This document shows, one piece after another, positions 1 through 64,000 of a stretch of 64,000 bases of DNA. The notes under the pieces are model-generated. The model searched no databases, was not told where the DNA came from, and worked only from the letters and a program-made list of their open reading frames with translations. Source of the DNA: Asticcacaulis sp. EMRT-3. Lineage in GTDB: Bacteria > Pseudomonadota > Alphaproteobacteria > Caulobacterales > Caulobacteraceae. The stretch covers positions 1,323,001 to 1,387,000 of the forward strand of contig NZ_JASERT010000001.1 of the NCBI RefSeq assembly GCF_030027245.1. The letters run 5' to 3'. Positions within the stretch are counted from its first letter, which is position 1. Each line of letters opens with the position of its first letter. Both the position numbers and the translations under genes were made by a program.

Positions 1-2
1 TG

Positions 3-1355
3 GCGACGTTCGCCGACACGGCGCAGGCGGCGGGCTTTGACATCAAGGCAATGGCCCCGTCCGCGTCCGCAGCGCAGACCCTTGGCGATGCCCTGAACCT
101 GCCCGCCGTCACGGTCGAACGTCACCTGCGCTTGATGGAGCGACAGGCCGAGCCGAAAGCCAACGACCGGCAAATCTGGCTTATCGACGAGGCCAGTCTG
201 ATATCGGCGCGGGACATGACCCGCCTGCTGGAAGCGGCGGAACAGCGTGGCGCCAGGACCGTTCTCGTCGGCGACTACAAACAACTTAATTCTGTCGGCG
301 CCGGCGCAGCGTTCCGTCAGCTTCAGGAAGCCGGGATGCCGACGTTCAAGCTGGAGCAGGTTGTGCGCCAGACCAACGATTTGACGCTTGAGGCCGTTGA
401 ACATTCTATAAAGGGGCAAGCCAGACAGGCGCTTGATGCACTTGATCGCGGCGGCGGCCGTGTCATGGAGCACGCCACCGCCTCCGACCGTATGGGGGCC
501 ATAGCCGATAGTTACGCCGCACTCAGCACCGACGAGCGGCGCAATACCATCGTCATTGATCCATCTCGCGAAGGCCGCGACCTGTTGACCGACCGGATCA
601 GAACCGCGCTGGCTGACAGGGGCGAGCTTGGCAACCAGGCCATAACCCTGCGCACTTTGAACCAGAAGGACATGACCAAGGTGGAGACCAGGGAGGCCAA
701 GGCCTATGAACCCGGCGACGTGGTGATATTCAACAAGGCCGACCGGGTACATGGCATCGAGCGCGGCGCAGCGTTTGACGTGGCGCGGATTGATGCCAAC
801 AAAGGCACGGTCGCGCTCCGGGACAAACATGGCCAAGAAAGAAGCTGGCAGCCCAACAAATGGAGCAGCGTCGAAGTGTTCCAGGGCCAGAACCGCGAAC
901 TCCGCGCCGGTGACAAGATCGAGTTCACCCGCAACAATGCCGTCCAGGCCCGGATCAACGGCCTGAAGGCCGAGGTGACGAAGGTCGATCCAGATCGGGA
1001 AACCGTCACGATTAAGACCGAGCGCGGCAAGACCGTCACCTTGTCCATCCATGAGGCGTCCGACCAGCATATCCGCCATGCCTATGTGCAGACCGCCTAT
1101 GCCGCACAGGGGCGGACGGCGGAACGGGCCTTCATCCATTTTGAGAGCAACCGGACGAACCTCATTGACCAGAGCGTTCTCTACGTCGGCATATCCCGCG
1201 CCAAGGCCGAGGCCGTGATTTACACCGACGATCGCGACAAGCTCATACGCGGGATACAGGAACGGTCAGGCCAGGCCCAGAGCGGCTTCAGCCAGGGTGC
1301 CGACCACAGCGCCGGACAGGCGACCGTAGTGCTGACGAAAGGCATGTCAATGTAG
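3..1355 (+). CDS. MobF-family conjugative relaxase/helicase (TraA/TrwC-like), C-terminal part
   Basis: This is the C-terminal, RecD-like helicase portion of a MobF conjugative relaxase. Such proteins nick the transfer origin and unwind DNA during conjugation. The reading frame is open to the left edge, so the N-terminal relaxase domain lies outside the window. The visible part has a Walker B motif (WLIDEAS, about nt 177-198), a VGDYKQL motif with the glutamine contacting nucleotide (about 265-290), a YAAQGRT motif (about 1096) and a YVGISRAK helicase motif VI (about 1180-1205). A beta-rich insert lies between them. It stops 54 bases before the reverse-transcriptase pair. Its presence says the island is, or derives from, a conjugative or mobilisable element. 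Whether the full protein is intact cannot be seen. Confidence 0.85.
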   Translation, partial: ATFADTAQAAGFDIKAMAPSASAAQTLGDALNLPAVTVERHLRLMERQAEPKANDRQIWLIDEASLISARDMTRLLEAAEQRGARTVLVGDYKQLNSVGAGAAFRQLQEAGMPTFKLEQVVRQTNDLTLEAVEHSIKGQARQALDALDRGGGRVMEHATASDRMGAIADSYAALSTDERRNTIVIDPSREGRDLLTDRIRTALADRGELGNQAITLRTLNQKDMTKVETREAKAYEPGDVVIFNKADRVHGIERGAAFDVARIDANKGTVALRDKHGQERSWQPNKWSSVEVFQGQNRELRAGDKIEFTRNNAVQARINGLKAEVTKVDPDRETVTIKTERGKTVTLSIHEASDQHIRHAYVQTAYAAQGRTAERAFIHFESNRTNLIDQSVLYVGISRAKAEAVIYTDDRDKLIRGIQERSGQAQSGFSQGADHSAGQATVVLTKGMSM

Positions 1356-1432
1356 CACATAGCCACAAGTGCAATACATGCAAATTCTAATGGACTATGG
1401 TCCCGGACGTTGCATTTTCAAGCCCTATGTGC
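1355..1432 (+). repeat. 8-bp inverted repeat spanning the relaxase stop and drt3a start
   Basis: GCACATAG at 1355-1362 is matched by its exact reverse complement CTATGTGC at 1425-1432. The 62-base loop between them contains the TTG codon at 1410. The repeat could fold in the mRNA and affect drt3a translation, or belong to an upstream non-coding RNA. Nothing else supports a function. Confidence 0.4.
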
Positions 1433-2723
1433 CAATTCTCGAAATTACAACCAAGCTCAGCGGAGGCAGGATTTGTACGATTTTGCTTTCGACAAAAAGT
1501 CGCTGCACGAGACAATTCTAGCAAAAGACTTCATTGATGTTCCTGGTTTGCTCGATCCTTTAGTCCTCGATGCCACTCTTTTGCAGGCAATGGCTATAAG
1601 CCGTCTGGGATTCCCTAACCTCAACCTCAAAAATTCTGTCGTCCGAGGTAAAAGGCTCTATCAATTCGCGAACATCCACGATGAACTGGTAATCAGAAAA
1701 CTTGGTAAGAATATCCGCCGTTTGACGCGCGTGAAGCAATCGGATCGTGACACCATCATACGATCCATTAAAACCTTGTTGGAGGAAGGGCATGCCTTCA
1801 GAGTGTATAGACTTGATGTCAAAAGCTTTTATGAGTCGATCTCACGAGACGAAATAGCTTTAGCATTCCAAAGGGATGCCGGGTTTCCACCGGCGTCGGC
1901 GGTCATTTGGAGTAGCTTTTCCGGTCAACTTGGACTGCAGAACATCACAGGTATGCCAAGAGGATTGGCAATAAGCGCCGTAATTGCAGAATATCTGATG
2001 CGTGACTTCGACAGCCGAGTACGGCGAATGAAAGGCGTCTATTATTATGCCCGATATGTGGATGACATATTTATCCTTACCACAGCTACCGAGGCCCAGG
2101 ACACGTTTCACGGTTCGCTAAAAACACATCTGCCGGCGGGCCTAAGCTTCAATTATGTAAAGACAAAAGTATTGACGTTTGACCTACCCGTTGTCGCCGC
2201 CGCAACGCCTTTTGCGCCAGAGCATACGTTTGATTTTTTGGGCTACCAATTTGCGGTTTCTCCCCCAACAAAAAAAGCGGCAGGTGGGTGGGCGCGCACA
2301 GTGAGGCTTGATATCTCCAAAGCCAAAGTTAAGAAAATAAAGTCGCGATTGGTTTGGTCTTTACGTAAACACGTGGAAGACGGCAATTTTTCGGACTATA
2401 TTGATCGTGTAAAAGTTCTGACAGGTAACTACAATATCTATGACCGGCACACAGGACACAGACGAAACGTGGGTGTTTATTTCAATTATTCTATGATCGA
2501 CCACATAACTTCGTCCTCGTTGCCCGAGCTGGACAAGTTTTGGCAGTCCCTCGCGTTATCAGATGCTGGAAACTTGCCAGGTGCCGTCCCGGTCACGCTG
2601 AGCCAAGATCAAAAAAACTCGTTGCTTAGCCGAAGTTTCCAAAAGTCATTTCTTTCGAGAAAATTTTACTACTTTAAGCCCGTAAGACTAGCTGAACTTA
2701 CAGAGTGCTGGGCCTATGCATAA
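1410..2723 (+). CDS. drt3a: Defence-associated reverse transcriptase Drt3a (UG3-type)
   Basis: This is a reverse transcriptase of the 'unknown group' (UG) antiphage class. The palm domain is recognisable: RLDVKSFYESIS carries the first catalytic aspartate (about residue 136), GMPRGLAIS is the template-grip motif, and YARYVDD has the catalytic YVDD at residues 216-219 (nt 2055-2066). The next gene is a second, different reverse transcriptase overlapping it by 8 bases, which is the diagnostic arrangement of DRT type 3 systems (UG3 followed by UG8). The start is uncertain. TTG at 1410 gives 437 residues with no clear ribosome site. TTG at 1473 has GGAGG at 1462-1466, six bases upstream, and is a good alternative giving 416 residues. 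The gene is AT-richer than the chromosome to its right, as expected of imported defence genes. The subtype is from motif recognition, not alignment. Confidence 0.78.
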   Translation: MHFQALCANSRNYNQAQRRQDLYDFAFDKKSLHETILAKDFIDVPGLLDPLVLDATLLQAMAISRLGFPNLNLKNSVVRGKRLYQFANIHDELVIRKLGKNIRRLTRVKQSDRDTIIRSIKTLLEEGHAFRVYRLDVKSFYESISRDEIALAFQRDAGFPPASAVIWSSFSGQLGLQNITGMPRGLAISAVIAEYLMRDFDSRVRRMKGVYYYARYVDDIFILTTATEAQDTFHGSLKTHLPAGLSFNYVKTKVLTFDLPVVAAATPFAPEHTFDFLGYQFAVSPPTKKAAGGWARTVRLDISKAKVKKIKSRLVWSLRKHVEDGNFSDYIDRVKVLTGNYNIYDRHTGHRRNVGVYFNYSMIDHITSSSLPELDKFWQSLALSDAGNLPGAVPVTLSQDQKNSLLSRSFQKSFLSRKFYYFKPVRLAELTECWAYA

Positions 2724-4686
2724 AAAGAAATATATTAAGGGCAACCTTCGTAAGGGCGATTTTCAGCGTGCCGTTGTGACGGATACGGCACCATATGAAA
2801 TGCCGTTAATCGTGTCTAACGACGGGTTCTATAAGAATATTTCGGAGGGTACATCTGCCCCTGTTTCTCGCCAAGAACTGGCAGGGTCAGGTCTGACAGC
2901 GATTGCACGAAAAGATTACACGATCCCGTATCGCTATAACATCAAGAAGGACGGCAGCTCGTTCCGCCAACTGAGTTTGATTCATCCCTCACTACAATGC
3001 AGGGTCATTGACTTCTACCAGAAATACCACTCCTTAATTTGCTTTTATGCATCCAGGGGAAAGTTTTCTATTCGTCACCCTGCCAAAGTGGGTAGCACAT
3101 TTTCATTTTCGACAAATATTTCGGACAAAAATCAATTCAAAAATGATGTGGTAGATTTAACTCAGATCGAGTTTTTTATAAGAAATCCGGCTTCTTTTTT
3201 CGCCTACGAGGGCTATGATAGAATTTATAAGTATTTTTCTTCTGACGAATTTTTTAGAAATGAAAAGAAATTTCCAAAACTTGCTCTAATGGATGTCTCT
3301 AAATGCTTCTCAAGCATTTATACTCATACCCTTCCATGGGCCATAAAAGGTTGCGACTTTACGAAGCTAAACTTACATGCTGCATCATTCGGTGACGACT
3401 TCGATAACTTGATGCAGAAAATGAACTATAACGAAACCAATGGAATATGCATTGGTCCCGAACTTAGCCGTATATTTGCTGAAATAATTCTTCAAGCGGT
3501 GGACGTTGATATCGATGCGAAAGCGGTATCTCATGATCTTCACCTTGGGACAGACTATCATTGCCGTAGATACGTTGACGACTATATAGTATTCGCCAAA
3601 AATGAAGAAACTTTAGACAAGATAAAGGGCATTGTTGAGCTAGGCCTTAAAGCATACAACTTGCACCTCAACGAGGCTAAATACCTTAAGTATGACCGGC
3701 CTTTTATAACGCCAAAGTCATATATTATCCATTCCGCAAAAGCGGTAATCGGTGATTTTCTTGAGGAAAGGCTGACAAGTAAATTCAATTCTTTTGTTGT
3801 TCCAAAGAAAATATTCAGGAGTCGTTCTTTTGAAAAATCATTTCTCAATGCTTTGAAAAGTATTTGTGCCGAGCAGAAGGTAGGTTACGACGCCGTTTCC
3901 GACTATGTTATCTCAAGCGTTGCAAAGAGGATTATCCAACTCACGTCAGATTATGACCTAATAAAAAAAGCAGATCGGCCGGAAGAAGACTTGTACCAGG
4001 CAGCGTTTCAAATTCTTTTTGACACTCTGCTTTTTTTATATTCAGTCAACCCAACAGTATCGTCTTCCTATCAGGTAGGCAGAGCATTAATTGTCCTGAT
4101 ACGGTTTGTTCGGGAAAAAATGCCGGACAGTTATCCATCGATTGCGGGGCACGTTCATTCACTCATCTCGCAGTTTATTCGTCAATGCGTAAATATTGAA
4201 ACTGCCACGTTTCAATCGAAGGTTCCGGTTGAAATATTAAACATCTTGCTCGCGTCACGTGAACTCGGTTCACCATATTTACTCGAAGAAGAGTGGTTGC
4301 TGAATAACGTCTTCGATATTGAAAAAATGGAATATTTTTCGATTGTTTCGTGCCTCTATTATGTCAGAGGCGACAGCCGGTATAACCAGTTGCGAACGGA
4401 TGTCGAGGCCGCAATATTGAAACAGTTAGACAGTTGCAAGGGGGTCTTAAAACGCGCCCATGACGCGCATTTGTGCCTGGACATAATTACCTGCCCTTAT
4501 GTTTCACTGCCGACGAAACTTCAATTATACCGAGACCTCAGGATGGTTCTTAAATTGCCGATCAAAAACGATGTAACCCTGGCTACCTATTTGACCGATA
4601 TAGCGGCGCAGCCTTGGTTCGTACAATGGCAGACGGTTGACGTGCTTAACATGCTTAAGAAAAAAGAGTTGAGTGCGGTCTACTAG
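2716..4686 (+). CDS. drt3b: Defence-associated reverse transcriptase Drt3b (UG8-type)
   Basis: This is the second reverse transcriptase of the pair, 656 residues. The palm motifs are intact: MDVSKCFSSIYTH starts at residue 192 and carries the first catalytic aspartate, MNYNETNGICIGPE is the family-typical segment before the fingers/palm junction, and RRYVDDYIVF has YVDD at residues 286-289 (nt 3571-3582). About 330 residues of mostly helical sequence follow the palm; I recognise no nuclease or toxin domain there. Its ATG lies inside the last codons of drt3a (overlap 2716-2723), which suggests translational coupling and a fixed ratio of the two enzymes. Known DRT3 systems protect against phage and need both polymerases plus a non-coding RNA. 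It is strongly AT-biased compared with genes beyond 15.8 kb. There is no sign of frameshift or lost catalytic residues, so the system looks functional. Confidence 0.85.
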   Translation: MHKKKYIKGNLRKGDFQRAVVTDTAPYEMPLIVSNDGFYKNISEGTSAPVSRQELAGSGLTAIARKDYTIPYRYNIKKDGSSFRQLSLIHPSLQCRVIDFYQKYHSLICFYASRGKFSIRHPAKVGSTFSFSTNISDKNQFKNDVVDLTQIEFFIRNPASFFAYEGYDRIYKYFSSDEFFRNEKKFPKLALMDVSKCFSSIYTHTLPWAIKGCDFTKLNLHAASFGDDFDNLMQKMNYNETNGICIGPELSRIFAEIILQAVDVDIDAKAVSHDLHLGTDYHCRRYVDDYIVFAKNEETLDKIKGIVELGLKAYNLHLNEAKYLKYDRPFITPKSYIIHSAKAVIGDFLEERLTSKFNSFVVPKKIFRSRSFEKSFLNALKSICAEQKVGYDAVSDYVISSVAKRIIQLTSDYDLIKKADRPEEDLYQAAFQILFDTLLFLYSVNPTVSSSYQVGRALIVLIRFVREKMPDSYPSIAGHVHSLISQFIRQCVNIETATFQSKVPVEILNILLASRELGSPYLLEEEWLLNNVFDIEKMEYFSIVSCLYYVRGDSRYNQLRTDVEAAILKQLDSCKGVLKRAHDAHLCLDIITCPYVSLPTKLQLYRDLRMVLKLPIKNDVTLATYLTDIAAQPWFVQWQTVDVLNMLKKKELSAVY

Positions 4687-4919
4687 TCGGCTACGTTTTG
4701 GGTCGGAAGCTGCTCAATACCCCCTCTACCGTCGGGCGACCGACGGGTACACTGGCATGGCAACCTATTCGGGGAAATTTACCCGATGCGGCCCATGTTA
4801 AGAGCGAGCAATCGCACACACCTTAGTCGTGAGGGCAGTTTCCACTATCGAACGGGGACAGGCCGCCGACGACAAAAGCCCTTCTTAAGTTAGCAGATTC
4901 ACCGACACAACCATCCCTG
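4687..4919 (+). ncRNA. Candidate DRT3 template RNA: structured intergenic region with an ACACAC tract
   Basis: This 233-base gap follows drt3b and has no credible reading frame but much secondary structure. A 7-bp hairpin with a GCGA loop sits at 4729-4735/4740-4746. A nested hairpin has CATGG 4756-4760 with CCATG 4793-4797 and CGGG 4770-4773 with CCCG 4782-4785. A small GCGA/TCGC stem-loop lies at about 4804-4814. Directly after it is CACACAC (4815-4821). A possible closing helix pairs GTCGGC 4686-4691 with GCCGAC 4865-4870. From what I recall of DRT3 mechanism work, one polymerase copies an ACACAC template in a partner RNA. By eye this is the only ACACAC on this strand between 1350 and 4920. 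The ends of any RNA are unknown; no T-tract terminator is visible. Confidence 0.45.
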
Positions 4920-7409
<2,490 letters not shown>

Positions 7410-8439
7410 GATCGTGCCCCAGGGCGTGGTGTAATTGAGCGCTTGGCATCAATGACTTCCGGACAGGTCCGGGTTTCGCTCAGTTTGCCACGGCTGGCAT
7501 GCTGAGAAGTGGATCATCGCTGAGTTGTGCGATGGTTTCAAGGGTAATGTAGCGCCCGCGCTGAACCGCCCATTCATCGTTCTGTTCGAGCAGGATGGCG
7601 CCGACCAGTCTGGTGATGGCATCGTCGTTTGGGAAGATGCCCACGACATCGCAGCGACGCTTGATTTCGCCATTGAGCCGTTCAATGGGGTTGGTTGAGT
7701 GCAGCTTGATGCGGTGTTCCTTCGGGAAGGTCATATAGGCCAGGACATCGTGCTCAGCCTCGTCCATGATCGTGGCCAGCTTTGGCATTTTGGGCCTGAG
7801 CTGGTCGGCGACGTTTCGCCATTGGGTACTCGCCGTTTCCGCCGTCTCCTGGGCGAAGGCCGTGCCGATGAAGGCAGAGACGACGCGTCGCCCGCTCTTG
7901 CCGGCATGGGCGCAGACATTGCGCATGAAGTGAACACGGCAGCGCTGCCAGGTGGCGTTGAGAACCTTGGAGACGGCACCCTTGATCCCGATGTGGGCAT
8001 CAGAGACCACAAGTTTGACACCACGCAGGCCCCGGCGTGTCAGGTTGCGCAGGAACTCTGCCCAGATCGGTTCGGCTTCCGAGGTGCCGACCTCCATGCC
8101 CAGCACTTCACGCCTGCCGTCGCTGTTGACGCCAACGCAGATGATGACGGCGACCGAGACGATACGGCCGCCCCGGCGCACCTTCAGATACGTAGCGTCA
8201 ATCCAGATGTATGGCCATTCCCCTTCAATGGGGCGGTTCAGGAAAGCCTTCACACGGTCATCGATCTCTTCGCACAGCCGACTGACCTGACTCTTGGAGA
8301 TGCCGCTCATCCCCATCGCCTTGACCAGATCATCGACAGAGCGCGTCGAGATACCCTGAACGTAAGCCTCCTGGATCACAGCCGTCAGTGCCTTCTCGGC
8401 CACGCGCCTGGGCTCCAGGAAACCCGGGAAGTAACTGCC
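7410..8439 (-). mobile_element. IS256-family element, truncated copy 1
   Basis: This matches the left 1030 bases of the complete copy at 10385-11811 almost base for base, with a few substitutions around 7545-7580 and one at 8404. Its left terminal repeat begins GATCGTGCCCC at 7410, inserted inside the 5' end of the restriction gene. The other 397 bases, including the transposase start and the right terminal repeat, are missing; the IS3 element begins exactly at the break. No target duplication can be checked because the right flank is gone. Confidence 0.9.
7480..8439 (-). pseudogene. IS256-family transposase remnant (C-terminal part)
   Basis: This is the C-terminal three quarters of a Mutator/IS256-type DDE transposase. 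The catalytic aspartates in WIDATYLK and VVSDAH and the glutamate in NPIERLNGE are all retained. The roughly 90 N-terminal residues that include the DNA-binding region are deleted at 8439. The codon that is ATG (internal Met) in copy 2 is GTG here (about 8401-8403). It is not expected to transpose, but could be mobilised by recombination with copy 2. Confidence 0.88.
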
Positions 8440-8497
8440 TGGACTTGCCCGGAAAAAGTGGAGAGCGAACTTCTAAAATTTGCTAGGAGTTTGATCC

Positions 8498-8812
8498 ATG
8501 AAGGACGAGAAGAAAACATTAGGCGGGCGTGGTCGCCATGCTGGTGTGACGCCGGAGTTCCGTGCTGAGGCTGTGCGTCTTGTTGAGACGAGTGGCCGAT
8601 CTGTTGCCGCAATTGCAGAAGATCTGGGTATTGGAAAATCGACGCTGACGCGCTGGCTGACGCAACATCGGGAGGCCGATCTTTTGTCGGGGCCGCACTC
8701 AGACGTCAGCAAGGAGCTGGCGCGGCTTCGCAAAGAGAATGAGATTTTGCGCCAGGAGCGCGACCTTCTAAAAAAAGCAGCCGCCTTCTTCGCGCGGGAG
8801 ACCACGAAATGA
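8498..8812 (+). CDS. IS3-family transposase OrfA
   Basis: This 104-residue OrfA has a helix-turn-helix (FRAEAVRLVETSGRSVAAIAE to IGKSTLTRWL, about residues 20-55) that binds the terminal repeats, followed by a leucine-zipper-like coiled coil (KELARLRKENEILRQERDLL). The A7 run at 8770-8776 in frame A-AAA-AAA-G is a classic -1 slippery site. Slippage there would fuse OrfA to OrfB and give the active OrfAB transposase. The stop overlaps the OrfB start (ATGA, 8809-8812). Confidence 0.92.
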   Translation: MKDEKKTLGGRGRHAGVTPEFRAEAVRLVETSGRSVAAIAEDLGIGKSTLTRWLTQHREADLLSGPHSDVSKELARLRKENEILRQERDLLKKAAAFFARETTK

Positions 8813-9678
8813 TATTTCGGGTCATCGATGCGGAGAAGGCCACCGTTCCTGTCCGCCGCAGTTGCGCCCTGTTCGGCGTCAGCATGAGCGGCTTTTACGC
8901 CTGGAAGGGCCGTGCGCCCAGCCGTCGTCAGAAGGATGACCTGGTGCTTCTGGCGCATATCCGGTCGCAGTTCGCCACGTCGCATGAAACCTATGGCAGC
9001 CCGCGTATGACGGTCGAATTGCAGGAAGACGGCGTCGAGGTCGGGCGCCATCGCGTTGCCCGTCTGATGCGCGACAACGGTTTGAAGGCCTTGCAGACAA
9101 GGCGTTATAAGAAAACGACCGACAGCCATCATGGCGGGCCTGTGGCGCCCAATATTCTGGATCAGGACTTTGAGGCGTCAGCGCCTGACCAGAAATGGGG
9201 TGTCGATATCAGCTATATCTGGACGGCGGAGGGTTGGCTTTACCTGGCGATCGTGCTCGATCTTTATTCCCGCCGGATTATCGGCTGGTCGGTCAGCGAC
9301 CGGTTGAAGAAGGATCTTGCCCTCAATGCCCTGCAACGCGCCATCGCCATACGCAGACCGCCGCGTGGCGTTATTCACCACTCCGACCGCGGCAGCCAAT
9401 ATTGTTCCGAGGCCTACCAAAAGCTCTTGACGGGCCGAGGCTTTATCCTGTCCATGTCGGGCAAGGGCAACTGTTATGACAATGCGATGGTCGAGACGGT
9501 GTTCAAGACCATCAAATCCGAGCTGATATGGCGGACGGCCTACAGATCCCGCCAGCAGGCAGAAGCCGAGATATCCCAATATATCGACGGCTTCTACAAC
9601 CCACGCCGAAGGCATTCCGCCTTAGGCTATATGAGTCCCATCCAGTTCGAGAGCACCGCTCTCAAGCTGGCTGCCTAA
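8809..9678 (+). CDS. IS3-family transposase OrfB (DDE integrase domain)
   Basis: This 289-residue rve-type integrase core has an N-terminal HTH_21 region (YGSPRMTVELQEDG...RVARLMRDNGL) and the DDE triad: D in WGVDISYIW, D in HHSDRGSQY and E in NAMVETVFK. It is in the -1 frame relative to OrfA and is made as the fused OrfAB by programmed frameshifting at 8770-8776. No disruption is visible, so the element is probably active. Confidence 0.93.
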   Translation: MIFRVIDAEKATVPVRRSCALFGVSMSGFYAWKGRAPSRRQKDDLVLLAHIRSQFATSHETYGSPRMTVELQEDGVEVGRHRVARLMRDNGLKALQTRRYKKTTDSHHGGPVAPNILDQDFEASAPDQKWGVDISYIWTAEGWLYLAIVLDLYSRRIIGWSVSDRLKKDLALNALQRAIAIRRPPRGVIHHSDRGSQYCSEAYQKLLTGRGFILSMSGKGNCYDNAMVETVFKTIKSELIWRTAYRSRQQAEAEISQYIDGFYNPRRRHSALGYMSPIQFESTALKLAA

Positions 9679-9715
9679 AACCCGGTTCGCTCTCCACTTT
9701 TTCCGGGCAAGTCCA

Positions 9716-10384
9716 ATCTCATCAGTGGAAATGTCATACTTCGCGTAGAGGTCTTCGTCAGACCAACTCCGACTCCAATCCTGGTTCGGTACAAATGTGT
9801 AAACCTTGCGCGTCGTGTCCTGTGACGGCTTGTGAAGAAGGATTAGCAGACGGGTCAACCGACAGGAAAGATACGACAGGGCGTTTTCAGCATGACTCCT
9901 TGTCTCAAAAGGCCCGATGCAAAGGTAAGTCTCAGATGAGATTGAGCCCGGCTCCCCCACAAATGGGGTGCTTATTATTCGGTGCGGGTACGTGTCTTTG
10001 TTTCCCGTTCCGGGCGCGGCCCGACCTGTAAAAACCTTCCAATGATCAATGAACTGAATTCCAGATGAAATAGAGCTTCTTGGCGTGAAGCCCATACCTC
10101 CGTTCTGATACACCAACAGGTCGTCATCAGCACCTCTGGCGACCTTGCCTTTAAAAGTAGTTTCCAAACCAAATGGCTTTCTGGAACTAACCAGGCGTTC
10201 GAAGCGTAGGTTTTCAGGCAAGAGAAGCGACTGGTCTTGCCCGGTTTCCACTTCAACGACCTTTTTCAGGATCGACATTCCCTCATTGAATCTAATGAAT
10301 ACATCTGCCCCTTCTTCAACGAGTTTGCGACTAGCGGTCGAGAGTGCCTCGCCGTTGAAATGCGTGGTGACAGAGCAAAGTCCG
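9716..10384 (-). pseudogene. Eco57I-type DNA methylase, C-terminal fragment
   Basis: This is the C-terminal specificity part of the methylase whose N-terminal half is at 11812-12719. Removing the IS256 copy and one target duplication restores one continuous frame across the junction (RENRGL then CSVTTHFNGEALS). The reconstructed gene is 1568 nt, about 523 codons. Family-typical features are the segment HRIISTPFVGEPGS, the ETYLCIGPF strand, and the closing VYTFVPNQDWS...WSDEDLYAKYDIS. The last few residues were replaced by IS3 sequence at 9715, so the original stop is lost. There is no start of its own; the internal ATG at about 10276-10278 is not a real start. Confidence 0.88.
10376..10384. 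repeat. 9-bp target-site duplication (left) of IS256 copy 2
   Basis: CAAAGTCCG at 10376-10384 is repeated exactly at 11812-11820, flanking the complete IS256-family element. IS256 elements make 8-9 bp duplications, so this marks a simple transposition into the methylase gene. Confidence 0.93.
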
Positions 10385-11811
10385 GATCGTGCCCCAGGGC
10401 GTGGTGTAATTGAGCGCTTGGCATCAATGACTTCCGGACAGGTCCGGGTTTCGCTCAGTTTGCCACGGCTGGCATGCTGAGAAGTGGATCATCGCTGAGT
10501 TGTGCGATGGTTTCAAGGGTAATGTAGCGTCCGCGCTGAACCGCCCATTCGTCATTTTGTTCGAGCAGGATGGCGCCGACCAGTCTGGTGATGGCATCGT
10601 CGTTTGGGAAGATGCCCACGACATCGCAGCGACGCTTGATTTCGCCATTGAGCCGTTCAATGGGGTTGGTTGAGTGCAGCTTGATGCGGTGTTCCTTCGG
10701 GAAGGTCATATAGGCCAGGACATCGTGCTCAGCCTCGTCCATGATCGTGGCCAGCTTTGGCATTTTGGGCCTGAGCTGGTCGGCGACGTTTCGCCATTGG
10801 GTACTCGCCGTTTCCGCCGTCTCCTGGGCGAAGGCCGTGCCGATGAAGGCAGAGACGACGCGTCGCCCGCTCTTGCCGGCATGGGCGCAGACATTGCGCA
10901 TGAAGTGAACACGGCAGCGCTGCCAGGTGGCGTTGAGAACCTTGGAGACGGCACCCTTGATCCCGATGTGGGCATCAGAGACCACAAGTTTGACACCACG
11001 CAGGCCCCGGCGTGTCAGGTTGCGCAGGAACTCTGCCCAGATCGGTTCGGCTTCCGAGGTGCCGACCTCCATGCCCAGCACTTCACGCCTGCCGTCGCTG
11101 TTGACGCCAACGCAGATGATGACGGCGACCGAGACGATACGGCCGCCCCGGCGCACCTTCAGATACGTAGCGTCAATCCAGATGTATGGCCATTCCCCTT
11201 CAATGGGGCGGTTCAGGAAAGCCTTCACACGGTCATCGATCTCTTCGCACAGCCGACTGACCTGACTCTTGGAGATGCCGCTCATCCCCATCGCCTTGAC
11301 CAGATCATCGACAGAGCGCGTCGAGATACCCTGAACGTAAGCCTCCTGGATCACAGCCGTCAGTGCCTTCTCGGCCATGCGCCTGGGCTCCAGGAAACCC
11401 GGGAAGTAACTGCCTTTACGAAGCTTCGGGATCCGAAGCTCGACCGTGCCTGCGCGTGTTTCCCAGTCTCGGTCACGATAGCCGTTGCGCTGGACCAGCC
11501 GGTCGCCGGTTTTCTCATGGTAGCCGGCACCGGTCATGCCGCTCACTTCCAATGCCATCAAGCGTTCAGCCGTGAAGCTGATCATGTCGCGCAACAAATC
11601 GCTGTCTGAGGTCTTTTCAACAAGCCCTTTCAGGGCCATCATATCGTCGGTCATCGGTGTTCTTTCGTTCTGGAATGAGTGTCGCAACCCAAACCTATCC
11701 GAAAATCACTGATGACCAACCCGCTACGCTAAGGCTCGCTTTGCCCTTTTGAATGGGCGGCGAGCCATGCGCTACGCTCTTACCCAGTTACACCACTCGC
11801 TGGGACACGAC
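10385..11811 (-). mobile_element. IS256-family insertion sequence, complete copy 2
   Basis: This 1427-bp element has imperfect terminal repeats of about 24 bp: GATCGTGCCCC...GTGGTGTAA on the left, and its counterpart ending in GACACGAC on the right. It is flanked by 9-bp direct repeats and holds a full transposase gene. It interrupts the Eco57I-type methylase gene. The near-identical truncated copy lies 3 kb away in the same orientation. Confidence 0.95.
10455..11654 (-). CDS. IS256-family (Mutator-type) transposase
   Basis: The start [11 protein letters not shown] at 11654 was chosen because the upstream 11 codons lie in the leader and are not family-like. The 399-residue protein has the N-terminal region ([22 protein letters not shown]...[26 protein letters not shown]) followed by the catalytic core, with D in [11 protein letters not shown] in VVSDAH and E in NPIERLNGE. 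These form the DDE site of IS256 enzymes. The gene is full length and undamaged, so this copy is probably active. Confidence 0.95.
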
Positions 11812-12719
11812 CAAAGTCCGCGGTTCTCGCGGTCCCAAAGAAAATAGCAAACGCCCCCTTTGAGGCCGACGCCCGGAAATACGTCAGACGCGCTGAGATA
11901 GTCGTGAATGGAACGCAACCGATCATCAGCGAGCATTGATTCCCGGAACTCGTCTAAGCCCTTGCCACCTGCAAACCAACGCGCGGGGATAACCATTGAC
12001 ATATAGCGCGGCTCCAGCGCTTTGGCTTGCGTGACGAAATGATGGTAAATCGGGGCTGCGCTTGTCCCGAAGCCATCATCACTGAGTTGATAAGGCGGAT
12101 TGCCGATAATGACGTCAAATTGCATATTGCCTCCGAATAACTCGGCAACCCGAGATTTGATGTCGTCTGTATGAATGAATGCATAGGCATGAGTTTCCAA
12201 ATTTATGCCGCGATCCAAAGCTTCCTGGCTGGCCCCGCAATAGCTGCATTTGCCGTTGTGCCAAGTGTGCTCGGTCCGCTCAAACCAGATATTGCCTTCA
12301 TCACGCGCGAACCCCTTGGCGACAGAATGTTCACCGGCAGCGTGCTTGGAGCAATAAAGGCTGCGGCGGGCCAGCAGGCTTGTCAGTTGGGTAATTCCAA
12401 TGCCAAAAACCTGTTGGGTTAAGATGTGATCGACGCGCCTTTGCAGGTCGGGAATCTCCGCCGCCAATCCTTTGATCAAGCGGCTAGCGATTTCCCGCAG
12501 GAATACACCCGATTTCGTACACGGGTCCAGAAACCGAACCTTACTGTCGGCCCAAATACTTGCGCCATGGTGCTGCACGGCCCAGGCGTCTGAAAGTCCA
12601 TCTAACATCCGGTTGGCGAATTCCGGCGGCGTGAACACTTCGTCGTTCGACAGGTTGGCAATGCAGGTCAGCACATCTGGATTGCGGCCGCGCAGCTCAA
12701 AACTCACCCGTTCATTCAT
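11812..12719 (-). pseudogene. Eco57I-type DNA methylase, N-terminal fragment
   Basis: This is the N-terminal half of an adenine-N6 methylase of the Eco57I type. It has a SAM-binding motif I variant (LDPCTKSGVFLREI, about residue 65), a CxxC zinc-like pair (CSYCGA), and the catalytic NPPY box (DVIIGNPPYQLSDDG, about residue 205). It starts ATG at 12719, overlapping the upstream gene by 4 bases (ATGA). The frame runs into IS256 at 11811 and stops at 11772, giving a 315-residue chimera lacking the specificity half. Without excision the protein would be inactive or unable to recognise its site. Confidence 0.9.
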
Positions 12720-13366
12720 GCCGCTTCTCCAGAGGCCTCGCCACCATTCGCCAAATCACGCAAGGTCATAGGCGGATAGGCCGTCGTCGGCTTGAAGATT
12801 TCATGCTTGCCCAGATGTGCGAACAGAGACCCCTCGGTGCTGAAACTGGACATGCCCGTCAGCACATCGAGGCGAAAATCGCGGCGCTGGAACTTGCCCT
12901 TACCCAAGTAGCCCCACTCCACCACCTTAATCGGCTTGCCATCCGTGTCGCGCATGGTCATGGCATCGCCATGGATAAGGTTTTGTGTCAGCACGTGTGT
13001 TGCCGCACGATAGAGTTCGTCCGACTCATTCAGATTCAAATAGTCCGCAAACACGTCCAGCATATTGGCGCGACATTCTGCTATATTGTCAGCCAAAAGC
13101 TCGACGCCGTAGGCGCACATTAGCGCCAGTAGGGCATAATGCTGCCTGTCGAAGTCCGACTTGCCGAATTTCAGTTCCACGGCGGCCAATTTGCGCTTCA
13201 GAATCGGCACCAGAAAATTTCCGCTGCCGCAGGCAGGTTCCAAGAAGCGCGCGTCAATCCGCTCTGTCTCGCCCTTAACCAGGTCAAGCATCTGTTCGAC
13301 TAGCCACGCCGGGGTGAATACTTCCCCGTGATCGGCCACGCGCTTTTTGGACTTAATGAGATTCAT
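12716..13366 (-). CDS. N6-adenine DNA methyltransferase-like protein, first gene of the RM operon
   Basis: This 216-residue protein has a conserved N-terminal box (HGEVFTPAWLVEQMLDLV) and motif I (FLEPACGSGNFLVPIL, about residue 45), which bind S-adenosylmethionine. It lacks the catalytic NPPY motif; that motif is in the next gene, so the two products may act together. Start ATG at 13366 is preferred to the upstream TTG at 13372. It is the first of three co-oriented genes (this, Eco57I-type methylase, GIY-YIG/helicase), a recurrent restriction-modification set. The gene itself is intact, but its partners are broken. Confidence 0.75.
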   Translation of the reverse strand: MNLIKSKKRVADHGEVFTPAWLVEQMLDLVKGETERIDARFLEPACGSGNFLVPILKRKLAAVELKFGKSDFDRQHYALLALMCAYGVELLADNIAECRANMLDVFADYLNLNESDELYRAATHVLTQNLIHGDAMTMRDTDGKPIKVVEWGYLGKGKFQRRDFRLDVLTGMSSFSTEGSLFAHLGKHEIFKPTTAYPPMTLRDLANGGEASGEAA

Positions 13367-13477
13367 AATCAAAGGGATATAGTGTGTCGGTGATTGAGTC
13401 TACACGGATAGGATGCCCCATAGTGAGAAGCTAAGGGGCGTTGCCCCTCGCGCGCGCAAGGGTCTTCGATGAACGAC

Positions 13478-13603
13478 CAAGGCCGTATCCCCTGCCTTCC
13501 TTCGCTACGCTCTGTGCAGGCGGGTGATACCCCTCGGCCTTGATCGCCCTTGCGTTTGCTACCCCCACCCTCGGCGGGAGCCAAGGGTTGCTATGCGCAA
13601 CCC
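13478..13603. promoter_or_regulatory. Hairpin-rich leader of ardA
   Basis: Two strong inverted repeats precede ardA. CAAGGCCGTATC (13478-13489) faces GATAC 13526-13530 and CGGCCTTG 13535-13542. GGGTTGC/GCAACCC (13585-13591/13597-13603) has a 5-base loop and lies 16 bases before the ATG. Leading-region ardA genes of some plasmids are read from promoters formed by folded single-stranded DNA; these hairpins could do that or act in RNA. Confidence 0.4.
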
Positions 13604-13619
13604 AAAGCCAAAGAGGGAA

Positions 13620-14132
13620 ATGACCATGACCACACTGTTTGCACAGCCCTACGACATCAGCGCGCGCGGCTTTTATTACGACACGGCCACGGAATATTCC
13701 GCCAGGGCCAGCAAGCTAAAAAACGACTACGGCCAGCCCGTTGAAGAGTTTGAAATTCAGTTCATTGACGGCGAGAGCTTGGACGCCAAGCTATTTGAGG
13801 CTCTGGGCGTCAACCAGGCGAACCATGAGGCCTTTTTTGAAGCCCTGACGGACTGGAGCGACGACGACAAAATTAAGGTCATCATTGCCGTGGGCGAGGC
13901 CGGTTATAAATTCACACTTGGCGACGACGTGCCGGATCAGTTCGAGGTTGAGCTTTATCAGGCTGACAGCTTTGCGGACCTGGCCGCGCAGTTTGTCGAA
14001 GAAGGGCTTTATGGCGAGATACCGGAACCGCTGCGAAACTATATCGACTACGACGCCATCGCCCGCGACCTCAGCGTTGAATATGGCGACATTCAGCTTG
14101 CCGGCACCCGGTACATTTACCGGTGTGGGTGA
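13620..14132 (+). CDS. ardA: Antirestriction protein ArdA
   Basis: ArdA is a DNA-mimicking acidic protein that blocks type I restriction enzymes while a mobile element enters a new host. The start at 13620 follows AAGAGGGAA, a good ribosome site, and begins at the conserved MTTLFAQPYDISARGFYYD. The more upstream start would add 32 non-homologous residues. The product is 170 residues, rich in Asp/Glu, and keeps the family signature FAQPYDxxARGFYF-like N-terminus and the C-terminal DLSVEYGDIQLAGTRYIYR. It lies between the RM operon (divergent) and the integrase (convergent). Together with the relaxase it indicates conjugative spread. Confidence 0.92.
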   Translation: MTMTTLFAQPYDISARGFYYDTATEYSARASKLKNDYGQPVEEFEIQFIDGESLDAKLFEALGVNQANHEAFFEALTDWSDDDKIKVIIAVGEAGYKFTLGDDVPDQFEVELYQADSFADLAAQFVEEGLYGEIPEPLRNYIDYDAIARDLSVEYGDIQLAGTRYIYRCG

Positions 14133-14160
14133 GCCTCATCGAAATCAGGGGAAGCCTGGC

Positions 14161-14200
14161 GGCCAATTGTCTCACCAGCGATGAGACAATTGGCCTTTCA
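14161..14200. terminator. Bidirectional terminator between ardA and the integrase
   Basis: A perfect 14-bp stem, 14161-14174 with 14182-14195, has a 7-base loop and is followed by TTT on the plus strand. It sits between convergent ardA and int and could serve both. Confidence 0.8.
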
Positions 14201-14203
14201 TCC

Positions 14204-15421
14204 TTAAGCCCCGCGCCGCATGGCAATGACCTTGGCGCCGTCGCGAAGCATGTCCAGATAGTCGGACCACCATTGCGCCATCTTGACCCGTTCATCCCAA
14301 TGGGTGCCGCGATGGTAGGTGCCCCGGATTTTGTTGCTATCCTTGTGGGCGAGCGCGCGTTCAATGGCGTCGGACGACCACTTTCCGCTTTCATTAAGCA
14401 GGGTGCGGGCGGTGCTGCGGAAGCCGTGGGATGTCATTTGATCCTGGCCATAGCCCATGCCTCGCAAAGCCGCGTTCAGGGTATTCTCTGACATCGGGAT
14501 ATTGCCGGACCTGACCGACGGGAACACATAGCGCCCGCCGCCCGTGAGACCTTTGACCTCCGTGAGTATATCCAGGACCTGGGTGCTCAAGGGCACGACG
14601 TGTTCGCTGCGCATTTTCGTCTTGGCCGCCGGTATGCGCCAAACCTTGGCTTCAAAATCGAACTCCGGCCATTCGGCGTGACGGAGTTCCCCAGGGCGTA
14701 CAAACAAGTGCGCCATAACCTTGAGAGCCAGTTTGGTCGTCAGGTATCCCTCGTAGCCTTCAATGACCTTCAGCAAGCTCCCTACGCCCTTTGGGTCCAC
14801 AATAGCCGCATGGTTCTTGACCTTGGGCGTTATCAGTGCGCCGCCGAGGGAGGCCGCAGGATCAAGCCGGGCGCGCGAGGTGATCACCGCATAGGTAAAG
14901 ACCCGGCTTGCGAATGAGCGGACGCGCTTGGCAGTTTCATGGTTACCGCGAAGCTCGATCTTTTTCAGCGCCGCCAGGACCTCGTAGGGTTCGATATTGG
15001 CTATCGGCAGGCTTCCGATATCTTTTTCCAACTGGGATGCCAGCCAGCGCGTCTTTTTCCTGGTCGCCTCGGCAATGCCTTCGCGCTCGATCTTATCCAT
15101 ATACTCGTCGGCCACAGCCTTGAACGTCGTGGCATTGGCAATGTCGGCCGCGACCTTCTTGCGCTTCTTGTCAACGCTAGGGTCAATCCCAATTTCCAAA
15201 AGCTCGCGGGCCTCATCACGCTTGGTTCGCGCATCTTTCAGGCCCGTTTCGGGGTAACGTCCCAGGGCCAACAGCTTTCTGAGGCCACCGAAGGAGTATT
15301 TTAGCCGCCATAACTTGGCGCCGGATGGTGAGACCTGGAGGAAAAGACCACGCTCGTCATAGATTGTAAAAGCCTTGTCCGTTGGCTTTGCGGAACGGAC
15401 GGTAGCGTCGGAAAGGGCCAT
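14204..15421 (-). CDS. int: Tyrosine-type integrase (P4/DUF4102 family)
   Basis: This 405-residue site-specific recombinase has an N-terminal arm-binding DUF4102 domain (LSDATVRSAKPTDKAFTIYDERGLFLQV, residues 1-90), a core-binding helical domain, and a C-terminal catalytic domain. In the catalytic domain are the arginine in VRPGELRHAEW, the HxxR box in SHGFRSTART, and the presumed nucleophilic tyrosine in RGTYHRG. This family integrates islands at the 3' ends of tRNA genes. The gene starts 164 bases from the 3' end of tRNA-Phe and points away from it, as expected for the enzyme that inserted the island to its left. Confidence 0.93.
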   Translation of the reverse strand: MALSDATVRSAKPTDKAFTIYDERGLFLQVSPSGAKLWRLKYSFGGLRKLLALGRYPETGLKDARTKRDEARELLEIGIDPSVDKKRKKVAADIANATTFKAVADEYMDKIEREGIAEATRKKTRWLASQLEKDIGSLPIANIEPYEVLAALKKIELRGNHETAKRVRSFASRVFTYAVITSRARLDPAASLGGALITPKVKNHAAIVDPKGVGSLLKVIEGYEGYLTTKLALKVMAHLFVRPGELRHAEWPEFDFEAKVWRIPAAKTKMRSEHVVPLSTQVLDILTEVKGLTGGGRYVFPSVRSGNIPMSENTLNAALRGMGYGQDQMTSHGFRSTARTLLNESGKWSSDAIERALAHKDSNKIRGTYHRGTHWDERVKMAQWWSDYLDMLRDGAKVIAMRRGA

Positions 15422-15424
15422 GGT

Positions 15425-15484
15425 GGGTTATCGCGAAATTGGGATATTGAAAATAACCCGCAGGATAACCCATTTTATCGCGAA
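15425..15484. repeat. Short repeats between integrase and tRNA-Phe (possible arm-type sites)
   Basis: TTATCGCGAA occurs at 15428-15437 and 15475-15484. ATAACCC occurs at 15453-15459 and 15465-15471, with an inverted copy GGGTTAT at 15425-15431. Clustered short repeats beside an integrase gene are typical of arm-binding sites or of self-regulation of int. Confidence 0.45.
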
Positions 15485-15585
15485 TACCGGCGAATACGAG
15501 CGGTCACCTACGGAGGTGGAAACCGCACAATAGCATGAATCTAAAGGATTTTCTAGTCTTCAGCGAATGTCAGGAAATGGGGAAA

Positions 15586-15661
15586 TGGTGCCTGGAGCCG
15601 GAATCGAACCAGCGACACGCGGATTTTCAATCCGCTGCTCTACCAACTGAGCTATCCAGGC
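15586..15661 (-). tRNA. tRNA-Phe (GAA), probable attachment site of the island
   Basis: The 76-nt cloverleaf reads on the minus strand from GCCTGGATAGCTCAG to ...CAGGCACCA, with anticodon GAA and encoded CCA. Its 3' end faces the integrase, so the island used the 3' part of this gene as attB and regenerated it. The matching direct repeat at the far end of the island is outside the window. Confidence 0.95.
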
Positions 15662-15803
15662 CCTTGATGCGCGAGCTGTTTCGCAAAACAGCGCTTCGGG
15701 CGAGGGCAGGTCTATAGGCGAGGCCCTTTGGCTTGTCCAGCCTAAACGGCCATGAATTTCCAAAAAACTGTGGCCAGATAAAGCATCGTCGCAAAGCGGG
15801 CCG

Positions 15804-16055
15804 TCAGGCGTCGTCGCTATCGTCGGCCAACCCCTGCCCGGCTCCCGGCGCTGCATCGTCTGCCGCGTCGTCGTCCTCGCTGATGATCAGCTCACCCGAA
15901 CCGCCGATGACATAATCGCCCTTCAGCCAGTGGACGAGATCGACATCGGCGCAGCGCTTCGAGCAGAAGGGCGCATAGGAGCCCGCCGCATTGACGACGC
16001 CTTCCAGCGCCTCGCCATAGGGCTTGCGGCAGCGGGTGCAGTAACGGATGGTCAT
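15804..16055 (-). CDS. yacG: YacG-like zinc-binding protein (DNA gyrase inhibitor family)
   Basis: This 83-residue protein has two cysteine pairs forming a zinc ribbon (CTRC near residue 6, CSKRC near residue 31), followed by the DVDLVHWLKGDYVI signature. YacG family proteins bind DNA gyrase and limit supercoiling. The C-terminal third is a long acidic tail (EDDDAADDA...). It overlaps the end of the RNase E/G-like gene by 4 bases and is the last gene of the infA-maf-rng-yacG unit. It lies 142 bases from tRNA-Phe; nothing else is seen in that gap. Confidence 0.85.
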   Translation of the reverse strand: MTIRYCTRCRKPYGEALEGVVNAAGSYAPFCSKRCADVDLVHWLKGDYVIGGSGELIISEDDDAADDAAPGAGQGLADDSDDA

Positions 16056-17062
16056 GACAAAATCACCTCAGGCTTCGTGCCCGTCTCAAGTCGGATCACC
16101 GCCGCCAGCGGATCATGCGATCCGGCCAGCAGGGGACGCACCTTATCTAATACAGTCTGTGGCCCGCGCAAGGTGAGCAAACGGCCCGGTTCGGCGCGAC
16201 GCACCGCCTCACGCAGCAGCAGATGCGCCGCGCGTAACGGCGACGCGGCACTGTCGGCCAGCGGGCGGCGTGTCCACGGCCAGACGCATTCCAGCGTGCC
16301 GAACTTGCCGAGCGGCCCGATAACCAGCCGGTCGGCTTCCGGCCCCGCCGCGTGGCGCAACAGGCCCGTCAGGCGCGCCCCGTCATGGCGGCGTCCGATC
16401 AGATCGACCACGACCAGCCCGCCCAGCCCACTGAGCCGCAGGCGGCGCGCCAGCTCGCTCATGGCGCGTTCATTGCACGATTTGGCGAAGGCCCTGGCTG
16501 TGGCGACGCCGTCATGGCCGCCCGCATCGATGTCGCAGGCGATCAGGGCGCGCGTCGGCTCAAGGCTCAGATAACCGCCGCCTGCCATTGGGCCCGAAGG
16601 CGCGAACGCCTCGGCCTCGGCCTCATCGAGCGCATCGGGATCGTCATGCCCGTCGTCGCCCGCGCCCAGCGCCGCAGCGGCGGCCACCAGACGCTCGTGC
16701 AGGCTCTGGGGCGCGCTCAAAGGGCGTGGATCGCCCGTCGCCTGTGCGATCAGACGCGCCCGTGCCAGCTTGCCGCCGGACAGCCATGTGCGCGCCTCGG
16801 CGACAATCTCGATCTCCAGCGCTGCGCCTTCGTCAAGACCCGCCAGCACGGGCTGCGGCGCATCGAGCACGGCCTCAGCCCCATCGGCCAGTCCCAGAAA
16901 GCCGATACCGCCCGCCTTGGTGCGCAATCGCGCCACCGACACCGCGCCGAGGCGATCGAGCGCCGGATCGACCTCCAGACCTTCCAGATAGATATGGGGG
17001 CGGCCATGAACGAACACCGCGCCGCGCGCCAGTCCGAACCGGCTTTCCCAGGCGAGGCTCAT
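16052..17062 (-). CDS. Ribonuclease E/G family protein (short form)
   Basis: This 336-residue protein resembles the short RNase E/G relatives found between maf and yacG in alphaproteobacteria. The segment SLEPTRALIACDIDAGG matches the metal/RNA-binding region of the RNase G catalytic core, and LGGLVVVDLIGRR carries the conserved acidic residue. The S1 and scaffold regions of full RNase E are absent. It overlaps maf (4 bases) and yacG (4 bases), so translation is coupled. Its substrate is unknown. Confidence 0.75.
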   Translation of the reverse strand: MSLAWESRFGLARGAVFVHGRPHIYLEGLEVDPALDRLGAVSVARLRTKAGGIGFLGLADGAEAVLDAPQPVLAGLDEGAALEIEIVAEARTWLSGGKLARARLIAQATGDPRPLSAPQSLHERLVAAAAALGAGDDGHDDPDALDEAEAEAFAPSGPMAGGGYLSLEPTRALIACDIDAGGHDGVATARAFAKSCNERAMSELARRLRLSGLGGLVVVDLIGRRHDGARLTGLLRHAAGPEADRLVIGPLGKFGTLECVWPWTRRPLADSAASPLRAAHLLLREAVRRAEPGRLLTLRGPQTVLDKVRPLLAGSHDPLAAVIRLETGTKPEVILS

Positions 17063-17652
17063 CTGGTCCCGGCGGCGACGCTCAGGCCCGCGCCCTCCAG
17101 CAGACAGCGCGTTTCATAGAGCGGCAGGCCCATCACACCGGTATAGCTGCCGACCAGATGGGTGACGAAGGCCCCGGCCAGACCCTGAATCGCATAGCCG
17201 CCCGCCTTGCCGACGCCTTCGCCGCTGGCCAGATAGGTGGTGATGTCGTTACGGCTCAGGCGTTTGAAATGGATGCGCGTTTCGACCAGCCGCGACGACA
17301 GGCGGCCATCGGGGGCCACCACCGCCACACCGGTATAGACGCGGTGGGCGCGGCCCGACAGGCGTTCCAGACAATCGCGCACCTCGGCCTCGTCGTGCGC
17401 CTTGTCGAGGACGCGGCGGCCCATCGCCACCACGGTGTCGGCGGCCAGCACGATGGCGGCATGATCCTTCGCCACGGCGCGCGCCTTATCTATGGCCAGA
17501 CGCAGAGCGAGACTGGCCGGGGGTTCTTTGGCTAAGGGGGATTCGTCGAGATCGGCGGCCACCACCTTATCGGGTGCAAGGCCGATCAGGGCCAGCAGGT
17601 CGCGCCTGCGCGGGCTGGCGCTGGCCAGAATGAAGTCGGCGGCGGCGCTCAT
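17059..17652 (-). CDS. maf: Maf-like nucleoside triphosphate pyrophosphatase
   Basis: This 197-residue protein has the Maf signature SASPRRRDLL at residues 11-20 and the active-site acid in LAADTVV. Maf proteins hydrolyse dTTP/UTP or modified nucleotides to monophosphates. It starts 10 bases after infA and overlaps the next gene by 4 bases, so it is part of the infA operon. Confidence 0.92.
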   Translation of the reverse strand: MSAAADFILASASPRRRDLLALIGLAPDKVVAADLDESPLAKEPPASLALRLAIDKARAVAKDHAAIVLAADTVVAMGRRVLDKAHDEAEVRDCLERLSGRAHRVYTGVAVVAPDGRLSSRLVETRIHFKRLSRNDITTYLASGEGVGKAGGYAIQGLAGAFVTHLVGSYTGVMGLPLYETRCLLEGAGLSVAAGTR

Positions 17653-17662
17653 GCCAGCCGCT

Positions 17663-17884
17663 TTAACGGAAGCGATAGGTGATGCGGCCCTTGGTCAGGT
17701 CGTAGGGCGTCATTTCCACCAGAATACGGTCCCCGGCCAGCACACGGATACGGTTCTTGCGCAGCTTGCCCGCAGTATGCGCGATGATTTCGTGACCGCT
17801 TTCTTCAAGCTTGACGCGAAACGTGGCATTGGGCAGCAGTTCGACGACGGTTCCGGGAAATTCCAGCAGTTCTTCTTTTGCCAT
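17663..17884 (-). CDS. infA: Translation initiation factor IF-1
   Basis: This 73-residue single S1/OB-fold protein is recognisable throughout ([24 protein letters not shown] to RITYRFR). IF-1 blocks the ribosomal A site during initiation. It is the first gene of the infA-maf-rng-yacG unit. It is essential and normally single copy. Confidence 0.97.
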
Positions 17885-17980
17885 TCGGCCTCTCGATGGA
17901 CGGACCCGATCCCTTCGGACTCAGATCGCAGACATTTCGGTGAGAGCGCCCTTTATACCCAAAGCCCCAAAGTGGAAAGC

Positions 17981-18020
17981 CCAAAAAAGACAACGCCCCC
18001 CTTCATCACGAAGGGAGGCG
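17981..18020 (-). terminator. Rho-independent terminator after the outer-membrane protein gene
   Basis: On the minus strand a GC-rich stem (17994-18001 with 18012-18020, loop around ATCAC) is followed by a run of T (the A6 at 17983-17988 on the plus strand). It lies 26 bases after the stop of the gene at 18047. Confidence 0.75.
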
Positions 18021-18046
18021 CGGAAAGAACGCGTTCGGAAGAACAA

Positions 18047-18577
18047 TCAGAACGACTTGACGAGCTTGACCGAAGTGGTGGTGGCCGACCCCTTGTCGCC
18101 TTCGAAGTCAGACTTGGTGACATCGGCGCGCAGGGCATAGCTGGGATTGATGTGGTATTGCGCACCCACGCCGTAATCAAGCGCCGTGCCCTGTTCCAGC
18201 TTGCCAGCGGTGGCCGGGGCCTTCATGTCGGTGTCGGAAACACCGACGCGACCCAGAAGATCAAATCTGGAAGAGATCGGCAGATAGCCGACGCCGTAAG
18301 CGCCCCATTTGTTCGACAGTTTGTAATCGCCGTCGCCGCGCTTGTCGGTATTGGTGCCGAAGGCGGCCTCGCCTTCTACGCCGAAATAGGGGTTGAGCTT
18401 GGTGCCGACGGTCGCATCGACAGCGCCGAGGCTGGAACCGGTCTTGTTGTTATTGGCGCTCTGATAGCCAAGCGAACCATAGACGTGGCCGACATCCTGA
18501 TTGGTCGTCTGGGCGCTGGCAGCGGTGCCGAGGGCAAGAGCGGCCACCGAGGCCGCGGCAATGATAAAGGTTTTCAT
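18047..18577 (-). CDS. Outer-membrane beta-barrel protein (OmpA/opacity-like porin family)
   Basis: This 176-residue protein has a clear signal peptide (MKTFIIAAASVAALALGTAASAQ). It is followed by alternating hydrophobic/polar strands, repeated YG and GV motifs (GHVYGSLGYQ, YFGVEGEAAFG, WGAYGVGYLP, DYGVGAQYHI) and a terminal aromatic residue (LVKSF), all typical of a small eight-stranded barrel. Start MKTF at 18577 was chosen over an ATG five codons upstream because the signal peptide begins there. Function is unknown; adhesion or a structural role is possible. Confidence 0.8.
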   Translation of the reverse strand: MKTFIIAAASVAALALGTAASAQTTNQDVGHVYGSLGYQSANNNKTGSSLGAVDATVGTKLNPYFGVEGEAAFGTNTDKRGDGDYKLSNKWGAYGVGYLPISSRFDLLGRVGVSDTDMKAPATAGKLEQGTALDYGVGAQYHINPSYALRADVTKSDFEGDKGSATTTSVKLVKSF

Positions 18578-18839
18578 GGTGATGTGCTCCATAATTGATC
18601 ACGGCGATCATGTCGTCGCCTGAGTCCAATATGAGCGTCTGTGCGGGCGGTGTTGGGGCCGTTCCAAGGTGGTTTTGGGGTCTTTGCGGTCAATTGGGGC
18701 GAAAGGGTCACGCCCGCGCCATCTGTGTGGCGAAGTGTCCGGTTTCAGCCGGAATCCGGCCATGTAGATGAACCGGACATGAATAAGGATTCAATAAAAA
18801 AGGTAATTAAATCATAAAGATAGGCAAATTCTGCCGGGC

Positions 18840-19304
18840 TCAGTTGCGCGCCAGGGCATTGACCAGCGTGAACAAACGCCGCGCCGTATCGTGGTCAATT
18901 GCGACCTTGCCCTTCAGGCGCTCTTCCAGCAGGTCGGCCCCTTCATTATGGACACCACGCCGTCCCATATCGATCGATTCGATCTGGCTCGGCGTCGCGC
19001 TCTTGAGCGCCTCATAATAGCTTTCGCAGATCATGCGGTAATCACGCAGCATGGTCTTGAACGGCGAGAGAGACAGCATCACCTTGCGCGCAAAGCCGGG
19101 AGCGGTGATGTCGAACACCAGCCGGTTATCCTCCAGCGCCAGCCGCAGATCGAACGGCCCCTCGCAGCCCGCCTCGGCAGCACCTTCGGGCATGAAGCTG
19201 TTCTTTTCGATCAGATCGAACACCGCCACCTTGCGCTCATGCTCGACCTGATCGGAGGGCGAGGCCAGACTCTGTTCGTCGATGTCGATACGGGCAATGC
19301 GCAT
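18840..19304 (-). CDS. UPF0262 family protein
   Basis: This 154-residue protein of an uncharacterised alphaproteobacterial family begins with the conserved MRIARIDIDE and contains FDITAPGFARKVMLSLSPFKTMLRDYRMICESYYEAL and a GRRGVHNEGADLL segment. Start at 19304 is preferred to the upstream ATG at 19382, which adds a low-complexity tail and overlaps DUF2948. It commonly sits near murA and hisD; hisD is absent here. No enzymatic motif is visible. Upstream of infA, 18578-18839 holds only the leader of the barrel-protein gene. Confidence 0.85.
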   Translation of the reverse strand: MRIARIDIDEQSLASPSDQVEHERKVAVFDLIEKNSFMPEGAAEAGCEGPFDLRLALEDNRLVFDITAPGFARKVMLSLSPFKTMLRDYRMICESYYEALKSATPSQIESIDMGRRGVHNEGADLLEERLKGKVAIDHDTARRLFTLVNALARN

Positions 19305-19306
19305 GG

Positions 19307-19777
19307 CTAATCCAGAAGATGATTCGGAGCCTGACGGGCGCGGCGCGGCGCGGTCAGGTCGAGGAGCAGAATATCGATGCACTCGGCCTCGATCCGCACA
19401 TCCTTAGCGCCCTCGCCCGCGAAGCGCAATGTCAGGGCGAAGGCGGGCGCGTCGAGCGCTTCGGCGGACAGATCGAGCAGGGCCAGGGCTTGAGCGGCGC
19501 GCGTCGGATCAAAGCCGCGCACCTGCACCTTTTGGACGCACGAAATGCGCAGCACGGCGGGCGCGCGCAGGATAGCGCCCGAACGGTCAAGCGCCGCCTC
19601 ATGGCAGAAGCGGTTCATGCGCAGGGTGAAGTGCCGTCCGGCAGGCGTATAGCTCAGATCACCGGCGCGTAAGGCCGCGTCCTGCACCAGAGCCGAGAGG
19701 GCGGGCAGATCATCCGGCGATTGCGCGATCAGGCGCAGGGGCTTTACCGCCGGGCGGCTGCGACCAAACCAGCCCAT
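19307..19777 (-). CDS. DUF2948 family protein
   Basis: This 156-residue protein is of a family found almost only in alphaproteobacteria, directly after murA. Recognisable segments are LRLIAQSPDDLPALSALVQDA near the start and LRFAGEGAKDVRIEAECIDILLLDL near the end. Its ATG (19775-19777) directly abuts the murA stop codon. Function is unknown. The murA linkage hints at cell-envelope work, but this is only association. Confidence 0.85.
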   Translation of the reverse strand: MGWFGRSRPAVKPLRLIAQSPDDLPALSALVQDAALRAGDLSYTPAGRHFTLRMNRFCHEAALDRSGAILRAPAVLRISCVQKVQVRGFDPTRAAQALALLDLSAEALDAPAFALTLRFAGEGAKDVRIEAECIDILLLDLTAPRRARQAPNHLLD

Positions 19778-21073
19778 CTATTCGTCTTCCACAACGGACA
19801 CATCGCCCTTGATGCGGCGGATATTGGCCCCGCAGGCCGACAGCTTGCCCTCAAGGTTTTCAAAGCCGCGATCCAGGTGATAGACGCGGTTGACCATGGT
19901 TTCGCCGCGCGCCGCCAATCCGGCGATCACCAGTGAGGCCGAGGCGCGCAGATCGGTGGCCATCACCTGTGCGCCGCGCAATTCTGCCACGCCGCGCACC
20001 ACCGCCTCGCCGCCACTGACCGAAATATCGGCCCCCAGTCGGCCCAGTTCGGGGACGTGCATGAAACGGTTTTCGAAAATGGTTTCGCGGATCGTCGATT
20101 CGCCATCAGCCAGAGTCATCAGCGCCATGAACTGCGCTTGCAGGTCGGTGGCGAAACCGGGATAGACATCGGTGGTCAGGTTGACGGGGCGCAGGCGGCC
20201 GTCTTTGCGTGTCACCGTTACCGTGTCAAAGCCGCGATGCACCTCGCAACCGGCCTCTTCCAGCTTGTCGAGCAAGACGGCGATCAGTTCGGGCCGCACC
20301 CTGGTCAGGCGCACCTCGCCTCCGGCCATCGCGCCGGCCACGGCATAGGTGCCGGCCTCGATACGGTCGCAGATCACGGCCCAATCCGTGCCGTGCAGGC
20401 TGGTGACCCCCTCGATCACCATCGTGGTGGTGCCCGCGCCGGAAATCCGGGCCCCCATCGCATTCAGGCATTCGGCCAGATCGACGATCTCCGGTTCGCA
20501 GGCGCAGTTCTTCATCTGGGTGGTGCCGTGCGCCAGCACCGCCGCCATCAGGGCGTGTTCGGTGGCACCGACACTGATAAATGGAAACTCGATCTCCGCG
20601 CCCTGCAAGCCACGCGGCGCCTGAGCGAAGACATAGCCTTCGTGCATGTCGATATGGGCGCCCAGCGCCTCCAGCGCCTTCAGGTGCAGATCGACGGGCC
20701 TGGCTCCGATCGTGCAGCCGCCGGGCAGACTGACCTTGGCGTGGCCGGTGCGCGCCAGCAAAGGCCCCAGCACATTGAACGAGGCACGCATCTGGCGCAC
20801 CAGTTCATACGGGGCAAAGGCCGAAGTGATTTCGGGCGTGTGCAGGCGCGTTTCCGGGCCATCGGGGCCGTCCGTTTCGCTGATGCCGCAGCCGAAGCGC
20901 TGCAACAGGCGGCCCAGCAGGCGCGTATCGGCCAGACGCGGCATATTGGTCAGGCGCACCGGCTCCGAGGTCAGCAGCGAGGCCGCCATCAGCTTGATGG
21001 CCGAATTCTTGGCACCCGAAATGGGGATGTCCCCGAAAAGCGGGCTGCCGCCCTCGATAGCAATACGATCCAT
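19778..21073 (-). CDS. murA: UDP-N-acetylglucosamine 1-carboxyvinyltransferase MurA
   Basis: This is the first committed enzyme of peptidoglycan synthesis, transferring enolpyruvate from PEP to UDP-GlcNAc in the cytoplasm. The 431-residue protein has the N-terminal [22 protein letters not shown] with the conserved Lys-Asn, the catalytic cysteine Cys120 in LPGGCTIG (the fosfomycin target), and the C-terminal [19 protein letters not shown]. It is full length and starts an operon with DUF2948 and UPF0262. Confidence 0.97.
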
Positions 21074-21187
21074 GACCCGTCCGTCGAACTCTATCCACCC
21101 AACCGGCGGAAAGGCGGTTCTACATCACCGGACGGCGCGCGCAATGACTTTTACGTCCCGGCGCGTTTCGCTTTTTCGTGATGGGGA

Positions 21188-21403
21188 TCAGCCCTGCCCG
21201 TCTTCGGCTGCATCCGAAGCGGCATTGACGGACGGCGCAGCGGTGGAGACGGCGGCTTCAGAGGCATTTTGCGCGGCCAGCTTACGACGGCGCAGATTGT
21301 CGCGCAGGGCCGCCTGCAAACGCGCCGCCTTTTGTTCAGCGATCCGGCTGGCCCTGTCCTGTGCCATGCCCACCGTGCCTTGCGGCCTGCCCTTGTCGCT
21401 CAT
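21188..21403 (-). CDS. Small basic conserved-type protein, function unknown
   Basis: This 71-residue protein starts at MSDKGRPQGTVGMAQDR. The next upstream in-frame start adds a hydrophobic leader that looks non-coding. A central basic helix (RIAEQKAARLQAALRDNLRRRKLAA) is followed by an Ala/Ser-rich tail. It resembles small alphaproteobacterial proteins annotated only as hypothetical. It sits upstream of murA in the same direction, separated by 114 bases. No motif indicates its function. Confidence 0.6.
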   Translation of the reverse strand: MSDKGRPQGTVGMAQDRASRIAEQKAARLQAALRDNLRRRKLAAQNASEAAVSTAAPSVNAASDAAEDGQG

Positions 21404-21531
21404 CCTATGGCTCCTTCCGGCTTTTCTCTTAAAAAATACCGGGAATAAATTCAAGCCATGACCATTTTTCGCTTTGTATTCGGCGAAACTTTGGCTATAG
21501 CCGCACGCCTTGGCCGGGTTTTACCCGCCAG

Positions 21532-21606
<75 letters not shown>

Positions 21607-21607
21607 C

Positions 21608-21649
21608 GAGGGCCCCTGTCCGACAAGGATCGGGGCCCTCACCATTTTT
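21608..21649 (+). terminator. Terminator of tRNA-Thr
   Basis: The stem GAGGGCCCC (21608-21616) with GGGGCCCTC (21632-21640) is followed by ACCATTTTT. It is a typical intrinsic terminator just after the tRNA. Confidence 0.85.
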
Positions 21650-21735
21650 CCCTACATACGCAAACTTACAGAACTTGGCGCGAACGACACGAGTAATCTC
21701 GTGCAAAATTAGTGGTTTGGCGAAACGAAACAGAA

Positions 21736-21759
21736 AATATTGATTTACGCATCAATATT
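21736..21759. promoter_or_regulatory. Perfect 9-bp palindrome upstream of a small gene
   Basis: AATATTGAT (21736-21744) and ATCAATATT (21751-21759) are separated by 6 bases, with no T tract. It lies about 40 bases before a TATAAT (21801-21806) and could be an operator. Confidence 0.35.
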
Positions 21760-21844
21760 GCCTTCGAGTGTCGAGTCTATATTCCCTAACCGCCCCGTGG
21801 TATAATGCCTAGATGGTCAAATCTGATCGTTCAGGAGCATTTAA

Positions 21845-22048
21845 ATGCACCACTTCAGCAAGAATTTTAGTAAAACGAAAGATGGTAGATACCTACATTT
21901 AAAAGCTATTTGCGAAGAGGCAGAGCGGCTTTGGAGTCGAGACTTAGAGTGCCAAACGCATATTATGCATCTGCTTAGTCGATACATTAAGCTGCAAACG
22001 CTTTTTGATAAAAGGTCTGAAGATGGTATCGAGCCGTTAAGCAATTGA
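21845..22048 (+). CDS. Small unknown protein in an AT-rich patch
   Basis: This 67-residue frame begins MHHFSKNFSKTKDGRYLHLKAICEEAERLW and ends SEDGIEPLSN. It has a plausible ribosome site (CAGGAGCAT, about 9 bases upstream) and a perfect -10 hexamer TATAAT at 21801-21806, though no good -35. Codon use and low GC differ from the neighbours, which suggests recent arrival. It is mostly helical and charged, with no motif I know. It may be a remnant linked to integration near tRNA-Thr. The surrounding 21650-21840 holds no other gene. Confidence 0.45.
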   Translation: MHHFSKNFSKTKDGRYLHLKAICEEAERLWSRDLECQTHIMHLLSRYIKLQTLFDKRSEDGIEPLSN

Positions 22049-22111
22049 AACGCTTTGAATCTCTCACATAGCACCATATTTCCCAAACCCAAAAAAGGTC
22101 TGCCCTCACCC

Positions 22112-22288
22112 TCAGATTTCCTTCATCACCTTGATGGCGCGATACAGTTCCGAATCGAAGCCGCACAGGCGGCGCAGATGATCGGACTGATCCAGTTTGC
22201 GGGCAAACGACATGTCGCGGTCGGGACGAGGCGCGCGTGTCTTGGTAGCGAAAATGGCCAGTGGCGAGCTTAATCTGTAATGAAACAT
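22112..22288 (-). CDS. Small basic protein, function unknown
   Basis: This 58-residue protein starts MFHYRLSSPLAIF at 22288, with AGGAG 7 bases upstream, a good ribosome site that decides the start. It ends MSFARKLDQSDHLRRLCGFDSELYRAIKVMKEI. Codon use is normal for this chromosome, unlike the small gene before it. It is charged, with no membrane segment or known motif. It lies downstream of the phage-like cassette on the same strand. Confidence 0.5.
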   Translation of the reverse strand: MFHYRLSSPLAIFATKTRAPRPDRDMSFARKLDQSDHLRRLCGFDSELYRAIKVMKEI

Positions 22289-22420
22289 GGTGCATCTCCT
22301 GTGTAACCAGTTTAGGTCAGGCAACATAGGGCCGCGATAGGAACGCACCCGCGCAGAAGAAAGCCCGCGATAAAGGCAAGGCTTTACCGCGGGCTTATTA
22401 TTTACCTGCGCACCACGCCT

Positions 22421-22957
22421 TTACTTGCGCACCACGCCGGGGCCGCGATCACCGAACCACCAGGCCAGGGCCGTCGAGGCGGCGAAGGTGACGGCGCTGA
22501 CGAAGGTGGCCACCAGATCGCCAGCCGTCGTGCCCGGCAGTTTCGCACCCAGAGCCGCGAAGAACAGCAGGCTGAAGATCAGCCAGATCAGCACGGTCAG
22601 GGCGGGCCTGACCAGCGCGCGCACGGCTTCGACCCAGGCATAGCCGGAGGTCAGTTTGGCATCGGCATTGACCGAGGCGGTCAGGCCCGCCCACGACCCA
22701 TCGAGCGCTGATTTATCAAGGCCCTGCGCCCCCAGTTTCAGCTCGTTTTCGGTTTCTTCGGCCTTGGCCTTGATTTGCAGGGTCTGAAGCTCGGTTTCAT
22801 GGCTCCACAGGTCTTTTTCGTGGGCCATTTCAAGCGTACGATCCTGACGTTTTTCGCGCATTTCGAAAATGCCGATAATGCGGCCAAGCCCTGAGCCGAG
22901 CGCGCCGAAAAGCCCGCCCACAGCGCCCGAACCGGTCAGGCCAGATAAGATGTCCAT
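22421..22957 (-). CDS. Phage holin-like membrane protein
   Basis: This 178-residue protein starts MDILSGLTGSGAVGGLFGALGSGLGRII, a glycine-rich amphipathic segment. A long charged helix follows (EMREKRQDRTLEMAHEKDLWSHETELQ and on), then two hydrophobic helices (LTVLIWLIFSLLFFAALGA and LVATFVSAVTFAASTALAWWFGD). This is the layout of holin-like or small tail-associated membrane proteins encoded beside endolysins in alphaproteobacterial prophages. It overlaps the M15 peptidase gene by 22 bases. Confidence 0.6.
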   Translation of the reverse strand: MDILSGLTGSGAVGGLFGALGSGLGRIIGIFEMREKRQDRTLEMAHEKDLWSHETELQTLQIKAKAEETENELKLGAQGLDKSALDGSWAGLTASVNADAKLTSGYAWVEAVRALVRPALTVLIWLIFSLLFFAALGAKLPGTTAGDLVATFVSAVTFAASTALAWWFGDRGPGVVRK

Positions 22958-23403
22958 GTTTTCATGCCTCCGTTTGCATAGTCCCATTGTGCCGGTCGCG
23001 TGCGCGGCGGCGTCAGGTGGCGGCGGTCGAGATGCAGGAAGTGCGTGCCATAGCCGAACCCCGTGAAGCCCTCAGCCAGCGCCTCTTTCAACAGCGAACC
23101 GCGCGCCCGGTCGCCCCAGCCCGCCACATTGATGTCAACCGCCAAAGCCACGCGGTGCTGCGACAGGGGCGCGCCGCCCACCGCCGCATTATGCAGCGGG
23201 CAGCGCCTGCCGGAATTGATCGTCAGGGGCTGGCCCAGCCGCGTGCGCATGGCTTCGAGCGCATCGAGAAAGGCCGGATCGTGATAATATTCGCCGGCGC
23301 AGAACTTGCCGCAGCGGCACGATAATTCGTGCGGCGTGAAGTGCGGCCATTGCCAGCCCGTGGCGTCGAAATCGCTGACCTGTTTGTAAAGCCTGCCCGT
23401 CAT
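22936..23403 (-). CDS. M15-family peptidase (endolysin-like L,D/D,D-carboxypeptidase)
   Basis: This 155-residue zinc peptidase of the Peptidase_M15_3 type cleaves peptidoglycan cross-links. The N-terminus FTPHELSCRCGKFC is family-typical. The zinc ligands lie in SQHRVALAVDINV (H and D) and in HFLHLDRR (final H). It has no signal peptide, consistent with a holin partner. It follows the tail-fibre gene with a 4-base overlap (23400-23403), forming a compact cassette. Confidence 0.8.
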   Translation of the reverse strand: MTGRLYKQVSDFDATGWQWPHFTPHELSCRCGKFCAGEYYHDPAFLDALEAMRTRLGQPLTINSGRRCPLHNAAVGGAPLSQHRVALAVDINVAGWGDRARGSLLKEALAEGFTGFGYGTHFLHLDRRHLTPPRTRPAQWDYANGGMKTWTSYLA

Positions 23404-25067
23404 TGCGTCGCTCCCGCCTGTACAGATTCCAGCGCTGTCACGCGCTCAGACAGGGCGCGCAGACCCGCCCACAGAACCGGCACAAGCTGATCGGGACGCA
23501 GCCACTGGCGACTGTCGGGGTCGGCGGCGTCCTCCAGTCCCCAGGCCCCGAAATCGATACCCTGCGCCTGCATGGCCTTTTGCATATCCTGCGCCAGAAA
23601 TCCGGCATGGCGGCGCATGCCCGGCTGATCGACGGTCTTCATGACCGGGCGCACCTCGATCTCTTCGCGCATCTGCGGGCGCGTCAGGGTGAGCGGCTGA
23701 CCTTCGCCATCGCGCAGCGGCTGGCCATCAGCATCATGGCAGGGAAACGTCTCCATGACGGGCCGGTTGATGGTGAGGGTTTTGCTGACCTTAACGGCGC
23801 GGCCATCGGTAATCTGCCAGTCCTCTTGCATGACCTCGACCGCTTCGGTCACCATTTTCATGCGACCGGTTTTGACAGTGTCCACCCCCGTCTGCACCTG
23901 GGTCTGGCCGCCCGATTTCCAGCTAAAAAACACCGGCTCAACGGCGGCGATCAGCCCCAGGGCCAGATCGGGCGCGATCTTCGCGCTGACGATCTTGTCG
24001 CGCGCATCCGAGGTCTGGATCGTGCCATTGGCGGCCCACACCGCCGCCCAGCGGGCGCCCGTCTGACCAAGTGTATAGGTATTATCGCCGACAGGATGAA
24101 AGCCAGAGGCTTGCTGGGAGGAGCGCGCGGTGCCGCCGGATCCGAAATATATACTGCCGCCGGAGGTTATGCCCACATCACCGCTGCCGGTATTGGTGAC
24201 CGAAAAGCTGCCATCCGGCCCAGGCGTCCGCAGCATGCGCGTTGAATAGCCGCCGGAGGGGGAATCAGAGGCCTGATAATCGAAATAAGCATAACGATCA
24301 CCACTGATACCCTGGCCGATACTCATGGCAGGGGAGGCTGACGTAAAAGTCGTTGACAGGGCGTGGGGGCCGATATTCACCGTCGGCGGGCCGCCCTGAC
24401 CGACCGGCGAAAACTGAAATATGCCGGACGATGCCTGAAACACGGTGGCATATGTCGAACCGTCATCCGACACCTTGGCCGTCAGTGTATTATCACCCAG
24501 AAGCCCGATGACGGCGCGCGCCGAATAGCCTGTCTGCAACAGGATTTGCGCCGTATCGCCATCCGTTTCCTTGTTGAGGCTCAGACTGAGGTCGCCGCTG
24601 CCGTCTTCGGCCGCCGTTTTGGCGCTGATCAGGACGGCGGGCCCCTTGACGGCCAGCACATTGGTGGCGTCGGGCGAGGTGCCGACGCCAAGCCCGGTCA
24701 GGTTGCCAAGCGACTTGATCACCGCTTCAAAGGCGTCCCAGCCCACAGCCGTGCGGAGGACGAGGCGGTTTTCATCGCCGATCAGCACGACGGTGCCCAG
24801 CGGCATATCCACCATCTCCCATGTGCCGCCTTCAGCGCGCACAAACGTACCCGCCGCCAGCGTGCTCCAGACTGCCCCCGTCGGGCTGGCGGGCAGGAGA
24901 TAGCTGTCGCCATCGGCAGGCGTTACAGGCTCTGCCGCCACGCTGCGGCTGATCACACGGGCCTGTACGAGGCTTTCCAGCCGCATCAGGGCGGCGTTCA
25001 TCACCAGTTGCTTCTGGGCGTGATCGCCGATCAGCGGCAGGTTCAGTCGGGGAGTGGTATCGCTCAA
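23400..25067 (-). CDS. Tail-fibre-like protein: DUF2793 N-terminus, peptidase S74 chaperone C-terminus
   Basis: This 555-residue phage-like protein has DUF2793 at residues 1-130 (LNLPLIGDHAQKQLVMNAALMRLESLVQARV to TAVGWDAFEAV). This is followed by a glycine/serine-rich beta region and, from about residue 350, an S74 intramolecular chaperone (TSDARDKIVSAKIAPDLALGLIAAVEPVFFSW ... RRHAGFLAQDM). S74 domains trim themselves after helping trimerisation. No other head or tail genes are near, so this is a remnant or a domesticated cassette of fibre, lysin and holin. Confidence 0.75.
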   Translation of the reverse strand: MSDTTPRLNLPLIGDHAQKQLVMNAALMRLESLVQARVISRSVAAEPVTPADGDSYLLPASPTGAVWSTLAAGTFVRAEGGTWEMVDMPLGTVVLIGDENRLVLRTAVGWDAFEAVIKSLGNLTGLGVGTSPDATNVLAVKGPAVLISAKTAAEDGSGDLSLSLNKETDGDTAQILLQTGYSARAVIGLLGDNTLTAKVSDDGSTYATVFQASSGIFQFSPVGQGGPPTVNIGPHALSTTFTSASPAMSIGQGISGDRYAYFDYQASDSPSGGYSTRMLRTPGPDGSFSVTNTGSGDVGITSGGSIYFGSGGTARSSQQASGFHPVGDNTYTLGQTGARWAAVWAANGTIQTSDARDKIVSAKIAPDLALGLIAAVEPVFFSWKSGGQTQVQTGVDTVKTGRMKMVTEAVEVMQEDWQITDGRAVKVSKTLTINRPVMETFPCHDADGQPLRDGEGQPLTLTRPQMREEIEVRPVMKTVDQPGMRRHAGFLAQDMQKAMQAQGIDFGAWGLEDAADPDSRQWLRPDQLVPVLWAGLRALSERVTALESVQAGATQ

Positions 25068-25138
25068 GGGACGCCTCAGGGCTTTGGGTGAGTGGAATGC
25101 CCAAAGTCTGGCCGCTTCCGCAGCGACGGGGATTGTTT

Positions 25139-25210
25139 AGAGCGCTTTTCGATCTGATAGACTCAGATCGACGATCTAAGTTTTGTTTTATCGCACTTCC
25201 TTATCGCTCT
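25139..25210. repeat. Palindromic dispersed repeat, short copy
   Basis: It begins AGAGCGC and ends CGCTCT, with an inner hairpin CGATCTGA...TCAGATCG. It matches the first hairpin of the 57242 copy, but lacks the second (CCAAAAAGTGG) hairpin. Its right end contains the TAG stop codon of the DUF4112 gene. Confidence 0.8.
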
Positions 25211-25688
25211 AACCCAGATAGACGATGCGTTTCTTGCCCTTGGTGGCGCGCAAGGCCGCCACATTCTGCGTGTGGCTGCCACTGCGGCGGGCATGGGCAG
25301 CGCTCGTTTCGATATAGATCGTGCGGTCGATGTCCTTCTGAATTATATGGGCGGCATAGAGATGTCCCTGAAACAGGGTGTTGATCAGCGCCCCCATCTC
25401 ACCGATCACCGGCAGCAAGGCGAAGGCTTCCGGCAGGTCGTTGGCGATGAGGATAATCAGCGAAAAGCCCAGGGTTGTGGGGCTGACGCGCGCCCTTAAG
25501 CCCTGCCCCAGCAGAAACAGCGACGCCCCGACGCTGTAAATGATGCCGATGCCGGGAAACCACGACAGAATGCCATCCAGACCGATGATATTGATCGGGC
25601 CGATGCCGATAATCCGGTCCGACAAGCGCTTGACGGTATCGACAGAGTCGTAGATTTTAAGAATATCCCCGTGCGTGCGTGCCAGCAT
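25209..25688 (-). CDS. DUF4112-like membrane protein
   Basis: This 159-residue protein has a GLDGILSWFPGIGIIYSVGASLFLLGQG segment (conserved Pro-Gly-Ile-Gly core of DUF4112) and two or three hydrophobic helices. The tail is basic and polar. Function is unknown. The stop codon comes from the end of a palindromic repeat, so the original C-terminus may have been altered by repeat insertion. It is divergent from the EEP-family gene. Confidence 0.6.
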   Translation of the reverse strand: MLARTHGDILKIYDSVDTVKRLSDRIIGIGPINIIGLDGILSWFPGIGIIYSVGASLFLLGQGLRARVSPTTLGFSLIILIANDLPEAFALLPVIGEMGALINTLFQGHLYAAHIIQKDIDRTIYIETSAAHARRSGSHTQNVAALRATKGKKRIVYLG

Positions 25689-25798
25689 GTCCCGTTAGGT
25701 CTCCGCATGTCCCCGAACCCGCGCCCGAAAAGGCCGGATTGTTTGGGAAACTGCGGTGTCCGCCCTCTACTGTCAACAGACGATTGGACGATCCCTCC

Positions 25799-26716
25799 AT
25801 GCGCGTGGCGCTTCACCGGCTGCTCCCGATCACGGGTCTTGTCATGGCCCTCTGTGCCTTGGCTCTGGCGCTTTTGTGCCTGAGCGATCCGCATCAGACC
25901 GCGCTGTACATACTCGACATCTTCACCCTGCCGATCCTGACCATGACGGTGATCATGACCGTGGGCCTGCTGATCGCCCGGCAGCGCGCAGCCTTCGCCA
26001 TCGGCCTGCTGGCCACGGTGCTTCTGCTGGTCGCCGTCTGGCCACAGGCCGTCATCCGCCCCCTGCCCGCTTCTGCCGCCGCCACACCGTTACGCATCGT
26101 CTTTGCCAATATCTATTTCCGCAATCCCCACCCGGAACGCCTGCGCACCTTCGCCGAAAGTCAGAAGGCCGACATCGTGGTGACGGTCGAAACCACACCG
26201 CGTATCTGGGAGCGACTGCAAGTGGCCTTTGCTGACTATCCCTATCGCAGCAAACAGGGCGAGGTGGCCATTTTCTCACGCCTTCCGTTTGCGCAAGCCC
26301 CCGTTCATGACGGCGGCCATATCGCCCATGTCCGCTTCGATACACCGGCGGGGCCGATGAGACTGGTCGCCGCCCATCTGGATCACCCGGACAGCCATCG
26401 CCAGCCGAAACAGCCGAGCCTGCAAGATCGTCTGCGTCAGGTGTTGACCACGACAGGCAGCGACGATACCGTGCTGGTCGGTGATTTCAACAGCGATATG
26501 AGCGGCTACTGGCTCAAAGGTCTGGCGCATGATTTCAGGCTGAAGGCGCTGGCCGCCCCCTTTGGCACCTGGCCTTCCATCCTGCCCGGCATTTTGCGCC
26601 TCAATCTCGATAACGGCTTTGCTGGCCGTCATTACAGCCTGTCAGGCCGCGTCGTTGGCCCGCTTGACGGCTCAGATCACCGCCCCATCGCCTTTGAGGT
26701 CAGGCGCGCTGCCTAG
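25799..26716 (+). CDS. Endonuclease/exonuclease/phosphatase (EEP) superfamily membrane protein
   Basis: The start MRVALHRLLPITGLVMALC at 25799 opens directly with a membrane segment; earlier starts add a non-homologous leader. Three hydrophobic helices (to about residue 95) precede an EEP domain: IVFANIYFRNPHPERL, a glutamate in VVTVETTP, HLDHPDSH, the catalytic VGDFNSDMSG and the closing GSDHRPIAFEV. Such membrane-anchored EEP proteins face the periplasm and may act on phosphoesters. Its substrate is unknown. Confidence 0.8.
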   Translation: MRVALHRLLPITGLVMALCALALALLCLSDPHQTALYILDIFTLPILTMTVIMTVGLLIARQRAAFAIGLLATVLLLVAVWPQAVIRPLPASAAATPLRIVFANIYFRNPHPERLRTFAESQKADIVVTVETTPRIWERLQVAFADYPYRSKQGEVAIFSRLPFAQAPVHDGGHIAHVRFDTPAGPMRLVAAHLDHPDSHRQPKQPSLQDRLRQVLTTTGSDDTVLVGDFNSDMSGYWLKGLAHDFRLKALAAPFGTWPSILPGILRLNLDNGFAGRHYSLSGRVVGPLDGSDHRPIAFEVRRAA

Positions 26717-27312
26717 GCCTTGCTGCGCGGCTTGCGGGCTGCCGACATGGTTTTGGCGATCGGCTTCGGCTCGACTTTTGCCGCCGGGGCCGCTTCCGCC
26801 GCTGTTTCCACCGTCTTGTCCACCACGGCAGCCATCTCAGCCGCCACAGCCATCGGAGCAGGTTCGGATATTGCCTCAGGCTCAGGCGTCACCACCACCG
26901 GCACTTCGATCACCGGATCGATCACGGTTTCGGCTACAGCCTCAGCGGCTTCCATGGCGGGCGCAACGACTTCGGGTTCAGGCGCGGCTTCCTTTGCCGT
27001 CTTGACAACGGCCTCGACGGCCTTTTCGTGCAGTTCGCCCGCTTCAAGGCCCCAGGCGGCGAACAGGCTGGGCCATTTGGCACCCGCCGGTATCTCCGAC
27101 ATCAGGCTTTCGGCGGGTTTCATATTGCGCGTCATGGCCCATGCACTGAGGCCAAAGCTGGATGCGGCCCAGAAAGGCACCCACATCGGCGACAGGGCGC
27201 CGACCCAGAAGTTCATCGCCTTTTCAGACGCCTTCTGCATGTCTTCGGGGGTCATGATGGGCGGCGTCATCATGGGGAATTTCGGCGGCAGGCTATCGGT
27301 CATGCTCAACAT
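26713..27312 (-). CDS. Alanine/proline/glutamate-rich protein, phasin-like N-terminus
   Basis: This 199-residue protein starts MLSMTDSLPPKFPMM at 27312, with GAGGG just upstream. The first 90 residues hold a helix and a hydrophobic stretch (WVGALSPMWVPFWAASSFGLSAWAM). The rest is low-complexity Ala/Glu/Pro/Val with a basic end (MSAARKPRSKA). The overall pattern recalls phasin-type granule proteins with a lysine-rich tail, but no diagnostic motif is present. It converges with the EEP gene (4-base overlap). Confidence 0.5.
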   Translation of the reverse strand: MLSMTDSLPPKFPMMTPPIMTPEDMQKASEKAMNFWVGALSPMWVPFWAASSFGLSAWAMTRNMKPAESLMSEIPAGAKWPSLFAAWGLEAGELHEKAVEAVVKTAKEAAPEPEVVAPAMEAAEAVAETVIDPVIEVPVVVTPEPEAISEPAPMAVAAEMAAVVDKTVETAAEAAPAAKVEPKPIAKTMSAARKPRSKA

Positions 27313-27410
27313 CTCACCCTCTGGGTTTCGGTTAGCCATATTGCAGCGCAGCGTAACATATCCACAGCGAGACTCCAACCGGGAGAATCAACCTCACGAA
27401 TTTTGTGAGG

Positions 27411-28256
27411 TTAAAACAGCCGCACCCGTCCCTCAGCGCCCGCCTCGCCGAAAACATGCGCCACATCCGAGGCAATCACGGCCAACTGATCGGTGAATCC
27501 TTCCGGCGGATTAACCACGGCCAGGGCGCAGCCGTTCATCTTCATCGGGTTCCACAGAGGGCGCAGGCGGATTTCGGCCACGGCCATGACGGGCTGCGGC
27601 GTCATATCGGTGTCGATCACCTCGCGCTCCATTCCGCGCAGCCAGGCATCGAACGTCTCAAGGTCTTTCAGCGGCAACCAGATCAGCAGGCAGGCATCCG
27701 GCCGGACGGTCAGCACATCGCGCACGCAGGCCGTGATGCGCGCATAGTCATCCGGGCGCTCGAACGGCGGATCAATCAGGTAAAACAGCGCCTTCTCGTC
27801 CTCGGTGGCGGCCACGGCCACCGCATAGCCATCCTGCTTCACCGCCGCGCCGCGCGCCGCAATCTCTCTTTGCAGCCAGTTGAAATCATCGTCGCGCAGT
27901 TCGCAGCCAACATAGTCATCACCGGCGCGCAAATGATCGAGCACCAGCAGGGGCGAACCGGGATAGAAGCCGATGCGGTTCTTAAAACCCGCCCGGACAT
28001 TGCGGGCGCGCACATAATCGGCCAGCGGCCTTAAGCTGTCGGGCACAGTGCCGCTCAACAGCGCCTGAATCCCGGCCTCGGCCTCTTTCGAGCGGGCGAA
28101 ATCGGGGTCGGACAGATCATAACCACCTGCGCCGGCATGGGTATCGACCACCAGCAGGGGCGCGCCGGTGCGCAGGGTGCGCAACAGGGTCAGCACAGCC
28201 GCGTGCTTGGCCAGATCAGCGAAATTACCGGCATGGAAGCCGTGGCGATAGTTCAT
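27411..28256 (-). CDS. rlmJ: 23S rRNA (adenine-2030-N6)-methyltransferase RlmJ
   Basis: This 281-residue protein begins with the hallmark MNYRHGFHAGNFADLAKHAAVL and has the catalytic box LIDPPFERPDDY (DPPF). The SAM-binding region DTHAGAGGYDL follows the N-terminal helix. RlmJ methylates A2030 of naked 23S rRNA. Start at 28256 chosen for the conserved MNYRH. Confidence 0.93.
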   Translation of the reverse strand: MNYRHGFHAGNFADLAKHAAVLTLLRTLRTGAPLLVVDTHAGAGGYDLSDPDFARSKEAEAGIQALLSGTVPDSLRPLADYVRARNVRAGFKNRIGFYPGSPLLVLDHLRAGDDYVGCELRDDDFNWLQREIAARGAAVKQDGYAVAVAATEDEKALFYLIDPPFERPDDYARITACVRDVLTVRPDACLLIWLPLKDLETFDAWLRGMEREVIDTDMTPQPVMAVAEIRLRPLWNPMKMNGCALAVVNPPEGFTDQLAVIASDVAHVFGEAGAEGRVRLF

Positions 28257-28298
28257 TCTCAAGCTCCGCTGTCCGTCCCTTGGCGAGACAGGACGGCA

Positions 28299-28670
28299 TC
28301 AGATCGGCAGCCCCAGCGCTGCCCGCGTCTTTTTCGGCAAACCCGCCGCCACAATGTCGTGCGAAGCAGCCAGCAGCCCCAGCAGGTCGTCGCCGCGCAT
28401 CTCATCGCCGCGATAATACTGAATCCACTTCATGCCGCGCGACGCAAGATAAGGGGCCGGACGGCAATCGGGATGATCGCGCAGAACTTCGAAACCCATG
28501 TCCGACACCTTGAAACTGGCGGTGAAGTGGTCACCCTCCATGCGACAAATAGCATAGACCTTGGCCCTGTCCGCATTGCCCACCTTCCAGACATCGGCCC
28601 CGCCCCACTGCACCACATGCAGGCTGGCGGGCAAGGCAGCGCAGAAGGCATTGGCCTGTTCGGACGTCAT
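28299..28670 (-). CDS. MmcQ/YjbR family DNA-binding-fold protein
   Basis: This 123-residue protein starts MTSEQANAFCAALP, an internal ATG preferred over one that would overlap the kinase gene. It has the YjbR fold features HVVQWGGADVWKVGN, KVSDMGFEVL and MKWIQYYRGDEMRGDDLLGLLAASHDIVAAGLPKKTR. Function is unknown in this family. It starts 4 bases after the thrA-like gene, so it is cotranscribed. Confidence 0.8.
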   Translation of the reverse strand: MTSEQANAFCAALPASLHVVQWGGADVWKVGNADRAKVYAICRMEGDHFTASFKVSDMGFEVLRDHPDCRPAPYLASRGMKWIQYYRGDEMRGDDLLGLLAASHDIVAAGLPKKTRAALGLPI

Positions 28671-28674
28671 GGCT

Positions 28675-30345
28675 TCACGGTTTAAGCGGCTGCTCGCGGG
28701 CAATCTGCAACACGTCGGCCAGCAGGGCTTCGGTGGTCGGCCATGCGCCCGCCCCCTTGCCGGTGACATACCAGGTTTCGCCGTTTTCGAGTTCGATGAT
28801 CGCCCGGTTCTGCTCGCCGCGCGCGCCGACCAGATAGTGATCGGCGTCCAGCACTTCCAGCTTCATCGAAGCTTCCAGCCCTTTGTCGGTACGGTTGCAG
28901 CGCGCCACATAGCGCAGGCCCTTGCCCGCCGGGATGACCAGCGACTCCTCAGTGATGGCCCCCACCTCGATATGGGTGGGCGTTTCGCCCGGAAAGGCGA
29001 TTTCGCGCAGGAGTTTCAGTTTCGCCCCGACATCGGTGCCATCGAGATCGGCGGTCGAATCGGGCTCGGCAAAGCCCAGACGACGCGCCTCATCCATAGC
29101 GGCGTCGAAGGTTTTTCCGGCTTCCACCTGGTCGATGACGAAATTCGACGTGCCGTTCAGAACGCCGGAAAAGCCTTTGATCTTGTGGGCTTTCGCGGCG
29201 CGCGTCAGGGCTTCGATGACCGGTGCGCCGCCGCCGACGCTGGCCGAATAGGTCAGGCGCGCGCCCGTCGCTTTCGCCGCTGCGCGTAATCTGTCACCCG
29301 CCGCCGCCATCGCCTGCTTGTTGGCCGAGGTGACGCTGACACCGGCCTTCAGGAAGCCTTCGAGCAGTTCGGCCGAGGGCGAGACGCCCGTGCCAATATC
29401 GACAAACACATCGACATCCGCCCCCACAAACGACCGCGCATCCGACGTGAAAACCGCCGCCAGCGGATGATCGCGGCGCTTAGCCGGATCGCGCACCAGC
29501 ACGCGCACCACCTCGATCAGGTCGCTCCATTCCAGGCAGCGTTCGAGGAATTTCGCCCCCACCCCGCCCGCGCCCATCACGGCCAGACGGATGCGGCGCG
29601 TCATCACCGGGTAGTTGCGCAGTTTGGTGGGCGCGCCGAGTGTGGTCTGATAACCCTTGGCCAGACCGGCCACGGCGACTTCCATGCCCTGATCGGCGGC
29701 GTAGCGCATGGCCTTGCCCTGCACCACCGGGAAGGCGATTTTCAGCGCCTCGTCCCAGCTTAAGCCCTCGTAAGGACGCGCCGAAGCGCCGACCGTGGCC
29801 GGATCGGCGTCATAGACCGCATCGACATCCTTGATCAGCCGCACCGGCGCGCCGAGCGCCTGACCAATATAGACTGCCGTCATGTCCGAACCGCCGCGGC
29901 CCAGCAAGACCGGTTCGCCCGCCGCGTTTTCGGCCACATAGCCCGGCACCACCACCAGATCGACGCTGTCGAGATCGCGCGTCAGCACCTCGGCCTTGAT
30001 GGCTATCGGATTGGCATTGAGGTGCTCGCCATCGGCCACCAGCCCGATTTCATAGGCCGAGCGAAAGCGCGTCACGATGCCTGAACGCTCACAGGCCATC
30101 GCCAGCAAGGTGGCGGCGTGCATTTCGCCGGTCGCCACCAGATGCGGCGTGGCCGATGAGATCGAGGCCTGCGTATAAGAGCCGGCCAGCCGCATGAGCT
30201 GATCGGTCTGGCCTTTGAAGGCCGAAACCACCGCGATCACCTTGTCGGCGTCACGCACATAGCGGTAAATCTCGGCCACGGCGCGCTGAAGTGCGCTTTC
30301 CGAGGTCAGGACAGAACCACCAAATTTGACGACGAGAACGGACAT
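28675..30345 (-). CDS. Fused aspartokinase-homoserine dehydrogenase lacking ACT domains
   Basis: This bifunctional 556-residue enzyme of the aspartate pathway has two domains. Residues 1-245 are an amino-acid-kinase fold with KFGGS (Lys7) and RGGSDMTA (150-157). From about residue 251 it is a homoserine dehydrogenase: VMGAGGVGAKF (NAD(P) site), SANKQAMA, GGGAPVIEAL, and GTDVGAKLKLL with the catalytic lysine. E. coli ThrA is about 820 residues because two ACT regulatory domains lie between these parts. They are absent here, so feedback inhibition through ACT cannot operate. It could make homoserine for metX at 37463. Confidence 0.85.
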   Translation of the reverse strand: MSVLVVKFGGSVLTSESALQRAVAEIYRYVRDADKVIAVVSAFKGQTDQLMRLAGSYTQASISSATPHLVATGEMHAATLLAMACERSGIVTRFRSAYEIGLVADGEHLNANPIAIKAEVLTRDLDSVDLVVVPGYVAENAAGEPVLLGRGGSDMTAVYIGQALGAPVRLIKDVDAVYDADPATVGASARPYEGLSWDEALKIAFPVVQGKAMRYAADQGMEVAVAGLAKGYQTTLGAPTKLRNYPVMTRRIRLAVMGAGGVGAKFLERCLEWSDLIEVVRVLVRDPAKRRDHPLAAVFTSDARSFVGADVDVFVDIGTGVSPSAELLEGFLKAGVSVTSANKQAMAAAGDRLRAAAKATGARLTYSASVGGGAPVIEALTRAAKAHKIKGFSGVLNGTSNFVIDQVEAGKTFDAAMDEARRLGFAEPDSTADLDGTDVGAKLKLLREIAFPGETPTHIEVGAITEESLVIPAGKGLRYVARCNRTDKGLEASMKLEVLDADHYLVGARGEQNRAIIELENGETWYVTGKGAGAWPTTEALLADVLQIAREQPLKP

Positions 30346-30471
30346 TGAACCACCTGTGCATGGATATTGTCGTGGTGGCTATAAGACTTTCAGGCTCAGG
30401 CCAAGCGAAAAAGCATGAAGGTGCTTGCGACAAGACCCTTTTTCGCGGAGGAAAGAGGATAGACGCTCGCG

Positions 30472-31359
30472 TCAGCCCTCCACCTGATCCGAGGCAGTCG
30501 CGGCTGTGGCGCGGGCAGGTTTTCTGGCCTTGCGCTTGACCACCTTGCGCACCTTGATCACCCGGTTGGGCGTCTTGGCCTGTTCAAGCATCATTTCAAT
30601 CTGGATCTGCTGGATTTCGGTCAGGCGCTCCCACTGGCGGTTGAGCAGGTGATCGACCTTTTCATGCAGGTGACGGATTTCCAGTTCGGCCTTGAGATTG
30701 ACCTTGTAATCGTTATTGGCGCGCAGCCGGTCTTTTTCTTCCTGACGGCGCTGGCTCATCATGATCACCGGCGCCTGCAAGGCGGCGATGGTGGACAGGA
30801 TCAGGTTGAGCAGAATGAACGGATAGACATCGAAGGCATGGCGGGCGCCCAGCCAGACATTGATCCCCATCCAGACGACCAGAAAAAAGCAGAAGGACAG
30901 AATAAACGTCCAGCTACCGCCAAAGGTGGCCACCAGATCGGCGACGCGATCACCAAAGGCGCGGTTGTCTTCGTAATCCTCTTCGATATTTTCAGCCAGG
31001 GTATCGTGTGTCTTGAGGCTTTCGATCACCTCGTCCTCAAGATTGGACAGTTCGCCGCGTTCGTCTTTCAGCAGTTCGGCGATATAACGTCCGCGATAAT
31101 CATCGAGCACCTTGCGCCCCACATAGTCGTCGCGGCCAATGCCGGGATGCTGAAGGCGGATAAAGTCGGCCAGGGTCGGGCGCAGGTCGTCAAAGCGCAC
31201 GGCGTCCTTTTTCTTAAGCGCCTGACCCGTAATGGCATCGATCAGACGCACCGACTTGGCCTTGGCAATGGCGAGATTTTCCCCCATAGCCTCAAGCTGT
31301 GCGTCTTCGATCTGATCGGCCAGAGGCGCGTCGATTTCAGTTTTCAGATCATCCGTCAT
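30472..31359 (-). CDS. DUF1003 family membrane protein
   Basis: This 295-residue protein has a charged N-terminal half that includes RPTLADFIRLQHPGI and DYVGRKVLDDYR. The DUF1003 membrane core follows: FGDRVADLVATFGGSWTFILSFCFFLVVWMGINVW, then PFILLNLILSTIAALQAPVIMMSQRRQEEKDR. It ends with a long coiled coil and basic tail. DUF1003 proteins are inner-membrane proteins of uncertain role. Start at 31359 (MTDDLKTEID) is preferred to 31380. Confidence 0.85.
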   Translation of the reverse strand: MTDDLKTEIDAPLADQIEDAQLEAMGENLAIAKAKSVRLIDAITGQALKKKDAVRFDDLRPTLADFIRLQHPGIGRDDYVGRKVLDDYRGRYIAELLKDERGELSNLEDEVIESLKTHDTLAENIEEDYEDNRAFGDRVADLVATFGGSWTFILSFCFFLVVWMGINVWLGARHAFDVYPFILLNLILSTIAALQAPVIMMSQRRQEEKDRLRANNDYKVNLKAELEIRHLHEKVDHLLNRQWERLTEIQQIQIEMMLEQAKTPNRVIKVRKVVKRKARKPARATAATASDQVEG

Positions 31360-31443
31360 GCGCAACTCCAGCCGATTCAACCAAACGATTCGATCTATGC
31401 AGCCACTATGACAGCTTGGCGACCGGAATATGACAAAAGATGT

Positions 31444-32604
31444 CTATTGTCCGGTCAGTTGCGCCACCAGCGCCGGATCGGCCCAGCCGCTCCAGTCGGG
31501 CTTCAGCAGGCCATAGCCTTCCAGCGCGCCGTTCGTGCGGCCATAGCCCGTCATCTGCACGCCATTGAGCGGCCAGTAGGCCCAGTCGATGCGCGAGGCG
31601 CGCTGATACTGCATAAAGGCGCGCACAAAAGCGGCCCGGTCAGGCGCGCACACGCCCTGAAGGCAGCCGCCCCATTCGCTGATAAACACGGGCGCTGTAT
31701 AGGGGTGGCCGCCTTCGCGCACGAAATCCCAGCGCTGCCACGATCCCACCTCGAAGGCCAGAGGATCGGCCAGTTCGCCCGCCGAACGGTCCCAGGCATA
31801 GTCGTGCGCCGCATAGACCAGCCGGTGCGGCACCGTCAAAACAAGCGGATGATCGCGCACGGGCGACAGATCGGTCTGGTAATCGGGTGTGCCGACAATG
31901 ATCAGCAGGTTCGGATTGGCTTTCAGCACCGCCTCAGCCCCGCGCTGCGCCGCCAGCCGCCAGTCGGTGGCGCGGTCGCCGCTGCCCCAGTTGGGCGTGG
32001 TGCCCAATGTGGCGTCGGAACGGATTTCGTTGCGCAGTTCGGCGGCGATAACCAGCGGATTGGCGCGGTAACGCCCCGCCATGCTCTGCCAATCGGCCAG
32101 CCACGCCTGCTCGGGATAGAGCGACGTGTACCACAGGCCGTCGCCATGCGCCGCATCGCAGCACCAGTCGCCCCGGCTGCGGTGATTATCGAGCACCACC
32201 ATCAGCCCCTGAGCGGTCAGGGCCTTCACCACGGCATCATAGACCGCCAGCACATGCTGGCCCTTCAGGTGCGGATTAGCGGCCACCCGCGCATCACTCA
32301 CCACGGGATTGCGCTCGACCATCTCATTGCACCACGGCAGGCGCACGGCATTGAAACCACGGCTTTTGATCAGTTTGGCAATCGCAGCCAGCGGCTGACG
32401 ATCCAGCCCGCCCACGACCAGCGCCGCTGATTCCGCGCCGTACCAGTTGACGGCCTTCAGCCTGACGCGCGCACCATGCGCATCGAGAATAGCCGCCCGC
32501 CCTTCGATCAAACCGGTATGCAGGGGCATGGCCACCTGCGCCGCCACCGGCCAGACAGGCAGGCACCACAACAGGAAGGCCAACAGGATGGGCAAAAGCT
32601 TCAC
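31444..32604 (-). CDS. Secreted glycoside hydrolase family 5 (cellulase-type)
   Basis: This 386-residue protein has a signal peptide (MKLLPILLAFLLWCLPVWPVAAQ). The GH5 features are LKAVNWYGAES, GFNAVRLPW, LDNHRSR, the acid/base glutamate in AAELRNEIR, YAAHDYAW and the nucleophile in VFISEWGG. GH5 enzymes cut beta-1,4-glucans or mannans. It fits an organism feeding on plant polymers, along with the uronate genes at 49-61 kb. Confidence 0.88.
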   Translation of the reverse strand: MKLLPILLAFLLWCLPVWPVAAQVAMPLHTGLIEGRAAILDAHGARVRLKAVNWYGAESAALVVGGLDRQPLAAIAKLIKSRGFNAVRLPWCNEMVERNPVVSDARVAANPHLKGQHVLAVYDAVVKALTAQGLMVVLDNHRSRGDWCCDAAHGDGLWYTSLYPEQAWLADWQSMAGRYRANPLVIAAELRNEIRSDATLGTTPNWGSGDRATDWRLAAQRGAEAVLKANPNLLIIVGTPDYQTDLSPVRDHPLVLTVPHRLVYAAHDYAWDRSAGELADPLAFEVGSWQRWDFVREGGHPYTAPVFISEWGGCLQGVCAPDRAAFVRAFMQYQRASRIDWAYWPLNGVQMTGYGRTNGALEGYGLLKPDWSGWADPALVAQLTGQ

Positions 32605-32735
32605 GACAGGAAGGCCATAATGTTACGGATATACGGAACCGGATATGTCATGGCGGCGTCTCCAGCAAAGGGCCGATCACTACCTACACGATTATGTTCC
32701 GGCCGAAAACCGCTTTGGGGTGGCCGTGCCGCTTT

Positions 32736-33377
32736 TTAACGGAATTTGGCCAGCACGTCCGCTACCTTTGAATGTACGCCGTCGTGGTCGATATAGTCGC
32801 CCGGTTTCATGCCCGCAGGACAGGGCCCCTGCCAGGCGGCATCGGTCACGGTCACCTGATCGCCATGACCGGCAAAGGCGGGGCTATAGCGCGTCTCGAC
32901 CGTCTGGTGAAAAACCTTATGGCCGATGATGTCGGCGTGGATATGGCTGGTCAGGGTGGTGTCATTGACCTCGCACACCGTATCGACATCCGCCTTGCCC
33001 TGCCCGCCCACAACACCGCGCCGCGTGCAGCTCAAGCGCGACATTTCCGGCTTGCCGAGCAGATCCTGACCGATCATGGCCAGTCTTTCGCCCTGTTCGG
33101 CACTGATGCAGATGCTGGAAATCCAGGTCGATTCCGTCTGCGGCAGGGTTTGGGTCAGCTTCCAAAGCCCCGGCTTTTGCCCCAGCGGGCCAATGGCCGA
33201 AGTCTCGGATACAGATGAAGATGACACCGCCTCAGACGCCTGCGGGCTGGCCTGAGAGGCAGACGACGACGATGCCGCGTCCGACGCCGCCTGAGGCACC
33301 ACAGGTTCCGCCTTCTGCTGACAGGCGGCCAGCATCAGCAGGCCAAGCCACAGGGCATGGTATGCGCGCAACGCCAT
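32736..33377 (-). CDS. DUF3617 family lipoprotein
   Basis: This 213-residue protein has a lipobox (LLMLAACQQ), then a serine/alanine-rich linker and a DUF3617 domain with PGLWKLTQTLPQTESTWISSICISAEQGERL and paired cysteines (CISA...CTRRG, CEVND...GPCPAGMKPGDYI). Start at 33377 gives the signal peptide. It follows a second DUF3617-like lipoprotein with only 5 bases between stop and start, so they are one unit, probably paralogues. Confidence 0.75.
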   Translation of the reverse strand: MALRAYHALWLGLLMLAACQQKAEPVVPQAASDAASSSSASQASPQASEAVSSSSVSETSAIGPLGQKPGLWKLTQTLPQTESTWISSICISAEQGERLAMIGQDLLGKPEMSRLSCTRRGVVGGQGKADVDTVCEVNDTTLTSHIHADIIGHKVFHQTVETRYSPAFAGHGDQVTVTDAAWQGPCPAGMKPGDYIDHDGVHSKVADVLAKFR

Positions 33378-33382
33378 CCAGC

Positions 33383-34192
33383 CTAGCCCTGATGGTCGCG
33401 TGGTTTGCGGTCGTGCGACCACGAACTGACGGACGAATGGCTGTCATGGCCCTCGGCTGGCGTATTGTGCGGATTATGCGAAGGGGTCGGCGTCTGATCG
33501 TGACCGTGATCGCTGGCCGAAGCCCTGTCATGGCCGTTGATATTCTGATCATGACCAGCCTGATCATGACCAGTCTGATCATGACCGGGAACAGGCGGCG
33601 TTGGCGCGGTATGATTTTGATTGTCGCGGCCTGGATTGTTACGGTTTTCCGGCCTGTTATCATTCCAGGCATTGACCCTCTTACCATCGTGCCGCACCAC
33701 GTCGCCGGCGCGCGTATCGGTCGGGCAATTGCCCAGCCAGTTGGCCGCGCTCTTGATGCCGCGGCGGTCGGCGGGGGCCGTCACATGACCACCATCGCGC
33801 ACCATGCGATCCCCGGTCGCCTTGTCGATGCACACCTTGTCGATGACCTGCTTATGGGTGAAGGGATCGTTATGGCGCACTTCCCAATAGCCGGGCCTGC
33901 GGCCCATTTCGGTGATGACGGCGGGATCATAGGTATCGGTGGACCGGGCAATGACCACCGTCACCGAACTGGCGGCGGCGGAGGATTCGACCGTGTTGCT
34001 GACGGTTGTATCACTGGCCGGGGCTTCCGGTTCGGGCACGGGCGCATTGTCGGGATTGACGTTATCGGCGGCGCTCTGCGCCACGCTGACATCCGCAGAC
34101 GCCGAAGCCTGACTGGAGGGATTGGAGGGGCTGCATGCCACCACGCTCAAAACCAGCAAGGAAGCACATATCAGTTTCAAATCGGATTTCAT
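33383..34192 (-). CDS. DUF3617-like lipoprotein with His/Asp-rich repetitive tail
   Basis: Start at 34192 (MKSDLKLICASLLVLSVVAC) has GGAG 7 bases upstream and gives a lipobox. A Ser/Ala/Pro linker leads to a DUF3617-like core (RPGYWEVRHNDPFTHKQVIDKVCIDKATGDRMV ... WLGNCPTDTRAGDVV). The last 80 residues are polar, with repeated GHDQ units (GHDQTGHDQAGHDQ and others). Three tandem 15-bp repeats of CTGATCATGACCAG type encode part of it (33543-33590). Such tails often bind metal ions, which is an inference here. It pairs with the next gene. Confidence 0.65.
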   Translation of the reverse strand: MKSDLKLICASLLVLSVVACSPSNPSSQASASADVSVAQSAADNVNPDNAPVPEPEAPASDTTVSNTVESSAAASSVTVVIARSTDTYDPAVITEMGRRPGYWEVRHNDPFTHKQVIDKVCIDKATGDRMVRDGGHVTAPADRRGIKSAANWLGNCPTDTRAGDVVRHDGKRVNAWNDNRPENRNNPGRDNQNHTAPTPPVPGHDQTGHDQAGHDQNINGHDRASASDHGHDQTPTPSHNPHNTPAEGHDSHSSVSSWSHDRKPRDHQG

Positions 34193-34260
34193 AAACGTCT
34201 CCATACCATTCAGCCAAGCATAGCGGGCCGATTATAAAGGCGAAATTCGGAAAGCCCGGC

Positions 34261-34956
34261 TCAATCCGCTTTTACCGTTTCGGGCACCTGCCAGTCGATT
34301 TCGGGCAGACCCTTCGACGCCAGAAACGCATTGGCGCGCGAAAAGGGCCGACTGCCGAAAAAGCCGTTATGCGCCGACAGGGGCGAAGGGTGCGGGCTTT
34401 TGATGACAAGATGACGTGAGGTATCAACAAAACCGGCCTTTTTCTGGGCATAGGCGCCCCACAGAATAAAAACCACCGGCTGCGGCAGGTCATTGACGGC
34501 GCGGATCACCGCATCGGTGAACAGTTCCCATCCCCGGCCCTGATGCGAGGCGGCCATGCCCATCTCGACACTCAATACGGCATTGAGCAGTAAAACCCCC
34601 TGCTGCGCCCACGATTCCAGAAAGCCGTGCGCCGGACGCTCGATGCCGAGATCGCTGTGCAATTCCTTGTAGATATTGACAAGCGACGGCGGGATGCGCA
34701 CGCCGGGCCTGACGGAAAAGGACAGGCCGTGCGCCTGCCCTTCGCCATGATAGGGATCCTGACCTAAAATCACCACGCGCACCTTGTCGGGCGGGGTCAG
34801 ATCAAGCGCGCGGAAATAATCGGCACCGCGCGGGAAGATCCGCTTGCCCGCCGCCTGTTCGGCCTGAAGAAAGGCCTTGAGCTGAACCATATAGGGTTTG
34901 GAAAACTCGCCCTCAAGCAGGGCTTTCCAGCCGTCATCCAGCTTAATACCCGTCAT
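34261..34956 (-). CDS. ung: Uracil-DNA glycosylase
   Basis: This 231-residue enzyme removes uracil from DNA in base-excision repair. It has the water-activating aspartate in [11 protein letters not shown] (Asp67), the [12 protein letters not shown] loop, and the [11 protein letters not shown] leucine-loop motif. Full length and unremarkable. Confidence 0.97.
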
Positions 34957-35032
34957 CCCTGTCTCCCTGCGCCGTGCGAAAGCCCGGTAAGGAGCCGCGA
35001 CTCATTTGCGCTGTCAAGGTCATCAGGCAGAG

Positions 35033-35773
35033 TTACGCCACACTGACGGCTTTCAGCGCGGTTTTCGTCATGCCCGCCTCGCAATGCGCCTGTTCGGCTT
35101 CGCGCTCGCTCTTCCAGGCCTTCATCAGGGCGAAGCGGCGCTTCGGATAGCGTTCCGCCAGCGGCTCCCACGCCATGATGCGGTCGGCGCGCAGGTGACG
35201 GAAAGCCTGACGCAGTTCGCACCACACCACCACAATGCGCACATGCTCGAAAAAGCCAAGCGCAATCGGCCAGACGACGCGCTGGCTGGCTTGCTCCTTG
35301 AGATCGACATAGCGCAGCAATACACGGCATTCGGCGCGGATCGAGGCGCGGATGTCGCCGAGATCGACCTGGGTGGCCGGGCGCGACCAGCTCGGCACCA
35401 CCATCAGGCCGGTGGAATCGAGCGCATTAGCCATGTCTTTCGGCAAAACAGCGACAATCTTGGTGAGCGCGTTCTGCGCCGCTTCGCCGAGGCGCGCATC
35501 GCCACGATCAGCCACCCAGCTTGTGCCCAGAACCAGCGCCTCCAGTTCCTCCGGCGACAGCATGAGCGGCGGCAACATATAGCCGGGCCGCAGCACGTAG
35601 CCGACGCCCGGTTCGCCTTCGATGTGCGCGCCCTGCGCCTGAAGCGCGGCGATGTCGCGGTAAAGGGTGCGCAGCGATATGTCCAGTTCGCGCGCCAGCT
35701 CGGCCCCCGATACCGGATAGCGGTGGCGGCGCAACAGTTGCAACAGATCGAGCAGGCGTGTGGCGCGCGTCAT
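35033..35773 (-). CDS. YafY-type HTH/WYL transcriptional regulator
   Basis: This 246-residue protein has an N-terminal HTH_11 domain (ELARELDISLRTLYRDIAALQAQGAHI) and a WYL ligand-binding domain (VLLRYVDLKEQASQRVVWPIALGFF). WYL proteins sense nucleotides or other small ligands. GAGGGA lies just upstream of the ATG. It is divergent from the TetR regulator across a 123-base gap that contains the TetR operator. Confidence 0.85.
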   Translation of the reverse strand: MTRATRLLDLLQLLRRHRYPVSGAELARELDISLRTLYRDIAALQAQGAHIEGEPGVGYVLRPGYMLPPLMLSPEELEALVLGTSWVADRGDARLGEAAQNALTKIVAVLPKDMANALDSTGLMVVPSWSRPATQVDLGDIRASIRAECRVLLRYVDLKEQASQRVVWPIALGFFEHVRIVVVWCELRQAFRHLRADRIMAWEPLAERYPKRRFALMKAWKSEREAEQAHCEAGMTKTALKAVSVA

Positions 35774-35883
35774 AAAATGTCCCTCTCACAGGCAAATCGC
35801 CCCGCATCTTAGTGCCAATTCCTGTCAGCGGGAACCCGTTCTATCGTGATTTTTCCTGGCTTGACACGCCCATAACGATGATA

Positions 35884-35899
35884 CATACCAATCGGTATG
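35884..35899. promoter_or_regulatory. TetR-type operator overlapping the tetR start codon
   Basis: CATACC-AATC-GGTATG is a perfect palindrome, and its last three bases are the ATG of the TetR gene. TetR proteins with this N-terminus commonly bind CATACCnnnnGGTATG-like sites, so autorepression is likely. Confidence 0.7.
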
Positions 35900-36502
35900 G
35901 AAGCTCAAGCCCCCCGTCGCAAGCCCACCCAAACCCGCGATCATCTGGTGGCGGCGGCCTTTGCCGAAATCTATCACAATGGGTTTCAGGGCAGCGACCT
36001 CAACGGCATCCTGCACCGCGCGGGCGTCACCAGGGGCGCGCTCTACCATCATTTCGGCAGCAAGGAAGGGCTGGGCCACGCGGTCATCGAACAGGCCATT
36101 TCCGGCATCACCACCGAGAAATGGCTGGCCCCGCTCGACGACATCGACGATCCGATCGACGCCCTGATCGGCATTATCGGTGAGACGCGCCTCGACGCCG
36201 AGGCCGTATCCGGGGGCTGCCCGCTCAACAATCTGGCGCAGGAAATGTCGCCGCTCGACGAAGGCTTTCGTCTGAGGCTGGCCCAGATCTTTGCTGGCTG
36301 GATCGGCGGGGTGGCCGACGCCCTGCATCTGGGCCAGATCAATGGCAAGGTGCGCCGCGACATTGATGCGCACGACACCGCCACCTTTTTCATCGCCACC
36401 TATGAAGGCTATATTTCGCTGGCCAAGAACGCCCAGAGCCCCGATCTTCTGGCTTCGGGCATCCGCCAGCTTCGCACCTGGCTGGAGAGTTTAAGACCAT
36501 GA
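35897..36502 (+). CDS. TetR/AcrR family transcriptional repressor
   Basis: This 201-residue protein has an N-terminal HTH (RDHLVAAAFAEIYHNGFQGSDLNGILHRAGVTRGALYHHFGSKEGL). The C-terminal ligand domain begins with GGCPLNNLAQEMS, the TetR_C_11 pattern of YxaF/LmrA-type repressors. A palindromic operator covers its start. It overlaps the DUF899 gene by 4 bases, suggesting they form one regulated unit. Confidence 0.88.
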   Translation: MEAQAPRRKPTQTRDHLVAAAFAEIYHNGFQGSDLNGILHRAGVTRGALYHHFGSKEGLGHAVIEQAISGITTEKWLAPLDDIDDPIDALIGIIGETRLDAEAVSGGCPLNNLAQEMSPLDEGFRLRLAQIFAGWIGGVADALHLGQINGKVRRDIDAHDTATFFIATYEGYISLAKNAQSPDLLASGIRQLRTWLESLRP

Positions 36503-37215
36503 ATCCGGTTGTATCGCATGAAGACTGGCTGGAGGCGCGTAAGGCGCTGCTGGCCGAGGAAAAAGCCCTGACGCGCCAGCTTGATTCTTTGCGCGCCAGA
36601 CGGCTGAAACTGCCGTGGGTGAAGCTCGACAAACTTTATATTTTCGATACGCCGGGCGGACCGAAAACCCTGGCCGACCTCTTCGCCGGGCGCAGCCAGT
36701 TGCTGATCCAGCACTTCATGTTTTCGCCAGATTGGGAGGACGGCTGCACGGGCTGTTCGCTGGGCGCCGACCATATCAACGGCATCTTCACCCATCTGGA
36801 GCATCACGACGTTAAGTTCGCCGCCGTATCGCGCGCGCCTCTGGCAAAAATCTCGGCCTTCAAAAAGCGCATGGGCTGGGATTTCGACTGGGTATCCAGC
36901 GGAGACAGCGACTTCAACTACGATTTCAACGTCTCGTTCCGCGAAGGTCAGCCCATCACCTATAATTACCGCGACGAACCGTTCATGATGGAAGACCTGC
37001 CCGGTTTAAGCGCCTTTTACAAGGACGAGGACGGACAGATTTACCACACTTATTCGTGCTTTGCGCGCGGCACCGAACTGGCGGGCGGTCTGTTCGGCCT
37101 GCTCGACATCAGCCCCAAGGGCCGCAATGAAGAGGGCGGTATGATGGACTGGCTGCGCCTGCGCGACAGCTATGAGGACGCGCCCAAGGCGTGCGGATGC
37201 GGCGGCCCAAACTGA
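36499..37215 (+). CDS. DUF899 family thioredoxin-like protein
   Basis: This 238-residue protein has HFMFSPDWEDGCTGCSLGADHINGIFTHL with a CxxC pair (the likely redox site) and the family closing DYEDAPKACGCGG. DUF899 proteins have a thioredoxin fold and unclear substrates. They are often found beside stress-responsive TetR repressors, as here. It is probably induced by a small toxic molecule. Confidence 0.85.
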   Translation: MNPVVSHEDWLEARKALLAEEKALTRQLDSLRARRLKLPWVKLDKLYIFDTPGGPKTLADLFAGRSQLLIQHFMFSPDWEDGCTGCSLGADHINGIFTHLEHHDVKFAAVSRAPLAKISAFKKRMGWDFDWVSSGDSDFNYDFNVSFREGQPITYNYRDEPFMMEDLPGLSAFYKDEDGQIYHTYSCFARGTELAGGLFGLLDISPKGRNEEGGMMDWLRLRDSYEDAPKACGCGGPN

Positions 37216-37269
37216 ACACCAAGCCTGATCGCCCTTGACGAAAATACAAAAATGCGCACATAAGCAGAA

Positions 37270-37378
37270 TACTCATCGAGACCAGCCGAGGGATAGGCCC
37301 GACGACGCTGGGGCAACCGCTGTTACATGCAGTATGGTGCCAACTCCTACGCGGTCAATTTTCCGCGACAGATGAGAG
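37270..37378 (+). promoter_or_regulatory. SAM-I (S-box) riboswitch
   Basis: The P1 stem CTCATC (37272-37277) pairs with GATGAG (37371-37376). Between them are the hallmark core GAGGGATAGGCCCGACGACGC, the GGGCAACC element and ATGGTGCCAACTCCTAC, in the order of SAM-I aptamers. It controls metX-metB. An alternative helix can form: GAGAG(A)CGC (37374-37382) with GCGCTCTCTC (37414-37423), competing with P1. No T tract follows. Confidence 0.9.
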
Positions 37379-37427
37379 ACGCGAACGCACGGGGCCTCGA
37401 CTCCCGGCGGCAGGCGCTCTCTCGACT

Positions 37428-37458
37428 GGTCACGATGATAACCTTAAATCTCGTGACC
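37428..37458 (+). promoter_or_regulatory. Hairpin before the metX start codon (candidate expression platform)
   Basis: GGTCACGA (37428-37435) and TCGTGACC (37451-37458) form an 8-bp stem ending 4 bases before the ATG at 37463. With no intrinsic terminator visible, ribosome access is the more likely control point. Confidence 0.5.
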
Positions 37459-37462
37459 CGAT

Positions 37463-38443
37463 ATGAACGCCATTACCCCTACTGCGCCCGACCTGATCGG
37501 CACTGACATCACCGCCCCCATTCCGGCCGATTTCCGCCTGCAAAGCGGCCAGACGCTCGAACAGACGGACGTGGTGGCGCGCCTCTATGGTCCGAAGGAC
37601 GCACCTGTCATCGTGGCCGCCGGTGGCATATCGGCGGGGCGCGTGCTGTTCGCCAAGGAGGACACGACCGAAACCGCCCCCGGCTGGTGGGAAGGCGTGG
37701 CCGGGCCCGGCGAAGCGCTTGATCTCAACCGTTACCGCGTCCTGTCGATCGAGTTCGCGCCCCGCCTGCCCGCCGCGCGCATCTACACCATCACCACCCA
37801 CGATCAGGCGCGGCTGGTGAAGCTGCTGCTTGATAAAATCAATATTGATAAAGTCTACTGTTTCATCGGCGCCTCTTACGGCGCCATGATCGGCCTGGCC
37901 TTTGCGGAAACTTATCCCGATGCGGTCGAACGCCTGTGCATCATCTCAGCCGCCCACCGTTCGCACCCGATGGCCACGGCCTTTCGCGGCCTGCAACGCC
38001 GCCTGCTCAAGTTCGGTGCCGACAGCGGTCGCCCGCTCGAAGGCATTTCGCTGGCCCGGCAACTGGCCATGACCACCTATCGGTCCGACGCCGAGTTTTC
38101 CGAGCGCTTCGACGGCCCGCCGCCCGAAACCGCCGGTGACAACTATGTCGTCTGCGGCTATCTGCGGGCGCGCGGCGACGCCTATGCCGCCACCGATGTC
38201 AATCGCTGGATCTCGATGTCGGACAGCCTCGACCGCCACCGCGTCGATCCGGCAAAGATCAAGGCTAAGGTGTTCCTGGCCGCCGTCCCCACCGACCGGC
38301 TGGTGCCCTATGACGATATGAAGATGCTGCATGAACAACTGAAAGACAGCGTTTTCATCGACTTTCCCTCACTTTATGGACACGATGCTTTCCTGAAGGA
38401 AATCAAGCTCGTTTCCGATATTGTTCGCACCTCACTTGCATAG
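37463..38443 (+). CDS. metX: MetX-family homoserine O-acyltransferase (short form)
   Basis: This 326-residue alpha/beta hydrolase activates homoserine by acetylation or succinylation in methionine synthesis. The nucleophile is Ser138 in FIGASYGAMIGL, and the catalytic histidine is in LYGHDAFLKE. The substrate may be succinyl-CoA, as in some short MetX proteins; I cannot decide from sequence. It lies under the SAM-I riboswitch, 5 bases before metB, so both are repressed when SAM is plentiful. Confidence 0.85.
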   Translation: MNAITPTAPDLIGTDITAPIPADFRLQSGQTLEQTDVVARLYGPKDAPVIVAAGGISAGRVLFAKEDTTETAPGWWEGVAGPGEALDLNRYRVLSIEFAPRLPAARIYTITTHDQARLVKLLLDKINIDKVYCFIGASYGAMIGLAFAETYPDAVERLCIISAAHRSHPMATAFRGLQRRLLKFGADSGRPLEGISLARQLAMTTYRSDAEFSERFDGPPPETAGDNYVVCGYLRARGDAYAATDVNRWISMSDSLDRHRVDPAKIKAKVFLAAVPTDRLVPYDDMKMLHEQLKDSVFIDFPSLYGHDAFLKEIKLVSDIVRTSLA

Positions 38444-38448
38444 ATGAC

Positions 38449-39606
38449 ATGACCAAGGATTATCTGAAAAGCGCGCAGCCCGCCACCAAGCTGATCAATA
38501 TCGGCATTGATTCCGATCCAGCGCACGGCGCGGTGATGCCGCCCGTTTACCTGACGACCAACTATTCGTTTGCAGGCTTCGGCCAGAAGCGCGGCTATGA
38601 CTATGCCCGTTCCGGCAATCCGACGCGCGACCTGATCGCCGAGGTCATCGCCGAACTGGAAGGCGGGGCGGGCGCGGTGATGACCGCCTCCGGTCTGGCG
38701 GCGCTCGATCTGCTCTGGCAGGATTTGCCGGGAAAGCGTCGCGTCGTCGTGCCGCACGATTGCTATGGCGGCACGCAGCGCCTGCTCAATGCGCGCCATA
38801 AGCAGGGCCTGATCGACCTCGTTTACGTCGATCAGGGCGATGATGCAGCCATTGAAAAGGCCCTATCTGAGCCGACCGCGCTGCTGCTGCTCGAAACCCC
38901 GTCCAATCCGCTGATGCGCCTGATTGATCTGGAGCGGCTGATCGGGCTGGGTCATCAAGCGGGCGCGAAGGTGGCGGTCGATAACACCTTCCTGTCGCCC
39001 GCCCTGCAAAACCCGATTGCGTTCGGGGCCGATTACGTCGTCCATTCGACGACCAAATATATCAACGGCCATTCCGATGTGGTGGGCGGCGCTCTGGTTT
39101 GCACCACCGAAGACGAGGTAACGCGCCTGCGCTGGTGGGCCAATTGCCTGGGCGCGACACCGGCGGCCTTCGACAGCTACATGACATTGCGCGGCGTGCG
39201 CACCCTGTTTGTGCGCGTACGTCAGCAGCAGGAGAGCGCGCAAAGAATCGCCGAATTTCTGGAGCAACATCCGGCGGTCAGGGTGGTTCACTATCCCGGC
39301 CTGCCCTCACATCCGCAGTACGAATTGGCCAAGCGACAGCAAAAGGGCTTCGGCGCCATGATGAGCTTCGAGCTTGCGGGCGGACTTGAAGCGGTGAAAG
39401 AGGTTTTAGGCCGTATCGAGTTGTTTTCGCTGGCGGAATCGCTGGGCGGCGTCGAGAGCCTGATCGTCCATCCCGGCAGCATGACCCATGCCGCCATGTC
39501 GCCCGAAGCGCAAGCCACGGCGGGCATCAGCGAAGGCTTGCTGCGCCTGTCGATCGGGCTGGAAGACGCTGAAGATTTGATCGCGGCGCTCGACCGCGCT
39601 CTATAG
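38449..39606 (+). CDS. metB: Cystathionine gamma-synthase (or O-acylhomoserine sulfhydrylase)
   Basis: This 385-residue PLP enzyme of the Cys/Met metabolism family has the PLP lysine Lys203 in HSTTKYINGHSD and conserved RSGNPTRD, VDNTFLSP and ESLGGVESLIVHPGSMTHA. The fold cannot by itself separate cystathionine synthase from sulfhydrylase activity. It is cotranscribed with metX. Confidence 0.88.
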   Translation: MTKDYLKSAQPATKLINIGIDSDPAHGAVMPPVYLTTNYSFAGFGQKRGYDYARSGNPTRDLIAEVIAELEGGAGAVMTASGLAALDLLWQDLPGKRRVVVPHDCYGGTQRLLNARHKQGLIDLVYVDQGDDAAIEKALSEPTALLLLETPSNPLMRLIDLERLIGLGHQAGAKVAVDNTFLSPALQNPIAFGADYVVHSTTKYINGHSDVVGGALVCTTEDEVTRLRWWANCLGATPAAFDSYMTLRGVRTLFVRVRQQQESAQRIAEFLEQHPAVRVVHYPGLPSHPQYELAKRQQKGFGAMMSFELAGGLEAVKEVLGRIELFSLAESLGGVESLIVHPGSMTHAAMSPEAQATAGISEGLLRLSIGLEDAEDLIAALDRAL

Positions 39607-40734
39607 CTGAAGTTCCGGCGTGACCGGCGCGAACATGGCCTCCACCATGTCGCCGGTCACGTCGGTCACCGTCGCGGGCAACCACACCGGCGCATTGTCC
39701 TTGTCTTCGAGGACGGCGCGCACGCCTTCGGAAAAATCGTGGCTACGCAGGATATGGCAGGCCAGCCGGTATTCCATGCGCATGGCGTCTTCAAAGCGGG
39801 TCAGGTTTGCGCCGCGCCGCAATTGCGCATACGCCACGCACAGTGACATAGGCGAGCGGGTCTTCAAAATCTCGGCCTGCGCCCTGCCCCACGCATCGCC
39901 GCTCGTCTCCAGCGCATGGAGGATGGCGCTGACCGACGCTTCTGAAAAGCAATGATTGATTATTGCCATATGCGGCGCATAGGACGGTTCGGAAACCGTT
40001 TGTGCGTAAGGCATGAGTGCATCATCCGGCGCTGCCCCCGCCAGCAGACGGTTTTTGAGCGCGGCTAGGTCGGCGGCGGCCACAAAATGCGTGGCGATCC
40101 CGGCGGCGGCGACATCCATCCCCTTCAAACGCGCCCCCGTCAGGGCCAGCCACAGGCCGAGAGCGCTATTCGATCTGATGGAATCAGATCGGCGCTCTCG
40201 ATCTTTTTTGGGTCGCTCTTCCTGGTCCAAAAAGTGGGGCCACTTTTTGGGGAAACGCTCCGGCTTGCCTGCAAGGCGCGGCAGGAACCACGATCCGCCC
40301 ACGTCAGGAAACAGGCCAATTCCGGTTTCCGGCATGGCAAACAGGGTGTTGTCGGTGGCGATGCGGTGCGAACCGTGGATCGACACCCCCACCCCGCCGC
40401 CCATCGTCACCCCGTCCATGATGGCCAGATAGGGCTTGGAGAAGCGCTTGATCAGCACATTCAGCCGGTATTCGACCGCGAAGAAATCCTCGCCCGCCTT
40501 GCCATCGCCGCGCCCGCTCTGCGCCGCCAACCGGATGTCGCCACCGGCGCAGAAACCGCGCGTGCCCTCGGCGTGATCGACCATGACCAGCCGCACAGCG
40601 GGGTCATCGGCCCAGTTCGTCAGGGCTTCGCTCATGCGGGCGCACATGCCGGTGGTCAGGGCGTGCAGAGCCTGCGGGCGATTGAGCGTGATGCGGCCAA
40701 TGCCATTGTCGATGCGGGTAACAAGTTCAGTCAT
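39601..40734 (-). CDS. 3-hydroxyisobutyryl-CoA hydrolase / enoyl-CoA hydratase family, with in-frame repeat insert
   Basis: This 377-residue crotonase-fold enzyme of valine breakdown has GFCAGGDIR (oxyanion hole), GVTMGGGVGVSIHGSHRIATDNTLFAMPETGIGLFPDVGGSWFLPRL and the family C-terminal helices. Residues about 158-192 (ERFPKKWPHFLDQEERP...) are foreign to the family. They are encoded by a palindromic repeat at 40160-40260 that keeps the frame. In relatives RLAGK is followed directly by xLxLALTGARL. It overlaps metB's end by 6 bases, convergent, and follows mmsA by 0-1 bases on the same strand. Confidence 0.85.
   Translation of the reverse strand: MTELVTRIDNGIGRITLNRPQALHALTTGMCARMSEALTNWADDPAVRLVMVDHAEGTRGFCAGGDIRLAAQSGRGDGKAGEDFFAVEYRLNVLIKRFSKPYLAIMDGVTMGGGVGVSIHGSHRIATDNTLFAMPETGIGLFPDVGGSWFLPRLAGKPERFPKKWPHFLDQEERPKKDRERRSDSIRSNSALGLWLALTGARLKGMDVAAAGIATHFVAAADLAALKNRLLAGAAPDDALMPYAQTVSEPSYAPHMAIINHCFSEASVSAILHALETSGDAWGRAQAEILKTRSPMSLCVAYAQLRRGANLTRFEDAMRMEYRLACHILRSHDFSEGVRAVLEDKDNAPVWLPATVTDVTGDMVEAMFAPVTPELQL
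40160..40260. repeat. Palindromic dispersed repeat inserted in frame within a coding gene
   Basis: The 101-bp element runs from AGAGCGC to ACGCTC. Hairpin A is AGAGCGC...CGATCTGATGGAATCAGATCG...GCGCTCT, and hairpin B is CCAAAAAGTGG-GG-CCACTTTTTGG. The same two-hairpin element occurs at 57242-57361. Here it is translated as part of the hydrolase. Confidence 0.92.
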
Positions 40735-42248
40735 TACGTCATCGTGGGGATAACAAACGCCTGATCACCGCCTTCAAAACCATCGGGCCAGCGCTGGGTG
40801 ACGGTCTTGGTCTTGGTGTAAAAGCGCACCCCGTCCTCGCCATATTGATTCAGGTCGCCAAAGGCCGAACGCTTCCAGCCGCCGAACGAATGATAGGCCA
40901 CCGGCACCGGGATCGGCACATTGATGCCGACCATGCCGACATTGACCTTGGCGGCGAAATCGCGCGCCGCTAAGCCATTGCGCGTAAAGATGGCGACGCC
41001 ATTGCCATATTGATGGCGCGAGGCCAGCGCCGTCGCCTCGTCCAGCGTCCCGGCGCGCACCACCTGAAGAACCGGCCCGAAAATCTCATCCTGATAGGTC
41101 TGCATCTCCGGGCGCACATGATCGAACAGGCTGGGCCCCAGGAAATAGCCGCTTTCATGGCCTTGCAGCTTGAGGCCACGCCCATCGATCAGCAGTTTCG
41201 CGCCCTCATCGACGCCCATCTGGATATAGGCTTCGATCTTGGCCTTATGGGCCGCCGAGATGACCGGGCCGTAATGGGCCTCGGCGTCGGTCGAAACCCC
41301 GACCTTCAGACGGCGAATTTCGGCGCTCATGCGTTCGACAAAGGCATCGGCGGTCTTTTGCCCGACCGGCACCACCACCGGCAGGGCCATGCAGCGTTCG
41401 CCCGCCGAACCAAAGGCGGCCCCGGCAATATCCTGCACGGCCTGATCGAGATCGGCGTCGGGCAGGATGATACCGTGGTTCTTGGCCCCGCCCATCGCCT
41501 GCACGCGCTTGCCGTGGGCTGCGCCTGTGGCGTAAATATACTGGGCGATGTCGGACGAACCGACAAACGACACGGCCTGAATATCGGGGTGGGTGATCAG
41601 GGCGTCCACCGCCACCTTATCGCCGTGCACCACCTGCAAAATACCCTCGGGCAGACCGGCTTCGATCAGCAGTTCGGCCAGACGCACCGGCACGGACGGG
41701 TCTTTTTCGGACGGTTTCAGGATAAAGGCATTGCCGCAGGCGATGGCGATGGCGCTCATCCAGAGCGGAATCATGGCTGGAAAGTTAAACGGCGTAATCC
41801 CCGCCACCACGCCGAGCGGCTGACGCAGACTATAGACATCGATGCCCGGCCCCGCGCCATGCGTATAATCGCCCTTGAGCAGGTGCGGAATGCCGCAGGC
41901 AAATTCGACCACTTCCAGCCCGCGCTGCACATCGCCTTTCGAATCGGCGATCACCTTGCCGTGCTCCGAGGAGAGAAGCCCGGCCAGTTCGTCCATATGA
42001 CGCTCGATCAGGGCCTTGAAGGCGAACATGACGCGGGCACGGCGCTGCGGATTGGTGACCGCCCAGGCGGGTTGCGCCAAGCCTGCCTTGCGCACCGCCT
42101 CATCGACCTCTGACGCATCGGCCAGCGCCACACGCGCCTGTACCTGGCCGCTATTGGGATCAAAAACATCGCCAAAGCGGCCCGACCGACCCGGCACAGG
42201 CTGGCCATTGATAAAGTGGTAGATGTCGCGCATCGGGGCCTCGGTCAA
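40734..42248 (-). CDS. mmsA: CoA-acylating methylmalonate-semialdehyde dehydrogenase
   Basis: This 504-residue aldehyde dehydrogenase of valine catabolism oxidises methylmalonate semialdehyde to propionyl-CoA. It has the N-terminal HFINGQPVPGRSGRFGDVFDPNSG, PFNFPAMIPLWM, SFVGSSDIAQYIY and the catalytic cysteine in GSAGERCMAL. It precedes the 3-hydroxyisobutyryl-CoA hydrolase gene directly. Confidence 0.93.
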   Translation of the reverse strand: MTEAPMRDIYHFINGQPVPGRSGRFGDVFDPNSGQVQARVALADASEVDEAVRKAGLAQPAWAVTNPQRRARVMFAFKALIERHMDELAGLLSSEHGKVIADSKGDVQRGLEVVEFACGIPHLLKGDYTHGAGPGIDVYSLRQPLGVVAGITPFNFPAMIPLWMSAIAIACGNAFILKPSEKDPSVPVRLAELLIEAGLPEGILQVVHGDKVAVDALITHPDIQAVSFVGSSDIAQYIYATGAAHGKRVQAMGGAKNHGIILPDADLDQAVQDIAGAAFGSAGERCMALPVVVPVGQKTADAFVERMSAEIRRLKVGVSTDAEAHYGPVISAAHKAKIEAYIQMGVDEGAKLLIDGRGLKLQGHESGYFLGPSLFDHVRPEMQTYQDEIFGPVLQVVRAGTLDEATALASRHQYGNGVAIFTRNGLAARDFAAKVNVGMVGINVPIPVPVAYHSFGGWKRSAFGDLNQYGEDGVRFYTKTKTVTQRWPDGFEGGDQAFVIPTMT

Positions 42249-42317
42249 AATCTTTGGCTGATCTTAGCGCGCCGCCCGTCATCGGCAAGCCAAATTGTGA
42301 TCACATTCAGGCGATTC

Positions 42318-42418
42318 ACCACGGAAAGCACGGAAGATGGCCTACGGCCATCTGCACGGATACGTCATGTCTGTTCTTATCCGTGTGGTCGCTTGCGACC
42401 GTCCGTGTTTTCCGTGGT
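42318..42418. repeat. Multi-hairpin palindromic element, CCACGGAAA family
   Basis: Outer arms ACCACGGAAAGCACGGA (42318-42334) and TCCGTGTTTTCCGTGGT (42402-42418) match in 16 of 17 pairs. Inside are GATGGCC-TAC-GGCCATC and GGTCGC-TT-GCGACC hairpins. It is related in its arms to the element at 46461-46576 and fills most of the gap between mmsA and bolA. Confidence 0.85.
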
Positions 42419-42435
42419 TTGATCTTTCTGAGAGT

Positions 42436-42669
42436 TTACGCCTTCGCCACCGTTTCCAGCGCCAGGGCGTGCAGCGGCCCGCTTAAGAGATCGGCCAGCG
42501 CCTTATTGACCAACTGGTGCTGGCGCACTCGCGGCAAACCGTTGAAAACCTCCGACACGATACGAGCGCGATAATGATCGCCGTCACCCGCCAGATCGGT
42601 GATCGTCACCTCCGCGCCGGGAAAGGCGGCTTCGATGCGCGCCTGAAGATCGCTTTGCGCAATGGCCAT
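42436..42669 (-). CDS. BolA/IbaG family protein
   Basis: This 77-residue BolA-fold protein has FPGAEVTITDLAGDGDHYRARIVSEVFNGLPRVRQHQLVNKAL and the conserved histidine in VRQHQLV. It acts with monothiol glutaredoxins in iron-sulfur handling. Glutaredoxin is not in the window. Confidence 0.88.
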   Translation of the reverse strand: MAIAQSDLQARIEAAFPGAEVTITDLAGDGDHYRARIVSEVFNGLPRVRQHQLVNKALADLLSGPLHALALETVAKA

Positions 42670-42808
42670 GCGGAAACTCCCTGAATTGATAGCGCCCTTC
42701 TAACGGTTCAGCGCGCCTGTGTGTAGCCCAAATCCACTGCACATCACCCAACAAAGCCTCATTAACCAATTCATCCTATCGTTGCGCCCCTGTTCAGGAG
42801 TTGTGTAT

Positions 42809-44314
42809 ATGCGTAAAACCCTTTTTCTCGTCGCCGCCGTCAGTTCGGCTGTGCTGCTGACCGCCGTTCCCGCTTTGGCCCAGACCTCACCTGAATCTCA
42901 GGCGAAAATCGACGCGCTTCAGTCGCAGGTCGATCTGCTCAAGGCGCAACTGGCCGCCATGCAGGCCCAGATCGACGGTCTGAAATCGCCGCCGCCAGCA
43001 CCGGTTTCGGCCCCGCCCGCCGCGCCTCTGGCCGCTGCGCACGCCGCCGCCTCGTCCATCAAGGTGGCTATGAAGAACGGCACGCCGTCGCTGGCCTCAT
43101 CCGACGGTGCCTTCACCTTCAATGTACACGGCATTTTCCAGCTCGACGCCGCCACCTATGATCAGAGTAAAAATCTCGGCCCCGCCGTGATGGGCCGCGA
43201 TCTCAACAGCGGCACCAATTTCCGCCGCGCTCGTATCGGTTTCGATGGCAAGCTGTTCAGCGATTTCGATTACCGCATCCTGCTCGATTTCGGCGGGGCA
43301 GGCGCGGAAAATGTCGGCCATTTTCATGAAGCCTGGCTGCAATATAACGGCTTCAAGGCGGCCACGATCCGCATCGGCGAATTCGCACCCAGCGTCGGCC
43401 TCGAAGATGCCGGTTCGGCCAATGCCTCACCCTTTCTCGAACGCTCGGCGGCCTCGGAAATTGCGCGCGGCCTGGGCGGTGGCGATACACGTATCGGCGC
43501 ATCGGCCTTTGGCGGCAATGCACGCTGGCTGTGGGCTGTGGCCGTCACCGGCAATACGGCGTCGTCGCTCAGCACGCAAGGGCCCTTCAGCCCTGCCAAT
43601 CACGATGAGCAACTCGGCATGACGGCGCGTCTGGCCGGTGTACCCCTGCAAGGCAAGAACTGGCTGATCCATACCGGCCTCAACTATTCTGCGGTGATCA
43701 ACCCCGCCGATCTCGGCGATACGGCCAGCACGCGCTATCCGGTGCAGTTGCGCGAACGCCCCGAACTGCGCGTCGATGGCACACGCCTGATCGATACCGG
43801 CGCGATCAATGCGCAATCGGCGGCAGCCACCGGGCTTGAGCTCGGCGGCCAGTATGGCCCTGTCTTTGTTCAGAGTGAAGCCTTCCACTATCAGATCAAG
43901 CGCCTCAATCCGGCCAGCGGTGTCAGCAATCCTGATTTCAGCGGCTGGTATGTCGAAGGCGGCTGGTCACTGACCGGCGAGCGCCGCAAATATAACACCG
44001 CCACCCAGGCCTTCGACGGCATCACCCCCGCCGCCAATTTCGATCCGAAAAGCGGCCATTGGGGTGCTTTCGAGGTCGTGGCGCGCTATGCGACCATCGA
44101 TCTCGACTATCACCGCAACGCCACGCTGACCGCCGACCGTGTTCTGGGCGGTCAGCAGGACGTGACCTCGCTCGGCCTCGACTGGCAGCTTAATCCCGAT
44201 ATCCGTTTCGTTTTTGAAGGCCAGTCGGTTAAGGTTGACCGCATCAATGCGTCGGGCGTCCAGATCGGCCAGAACTATCATGCCTTCGCCGTGCGGACGC
44301 AGTACGGCTTCTAA
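42809..44314 (+). CDS. Phosphate-selective porin O/P-type outer-membrane channel
   Basis: Start at 42809 (MRKTLFLVAAVSSAVLLTAVPALAQ) gives a signal peptide; the upstream start at 42719 does not. A coiled coil (SPESQAKIDALQSQVDLLKAQLAAMQAQIDGL) tethers or trimerises, then a proline linker, then an OprO/OprP 16-strand barrel ending in YGF. Total 501 residues. It ends 10 bases before modA, so it may be the outer-membrane pore for molybdate or another oxyanion. Confidence 0.8.
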   Translation: MRKTLFLVAAVSSAVLLTAVPALAQTSPESQAKIDALQSQVDLLKAQLAAMQAQIDGLKSPPPAPVSAPPAAPLAAAHAAASSIKVAMKNGTPSLASSDGAFTFNVHGIFQLDAATYDQSKNLGPAVMGRDLNSGTNFRRARIGFDGKLFSDFDYRILLDFGGAGAENVGHFHEAWLQYNGFKAATIRIGEFAPSVGLEDAGSANASPFLERSAASEIARGLGGGDTRIGASAFGGNARWLWAVAVTGNTASSLSTQGPFSPANHDEQLGMTARLAGVPLQGKNWLIHTGLNYSAVINPADLGDTASTRYPVQLRERPELRVDGTRLIDTGAINAQSAAATGLELGGQYGPVFVQSEAFHYQIKRLNPASGVSNPDFSGWYVEGGWSLTGERRKYNTATQAFDGITPAANFDPKSGHWGAFEVVARYATIDLDYHRNATLTADRVLGGQQDVTSLGLDWQLNPDIRFVFEGQSVKVDRINASGVQIGQNYHAFAVRTQYGF

Positions 44315-44324
44315 AGGAGTCTGT

Positions 44325-45068
44325 ATGTCCTCTGTCATCCGCCGCGCCCTGATCGCCGCTCTCGTTCTGGCCCTACCCGGCATGGCGCGTGCCGCCGATC
44401 TCAATGTGGCGGTGGCCGCCAATTTTACGCAACCGGCGAAAGATATCGCCGCCGCTTTCGAGGCGAAAACCGGCACCCATGTGGCCCTCAGCTTCGGATC
44501 ATCGGGCGCGTTTTTCAGCCAGATCGAACAGGGCGCGCCGTTTGAGGTGTTTTTGTCCGCCGACGCCCTGCGCCCGCAAAAGCTGGAGGCCGATGGTTTT
44601 GGCGTGAAAGGCACGCGCTTTACCTATGCGAAGGGCGCGCTGGTGCTGTGGAGTGCTGCACCCGGCTATATTGATGCCCACGGTGCGGTGCTGACAAAAG
44701 GCGGTTTCCAGCATCTGGCCATCGCCGACCCGGCAGCGGCACCCTATGGTCAGGCGGCGGTCGAAACCCTGCAAAAGCTGGGCCTTTATCCCGCCCTCGC
44801 GCCGAAGCTGGTCAAGGGTGCGTCGATCGGCCAGACCTATGGCTTCGTCCAGACCGGCGCGGCGGAACTGGGTTTCGTGGCCCTGTCGCAGGTCATCCAT
44901 CAAACGGGCGGATCACGCTGGATCGTGCCTGCGTCCGACTATGCGCCCATAGAGCAACAGGCTATCCTGCTCACCCCCGGCAAGGATGATCCGTCTGCGA
45001 AAGCCTGGCTGGCCTTTCTGAAATCGCCGCCCGCCCTGAAGATCATCGCGTCCTACGGTTACCAATAA
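44325..45068 (+). CDS. modA: Molybdate ABC transporter, periplasmic binding protein
   Basis: This 247-residue protein starts [23 protein letters not shown] after AAAGGAG. The ModA features are [49 protein letters not shown] (oxyanion-binding serines) and [17 protein letters not shown]. It delivers molybdate to ModB. Upstream starts inside the porin gene are not used. Confidence 0.93.
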
Positions 45069-45742
45069 TGGATGATATTGCGGCCGCCATTCGCCTGACC
45101 CTGTGCCTGGCCGCCACCACCACCCTGTGCCTGCTCGTCATCGCCACACCGCTCGGCTGGTGGCTGTCGCGGCGGCGCAGCCTGATCAAGGACGCCGTTA
45201 CCGCCGTGGTGGCCCTGCCGATCCTGCTGCCGCCGACGGTGCTGGGCTTTTACCTGCTGGTGGCGCTGGGGCCGAAAAGCCCGCTCCTGTTTTTGCTGCG
45301 TCCGTTCGGTATTCATACCCTCGCCTTTTCCTTCACCGGCCTCGTTATCGGCTCGATGATCTATTCCCTGCCCTTTGCCGTGCAGCCGATCCGCAATGCC
45401 TTTGCCGCCACGGGTGCGCGCCCGTTCGAAGTGGCCGCGACTTTACGCGCCTCGCCGCTCGACGCCTTTTTCAGCGTGGCCCTGCCTTTGGCGCGGCGCG
45501 GCCTGTTGACCGCCGCCCTGTTGGTTTTCGCCCATACGGTCGGCGAATTCGGCGTGGTGCTGATGATCGGCGGCGCCATTCCCGGCAAGACCGAGGTGGT
45601 GTCGATCCGCATCTGGCAACTGGTGGAACAGCTCGACTGGCCCGCCGCCCATGCCCTGTCGGGCGGGTTGCTCGTCTTCGCCTTCCTTATCCTGCTGGCC
45701 CTGCTGGCTGTGGATCGGCGTTTAGGGGCGGCACATGATTGA
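45068..45742 (+). CDS. modB: Molybdate ABC transporter, permease
   Basis: This 224-residue inner-membrane permease has about five hydrophobic helices and the EAA-loop typical of binding-protein-dependent permeases ([24 protein letters not shown]). Its ATG overlaps the modA stop region by 1 base and its end overlaps modC by 8 bases, so the operon is tightly coupled. Confidence 0.93.
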
Positions 45743-46454
45743 GGTGGCGCTAAAGGGCATGGCGGGCGCATTTGCCATCGATGCGCACTTCAACGTGCCT
45801 GCGCAGGGTGTCACCGCCATCTGGGGGCCATCGGGCGCGGGCAAATCGACGCTTCTGCGCGCCATCGCCGGTCTGACGCGGCTGTCAGGCCATGTCCGCA
45901 TCGGCGATCAGGTCTGGCAGGACGGGGGCAGCTTCACGCCCGTGCATCACCGCCGCATCGGTTATGTGTTTCAGGAGGCGTCGCTGTTCGGCCACCTGAC
46001 GGTGCGCGGCAATCTGCTCTATGCCCTGAAACGGAATGGCGGCCAGACGGTGGACTATGACGGCTGGGTCGAACGGCTGAAACTGACGCCTTTGCTGACC
46101 CGCCGCGTCGGTCAGCTTTCCGGCGGTGAGCGCCAGCGCGTGGCTCTGGCGCGCACCCTGATGAGCGCGCCCGATCTGCTTTTGATGGACGAACCCCTGT
46201 CAAGTCTCGATGGCGAGGCGCGCGCCGAGATCGTGCCGATGATCGCCGATCTGGCGCGGCACAGCGGCCTGCCCATCCTCTATGTCAGCCACGATGCCTA
46301 TGAGGTTGAGCGGCTGGCCGACCGTATCCTGCGTATGAGTCATGGCCGGATACTCGACGTGCCGGAACCCGCCCCGCCTTCGCTGGATGGTCTTGATGAA
46401 ACTCAGGTGCGCAGGCTGGCCCTGGCAGCGCTTAAGGCCGGGATCAGGGGGTAG
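45735..46454 (+). CDS. modC: Molybdate ABC transporter, ATPase without TOBE domain
   Basis: This 239-residue ATPase has Walker [10 protein letters not shown] (31-39), signature [13 protein letters not shown], Walker [13 protein letters not shown] and the H-loop histidine in [11 protein letters not shown]. coli ModC is about 350 residues because of a C-terminal TOBE domain that binds molybdate. That domain is missing here, so regulation by bound oxyanion is probably lost. Confidence 0.9.
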
Positions 46455-46460
46455 GTTGAA

Positions 46461-46576
46461 CCGCGGAAAACACAGAAAGCACGGAAATGTTGAATAACGC
46501 GCAAAGCGCGCGTCCATCCCAGATGGCGATTTCAGCCTTTTGCCTCAGATTTCCGTGCTTTCTGTGTTTTCCGTGG
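46461..46576. repeat. Long-armed palindromic element, CCACGGAAA family
   Basis: 28-bp arms (46461-46488 and 46549-46576) match except at one position. They read CCGCGGAAAACACAGAAAGC... inward to a 60-base loop containing a GCGCAAAGCGCGC hairpin. The element fills the gap between modC and the convergent sugar dehydrogenase and may double as a terminator. Confidence 0.88.
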
Positions 46577-46584
46577 TCAAAACC

Positions 46585-48297
46585 CTACTTCCCCGCAGGT
46601 GCGATCCGCCAGATGCGGTTGCCCGCATCATCCGACACATAGAGCGCACCATCGACGCCCACCGCCACCCCGACCGGGCGGCCATTGACGTGTTTGTCAT
46701 CGACGATCAGGCCGGTCATGAAGTCCTGATAGCTCGCGCCCGGCTGGCCATGAGCGAAGCGCACACGCACGATTTTCGAGCCGGTACGCTGATGGCGGTT
46801 CCATGAGCCATGCAGGGCGATGAAGGCATCGCCCGTGTAATCCGCAGGGAAATCGGCGGTGCCACTGGCGGGCGGCTGATAAAAGACGAAGCCCAGCGGT
46901 GCCGAATGCGAAGCGAACAGCACGTCCGGCACGGTGATATGCCCCATCAGGTCGGGCCGCTCACCGGCATGGCGCGGGTCTTTGTGATCGCCGAGATAAT
47001 ACCACGGCCAGCCGAAGAACTGCCCCTCCTTCACCTGCGTGAAATAGTCGGGCACCAGATTATCGCCCAGCGCATCGCGTTCATTGGTGGTGCAGTAAAG
47101 CCCGCCGCTTTGCGGCTGAAAAGCCAGACTGACACAGTTGCGGATGCCGGTAGCCACCACATGGCGTTCGCTGCCATCGGGCTTGAAACGCAGGATCATG
47201 GCCCGGCCCGCCTCGCTGCCCCAGGCCTCGCCCAGGGCATGGGAGGCCACCCAGCCCTCGGGCGCTTTCGCATCCATGCCCTCGGCGACATTACTGCCCG
47301 AACCGACCGACACGAACATATATTGACTATCGGGAGAAAACGCGATGTCGCGCGTATTGTGGCCGCCCGTCGTGCTGAGATCGGCCACCACCGTCTCAGG
47401 CGCGCCACCGCCGATGGGGATACGCACCACCGAATCGACATTGGCAACATAGACATATTGCGGCGATGCGCCTTGCGGGTAAAAAGCCACGCCGAACGGC
47501 TGATGCAGGCCTTGCGCGAAGGTCTCCGGCGTGGCGGCCAGATGACCGCCGTGATTGCGATAGACCAGCACCTTGCCCGCATCGGATTCGACCACATAGA
47601 GATCGCCGTCTGGCGCGGTGCGCAACAGACGCGGGCCTTGCAAATCAGCCGCAAACACCGAGACGGCAAAGCCTTTGGGCACCTGCGGCAGCTTACCCGC
47701 GGGCGGCGCCACATAGGCCGCCGAATTGCCCGCCGACCGGGTGGCGTAAGGCGCGGGCAGATCGGCCACCGTCACCTGATGCACCACACCCGGCGCATCT
47801 TTGCGCCAGTCAAACGCACTGGCCGAGGGCGCAGGCGCAGCAGCGGGCTTTGGGGCAGGTGGGGCCTTCGCCTTCGCCGCACCCGCCTTCAGGCTGCCGA
47901 GATAGGCGATGATCTGCCTGCGCTGTTTGGCGTCGGGCACATTGACCGGCATCTGCGTGCCCGGCATGGCCTTTTGCGGATTGGCCAGAAAGGCATCGAG
48001 CGCAGCGGGGGTCCAGGTCTTGCCGTGCGCGCCGGCGCTTTTCAGCGCCGCCGAATAGTCAAAACCGGCCGTGCTGCCGATCTTTCGCCCGACCACACCA
48101 AACAGGGGCGGCCCCTGAAAAACACTCTTGTTCGGACTGGCATCGTGGCAAAGCGAGCAACTGGCGTCAAAGGCCTGCTTCCCCGCCGCCACATCCTGCG
48201 CCTTGGAACAGGCGGGCAGGATAAAGGCCGACAACAGGCTGAAGGCAGCCATAAGGCCATGTTTTAGATAGATTTTCTGAGGCCGGTTCGGTTGCAT
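46585..48297 (-). CDS. Cytochrome c-PQQ-type sugar dehydrogenase fusion, lipoprotein
   Basis: This 570-residue protein starts at 48297 (MQPNRPQKIYLKHGLMAAFSLLSAF) and carries a lipobox LPAC. A cytochrome c domain follows (haem site CSLCH at residues 47-51, axial Met in GTQMPVN). Then comes a glucose/sorbosone dehydrogenase beta-propeller (PDGDLYVVESDAGKVLVYRN, HNTRDIAFSPD, RPDLMGHITVPD, GRPVGVAVGVDGALYVSDDAGNRIWRI). It probably oxidises a sugar in the periplasm and passes electrons through its own haem. Confidence 0.85.
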   Translation of the reverse strand: MQPNRPQKIYLKHGLMAAFSLLSAFILPACSKAQDVAAGKQAFDASCSLCHDASPNKSVFQGPPLFGVVGRKIGSTAGFDYSAALKSAGAHGKTWTPAALDAFLANPQKAMPGTQMPVNVPDAKQRRQIIAYLGSLKAGAAKAKAPPAPKPAAAPAPSASAFDWRKDAPGVVHQVTVADLPAPYATRSAGNSAAYVAPPAGKLPQVPKGFAVSVFAADLQGPRLLRTAPDGDLYVVESDAGKVLVYRNHGGHLAATPETFAQGLHQPFGVAFYPQGASPQYVYVANVDSVVRIPIGGGAPETVVADLSTTGGHNTRDIAFSPDSQYMFVSVGSGSNVAEGMDAKAPEGWVASHALGEAWGSEAGRAMILRFKPDGSERHVVATGIRNCVSLAFQPQSGGLYCTTNERDALGDNLVPDYFTQVKEGQFFGWPWYYLGDHKDPRHAGERPDLMGHITVPDVLFASHSAPLGFVFYQPPASGTADFPADYTGDAFIALHGSWNRHQRTGSKIVRVRFAHGQPGASYQDFMTGLIVDDKHVNGRPVGVAVGVDGALYVSDDAGNRIWRIAPAGK

Positions 48298-48412
48298 GTT
48301 TCGCGCTCGCTCGTGTTGAAAAGCCACAGGAATTCACCGCCACCGCCAGCCTAGCCCAGACGGGCGCGCCTTTCCAGTGGCGAAAACCGCGAAATGCCAT
48401 TAGAGAGCCCGC

Positions 48413-49195
48413 ATGACGTTCAACAGCAAAACCTATGATGGCCTTGAGCCCATCCGGCTCAATAAATGGCTGGCGCAAAGCGGCGTCTGTTCGCGGCGCG
48501 AAGCCGACACCCTTATCGGTGAAGGCCGTGTCAGCCTGGATGGCGAGCGCGTCACTGATGCGGGCCGCAAGGTGCTGCCCGGCCAGACCCTGACGCTCGA
48601 CGCGGGCGGGGCCGAGGCGCTTGGCGGCAAGATGACCATCATCTATCACAAGCCGGTCGGCATCGTGTCGGGCCAGCCGGAACCGGGCGAAACCCCCGCC
48701 GTGCGCATGATCCGCCGCCCTAATGCGTTTGGGCCGGTCGATACCTATCCCGATCAAAATACCAAACTGGCCCCGGTCGGGCGGCTCGACAAGGATTCGC
48801 GCGGTCTTCTCATCCTGTCGGATGACGGCGTGCTGGCCAAGGCGATCATCGGGCCGGATAGCGAACTGGATAAGGAATACCATGTCCGGGTGCGCGGGCC
48901 GGTGTTTGAGGAAAAACTGAAATGGCTGCGCCACGGCCTCGAACTCGATGGCCGCCAGCTCAAACCGGCCCTCGTCACCCAGACCGGGCCGCAAGACCTG
49001 ACCTTCGTGCTGAAAGAAGGCCGCAACCGCCAGATCCGCCGCATGTGCGACATGTGCGAACTGCGCGTCACCGACCTGTACCGCCACCGGATCGGCCCGC
49101 TCAAACTGGGCGACCTGCCCGAAGGCCGGTGGCGGCTGATGACGCCGGACGAACGCGCGATGATGATCAGGGCTGGTGCGGGCGACAAGGTTTAA
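48413..49195 (+). CDS. Pseudouridine synthase, RsuA/RluF-RluB family
   Basis: This 260-residue protein has an N-terminal S4 RNA-binding domain (IRLNKWLAQSGVCSRREADTLIGEGRVSLDG) and the catalytic aspartate in VGRLDKDSRGLLILSDDG. The conserved KEGRNRQIRRMCD follows. The subfamily (rRNA site) cannot be fixed from sequence alone. Confidence 0.88.
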   Translation: MTFNSKTYDGLEPIRLNKWLAQSGVCSRREADTLIGEGRVSLDGERVTDAGRKVLPGQTLTLDAGGAEALGGKMTIIYHKPVGIVSGQPEPGETPAVRMIRRPNAFGPVDTYPDQNTKLAPVGRLDKDSRGLLILSDDGVLAKAIIGPDSELDKEYHVRVRGPVFEEKLKWLRHGLELDGRQLKPALVTQTGPQDLTFVLKEGRNRQIRRMCDMCELRVTDLYRHRIGPLKLGDLPEGRWRLMTPDERAMMIRAGAGDKV

Positions 49196-49375
49196 GACGG
49201 ATCGCCATTCAGCCCCTTGCTGAAGAAAGTGACCCCTCCGTCTCGACGGCGCTTCGCTTGCTCGACACCTCCCCACGCTTCGCGCAGGGAGGAAGGATGT
49301 GCCGCCTGCCTCCCTCCTCCCTGTTGCGTAGCAATAGGGATGTGTCATCGAGCCGGGCTCAGGGCGCGAAGCGTT

Positions 49376-49425
49376 AGAGCGGTTTGCATTCTGATTGAAT
49401 CGGTCAAAGGAATGCAACCCGCTCT
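49376..49425. repeat. Palindromic dispersed repeat, AGAGCGG variant
   Basis: AGAGCGG-TTTGCATTC...GAATGCAACCCGCTCT folds on itself with inner GATTGAATC. It resembles hairpin A of the 40160 and 57242 copies in its ends and inner GATT/AATC. The gap 49196-49375 before it is low-information sequence with cgaagcg/aggaggg-type repeats like those at 59920-60040; I see no gene there. Confidence 0.7.
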
Positions 49426-49484
49426 AAAAGGCTAAGCCTGATAGAAATGTGACTCAGCCCGGCCTGCCCGGATGCTTTTTAAGG

Positions 49485-49500
49485 TTGTCACCGGTGTCAG
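49485..49500. promoter_or_regulatory. LacI-type uronate operator, site 1
   Basis: TGTCACCGGTGTCAG is centred on ACCGGT at 49490-49495, about 70 bases upstream of the ExuT-like transporter gene. It shares ACCGGTGTCA exactly with sites at 57160-57169 and (reverse strand) 57445-57454. Confidence 0.6.
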
Positions 49501-49564
49501 ATTGCGGATAAGGTCGCGTCAATAAAAATCCGGGACAATAGACCAGATACAGGGACTCAAAAAA

Positions 49565-50884
49565 ATGCCAGACGATACCGGCGCCAAGGCGCAGCCCAGC
49601 GGACGCTACAGATGGGGCATTGTGGCCCTGCTGTTCACGGCCCTGGCCATCAACTATACCCACCGCCAGATGCTGGGCCTTTTCAAAGGCGAATTGCAGA
49701 CCCAGTTCGGCTGGACCGAGGAAACCTATGCCGGTCTGGTCTTCTGGTTTCAGGCCGCCTACGCCATCGGCCAGATGTCGTTCGGACGCCTGCTCGATGT
49801 GGCCGGTGTGCGTATCGGCTACGCCATCGGCTATGTGATCTGGGTGCTGGCCCATATGGCCACCGGCATGGTGACGGGGGTGACTGAGTTCGCCGTGGCC
49901 CGCTTTGCGCTCGGCCTTGGCGAATCGGGGGCCTTCCCGTCCAGCCTGAAGGCGATCTCGGAATGGTTCCCGCAAAAGGAACGCGCCCTGGCCGCCGGTG
50001 TCTTCAATGCCGGCACCTCGATCGGCATCATGATCGCCGCCGCCATCATCCCGTTTATTGCCCTGGGTAAATTCCATATCGGCACATTTCCTGTTGAGTT
50101 TCACGGCCTCAACTGGGGCTGGCGCGGCTCGTTTCTGTTCACCGGCGCTTTGAGCTTTCTGTGGCTGATCCCGTGGTTCATCATGTACCGCCGCCCGACC
50201 GAACACAAAAAGGTCTCGCCCGCCGAACTGACCTATATCGAAAGCGGTAAGGTTCTCGGCAATAACGAAAAGATCGGCTGGTTCAAGCTTCTGACCGTCA
50301 AGGAAACCTGGGCCTATGCGCTCGGCAAGTTCATGATCGACCCGATCTGGTGGCTTTACCTGTTCTGGCTGCCCGATTTTCTGCACAAGAATTACGGCCT
50401 CGACATCACCTCGTTCGGCGTGCCGCTCATCGTTATCTATCTGATGTCGGACATAGGTTCGGTGGCGGGCGGCTGGCTGTCCTCGACGCTGATTCACCGC
50501 GGCGTGTCGGTCAATGTCGCGCGCAAAACCGCCCTCTTCCTGTTTGCCCTGTGCGCCGTGCCGATGTTCTTCATCCACAATGTCCACGACCTCTGGCCCG
50601 CCGTTCTGATGATCGGTCTGGCCACGGCTGGCCATCAGGCCTTCTCGTGCAACCTCTACACCCTGCCCTCTGATCTTTTCCCGCCCGCTGGTGTCGGCAG
50701 CGTGCTCGGCATTGGCGGCTCAGCCGGTGCGGTGGGCGGCATGGTCATGTCGATCTTCGTTGGCTGGATCCTGCAAACCACCCATTCCTACACGCTGATC
50801 TTCGCCATCGCCGCCTTCACCTATCTGTTGGCCTTCGGCGTGATTCATCTGATTACGCCGAAACTGAGCCCAGCCAAAGTTTAG
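49565..50884 (+). CDS. exuT: MFS hexuronate transporter, ExuT-like
   Basis: This 439-residue major-facilitator permease has twelve predicted helices. The anion:cation symporter features of ExuT are the N-terminal YTHRQMLGLFKGELQTQFGWTEETYAGLVFWFQAAYAIGQMSFGRLLD and the signature FALGLGESGAFPSSLKAISEWFPQKERALAAGVFNAGTS. It likely imports galacturonate/glucuronate. The operator at 49485-49500 puts it in the same regulon as uxuB-uxaA and uxaC. Confidence 0.85.
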   Translation: MPDDTGAKAQPSGRYRWGIVALLFTALAINYTHRQMLGLFKGELQTQFGWTEETYAGLVFWFQAAYAIGQMSFGRLLDVAGVRIGYAIGYVIWVLAHMATGMVTGVTEFAVARFALGLGESGAFPSSLKAISEWFPQKERALAAGVFNAGTSIGIMIAAAIIPFIALGKFHIGTFPVEFHGLNWGWRGSFLFTGALSFLWLIPWFIMYRRPTEHKKVSPAELTYIESGKVLGNNEKIGWFKLLTVKETWAYALGKFMIDPIWWLYLFWLPDFLHKNYGLDITSFGVPLIVIYLMSDIGSVAGGWLSSTLIHRGVSVNVARKTALFLFALCAVPMFFIHNVHDLWPAVLMIGLATAGHQAFSCNLYTLPSDLFPPAGVGSVLGIGGSAGAVGGMVMSIFVGWILQTTHSYTLIFAIAAFTYLLAFGVIHLITPKLSPAKV

Positions 50885-50901
50885 CGTTCCTAACAAAAAA
50901 T

Positions 50902-50948
50902 GCCCCGTAATTCTCGGATCATGATTCCGAAAACTACGGGGCGTTTTC
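50902..50948 (+). terminator. Terminator after exuT
   Basis: GCCCCGTA (50902-50909) pairs with TACGGGGC (50935-50942), and the inner ATTCTCGGA/TCCGAAAAC partly pairs. GTTTT follows. It lies 18 bases after the stop. Confidence 0.8.
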
Positions 50949-51109
50949 TGTCTTCCGGCGTAACGAAAATATTATGTCATTCCTGACACATTTCTTGAAA
51001 TATCAGATAGATATTTGCCATTAACCCTGTTTTTTAATCAAGGCTTAGGCTTCCTGACGGCATAATCCAAGCGCTATAGCCCCGGATTCCGTCAGATGAA
51101 TATCCAGCC

Positions 51110-54100
51110 ATGAATATTCAGAACGCCACAGTCGCCCTGTCGCTGTTCACCAGTTCGTCGTCATCCTCGACGGACGAAACCACCCTTTTGACCAATTATT
51201 ACAACGCCAAGGCGGGCATTACCGGCACCTCGGCGAGTGGCACATCCGGCTCCACCACCGCCACCGCTACTCCCACCAAGACGACCTCGCCTACCGGATC
51301 TGCCGATGCGCCTTCCGCGCCGTGGAACGACAGCAACGCCGCCAGCGAGGAAAGCAATCTCGTCAACCAGGTGATGCAGGGCCAGTCCTTCATCAATCCC
51401 AACCGGATCACCTCGAACGTCATCAATGCGTCGCCCGACTATACCAAGCTGTTCACCCTGTATCAGGGCCTGAGCGCGCTGGAAGGCATTGCGACAGCCG
51501 CCCAGGCCAAGAATGTATCGAGCAATCAGTTGGTCGCCTATCAGCGCCGCTTCACGCAAGGCATGACCGAGGCGGAAAACTATATCTCATCCACCAATTA
51601 CGACCATGTTTCACTCACCGCCGGAACCCTGACCGACAATCTGCAAAATACGGTTGGCACGGCCACCACCAATTCCACCTATATCGGGCAGAATATCCAG
51701 ACCGGCTCGCTGTCCAGCGCCGTCAACGCCTTTCAGGGCAATGTCCAGTTTTCGATGACGGTGAACCGCGTCGGCACACCTGCGCCGATCACCGTCAATT
51801 TTGACCTGTCGGAAATGGGCACGACGACGCGCAGCATGTCGAATGTCGTCTCCTACATGAATGACAAGCTGAAGGCCGCCGGCCTCAGCACGCGCATGGC
51901 CGTCAATACCACGCCCGCCGTGCCGGTCACCACCACGCTCAATGGCCAGACCGTCACCCTGTCGGCGGGGCAGGCCTCCTACGGGCTGAAAATCAACGGG
52001 GCCTCCTACGAAACCGTAACGCTCAACGCGCCCGACACCGCCGATTCGGTCTATGTGACCCAGACGACCGGCGACCCCACCAAGGTGGTGACGCCCAGCA
52101 CGACATCCTCGACCAGTTCGACGACGACCAGCACCAGCTCGACCACGGCGGCCGACGCCACACCCGCCACCGATGTCACCTCGCAACTGCTGAAATTCCA
52201 GACCAGCGACAACGCCACCGGCGCGGCCCTCGATCCCACCAAGTCGCAGGTCGGCGACACCTATTGGGTGAGTGGCGAATCGGGCCAGACCGCCCTGCCC
52301 GCCACCGTGGCCGATGTGGTCAACGGCACCACCCAGTCCACTAACACCACCACCGACGCCCTGGCCACCGCCACGGGCACAGACGGCTCGGTCTATGTGC
52401 TGGCCAATGTCAATGGCACCACGGACGGGCAGGACATCAAGGGCACGCAGGACGTGGCCCTGACCAAGTATGATTCGGCGGGCAATGTCGTCTATACGCG
52501 GATGCTCGGCGCATCCGACACCGCTTCGGGCTATGCCCTGTCGGTTTCGGCTGACGGCAAGGTGGCGATTGCCGGTTCGGTGACCGGTGCGCTCGACATC
52601 AATAATCCCAGCACCACGCTCAATAAGTACGGCCTGCCGGTCGATACGGGCGTGGCCCCCTCCACCGCTGAACTGAGCGGCAGCGACCCCACCCAGACCG
52701 ACAGCTTCGTCACCGTGCTCAATAATGATGGCACCGAGGCCTGGACGCAGCGCCGTGCCGCCACCGCTGCCGATCAGGCCACCAGCGTCGCCTTCGGGGC
52801 CGATGATTCAGTCTATGTCGGTGGCAAGACGCAAAGCACGATGCAGGGTGCCACCACCGGCGAACAGGGCGGCTGGGACGCCTATGTGCAGGGTTTTTCC
52901 GCCACTGGCCAAAGTCTGTTCACCCAACAGACCGGCACGCCACAATCCGATTCGACCGCCCAGGTAGCGTTGGATGGCAACACGCTCTACGTAGCCAGCC
53001 TGCAAAATAATGACACGGTACTGACCTCTTACGACATCTCAACAGGCAAGGCAGTCGAGACAGGCCAGCGCTCGCTGGGCGGCATAGGCGGCGGCAATGT
53101 CAGCGCTCTGGCCGTGCAGAATGGCCAGGTCTATCTGGGCGGCTCCACCTCCAACAGTAATCTGGTGGGGGCCACGGCCAATGTCACCCACGCCTATTCC
53201 GGCGGCTATGACGCCTTCGCCCTGTCGGTCAATACCAATTTAAGCGACACTTCGGGCGACACGATTGCCTATTATGGCGGCGCGGGCAATGAACAGAACG
53301 CCCAGGTCGCCTTTTCCAACGGCAATGCCTATATCGCCGGACAGACCACGGGCGCGATCGCTGGCACCACCCAGATCGGCAAGCAGGACGGTTATCTGGC
53401 CGAGATCAATGTGGCCAGCGGTCAGGTTGTGTCGCAGGTGCGCAACAGCGGCACGGACGGCGTGGTCACCACCAATTCGATTGCGGTGTCCAGTGGCGGT
53501 TCCAGCATTCTCGACAAGCTGGGCCTGCCTCAGGGCACGATCCAGCAGACCGATTCCGATCTGATCACCGCCAATTCGAGCGTCCGTGCGGGCGACAAGT
53601 TCTACATGGTCGATCCGCAAACGGGCGTGCAGCAAACCATCACCATCGACGCCGGTGAGACGATGGCCAGTCTGGCCACCAAGATTCAGCGCGCCTCAAG
53701 CTACCAGCTTAATGTCAGCGTGACCAAGATCATCGGCAAACAGCAGAACCAACTGACCATCACACCCGCCAATTCCTCCAGCGCGATGGAATTTGTGGCC
53801 GGGCCCGCCGGACAGGATGCGCTGGCGGGGCTTGGTCTGCCCGCCGGTCTGGTCAGCAATGCCGCCAATCAGACGATGGATCCGAATTCATCCAACTATA
53901 CGAGTTCGAAAAAGGATATGGGGCTGAGCTTCAATTCCTCGCTCAATCTCAATTCGAGCCAGAATATTGCCGACGCCATCACCTCGCTGAAGGCGACGAT
54001 GGCCAATATCCAAAAGGTTTATACCTATCTGGAAAACGGCGATCCGCAGCCCGCCGCCAAGACCACCGGCAACGGCGCCGGCACGGTGCCGCAATATCTG

Positions 54101-54157
54101 ACCGACCAGATCGCCAATTATCAGGCTGCCCTAGCTCGCCTGACCGGTCAGGGTTAA
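51110..54157 (+). CDS. Large repetitive secreted-type protein, flagellar FlaEY-like
   Basis: This 1015-residue protein is rich in Ser/Thr/Gly/Ala and without a classical signal peptide. The N-terminal 150 residues (NLVNQVMQGQSFINPN...NYDHVSLTAGTLTDNLQNTV) are followed by a Thr/Ser linker (STTSSTSSTTTSTSSTT). A six-fold beta-propeller-like part follows with repeats of DGSVYVLANVNGTTDGQ/SVYVGGKTQ/GNAYIAGQTTG type. From about residue 850 the segment TITIDAGETMASLATKIQRASSY resembles flagellin/hook-associated modules. Caulobacter FlaEY, needed for normal filament assembly, has a comparable size and layout; I rank this as the best but unproven match. It has its own promoter region (50950-51109). 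Confidence 0.5.
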   Translation: MNIQNATVALSLFTSSSSSSTDETTLLTNYYNAKAGITGTSASGTSGSTTATATPTKTTSPTGSADAPSAPWNDSNAASEESNLVNQVMQGQSFINPNRITSNVINASPDYTKLFTLYQGLSALEGIATAAQAKNVSSNQLVAYQRRFTQGMTEAENYISSTNYDHVSLTAGTLTDNLQNTVGTATTNSTYIGQNIQTGSLSSAVNAFQGNVQFSMTVNRVGTPAPITVNFDLSEMGTTTRSMSNVVSYMNDKLKAAGLSTRMAVNTTPAVPVTTTLNGQTVTLSAGQASYGLKINGASYETVTLNAPDTADSVYVTQTTGDPTKVVTPSTTSSTSSTTTSTSSTTAADATPATDVTSQLLKFQTSDNATGAALDPTKSQVGDTYWVSGESGQTALPATVADVVNGTTQSTNTTTDALATATGTDGSVYVLANVNGTTDGQDIKGTQDVALTKYDSAGNVVYTRMLGASDTASGYALSVSADGKVAIAGSVTGALDINNPSTTLNKYGLPVDTGVAPSTAELSGSDPTQTDSFVTVLNNDGTEAWTQRRAATAADQATSVAFGADDSVYVGGKTQSTMQGATTGEQGGWDAYVQGFSATGQSLFTQQTGTPQSDSTAQVALDGNTLYVASLQNNDTVLTSYDISTGKAVETGQRSLGGIGGGNVSALAVQNGQVYLGGSTSNSNLVGATANVTHAYSGGYDAFALSVNTNLSDTSGDTIAYYGGAGNEQNAQVAFSNGNAYIAGQTTGAIAGTTQIGKQDGYLAEINVASGQVVSQVRNSGTDGVVTTNSIAVSSGGSSILDKLGLPQGTIQQTDSDLITANSSVRAGDKFYMVDPQTGVQQTITIDAGETMASLATKIQRASSYQLNVSVTKIIGKQQNQLTITPANSSSAMEFVAGPAGQDALAGLGLPAGLVSNAANQTMDPNSSNYTSSKKDMGLSFNSSLNLNSSQNIADAITSLKATMANIQKVYTYLENGDPQPAAKTTGNGAGTVPQYLTDQIANYQAALARLTGQG

Positions 54158-54161
54158 AGCC

Positions 54162-55580
54162 CTATATCAGGGCCGCATAGGCCTTGGCGACGCCATCGGC
54201 AAAGGCGGGCGTCCTGGCCAGCCCTTCGGGGAAGACTTCGCGCAGGGCCAGGAACCGCGCTGCATCCGCTGCGCTGTCATCACAGGCACGACCCACGGCC
54301 AGCAGGGTTTCAGCCAGCGGGTCGGTCAGGTCACCGCCCGTCACGGCCTTGCCGCGCACAAAGCGCATCCACGCCGCCAGCGGCACGCACAGGCGCGATA
54401 TGTCGCGGCCCTGCTCAAGCGCTTCCGACAGTGAGCTTAAGATACGGATCGGCAGTTTTTGCGAGCCGTCCCAGGCGATCTGGGCCAGCAGGTGGCGGAT
54501 GGCCGGATTGCGGAAACGCTTGAGAATGGCCTCGCAATAGGCGGGCAGATCAAGGCCTGCCGGGGCTTCGAGTAGGGGCGCGATGTCGTCCAGCATCAGG
54601 GCGCGCACGAAACCGGCCAGCTCTTCGTCCTGCATCGCCTCGGCCACGGTTTCAAAACCTTTGAGTGACCCCACATAGGCAAGCGTTGAGTGCGGGCCAT
54701 TGAGCAGGCGCAGCTTGGCGCGCTCGAAGGCCGGCACATTATCGGTGAGGGTCACGCCGACGCTGGCCCAGTCGGGGCCATCCTCATGCGGGTGCGCCTC
54801 GATCACCCATTGCGTAAAGGCTTCGCGCTGGATCGGCCAGGCATCGTCATGGCCGATCATCTCGGCCACACGGGCGCGCAGGGCATTGTCGGTGGCGGGG
54901 GTGATCGAATCGACCATGGTGCACGGGCAGACCAGTTCCGCTGCGATCCAGTCGGCCAGCGCCTTGTCCTGCCGCCCGGCCAGCGCCACCACGGCGGCCT
55001 TCAGGCGATGGCCGTTGCTCGGCAGATTGTCGCAGGCGATCAGCACGAAGGGCGACTGGCCATTCTGGTGACGGCGACGCAAGCCCTCCACCACATAGCC
55101 GATGAAGCTTTTCGGCGCGGCGGGATTTTGCACGTCATGCACAATGTCGGGATGGGCGAAATCGAGCGTGAAATCAGCACCGAGGCAGTAGCCTTTTTCG
55201 GTGACGGTTGAGGTGACGATCCGCACGGAAGGCTTTGTCAGGCGCTGGAAAACCGCCTCGCGGTCTTCAGGCGCCACCAGCACCTCACGCAAGGATCCGA
55301 TCACCCGGTAGCTGATCTCTTCGTCGAGAATGGCCAGTGTATAAAGGCCGTTCTGCGCTTCCAGCGCATCGCGCACGCCCGCCGAATGCAGCGACACGCC
55401 GCAAATACCCCAACGCGGATCCTTGGCCAGCAGCGCATCGACATAGGCCGCCTGATGGGCGCGGAAAAAGGCACCCGGCCCGAAATGGACGATGCCGGTC
55501 TGCACAGAGGCCGGATCATAGGCGGGCACGGCAACAGCTTCGGGCAGGCGCGGCAGTTCGTTGAGCGACAGTCTCGTCAC
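54162..55580 (-). CDS. uxuB: Fructuronate reductase-type mannitol dehydrogenase family
   Basis: This 472-residue NAD-dependent polyol dehydrogenase has the N-terminal GIVHFGPGAFFRAHQAAYVDALL and VTEKGYC, IACDNLPSNGHRLKAAV, MVDSITPAT and the catalytic lysine region ERAKLRLLNGPHSTLAYVGSLKGF. It resembles UxuB (fructuronate to mannonate) more than UxaB. It overlaps uxaA by 4 bases; since UxaA handles altronate, it may reduce tagaturonate as well. Exact substrate unresolved. Confidence 0.82.
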   Translation of the reverse strand: MTRLSLNELPRLPEAVAVPAYDPASVQTGIVHFGPGAFFRAHQAAYVDALLAKDPRWGICGVSLHSAGVRDALEAQNGLYTLAILDEEISYRVIGSLREVLVAPEDREAVFQRLTKPSVRIVTSTVTEKGYCLGADFTLDFAHPDIVHDVQNPAAPKSFIGYVVEGLRRRHQNGQSPFVLIACDNLPSNGHRLKAAVVALAGRQDKALADWIAAELVCPCTMVDSITPATDNALRARVAEMIGHDDAWPIQREAFTQWVIEAHPHEDGPDWASVGVTLTDNVPAFERAKLRLLNGPHSTLAYVGSLKGFETVAEAMQDEELAGFVRALMLDDIAPLLEAPAGLDLPAYCEAILKRFRNPAIRHLLAQIAWDGSQKLPIRILSSLSEALEQGRDISRLCVPLAAWMRFVRGKAVTGGDLTDPLAETLLAVGRACDDSAADAARFLALREVFPEGLARTPAFADGVAKAYAALI

Positions 55581-57097
55581 AAGGTGACTCCATTTTTCCA
55601 GATGGCGATCTCGCGCTCATCATTGATTTCATTGCGGCAGGTTTCGCCCGAAGCGATGGCGAACAGCCTGTCCATCAGCGCATCGGCGGCGGCTTCCACC
55701 CCCTCGTCCAGCGCCACACCGGCGTCGAAATCGATCCAGTGCGGCTTTTTGGCCGCCAGGGCCGAATTGGAGGCGATCTTGACCGTCGGGGCCGGAAAGC
55801 CGAGCGGCGTGCCGCGCCCGGTGGTGAACAGAACCATCACCGCGCCCGCCGCCGTCAGCGCCGTGGACGACACCGCATCATTGCCCGGCGCTTCGAGCAG
55901 GCTCAGGCCCGGCGTATGGACGCGCTCACCATAGCGCAATACGTCATTGAGCGGACTGGTGCCACCCTTCTGCACCGCGCCCAGCGATTTTTCTTCCAGG
56001 GTGGTAAGCCCGCCAGCCTTATTGCCCGGCGAAGGGTTTTCAAAAATCGGCTGGTTATGCTCCAGGAAATAGGCCTTGAAATCATTGACCACGCTGACCA
56101 CGCCGTCAAACGTCGCCCTGTCGCGCGCCCGCGCCATCAATTGCCGTTCGGCGCCGAAAATCTCCGGTATCTCGCTCAATATCGCCTTGCCGCCCGCAAA
56201 AGCCACCTTGTCGGCGATGCGTCCGACCACCGGATTGGCAGTCAGGCCGGAAAAGGCGTCCGAACCACCGCACTTGACGCCGATGACCAGATCGGAAGCA
56301 TCGCACGGTTCGCGGCGGTCTTTTTCGGCCACCGTCACCAGCGCTTCCAGCGCTGCCATGCCCGCCTCGTTTTCGTCATCCACCATCTGGGCGGCGAAAT
56401 AAGCAAAGCGATCCGAGGGCCGATCCACCAGCTTGATCAATTCGGATAACTGATTGTTTTCGCAGCCTAAGCCTACAATCAGCACGGCCCCGGCATTGGG
56501 GTGCGAGGCCAGCGAGGCCAGCAGTTTGCGCGTATGCGACAGATCATCGCCCAGTTGCGAACAGCCCATCGGATGGGTGATGGCGTAAACCCCATCCACC
56601 CGGCCACTGAAGCGCTCATGCGCCTGACGGGCCAGCCGCTCGGCCGTGCGCGCCACGCAGCCGACCGTACATAAGACCCAGATTTCATTACGGATACCAA
56701 CCGAATGGCCGTCACCGCCCCAGTTGCGCTTATAGCCCATAAAACTGCCCTTGGCCGGACGGGGCGTAGCAGGCGCTTCGGGGGCATAGACATAGTCTTC
56801 GAGGCCGGTCAGGGCGGTCTTCAGATTATGGTTGTGGACGTGCTGGCCGGGCGCAATATCCGTGGTGGCCAGACCGATGCGGAAGCCGTATTTGCTGACC
56901 GCCTCGCCCGACCGGATCGGCACGAGGGCCAGCTTGTGGCCCTTGGGAATGTCATCGCGCAGAACAAGCTCAAGGCCGCCGAGGCGCACGGTTTCGCCCG
57001 CTGTCAGATCGCTTAAAGCAACAGCCACCTGATCGGCGGAATCGACGCGGATGGCCCCGGTGATCGGGGCTGTGGAACTGGACGGTATTATTGACAT
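55577..57097 (-). CDS. uxaA: Altronate dehydratase UxaA
   Basis: This 506-residue protein has the N-terminal SAF-like part, then the catalytic domain with cysteine-containing motifs HPMGCSQLGDD, GLGCENNQL and KCGGSDAFSG that hold the metal/Fe-S centre. It ends in INDEREIAIWKNGVTL, like E. coli UxaA. It converts D-altronate to 2-keto-3-deoxygluconate. An operator (57160) lies 63 bases before the start. Confidence 0.9.
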   Translation of the reverse strand: MSIIPSSSTAPITGAIRVDSADQVAVALSDLTAGETVRLGGLELVLRDDIPKGHKLALVPIRSGEAVSKYGFRIGLATTDIAPGQHVHNHNLKTALTGLEDYVYAPEAPATPRPAKGSFMGYKRNWGGDGHSVGIRNEIWVLCTVGCVARTAERLARQAHERFSGRVDGVYAITHPMGCSQLGDDLSHTRKLLASLASHPNAGAVLIVGLGCENNQLSELIKLVDRPSDRFAYFAAQMVDDENEAGMAALEALVTVAEKDRREPCDASDLVIGVKCGGSDAFSGLTANPVVGRIADKVAFAGGKAILSEIPEIFGAERQLMARARDRATFDGVVSVVNDFKAYFLEHNQPIFENPSPGNKAGGLTTLEEKSLGAVQKGGTSPLNDVLRYGERVHTPGLSLLEAPGNDAVSSTALTAAGAVMVLFTTGRGTPLGFPAPTVKIASNSALAAKKPHWIDFDAGVALDEGVEAAADALMDRLFAIASGETCRNEINDEREIAIWKNGVTL

Positions 57098-57153
57098 GGT
57101 ACTGAAAGGGCCTTGCCCGGACTGAGCGCTTCTAGCTTAAATAATTACCCATT

Positions 57154-57170
57154 GCGGAAACCGGTGTCAT
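57154..57170. promoter_or_regulatory. LacI-type uronate operator, site 2
   Basis: GCGGAAACCGGTGTCAT, with core ACCGGT at 57160-57165, lies upstream of uxaA-uxuB. It matches site 3 read on the opposite strand (GGTAACCGGTGTCA) in 13 of 14 positions. Confidence 0.6.
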
Positions 57171-57241
57171 AAATCCAAACACCTGCCTTTGGCAAGCTGT
57201 TCTTTTATCGTGGTGCAAAGCGCGCGACAATTTATGACTTT

Positions 57242-57361
57242 AGAGCGCTTTTCGATCTGATAGACCTTTTCGATCTGATAGACTCAGATCGGCGCTCTAA
57301 GTTTTTGTTTTTTCGCTCTTCCTCATCCAAAAAGTGGATCCACTTTTTGGGGAAACGCTCT
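57242..57361. repeat. Palindromic dispersed repeat, long copy with internal duplication
   Basis: The two-hairpin element runs from AGAGCGC to CGCTCT. Hairpin A contains the 17-bp unit TTTTCGATCTGATAGAC twice in tandem; hairpin B is CCAAAAAGTGG-ATC-CACTTTTTGG. It sits between the two uronate operators. The rest of the 57098-57556 gap holds the divergent promoters; I see no gene. Confidence 0.9.
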
Positions 57362-57444
57362 AAGCCTGCGGCCTGCCCTATATCCGGTCGTCATTTTTGA
57401 CATGAATTTGACGCCAGCCGATTCAAATCTGTTGCCAAATCAAT

Positions 57445-57458
57445 TGACACCGGTTACC
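57445..57458. promoter_or_regulatory. LacI-type uronate operator, site 3
   Basis: TGACACCGGTTACC at 57445-57458 lies about 100 bases before uxaC. It shares the ten bases ACCGGTGTCA (reverse strand) with sites 1 and 2. Confidence 0.6.
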
Positions 57459-57556
57459 TAGGCGCGGGAAGCCCTTGCCGAACAGCGCGGTTCACGCGCG
57501 CGGACGCCACAGGCCTCCACTGAACCAGAGTTTCGCACCTATATACGGTTACGCTT

Positions 57557-58969
57557 ATGACCAAGCCTCTCCTCGTGCATGAAGATCGCCTGTTTTCATC
57601 CGACCCGACCCAGCGCGGTCTTGCGCGCGAGCTTTATGCGCTGGTGAAGGATTTCCCGATCCTCAGCCCGCATGGCCATACCGATCCGGCGTGGTTTGCC
57701 GATAATGCCGGTTTCGGCAATGCCACCGAGCTGTTCCTGGCGCCGGATCACTACATCTACCGGATGCTCTATTCGCAGGGCATCTCGATGCAGGATGTCG
57801 GCGTAGGCACACGCTCTGGCCCCTCGCCTGCCGATGCGCGCACGGCCTGGCGTCTCTTCGCCGCCAACCAGCACCTGTTTCGCGGCACGCCGACCGCGAT
57901 GTGGATGTCGTACGTCTTCGCCAATATCATGGGTTTTGAGGTAGCGCTTGATGAAAGCACGGCGGATTTTTACTTCGACCGCATCGGCGAACTGCTGGCC
58001 TCGGACGCCTACAGGCCGCGCGCCCTGTTTGAGCGTTTCAATATCGAACTGCTGGCCACCACCGAAGGCCCTACCGACACGCTGGAGCATCACGCCAAAA
58101 TTAAAGCTTCCGGCTGGAAAGGCCGCGTCGTCACCGCCTATCGTCCCGATCCGGTCATCGATCCCGAACATGAGGATTTCCACGCCAGGCTCGACCTGTT
58201 CGGCGAACTGACCGGCGAGGATGTGCGTTCATGGAAGGGCTATCTGGCCGCCCACCGCCAGCGCCGCCAGTTTTTCATGACGATGGGCGCCACCTCTACC
58301 GATCACGGCCACCCGACGGCGCGCACCGCCAATCTGTCGTCCGGCGACGCCAAGAATCTGTTCCATCGCGTGCTGAAAAAGCATGTCAGCGCCGAAGACG
58401 CCGAACTGTTCCGCGCCCAGATGCTGACCGAAATGGCGCGCATGTCGCTCGATGACGGCCTGACCATGCAGATCCATCCCGGGGCCTACCGCAACCACAA
58501 CCGGCAGGTTTTTGACACCTTTGGCCGCGACAAGGGCGCTGATATTCCGATGCAGACCGGCTATGTCAACGAACTGAAGCCGCTGCTCGATGCCTATGGC
58601 AATGAGAAAAACCTGACCGTCATCCTGTTCACGCTCGATGAAACCTCCTATGCGCGCGAACTGGCCCCGCTGGCCGGTCACTATCCGATCCTCAGGCTCG
58701 GCCCCTCATGGTGGTTCCACGACTCACCCGAAGGCATGATGCGTTTCCGCGAGCAGGTGACCGAGACGGCGGGTTTCTATAATACGGTCGGCTTTAATGA
58801 CGATACGCGCGCCTTCCTGTCGATCCCGGCGCGTCATGATGTGGCCCGCCGCGTCGATGCCAGCTTCCTGGCCCGTCTGGTGGCCGAACACCGGCTCAAT
58901 ATGGATGATGCGGCGGAAGTGATCAAAGATTTGACTTATAATCTTCCCAAGGCGGCTTATAAGCTCTAA
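57557..58969 (+). CDS. uxaC: Glucuronate/galacturonate isomerase
   Basis: This 470-residue metal-dependent TIM-barrel enzyme has LSPHGHTDPAWFADN with the zinc-binding HxH, FELLATTEGPTDTLEHH-type and QIHPGAYRNHN motifs, and FNDDTRAFLSIPARHDVARR near the end. It starts hexuronate breakdown by making fructuronate or tagaturonate. First gene of uxaC-kduI-kduD. Confidence 0.93.
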   Translation: MTKPLLVHEDRLFSSDPTQRGLARELYALVKDFPILSPHGHTDPAWFADNAGFGNATELFLAPDHYIYRMLYSQGISMQDVGVGTRSGPSPADARTAWRLFAANQHLFRGTPTAMWMSYVFANIMGFEVALDESTADFYFDRIGELLASDAYRPRALFERFNIELLATTEGPTDTLEHHAKIKASGWKGRVVTAYRPDPVIDPEHEDFHARLDLFGELTGEDVRSWKGYLAAHRQRRQFFMTMGATSTDHGHPTARTANLSSGDAKNLFHRVLKKHVSAEDAELFRAQMLTEMARMSLDDGLTMQIHPGAYRNHNRQVFDTFGRDKGADIPMQTGYVNELKPLLDAYGNEKNLTVILFTLDETSYARELAPLAGHYPILRLGPSWWFHDSPEGMMRFREQVTETAGFYNTVGFNDDTRAFLSIPARHDVARRVDASFLARLVAEHRLNMDDAAEVIKDLTYNLPKAAYKL

Positions 58970-59035
58970 AGAGATCGAAAATGCGCCGATTTGATCGAAT
59001 TGGCGCAAACAGACCCTGACCGGAGACTCCTACCC

Positions 59036-59899
59036 ATGTGCCAGACCTCGCTCTACAGCAAAATCTATCACGCCACCCACCCCGACATGATGGCCGGAGC
59101 GTCGAACGAAGACCTGCGCGAGAAATATCTGGTGCCGGGCCTGTTCGCACCGGACGCCGTGGTGCTCAACTACACCCATTTCGAGCGTTTCGTGATCGGC
59201 GGCGCGGCCCCGGTCAAGGGCGCGCTGAAGCTGCCCGACCAGACCGAACCGGCTTCTGCGGCGGGCCATCCGTTTCTTGAACGCCGCGAACTGGGCGTGA
59301 TCAATGTCGGCGGCGGTTCCGGTAAGGTCACCGTCGATGGCACCATCTATGATCTGGTGCCGAAGGACGGCCTGTACATCCCGATGGGCACGAAGGATGT
59401 TCTGTTCGCTTCGGACAACGCCGCCAATCCGGCCCTCTTCTACCTGACCTCGACCCCGGCGCATCAGCGCTATGAGACGGTCAAGATTTCGATCGATCAG
59501 GCTGTGCCGCTGGCGCGCGGTTCCTTGGAGCAATCCAATGAGCGCGTCATCTATCAGTATATCGTGCCGTCCACCGCCAAATCCTGCCAGTTGCTGCTGG
59601 GCCTGACCATCCTGTCGCCCGGTTCGGTGTGGAACACCATGCCACCGCACCTGCATGACCGCCGTTCGGAAATCTATTTCTACTTCGGCCTTGGCGAAAA
59701 CGACCGCGTCTTCCACTTCATGGGCGAGCCCGACAAGGCGCGTCATATCGTGATGAAAAACAACGAAGCCGTCTGCTCGCCGCCGTGGTCGATCCATATG
59801 GGCGCGGGCACGTCGAACTACGCCTTCATCTGGGCGATGGGCGGGGAAAACCTCGACTATACCGACCTGAACGTGCTCGATATTTGCCAACTGGCATAG
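59036..59899 (+). CDS. kduI: 5-keto-4-deoxyuronate isomerase KduI
   Basis: This 287-residue cupin-type enzyme of pectin/glycosaminoglycan breakdown has the metal site in [16 protein letters not shown] (HxH...E) and a later histidine in [21 protein letters not shown]. Start at 59036 ([17 protein letters not shown]) follows GGAG about 16 bases upstream and the family N-terminus; the 58991 start adds 15 residues not seen in relatives. Confidence 0.92.
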
Positions 59900-59919
59900 G
59901 CTCATAACCTCCTATCCCT

Positions 59920-60050
59920 CCCCGTTTACGGGGAGGGGGGACCGCGAAGCGGTGGGAGGGGGAAAACGCGGACACTACCCATCCCCCTTCCGTCTTGACG
60001 CCAAGGCGTCAATCCACCTTCCCCGCAAGCGGGGCAGGATGAAGAAGGGA
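59920..60050. repeat. Low-complexity palindromic intergenic repeats between kduI and kduD
   Basis: CTCCCCG-TTTA-CGGGGAG, then ACCGCGAAGCGGT, GACGCCAAGGCGTC and CCCCGC-AAG-CGGGG occur in a row. Such strings are frequent between genes in this group of bacteria. No gene. Confidence 0.6.
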
Positions 60051-60058
60051 ATTTAAAC

Positions 60059-60814
60059 ATGCCTAATCCATTCGATCTCAGCGGCAAGGTGGCTCTGGTC
60101 ACCGGCGCCAATACCGGCCTCGGTCAGGGCATAGCCCTCGCTCTGGCCGCTGCGGGGGCCGACATCGCCGCCGCCGGTATCGTGCCGGCTGATGAAACCG
60201 GCCAGAAGGTGACGGCGCTTGGCCGTAAATTCATCAATATCGACGCCAATCTGATGAGCATCGAGCCGGTCGAGCGCATCGTTTCGGAGACGCTGTCGGG
60301 CCTTGGCGGCCTGCATATCCTCGTCAATAATGCCGGCCTGATCCGCCGTCAGGACGCCGTCGATTTCTCGGAAAAAGACTGGGACGACGTGATGAACGTC
60401 AATATCAAGGGCGCTTTTTTCATGGCCCAGGCGGCGGGCAAGCACATGATTTCGCAAGGTTACGGAAAGATCATCAATATCGCCTCGATGCTCAGCTTCC
60501 AGGGCGGCATCCGCGTGCCTTCTTACACGGCGTCGAAGTCGGGCATAGCGGGCATTACCCGCCTGCTGGCCAATGAGTGGGCGTCGAAAGGCGTCAACAC
60601 CAACGCCATCGCGCCCGGCTATATGGCCACCGACAACACGGCCCAGATCCGGGCCGACGAGGTGCGTGAAAAGGCCATTCTTGACCGCATCCCGGCCGGT
60701 CGCTGGGGCGATCCGGCTGATCTTGGCGGCACGGCAGTCTTCCTGGCCGCCCCGGCTTCGGATTACGTCAATGGCGCCATCATCCCGGTCGATGGCGGCT
60801 GGCTGGCGCGATAA
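60059..60814 (+). CDS. kduD: 2-dehydro-3-deoxy-D-gluconate 5-dehydrogenase KduD
   Basis: This 251-residue short-chain dehydrogenase has the NAD site TGANTGLGQGIA, NNAG (LVNNAGLIRRQ), catalytic serine in NIASMLSFQGG and YTASKSG (Y-x-x-x-K), and the C-terminal PVDGGWLAR typical of KduD. It follows kduI with 159 bases of repeats between. Confidence 0.93.
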   Translation: MPNPFDLSGKVALVTGANTGLGQGIALALAAAGADIAAAGIVPADETGQKVTALGRKFINIDANLMSIEPVERIVSETLSGLGGLHILVNNAGLIRRQDAVDFSEKDWDDVMNVNIKGAFFMAQAAGKHMISQGYGKIINIASMLSFQGGIRVPSYTASKSGIAGITRLLANEWASKGVNTNAIAPGYMATDNTAQIRADEVREKAILDRIPAGRWGDPADLGGTAVFLAAPASDYVNGAIIPVDGGWLAR

Positions 60815-60822
60815 GCAGATTT

Positions 60823-60857
60823 AAAAAAGCCCCGGTTTATGTGACCGGGGCTTTTTT
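60823..60857 (+). terminator. Terminator after kduD
   Basis: The A6 before and T6 after the stem GCCCCGGT (60829-60836)/ACCGGGGC (60844-60851) make an ideal intrinsic terminator that may work in both directions. Confidence 0.93.
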
Positions 60858-60859
60858 GT

Positions 60860-61011
60860 ATCCACAGATGAACACAGATGTTTCGGCTCATCTCACGCTA
60901 CCGCTATCTCTTTTATGAGCGGGGGCGAGTTTTTCGCCGTTGCACGGCATAGAAGCGTGTCGATAGCGGTAGCGTGAAGCCTATCCACAACATCTGTGTT
61001 CATCTGTGGAT
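60860..61011. repeat. 152-bp nested palindromic element (ATCCACAGATGAACACAGATG type)
   Basis: Perfect 22-bp arms, ATCCACAGATGAACACAGAT+GT (60860-60881) and its complement (60990-61011), enclose a second perfect 15-bp pair CACGCTACCGCTATC (60894-60908)/GATAGCGGTAGCGTG (60962-60976). No reading frame is present. It lies between convergent kduD and asmA-like genes, 8 bases before the latter's stop. Confidence 0.9.
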
Positions 61012-61019
61012 TCCCCCGC

Positions 61020-63095
61020 CTATTTCGTCGCCGGTGCGCCCCTGGCATGGGCCGTTGATAACAGGCTGGCGCAATTGGCGTCGGGCGCACCCTCCAGATT
61101 GACGAAGGGCAAGGCGGCCAGCCCCGCGCTGACCGTGCCCAGCACCACGCCGATACCGCCCTGCGCCAGAGCCGGCCCAATCTTGACGCCGAAGGTCGGC
61201 GCGGTCAGGTGACCGCCGATCATGATGGGCGTCTTGATGCGCACGAGGCGGAATTTTTTCGCCTGCCCCCTGAAGGCCAGATTCAGGCTTTCATCTTTGA
61301 GATTGATACTGCCCGACCCGTTGACCACCACCACGCCCGTGTCGAAAACGATCTGCTGCGCCTGCATTATCCCATCTTGGATACGGAAATTGGCGACGGC
61401 GCAGCGCACATCGGTCTGGTGCGGGTCTTTTGACAGCAGCATGAACAGCCCCTTGCTGGCGTCGATCCCCATCAGTTCGGCCAGACTTTGCCGCACTGTG
61501 CCGCCCGGCATGACCAGCGCGAACTGACCATCGGCGCTGGCGGCGGCCTTATGGATCGTATTGCCGGTGCCCTGAGCGCGAATGCGGGCACTGATCACGC
61601 CCTCCAGCGGCTCGCTGCCCTGAAAGGCCGGTACGAAATCCTGAACGCGCAGATGGGTGACGCGAAAATCGACGGCGTCCTGCTGCACGGCCTTGCGGGC
61701 GTCGATGCGCGCCGTGCCCTCCAGATGGCCTTGCGGGAAGCTGAAAACGATTGGATCAAGCGTCATCAGCCCGTGATCGAGCCTGATGCCCAGACTGACC
61801 CCGCGCAGCGGCAGATGGGGTGCCAGCACCGACAGAGCCTTATAATGGACATCGGCGTCCATGCCGCGCACGCGCTCAACATCGAGCGGCACATCGGGCA
61901 GCAGACGGCGCACAGCGGCGGTGGCGTGCGGATCGGCGGACAGTTTCGGGGCCTGAGGCGCATTGGCAGCGGTGGCCCCGAACAGGGTGCCGAGATCTTT
62001 GAAATCGAGACGGCGCGAACGCAGATCGCCGGTCAGGTCGGGGCGGCCATCCGTGGCGATTTTTACCTTCAGCGCGCCAGCCAGATCGCTGCCGCCGACA
62101 CGACCATCAATGCCGCTGATCGTATAGGTGCGGTCATCGCGCTTTACCTGCGCGGCCAGGCTATAGGCGGGGGTATCGGGCAGGGTGAGGCCCGTGAGGT
62201 AATAAAGATCGGCCAGATTACCGCCTTTCAGCGTCATGGCGGCGTCAATCTGGCCAAGATCGAACGGATGCAAAACGCGCCCGCGCGCCGTGATTTGCGT
62301 CTCGCCCGCCCGGACGGCCATGTCGAACGGATAAGGCACGCTGGTGCGCACATTGAGCAGAGGCCCGCCTGTCGCCTGCATCTCAAACACCTTGCCATTG
62401 AGGCTGCCCTTGCCGTTCAGGCCAAAAGCCTGCCCACCCGCATCGGCCTTTTCGCGGGCAAAAACAGTGCCGGAAAAGCGCAATTTGCGTGACAGGCTGT
62501 TCATGCTGATATGGCCGTCATGGATGATGAAATTCTTGATCAGCGGCAGGTGCCGGGGCTGACCCTTATTGGCGCCGTTGCTGAAATCCCAGTTGGCGTG
62601 ACCGGCGGCGTCCTGAAACAGGGTGACGACGGGCCGGTCGATCTGCAAACGCGGCAGGACGATGCGGCCGATGAACAAAGGCATCAGTTCGGCCCTGACG
62701 GCGATTCCGCCGATGTCGGCCAGATCGGCCTTCGGCGCGTCCTTGACCAGGCCGGAAGGTTCGCCAATTTTCAGGCCCTGCAAACTGGCCTCAGGCGTGA
62801 AGCTGAACAGATGGACGCGCAAGGGGCCATCGATGCGCACCGGGCGATGCAGACGGGCCGACACGATCGAGGAAAGGGCCGGACGGAACCAGTTCCAGTT
62901 GGGCAGGGCCAGAAAGATGATGACGGCCAGCATGGCCACGATGACCGCCGCCGCCGTCCAGCGCACGGTGCGCGATGTGGCGTTCCAGCCGCGATGCAGC
63001 CGTTCGGCAGCCCGATGCGGCCACGGACGCATATGCGCATACAGGCTGCGCAGCCGTTCCGTCGACCACTGGCTGAAGGTGCGTGCGTTGAACAT
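61020..63095 (-). CDS. AsmA family protein
   Basis: This 691-residue inner-membrane-anchored protein has one N-terminal helix (WTAAAVIVAMLAVIIFLALPNW) after a basic cytoplasmic tail. The AsmA-domain start follows (LSSIVSARLHRPVRIDGPLRVHLFSFTPEASLQGLKIGEPSGL). The C-terminal AsmA_2-type domain is VVVNGSGSINLKDESLNLAFRGQAKKFRLVRIKTPIMIGGHLTAPTFGVKIGPA. AsmA-like proteins form periplasmic bridges thought to carry lipids to the outer membrane. Confidence 0.85.
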   Translation of the reverse strand: MFNARTFSQWSTERLRSLYAHMRPWPHRAAERLHRGWNATSRTVRWTAAAVIVAMLAVIIFLALPNWNWFRPALSSIVSARLHRPVRIDGPLRVHLFSFTPEASLQGLKIGEPSGLVKDAPKADLADIGGIAVRAELMPLFIGRIVLPRLQIDRPVVTLFQDAAGHANWDFSNGANKGQPRHLPLIKNFIIHDGHISMNSLSRKLRFSGTVFAREKADAGGQAFGLNGKGSLNGKVFEMQATGGPLLNVRTSVPYPFDMAVRAGETQITARGRVLHPFDLGQIDAAMTLKGGNLADLYYLTGLTLPDTPAYSLAAQVKRDDRTYTISGIDGRVGGSDLAGALKVKIATDGRPDLTGDLRSRRLDFKDLGTLFGATAANAPQAPKLSADPHATAAVRRLLPDVPLDVERVRGMDADVHYKALSVLAPHLPLRGVSLGIRLDHGLMTLDPIVFSFPQGHLEGTARIDARKAVQQDAVDFRVTHLRVQDFVPAFQGSEPLEGVISARIRAQGTGNTIHKAAASADGQFALVMPGGTVRQSLAELMGIDASKGLFMLLSKDPHQTDVRCAVANFRIQDGIMQAQQIVFDTGVVVVNGSGSINLKDESLNLAFRGQAKKFRLVRIKTPIMIGGHLTAPTFGVKIGPALAQGGIGVVLGTVSAGLAALPFVNLEGAPDANCASLLSTAHARGAPATK

Positions 63096-63328
63096 GGATT
63101 TTTCAGGCTCGTGCGCTTTGTTTTTACAAAGTCCGCATTATCGCTGCGTAGCTGTAAAAAGGCACCACCCGCCACGGCCTGCCTCATAAGGTCTTGATGT
63201 GGAGACTGGCGTGGCGACCGAAGGATTGCGGTTGTCAAAAAAAATCTGCTACGCGCCATTTAGCGTCTGGCATTTGCCACAATACGAGACGATAAGCGGA
63301 TTACAGATTCCCTGTCACATTGACTCTC

Positions 63329-64000
63329 ATGCTCAAACCGATTTTTTACGACCCCAGCGGGCGACGCAGGCGCACCTCCCTGATCGGCGTCCTGAGCCTG
63401 ATCGGACTGGCTATTGTGCTGTTCGTCGGCCTGATCCTGTCGATCCTGATCGTACCCGTGCCGCAGGGCCTTGACCTGCACATGGAATATCCGCAGGCCC
63501 ATGCGTCCAAAATCGTGCTCAACCACGCCAATCCGCGCCACCCGGCCCTGACGGCGCGCGGCGGCCATGCCAGTGTGACCCAGACCATCACCGCCTTTTA
63601 CACGCCGTGGGACGACGCCAGCAGCGTTTCGCTGGAAAAGCACATCAATAATATCGATATTGTCGTGCCGGTTCTGGCCTCGATCACCGGGCCTGATCAC
63701 AAATTCATCTATCAGGCCGACGATCATTTCAACTATCTGATGCAGAATGCGGCGCACCGGCCCGAAGAACTGATCATGGTGCAGAATGTCAGCAATGAGG
63801 CGTGGGACGGCCCCAATACCGCCAAATTGCTGGCCAGTCCGGCGGCCCGGCTGAAACTGATCAACCAGATCGGCGACATGCTGCGCAAGGAAAAGGCGCA
63901 GGGCGTGGTGTTCGACTTTGAAACCCTGCCTGACAACAGCCTGAACGCCTATCTGGTGTTTATCCGCGAGTCCCGCACGATCCTGGGCAAGCAGGGCTTC
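63329..64000 (+). CDS. Membrane-anchored GH18-like protein (N-terminus), probably a large GT/deacetylase fusion
   Basis: The frame is open to the right edge; 224 residues are visible. The start at 63329 gives MLKPIFYDPSGRRRRTSLIGVLSLIGLAIVLFVGLILSILIVPV, a basic end and one membrane helix. Then comes a GH18-like barrel start (FYTPWDDASSVSLEKHINNIDIVVPVLASI, GVVFDFETLP), where the acidic cluster is the DxE-type catalytic region. In Caulobacteraceae this opening is often followed by polysaccharide deacetylase and GT2 domains; that part is outside the window. Confidence 0.55.
   Translation, partial: MLKPIFYDPSGRRRRTSLIGVLSLIGLAIVLFVGLILSILIVPVPQGLDLHMEYPQAHASKIVLNHANPRHPALTARGGHASVTQTITAFYTPWDDASSVSLEKHINNIDIVVPVLASITGPDHKFIYQADDHFNYLMQNAAHRPEELIMVQNVSNEAWDGPNTAKLLASPAARLKLINQIGDMLRKEKAQGVVFDFETLPDNSLNAYLVFIRESRTILGKQGF

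Follow-up and report, generated by a model that had tools for sequence, protein, structure and literature searches.

A DRT3 antiphage locus, apparently complete with its template RNA, on a mobilisable island at tRNA-Phe in an alphaproteobacterium of the Asticcacaulis type

Two reverse transcriptase genes lie side by side on a genomic island of an Asticcacaulis-type alphaproteobacterium. Do they, together with the DNA behind them, make up an antiphage system of the DRT3 type, including the RNA that one of the enzymes would copy? The locus was analysed in a stretch of 64,000 nucleotides, here called the window. With a probability of roughly 0.93, we consider it an apparently complete system of this type, template RNA included, carried by a mobilisable island at a tRNA-Phe gene. 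The features are listed in Table 1.

Table 1. Features of the DRT3 locus and its island (window positions)
Feature	Position	Strand	Basis or remark
TrwC/MobF relaxase-helicase, C-terminal part	1..1355	+	Pfam; whole gene 938 aa in L062
Ribosome-binding site GGAGG of drt3a	1462..1466	+	read in sequence; 6 nt before TTG 1473
drt3a, UG3 reverse transcriptase, 416 aa	1473..2723	+	NCBIfam NF041747, PADLOC Drt3a, PDB 9z6y_A; catalytic residues by alignment
Drt3a YVDD codons	2055..2066	+	
drt3b, UG8 reverse transcriptase, 656 aa	2716..4686	+	NCBIfam NF041748, PADLOC Drt3b, PDB 9z6y_H; residues by alignment
drt3a/drt3b overlap, 8 bases	2716..2723	+	
Drt3b E28 codon	2797..2799	+	
Drt3b R252 codon	3469..3471	+	
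Drt3b YVDD codons	3571..3582	+	
Drt3b Y656 codon	4681..4683	+	
Core of predicted DRT3 noncoding RNA	4705..4843	+	covariance models R1-R3, pair counts, closing-stem test
Closing stem P1, 5' strand	4705..4715	+	closing-stem test, pair counts
Hairpin A	4729..4746	+	fold, pair counts
Hairpin B, two stacked helices	4753..4800	+	outer helix least supported, 74% of cells paired
4-bp hairpin GCGA-GCAA-TCGC, GCAA (GNRA) loop	4804..4815	+	directly 5' of template
ACACAC, putative template for poly(dTdG)	4816..4821	+	31/31 relatives with intact surroundings
Closing stem P1, 3' strand	4833..4843	+	11 nt after template
Tyrosine integrase of island	14204..15421	-	Pfam
tRNA-Phe, integration site	15586..15661	-	ARAGORN
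18-bp att repeat, right copy	15586..15603	+	left copy L062:5487-5504

The initial annotation had recognised two different, intact reverse transcriptases of the UG type with an 8-base overlap; both frames are open on the + strand, and the overlap is there. Position 1410 is the mere opening of the first reading frame and was rejected as the start of drt3a. The likely start is TTG 1473, 63 bases later, because GGAGG precedes it and residue 22 of the long frame stands opposite Met1 of the solved Drt3a 9z6y_A. With the longer frame from 1410 as query, Drt3a reached 348 bits with NCBIfam NF041747 (cut-off 200), 407.5 bits with the PADLOC Drt3a model (E 1.9e-122) and E 2.4e-63 with PDB 9z6y_A. The values for Drt3b were 644 bits with NF041748 (cut-off 350), 679 bits with the PADLOC Drt3b model (E 1.5e-204) and E 6.7e-137 with PDB 9z6y_H. 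These are the top matches in PADLOC and NCBIfam, both above the curated NCBIfam cut-offs, and they bear out the earlier assignment of the locus to DRT3. Judged by sequence, the adjacent genes are drt3a (UG3) and drt3b (UG8) of such a system. The entries 9z6y/9z6z, presumably the DRT3 structure published by Deng et al. in 2026, match the two proteins over almost their whole length (Drt3b: 460 bits over 1-656; Drt3a: 218 bits over 22-436, counted in the long frame) and share the C-terminal tyrosine. The sequences have diverged, however, and the likeness is one of proteins.

Both enzymes carry a YVDD active site of the YxDD class; the first metal aspartate of Drt3a is D115. According to a 2026 preprint (PMC13174585), Drt3b is a protein-templated, tyrosine-primed poly(dCdA) polymerase. 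By alignment, the residues reported for this synthesis are kept: E22, R71, D182, F187, R241, YVDD276-279 and Y666 of the E. coli enzyme correspond to E28, R84, D193, F198, R252, YVDD286-289 and Y656 here. The gate residues E28, R252 and R84 are all present, and Y656 fills the position of the priming tyrosine. The columns of R241 and Y666 are invariant in 51/51 aligned rows, in which the window's protein is counted twice. Other gate columns vary among the examined DRT3 loci, E22 being replaced by D and R71 by N or T.

The alternative that survives best, although it is improbable, is that of a decayed relic: the frames would be intact and the function lost, as in the IS-struck parts of the same island. 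Nearby restriction-modification genes are indeed fragments beside IS256- and IS3-type copies. Related loci decay, too: Drt3b is shortened in L055 and L056, its frame is broken in L004, and in L047 drt3b is followed at 18 nt by an IS1 transposase gene, and the 400 nt that come next lack ACACAC. Against a relic speak the two open frames with all key residues, the retained 8-base overlap and an RNA that has kept both closing stem and template.

What follows drt3b had been described as 233 non-coding bases (4687-4919) that fold into several hairpins. There is no convincing reading frame in them (the longest stop-free stretch has 68 codons), and the hairpins can now be named as A, B, a GNRA-capped one and the closing stem P1. 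ACACAC adjoins the capped hairpin, just as the initial annotation had it; said there to be the only copy on that strand in the locus, it has no second copy anywhere on the + strand of the window, where GTGTGT occurs four times. Might the motif be a coincidence beside genuine DRT3 proteins, the real RNA lying elsewhere or acting in trans? When the 233 bases were put through 5000 dinucleotide shuffles, ACACAC turned up in 14% of the results; the motif alone, therefore, proves nothing. Its position is more telling. ACACAC lies at most 240 nt after drt3b in 31/35 other DRT3 loci, compared with 18/548 same-strand control blocks. The figure becomes 31/31 when four loci are dropped: L004 (broken frame, no ACACAC), L055 and L056 (shortened Drt3b, no ACACAC within 240 nt, though L056 has one at 394) and L047 (IS1 insertion). 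Covariance models anchored on the RNA, moreover, pick out the corresponding site in L054, L029 and L010. Coincidence is thereby nearly refuted.

Taking ACACAC as the putative template, we asked what structure surrounds it. Six downstream regions, aligned with MAFFT in the plain way, shared only 11 invariant columns of 232, and structure-fitted alignments were therefore used instead; two of these, A7 and A8, lean towards the proposed structure because they were fitted to it. Two-sided, compensatory changes were counted at 22/33 pairs, as against 2 to 6 in slid controls. Tested first by duplex energy, the closing stem gave a weak signal (window p 0.19; p ≤0.05 in 5/30 loci; combined p 0.0035). 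The ungapped-helix test, which was picked after this result had been seen, gave p 0.015 for the window, p ≤0.05 in 10/25 non-redundant loci and a combined p of 6e-9 for all 25, the window among them. Tested on its own, the hairpin that immediately precedes the template scored weakly (window p 0.095; 5/25 loci; combined p 0.009). The 18-nt stretch of hairpin plus template is identical in L054. Comparative evidence thus points to a structured RNA after drt3b, in which ACACAC would lie unpaired beside a stem-loop. Scanned with Rfam 15 at the gathering score, this region returned no family.

The initial annotation had proposed a covariance-model search of other DRT3 loci, and this found the structure in three of them. 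The single-sequence model R1, built from the window only, matched L054 (E 0.0023) and L029 (E 0.0031) among 27 other loci, both at the expected place and with no further match at E up to 10; iteration added L010 (E 5.9e-5). Within the window R3 matches 4705-4843 and nothing else at E up to 10, while R1 yields four additional chance-level matches (E 0.58 to 1.8). A broad search of 33 loci with the final model returned four matches only, namely L006, which is the window's own copy, L054, L029 and L010. Most DRT3 RNAs, therefore, lie outside this model, though they have kept ACACAC. The sets of 27, 28 and 33 loci used with these models are subsets of the collected DRT3 loci. On this comparative footing, the template RNA keeps its position at 31 other loci and its structure at three of them.

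Two plasmid loci, L040 (Novosphingobium sp. P6W) and L041 (Acetobacter oryzoeni), have the same operon with the same 8-base overlap, and ACACAC follows drt3b after 122 and 119 nt, respectively. Their Drt3b proteins are 40% and 38% identical to the window's, and their RNAs were matched only by a targeted search (L041, E 0.0023; L040 weakly, E 0.057). EcoDRT3, the E. coli system of PMC13174585, shares the order drt3a-drt3b-RNA and the gate, primer and catalytic residues; its Drt3b is 31% identical to ours. PDB 26cz is probably this Drt3b. Locus L047 encodes a 667-aa Drt3b with every published EcoDRT3 residue at the published position, and L051 is a close relative. In L051, ACACAC again stands before the closing strand (closing stem p 0.08), but the covariance models built here miss its RNA. 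A terminator-like hairpin follows the RNA of L051, whereas a consensus scan of 1200-5100 in the window found no terminator-like site after the RNA; nor did it find a + strand promoter-like site before drt3a. DRT10 and DRT9, class 2 reverse transcriptases with template RNAs, resemble Drt3a, which reportedly copies a short RNA template into repeats; for them, the accessible part of the preprint describes no second, protein-templated reverse transcriptase (PMC13174585). That the locus belongs to another UG class or a retron is ruled out by the score gaps in PADLOC and NCBIfam: the profile search proposed earlier brought weak secondary matches to other UG classes and a retron model, the best being RT_UG17 for Drt3a (97.5 versus 407.5 bits) and Drt6 for Drt3b (143 versus 679 bits).

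The island measures 23 kb, and its mobility, claimed already in the initial annotation, is borne out by the 18-bp att repeat, the integrase and the tRNA-Phe gene. The claim that an alphaproteobacterial DRT3 widens the host range has to be given up, since such systems are already annotated. Databases already list Drt3b relatives under the names Rhizobium, Agrobacterium, Azospirillum, Parvibaculum, Methylobacterium, Sphingobium, Novosphingobium and others, several under the label "antiviral reverse transcriptase Drt3b"; plasmids of Novosphingobium, Acetobacter, Zymomonas and Phaeobacter carry annotated drt3a-drt3b pairs. Eleven plasmid records matched, and the seven covering at least 80% of Drt3b were used, as were six of the E. 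coli genomes with a match (27 and 22 among those listed); the five order-level genome draws were small (3, 9, 1, 27 and 17 genomes). Two scans of viral contigs with a few peptide patterns found no Drt3b relative, and three phage records match only 40-49% of Drt3b. One viral contig with a 16-base word of the RNA has no Drt3a or Drt3b in the 12.5 kb covered and was taken as a chance match.

How the system might act is inferred by homology, and so are transcription, DNA products, trigger and defence at this locus. The initial annotation had named an ACACAC partner RNA from which alternating GT/AC DNA is made, in agreement with the preprint (PMC13174585). Drt3a would bind the RNA from about 4705-4843 and make poly(dTdG) by copying ACACAC over and over. 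The end of this template would be marked by the GNRA hairpin that adjoins it on the 5' side; the enzyme is therefore proposed to slip back by dinucleotide microhomology. Drt3b, priming on its C-terminal Tyr656, would need no nucleic-acid template to make poly(dCdA); E28 would act as gate for dATP and R252 for dCTP. The two strands would anneal to double-stranded GT/AC DNA. ACACAC is fixed across the intact DRT3 loci examined though the Drt3b gates vary, as expected if the strands must stay complementary. A host exonuclease would normally clear the product, and a phage that inhibits this nuclease would let GT/AC DNA accumulate and growth stop. In E. coli it is RecBCD that holds the accumulation down, according to the same source (PMC13174585). 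The genome here contains an AddA gene (1106 bits with the alphaproteobacterial AddA model, cut-off 860.75), and AddAB is the more likely nuclease.

In most respects the locus is one more ordinary example of a system that had been described and annotated before. Mildly new are an RNA model that can serve one alphaproteobacterial group and a host that has AddA where the published guard is RecBCD. The DRT3 template RNA can be recognised by its structure far from E. coli, in some related bacteria. Tentatively, and with slightly less than even confidence, alphaproteobacterial DRT3 may form a distinct, covariation-supported class of template RNAs in AddAB hosts, and the model of a RecBCD guard would then have to hold with another nuclease and other phage triggers. 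The guard nuclease would be a testable difference from E. coli.

Two different reverse transcriptases of the UG3 and UG8 classes stand next to each other in the window. About 97% of UG3 enzymes adjoin a UG8, so the adjacency is a known arrangement (PMC8934634). The initial annotation had read the pair as Drt3a and Drt3b, and the profiles agree: with the NCBIfam models, whose cut-offs are 200 and 350 bits, Drt3a scores 348 and Drt3b 644 bits, and PADLOC yields E 1.9e-122 and 1.5e-204, respectively. The frame of drt3a opens at 1410, the TTG at 1473 sits 6 nt past a GGAGG, and Met1 of the solved Drt3a 9z6y_A aligns with the residue that this TTG encodes. PDB 9z6y, which holds both proteins, is the closest solved system; for Drt3b, 26cz comes second.

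Coordinates of the DRT3 genes, the RNA closing stem and two further island genes or gene pairs (L062, the DNA holding the island's left end)
Feature	Position	Strand	Remark
drt3a	window 1473-2723	+	likely TTG start; overlaps drt3b
drt3b	window 2716-4686	+	start inside drt3a end
Closing stem, 11 bp	window 4705-4715 with 4833-4843
AbiEi/AbiEii type IV toxin-antitoxin pair	L062:6524-8216	-	within DRT3 island
ArdA-like antirestriction protein	window 13524-14132	+	adjoins integrase

The ACACAC behind drt3b, proposed as the template and as the only copy on its strand in the locus, is indeed the single one on the + strand of the whole window. Its chance occurrence in the 233-base gap is 14%, and a comparison with other loci was therefore needed. 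ACACAC lies within 240 nt past drt3b in 31 of 35 other loci. The four loci that lack it there are L055 and L056, with truncated Drt3b, L004, with a broken frame, and L047 of E. coli MS 145-7. Leaving these out, 31/31 loci, among them kin such as L050/L052, L003/L005/L045, L058/L059, L046/L061 and L027/L028/L084, compare with 18 of 548 controls, each a 240-nt block taken upstream on that strand. In L047 an IS1 transposase gene (4982-5679) lies 18 nt past drt3b, and no ACACAC is found within 400 nt after drt3b; its RNA may be lost or displaced.

A covariance search of other DRT3 loci had been suggested as a check; it was run with models of the RNA core (4705-4843), and its E-values are rough throughout. 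The model R1, built from the window alone and searched against 27 other DRT3 loci (183 kb), matched L054 (E 0.0023) and L029 (E 0.0031), both on the right strand, just past drt3b and with ACACAC aligned, and nothing further at E<=10. R2, built from these three, gained L010 (E 5.9e-5); R3 added no locus from 33 sources. L041 reached E 0.0023 and L040 E 0.057 in targeted searches run without filters. The Drt3b proteins of L054, L029 and L010 share 38-40% identity with that of the window, and the 18 bases of hairpin and template are identical in the window and L054. In the four-sequence alignment, which is fitted to the proposed structure, 89.9% of cells pair and 22/33 pairs show two-sided changes vs 2 to 6 in slid controls. 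The closing stem gave a weak result in an earlier duplex test; in the ungapped-helix test the window reaches p 0.015, and 25 non-redundant loci, the window among them, combine to p 6e-9, with 10 at p<=0.05. Elsewhere, the window holds a SAM riboswitch (37270-37378, +; Rfam RF00162, 90 bits).

By the spacing between the drt3b stop and ACACAC, the 31 loci form two groups, one short (42-68 nt) and one long (99-235 nt), which suggests at least two RNA architectures among them.

In the E. coli system, EcoDRT3a is reported to copy ACACAC into poly(dTdG), and EcoDRT3b to need no nucleic-acid template for its product, poly(dCdA); E22 and R241 act as gates, R71 contributes, and Y666 is the primer (PMC13174585). 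The Drt3b of L047 (667 aa) has every listed residue at its published position. The window's equivalents are E28, R84, R252, D193, F198, YVDD 286-289 and Y656; EcoDRT3b I183 corresponds to V194. Across 51 aligned rows, the window's protein counted twice, the R241 and Y666 columns are invariant, E22 is conserved in 44 rows and replaced by D in 7, and R71 is conserved in 48, with N in 2 and T in 1. ACACAC is retained at all loci with D for E22 (L042, L048, L049, L029, L001) and at all with N or T for R71 (L046, L060, L030); D also occurs in P0070 and P0081, protein rows outside the ACACAC comparison. The guard of EcoDRT3 is RecBCD (PMC13174585), whereas the host here has an alphaproteobacterial AddA gene (1106 bits, cut-off 860.75). 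The main text of PMC13174585 does not contain the term AddAB.

The system lies on an island of 23,117 bases between 18-bp repeats (L062:5487-5504 and window 15586-15603), which ends in tRNA-Phe with a tyrosine integrase adjoining. Its cargo comprises a TrwC relaxase, a TrwB-type coupling protein, AbiEi/AbiEii, DRT3, an ArdA-like protein, Eco57I-type restriction-modification pieces and IS copies. drt3b has a GC of 0.415 vs 0.616 in the right flank, i.e., DRT3 is AT-richer. In window 4920-13372 a ResIII-like protein and Eco57I-type methylase pieces stand beside two IS256-type transposases and one of IS3 type; the restriction-modification system looks interrupted. Immediately left of the left repeat, PvuII-type restriction endonuclease and N4/N6 DNA methylase genes (L062:3506-5351) may belong to another island, older than this one, at the same tRNA-Phe. 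Among 19 genus loci (L065-L083), chosen through the tRNA-Phe region or the flank to its right, a nearly full-length integrase relative is present in five and fragments in one more. The integrase of L072, from genome G772 of the same genus, is 95% identical to the island's, and no Drt3b match was found in G772: the integration system is shared, the cargo differs.

The MurA of the window shares 92% identity with proteins that carry the name Asticcacaulis sp. Among the matches listed in a literature search, no paper names both DRT3 and Alphaproteobacteria. Drt3b exceeds the family cut-off in 5/385 genomes of the class, 5/398 of the order and 2/398 of the phylum, in overlapping draws that each count the window's own genome. 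In another order of the class, a query with our own alignment matched 8/390 genomes at E<=1e-60, two of the eight truncated. The expected widening of the DRT3 host range did not hold, because alphaproteobacterial-named Drt3b relatives are already common in the databases.
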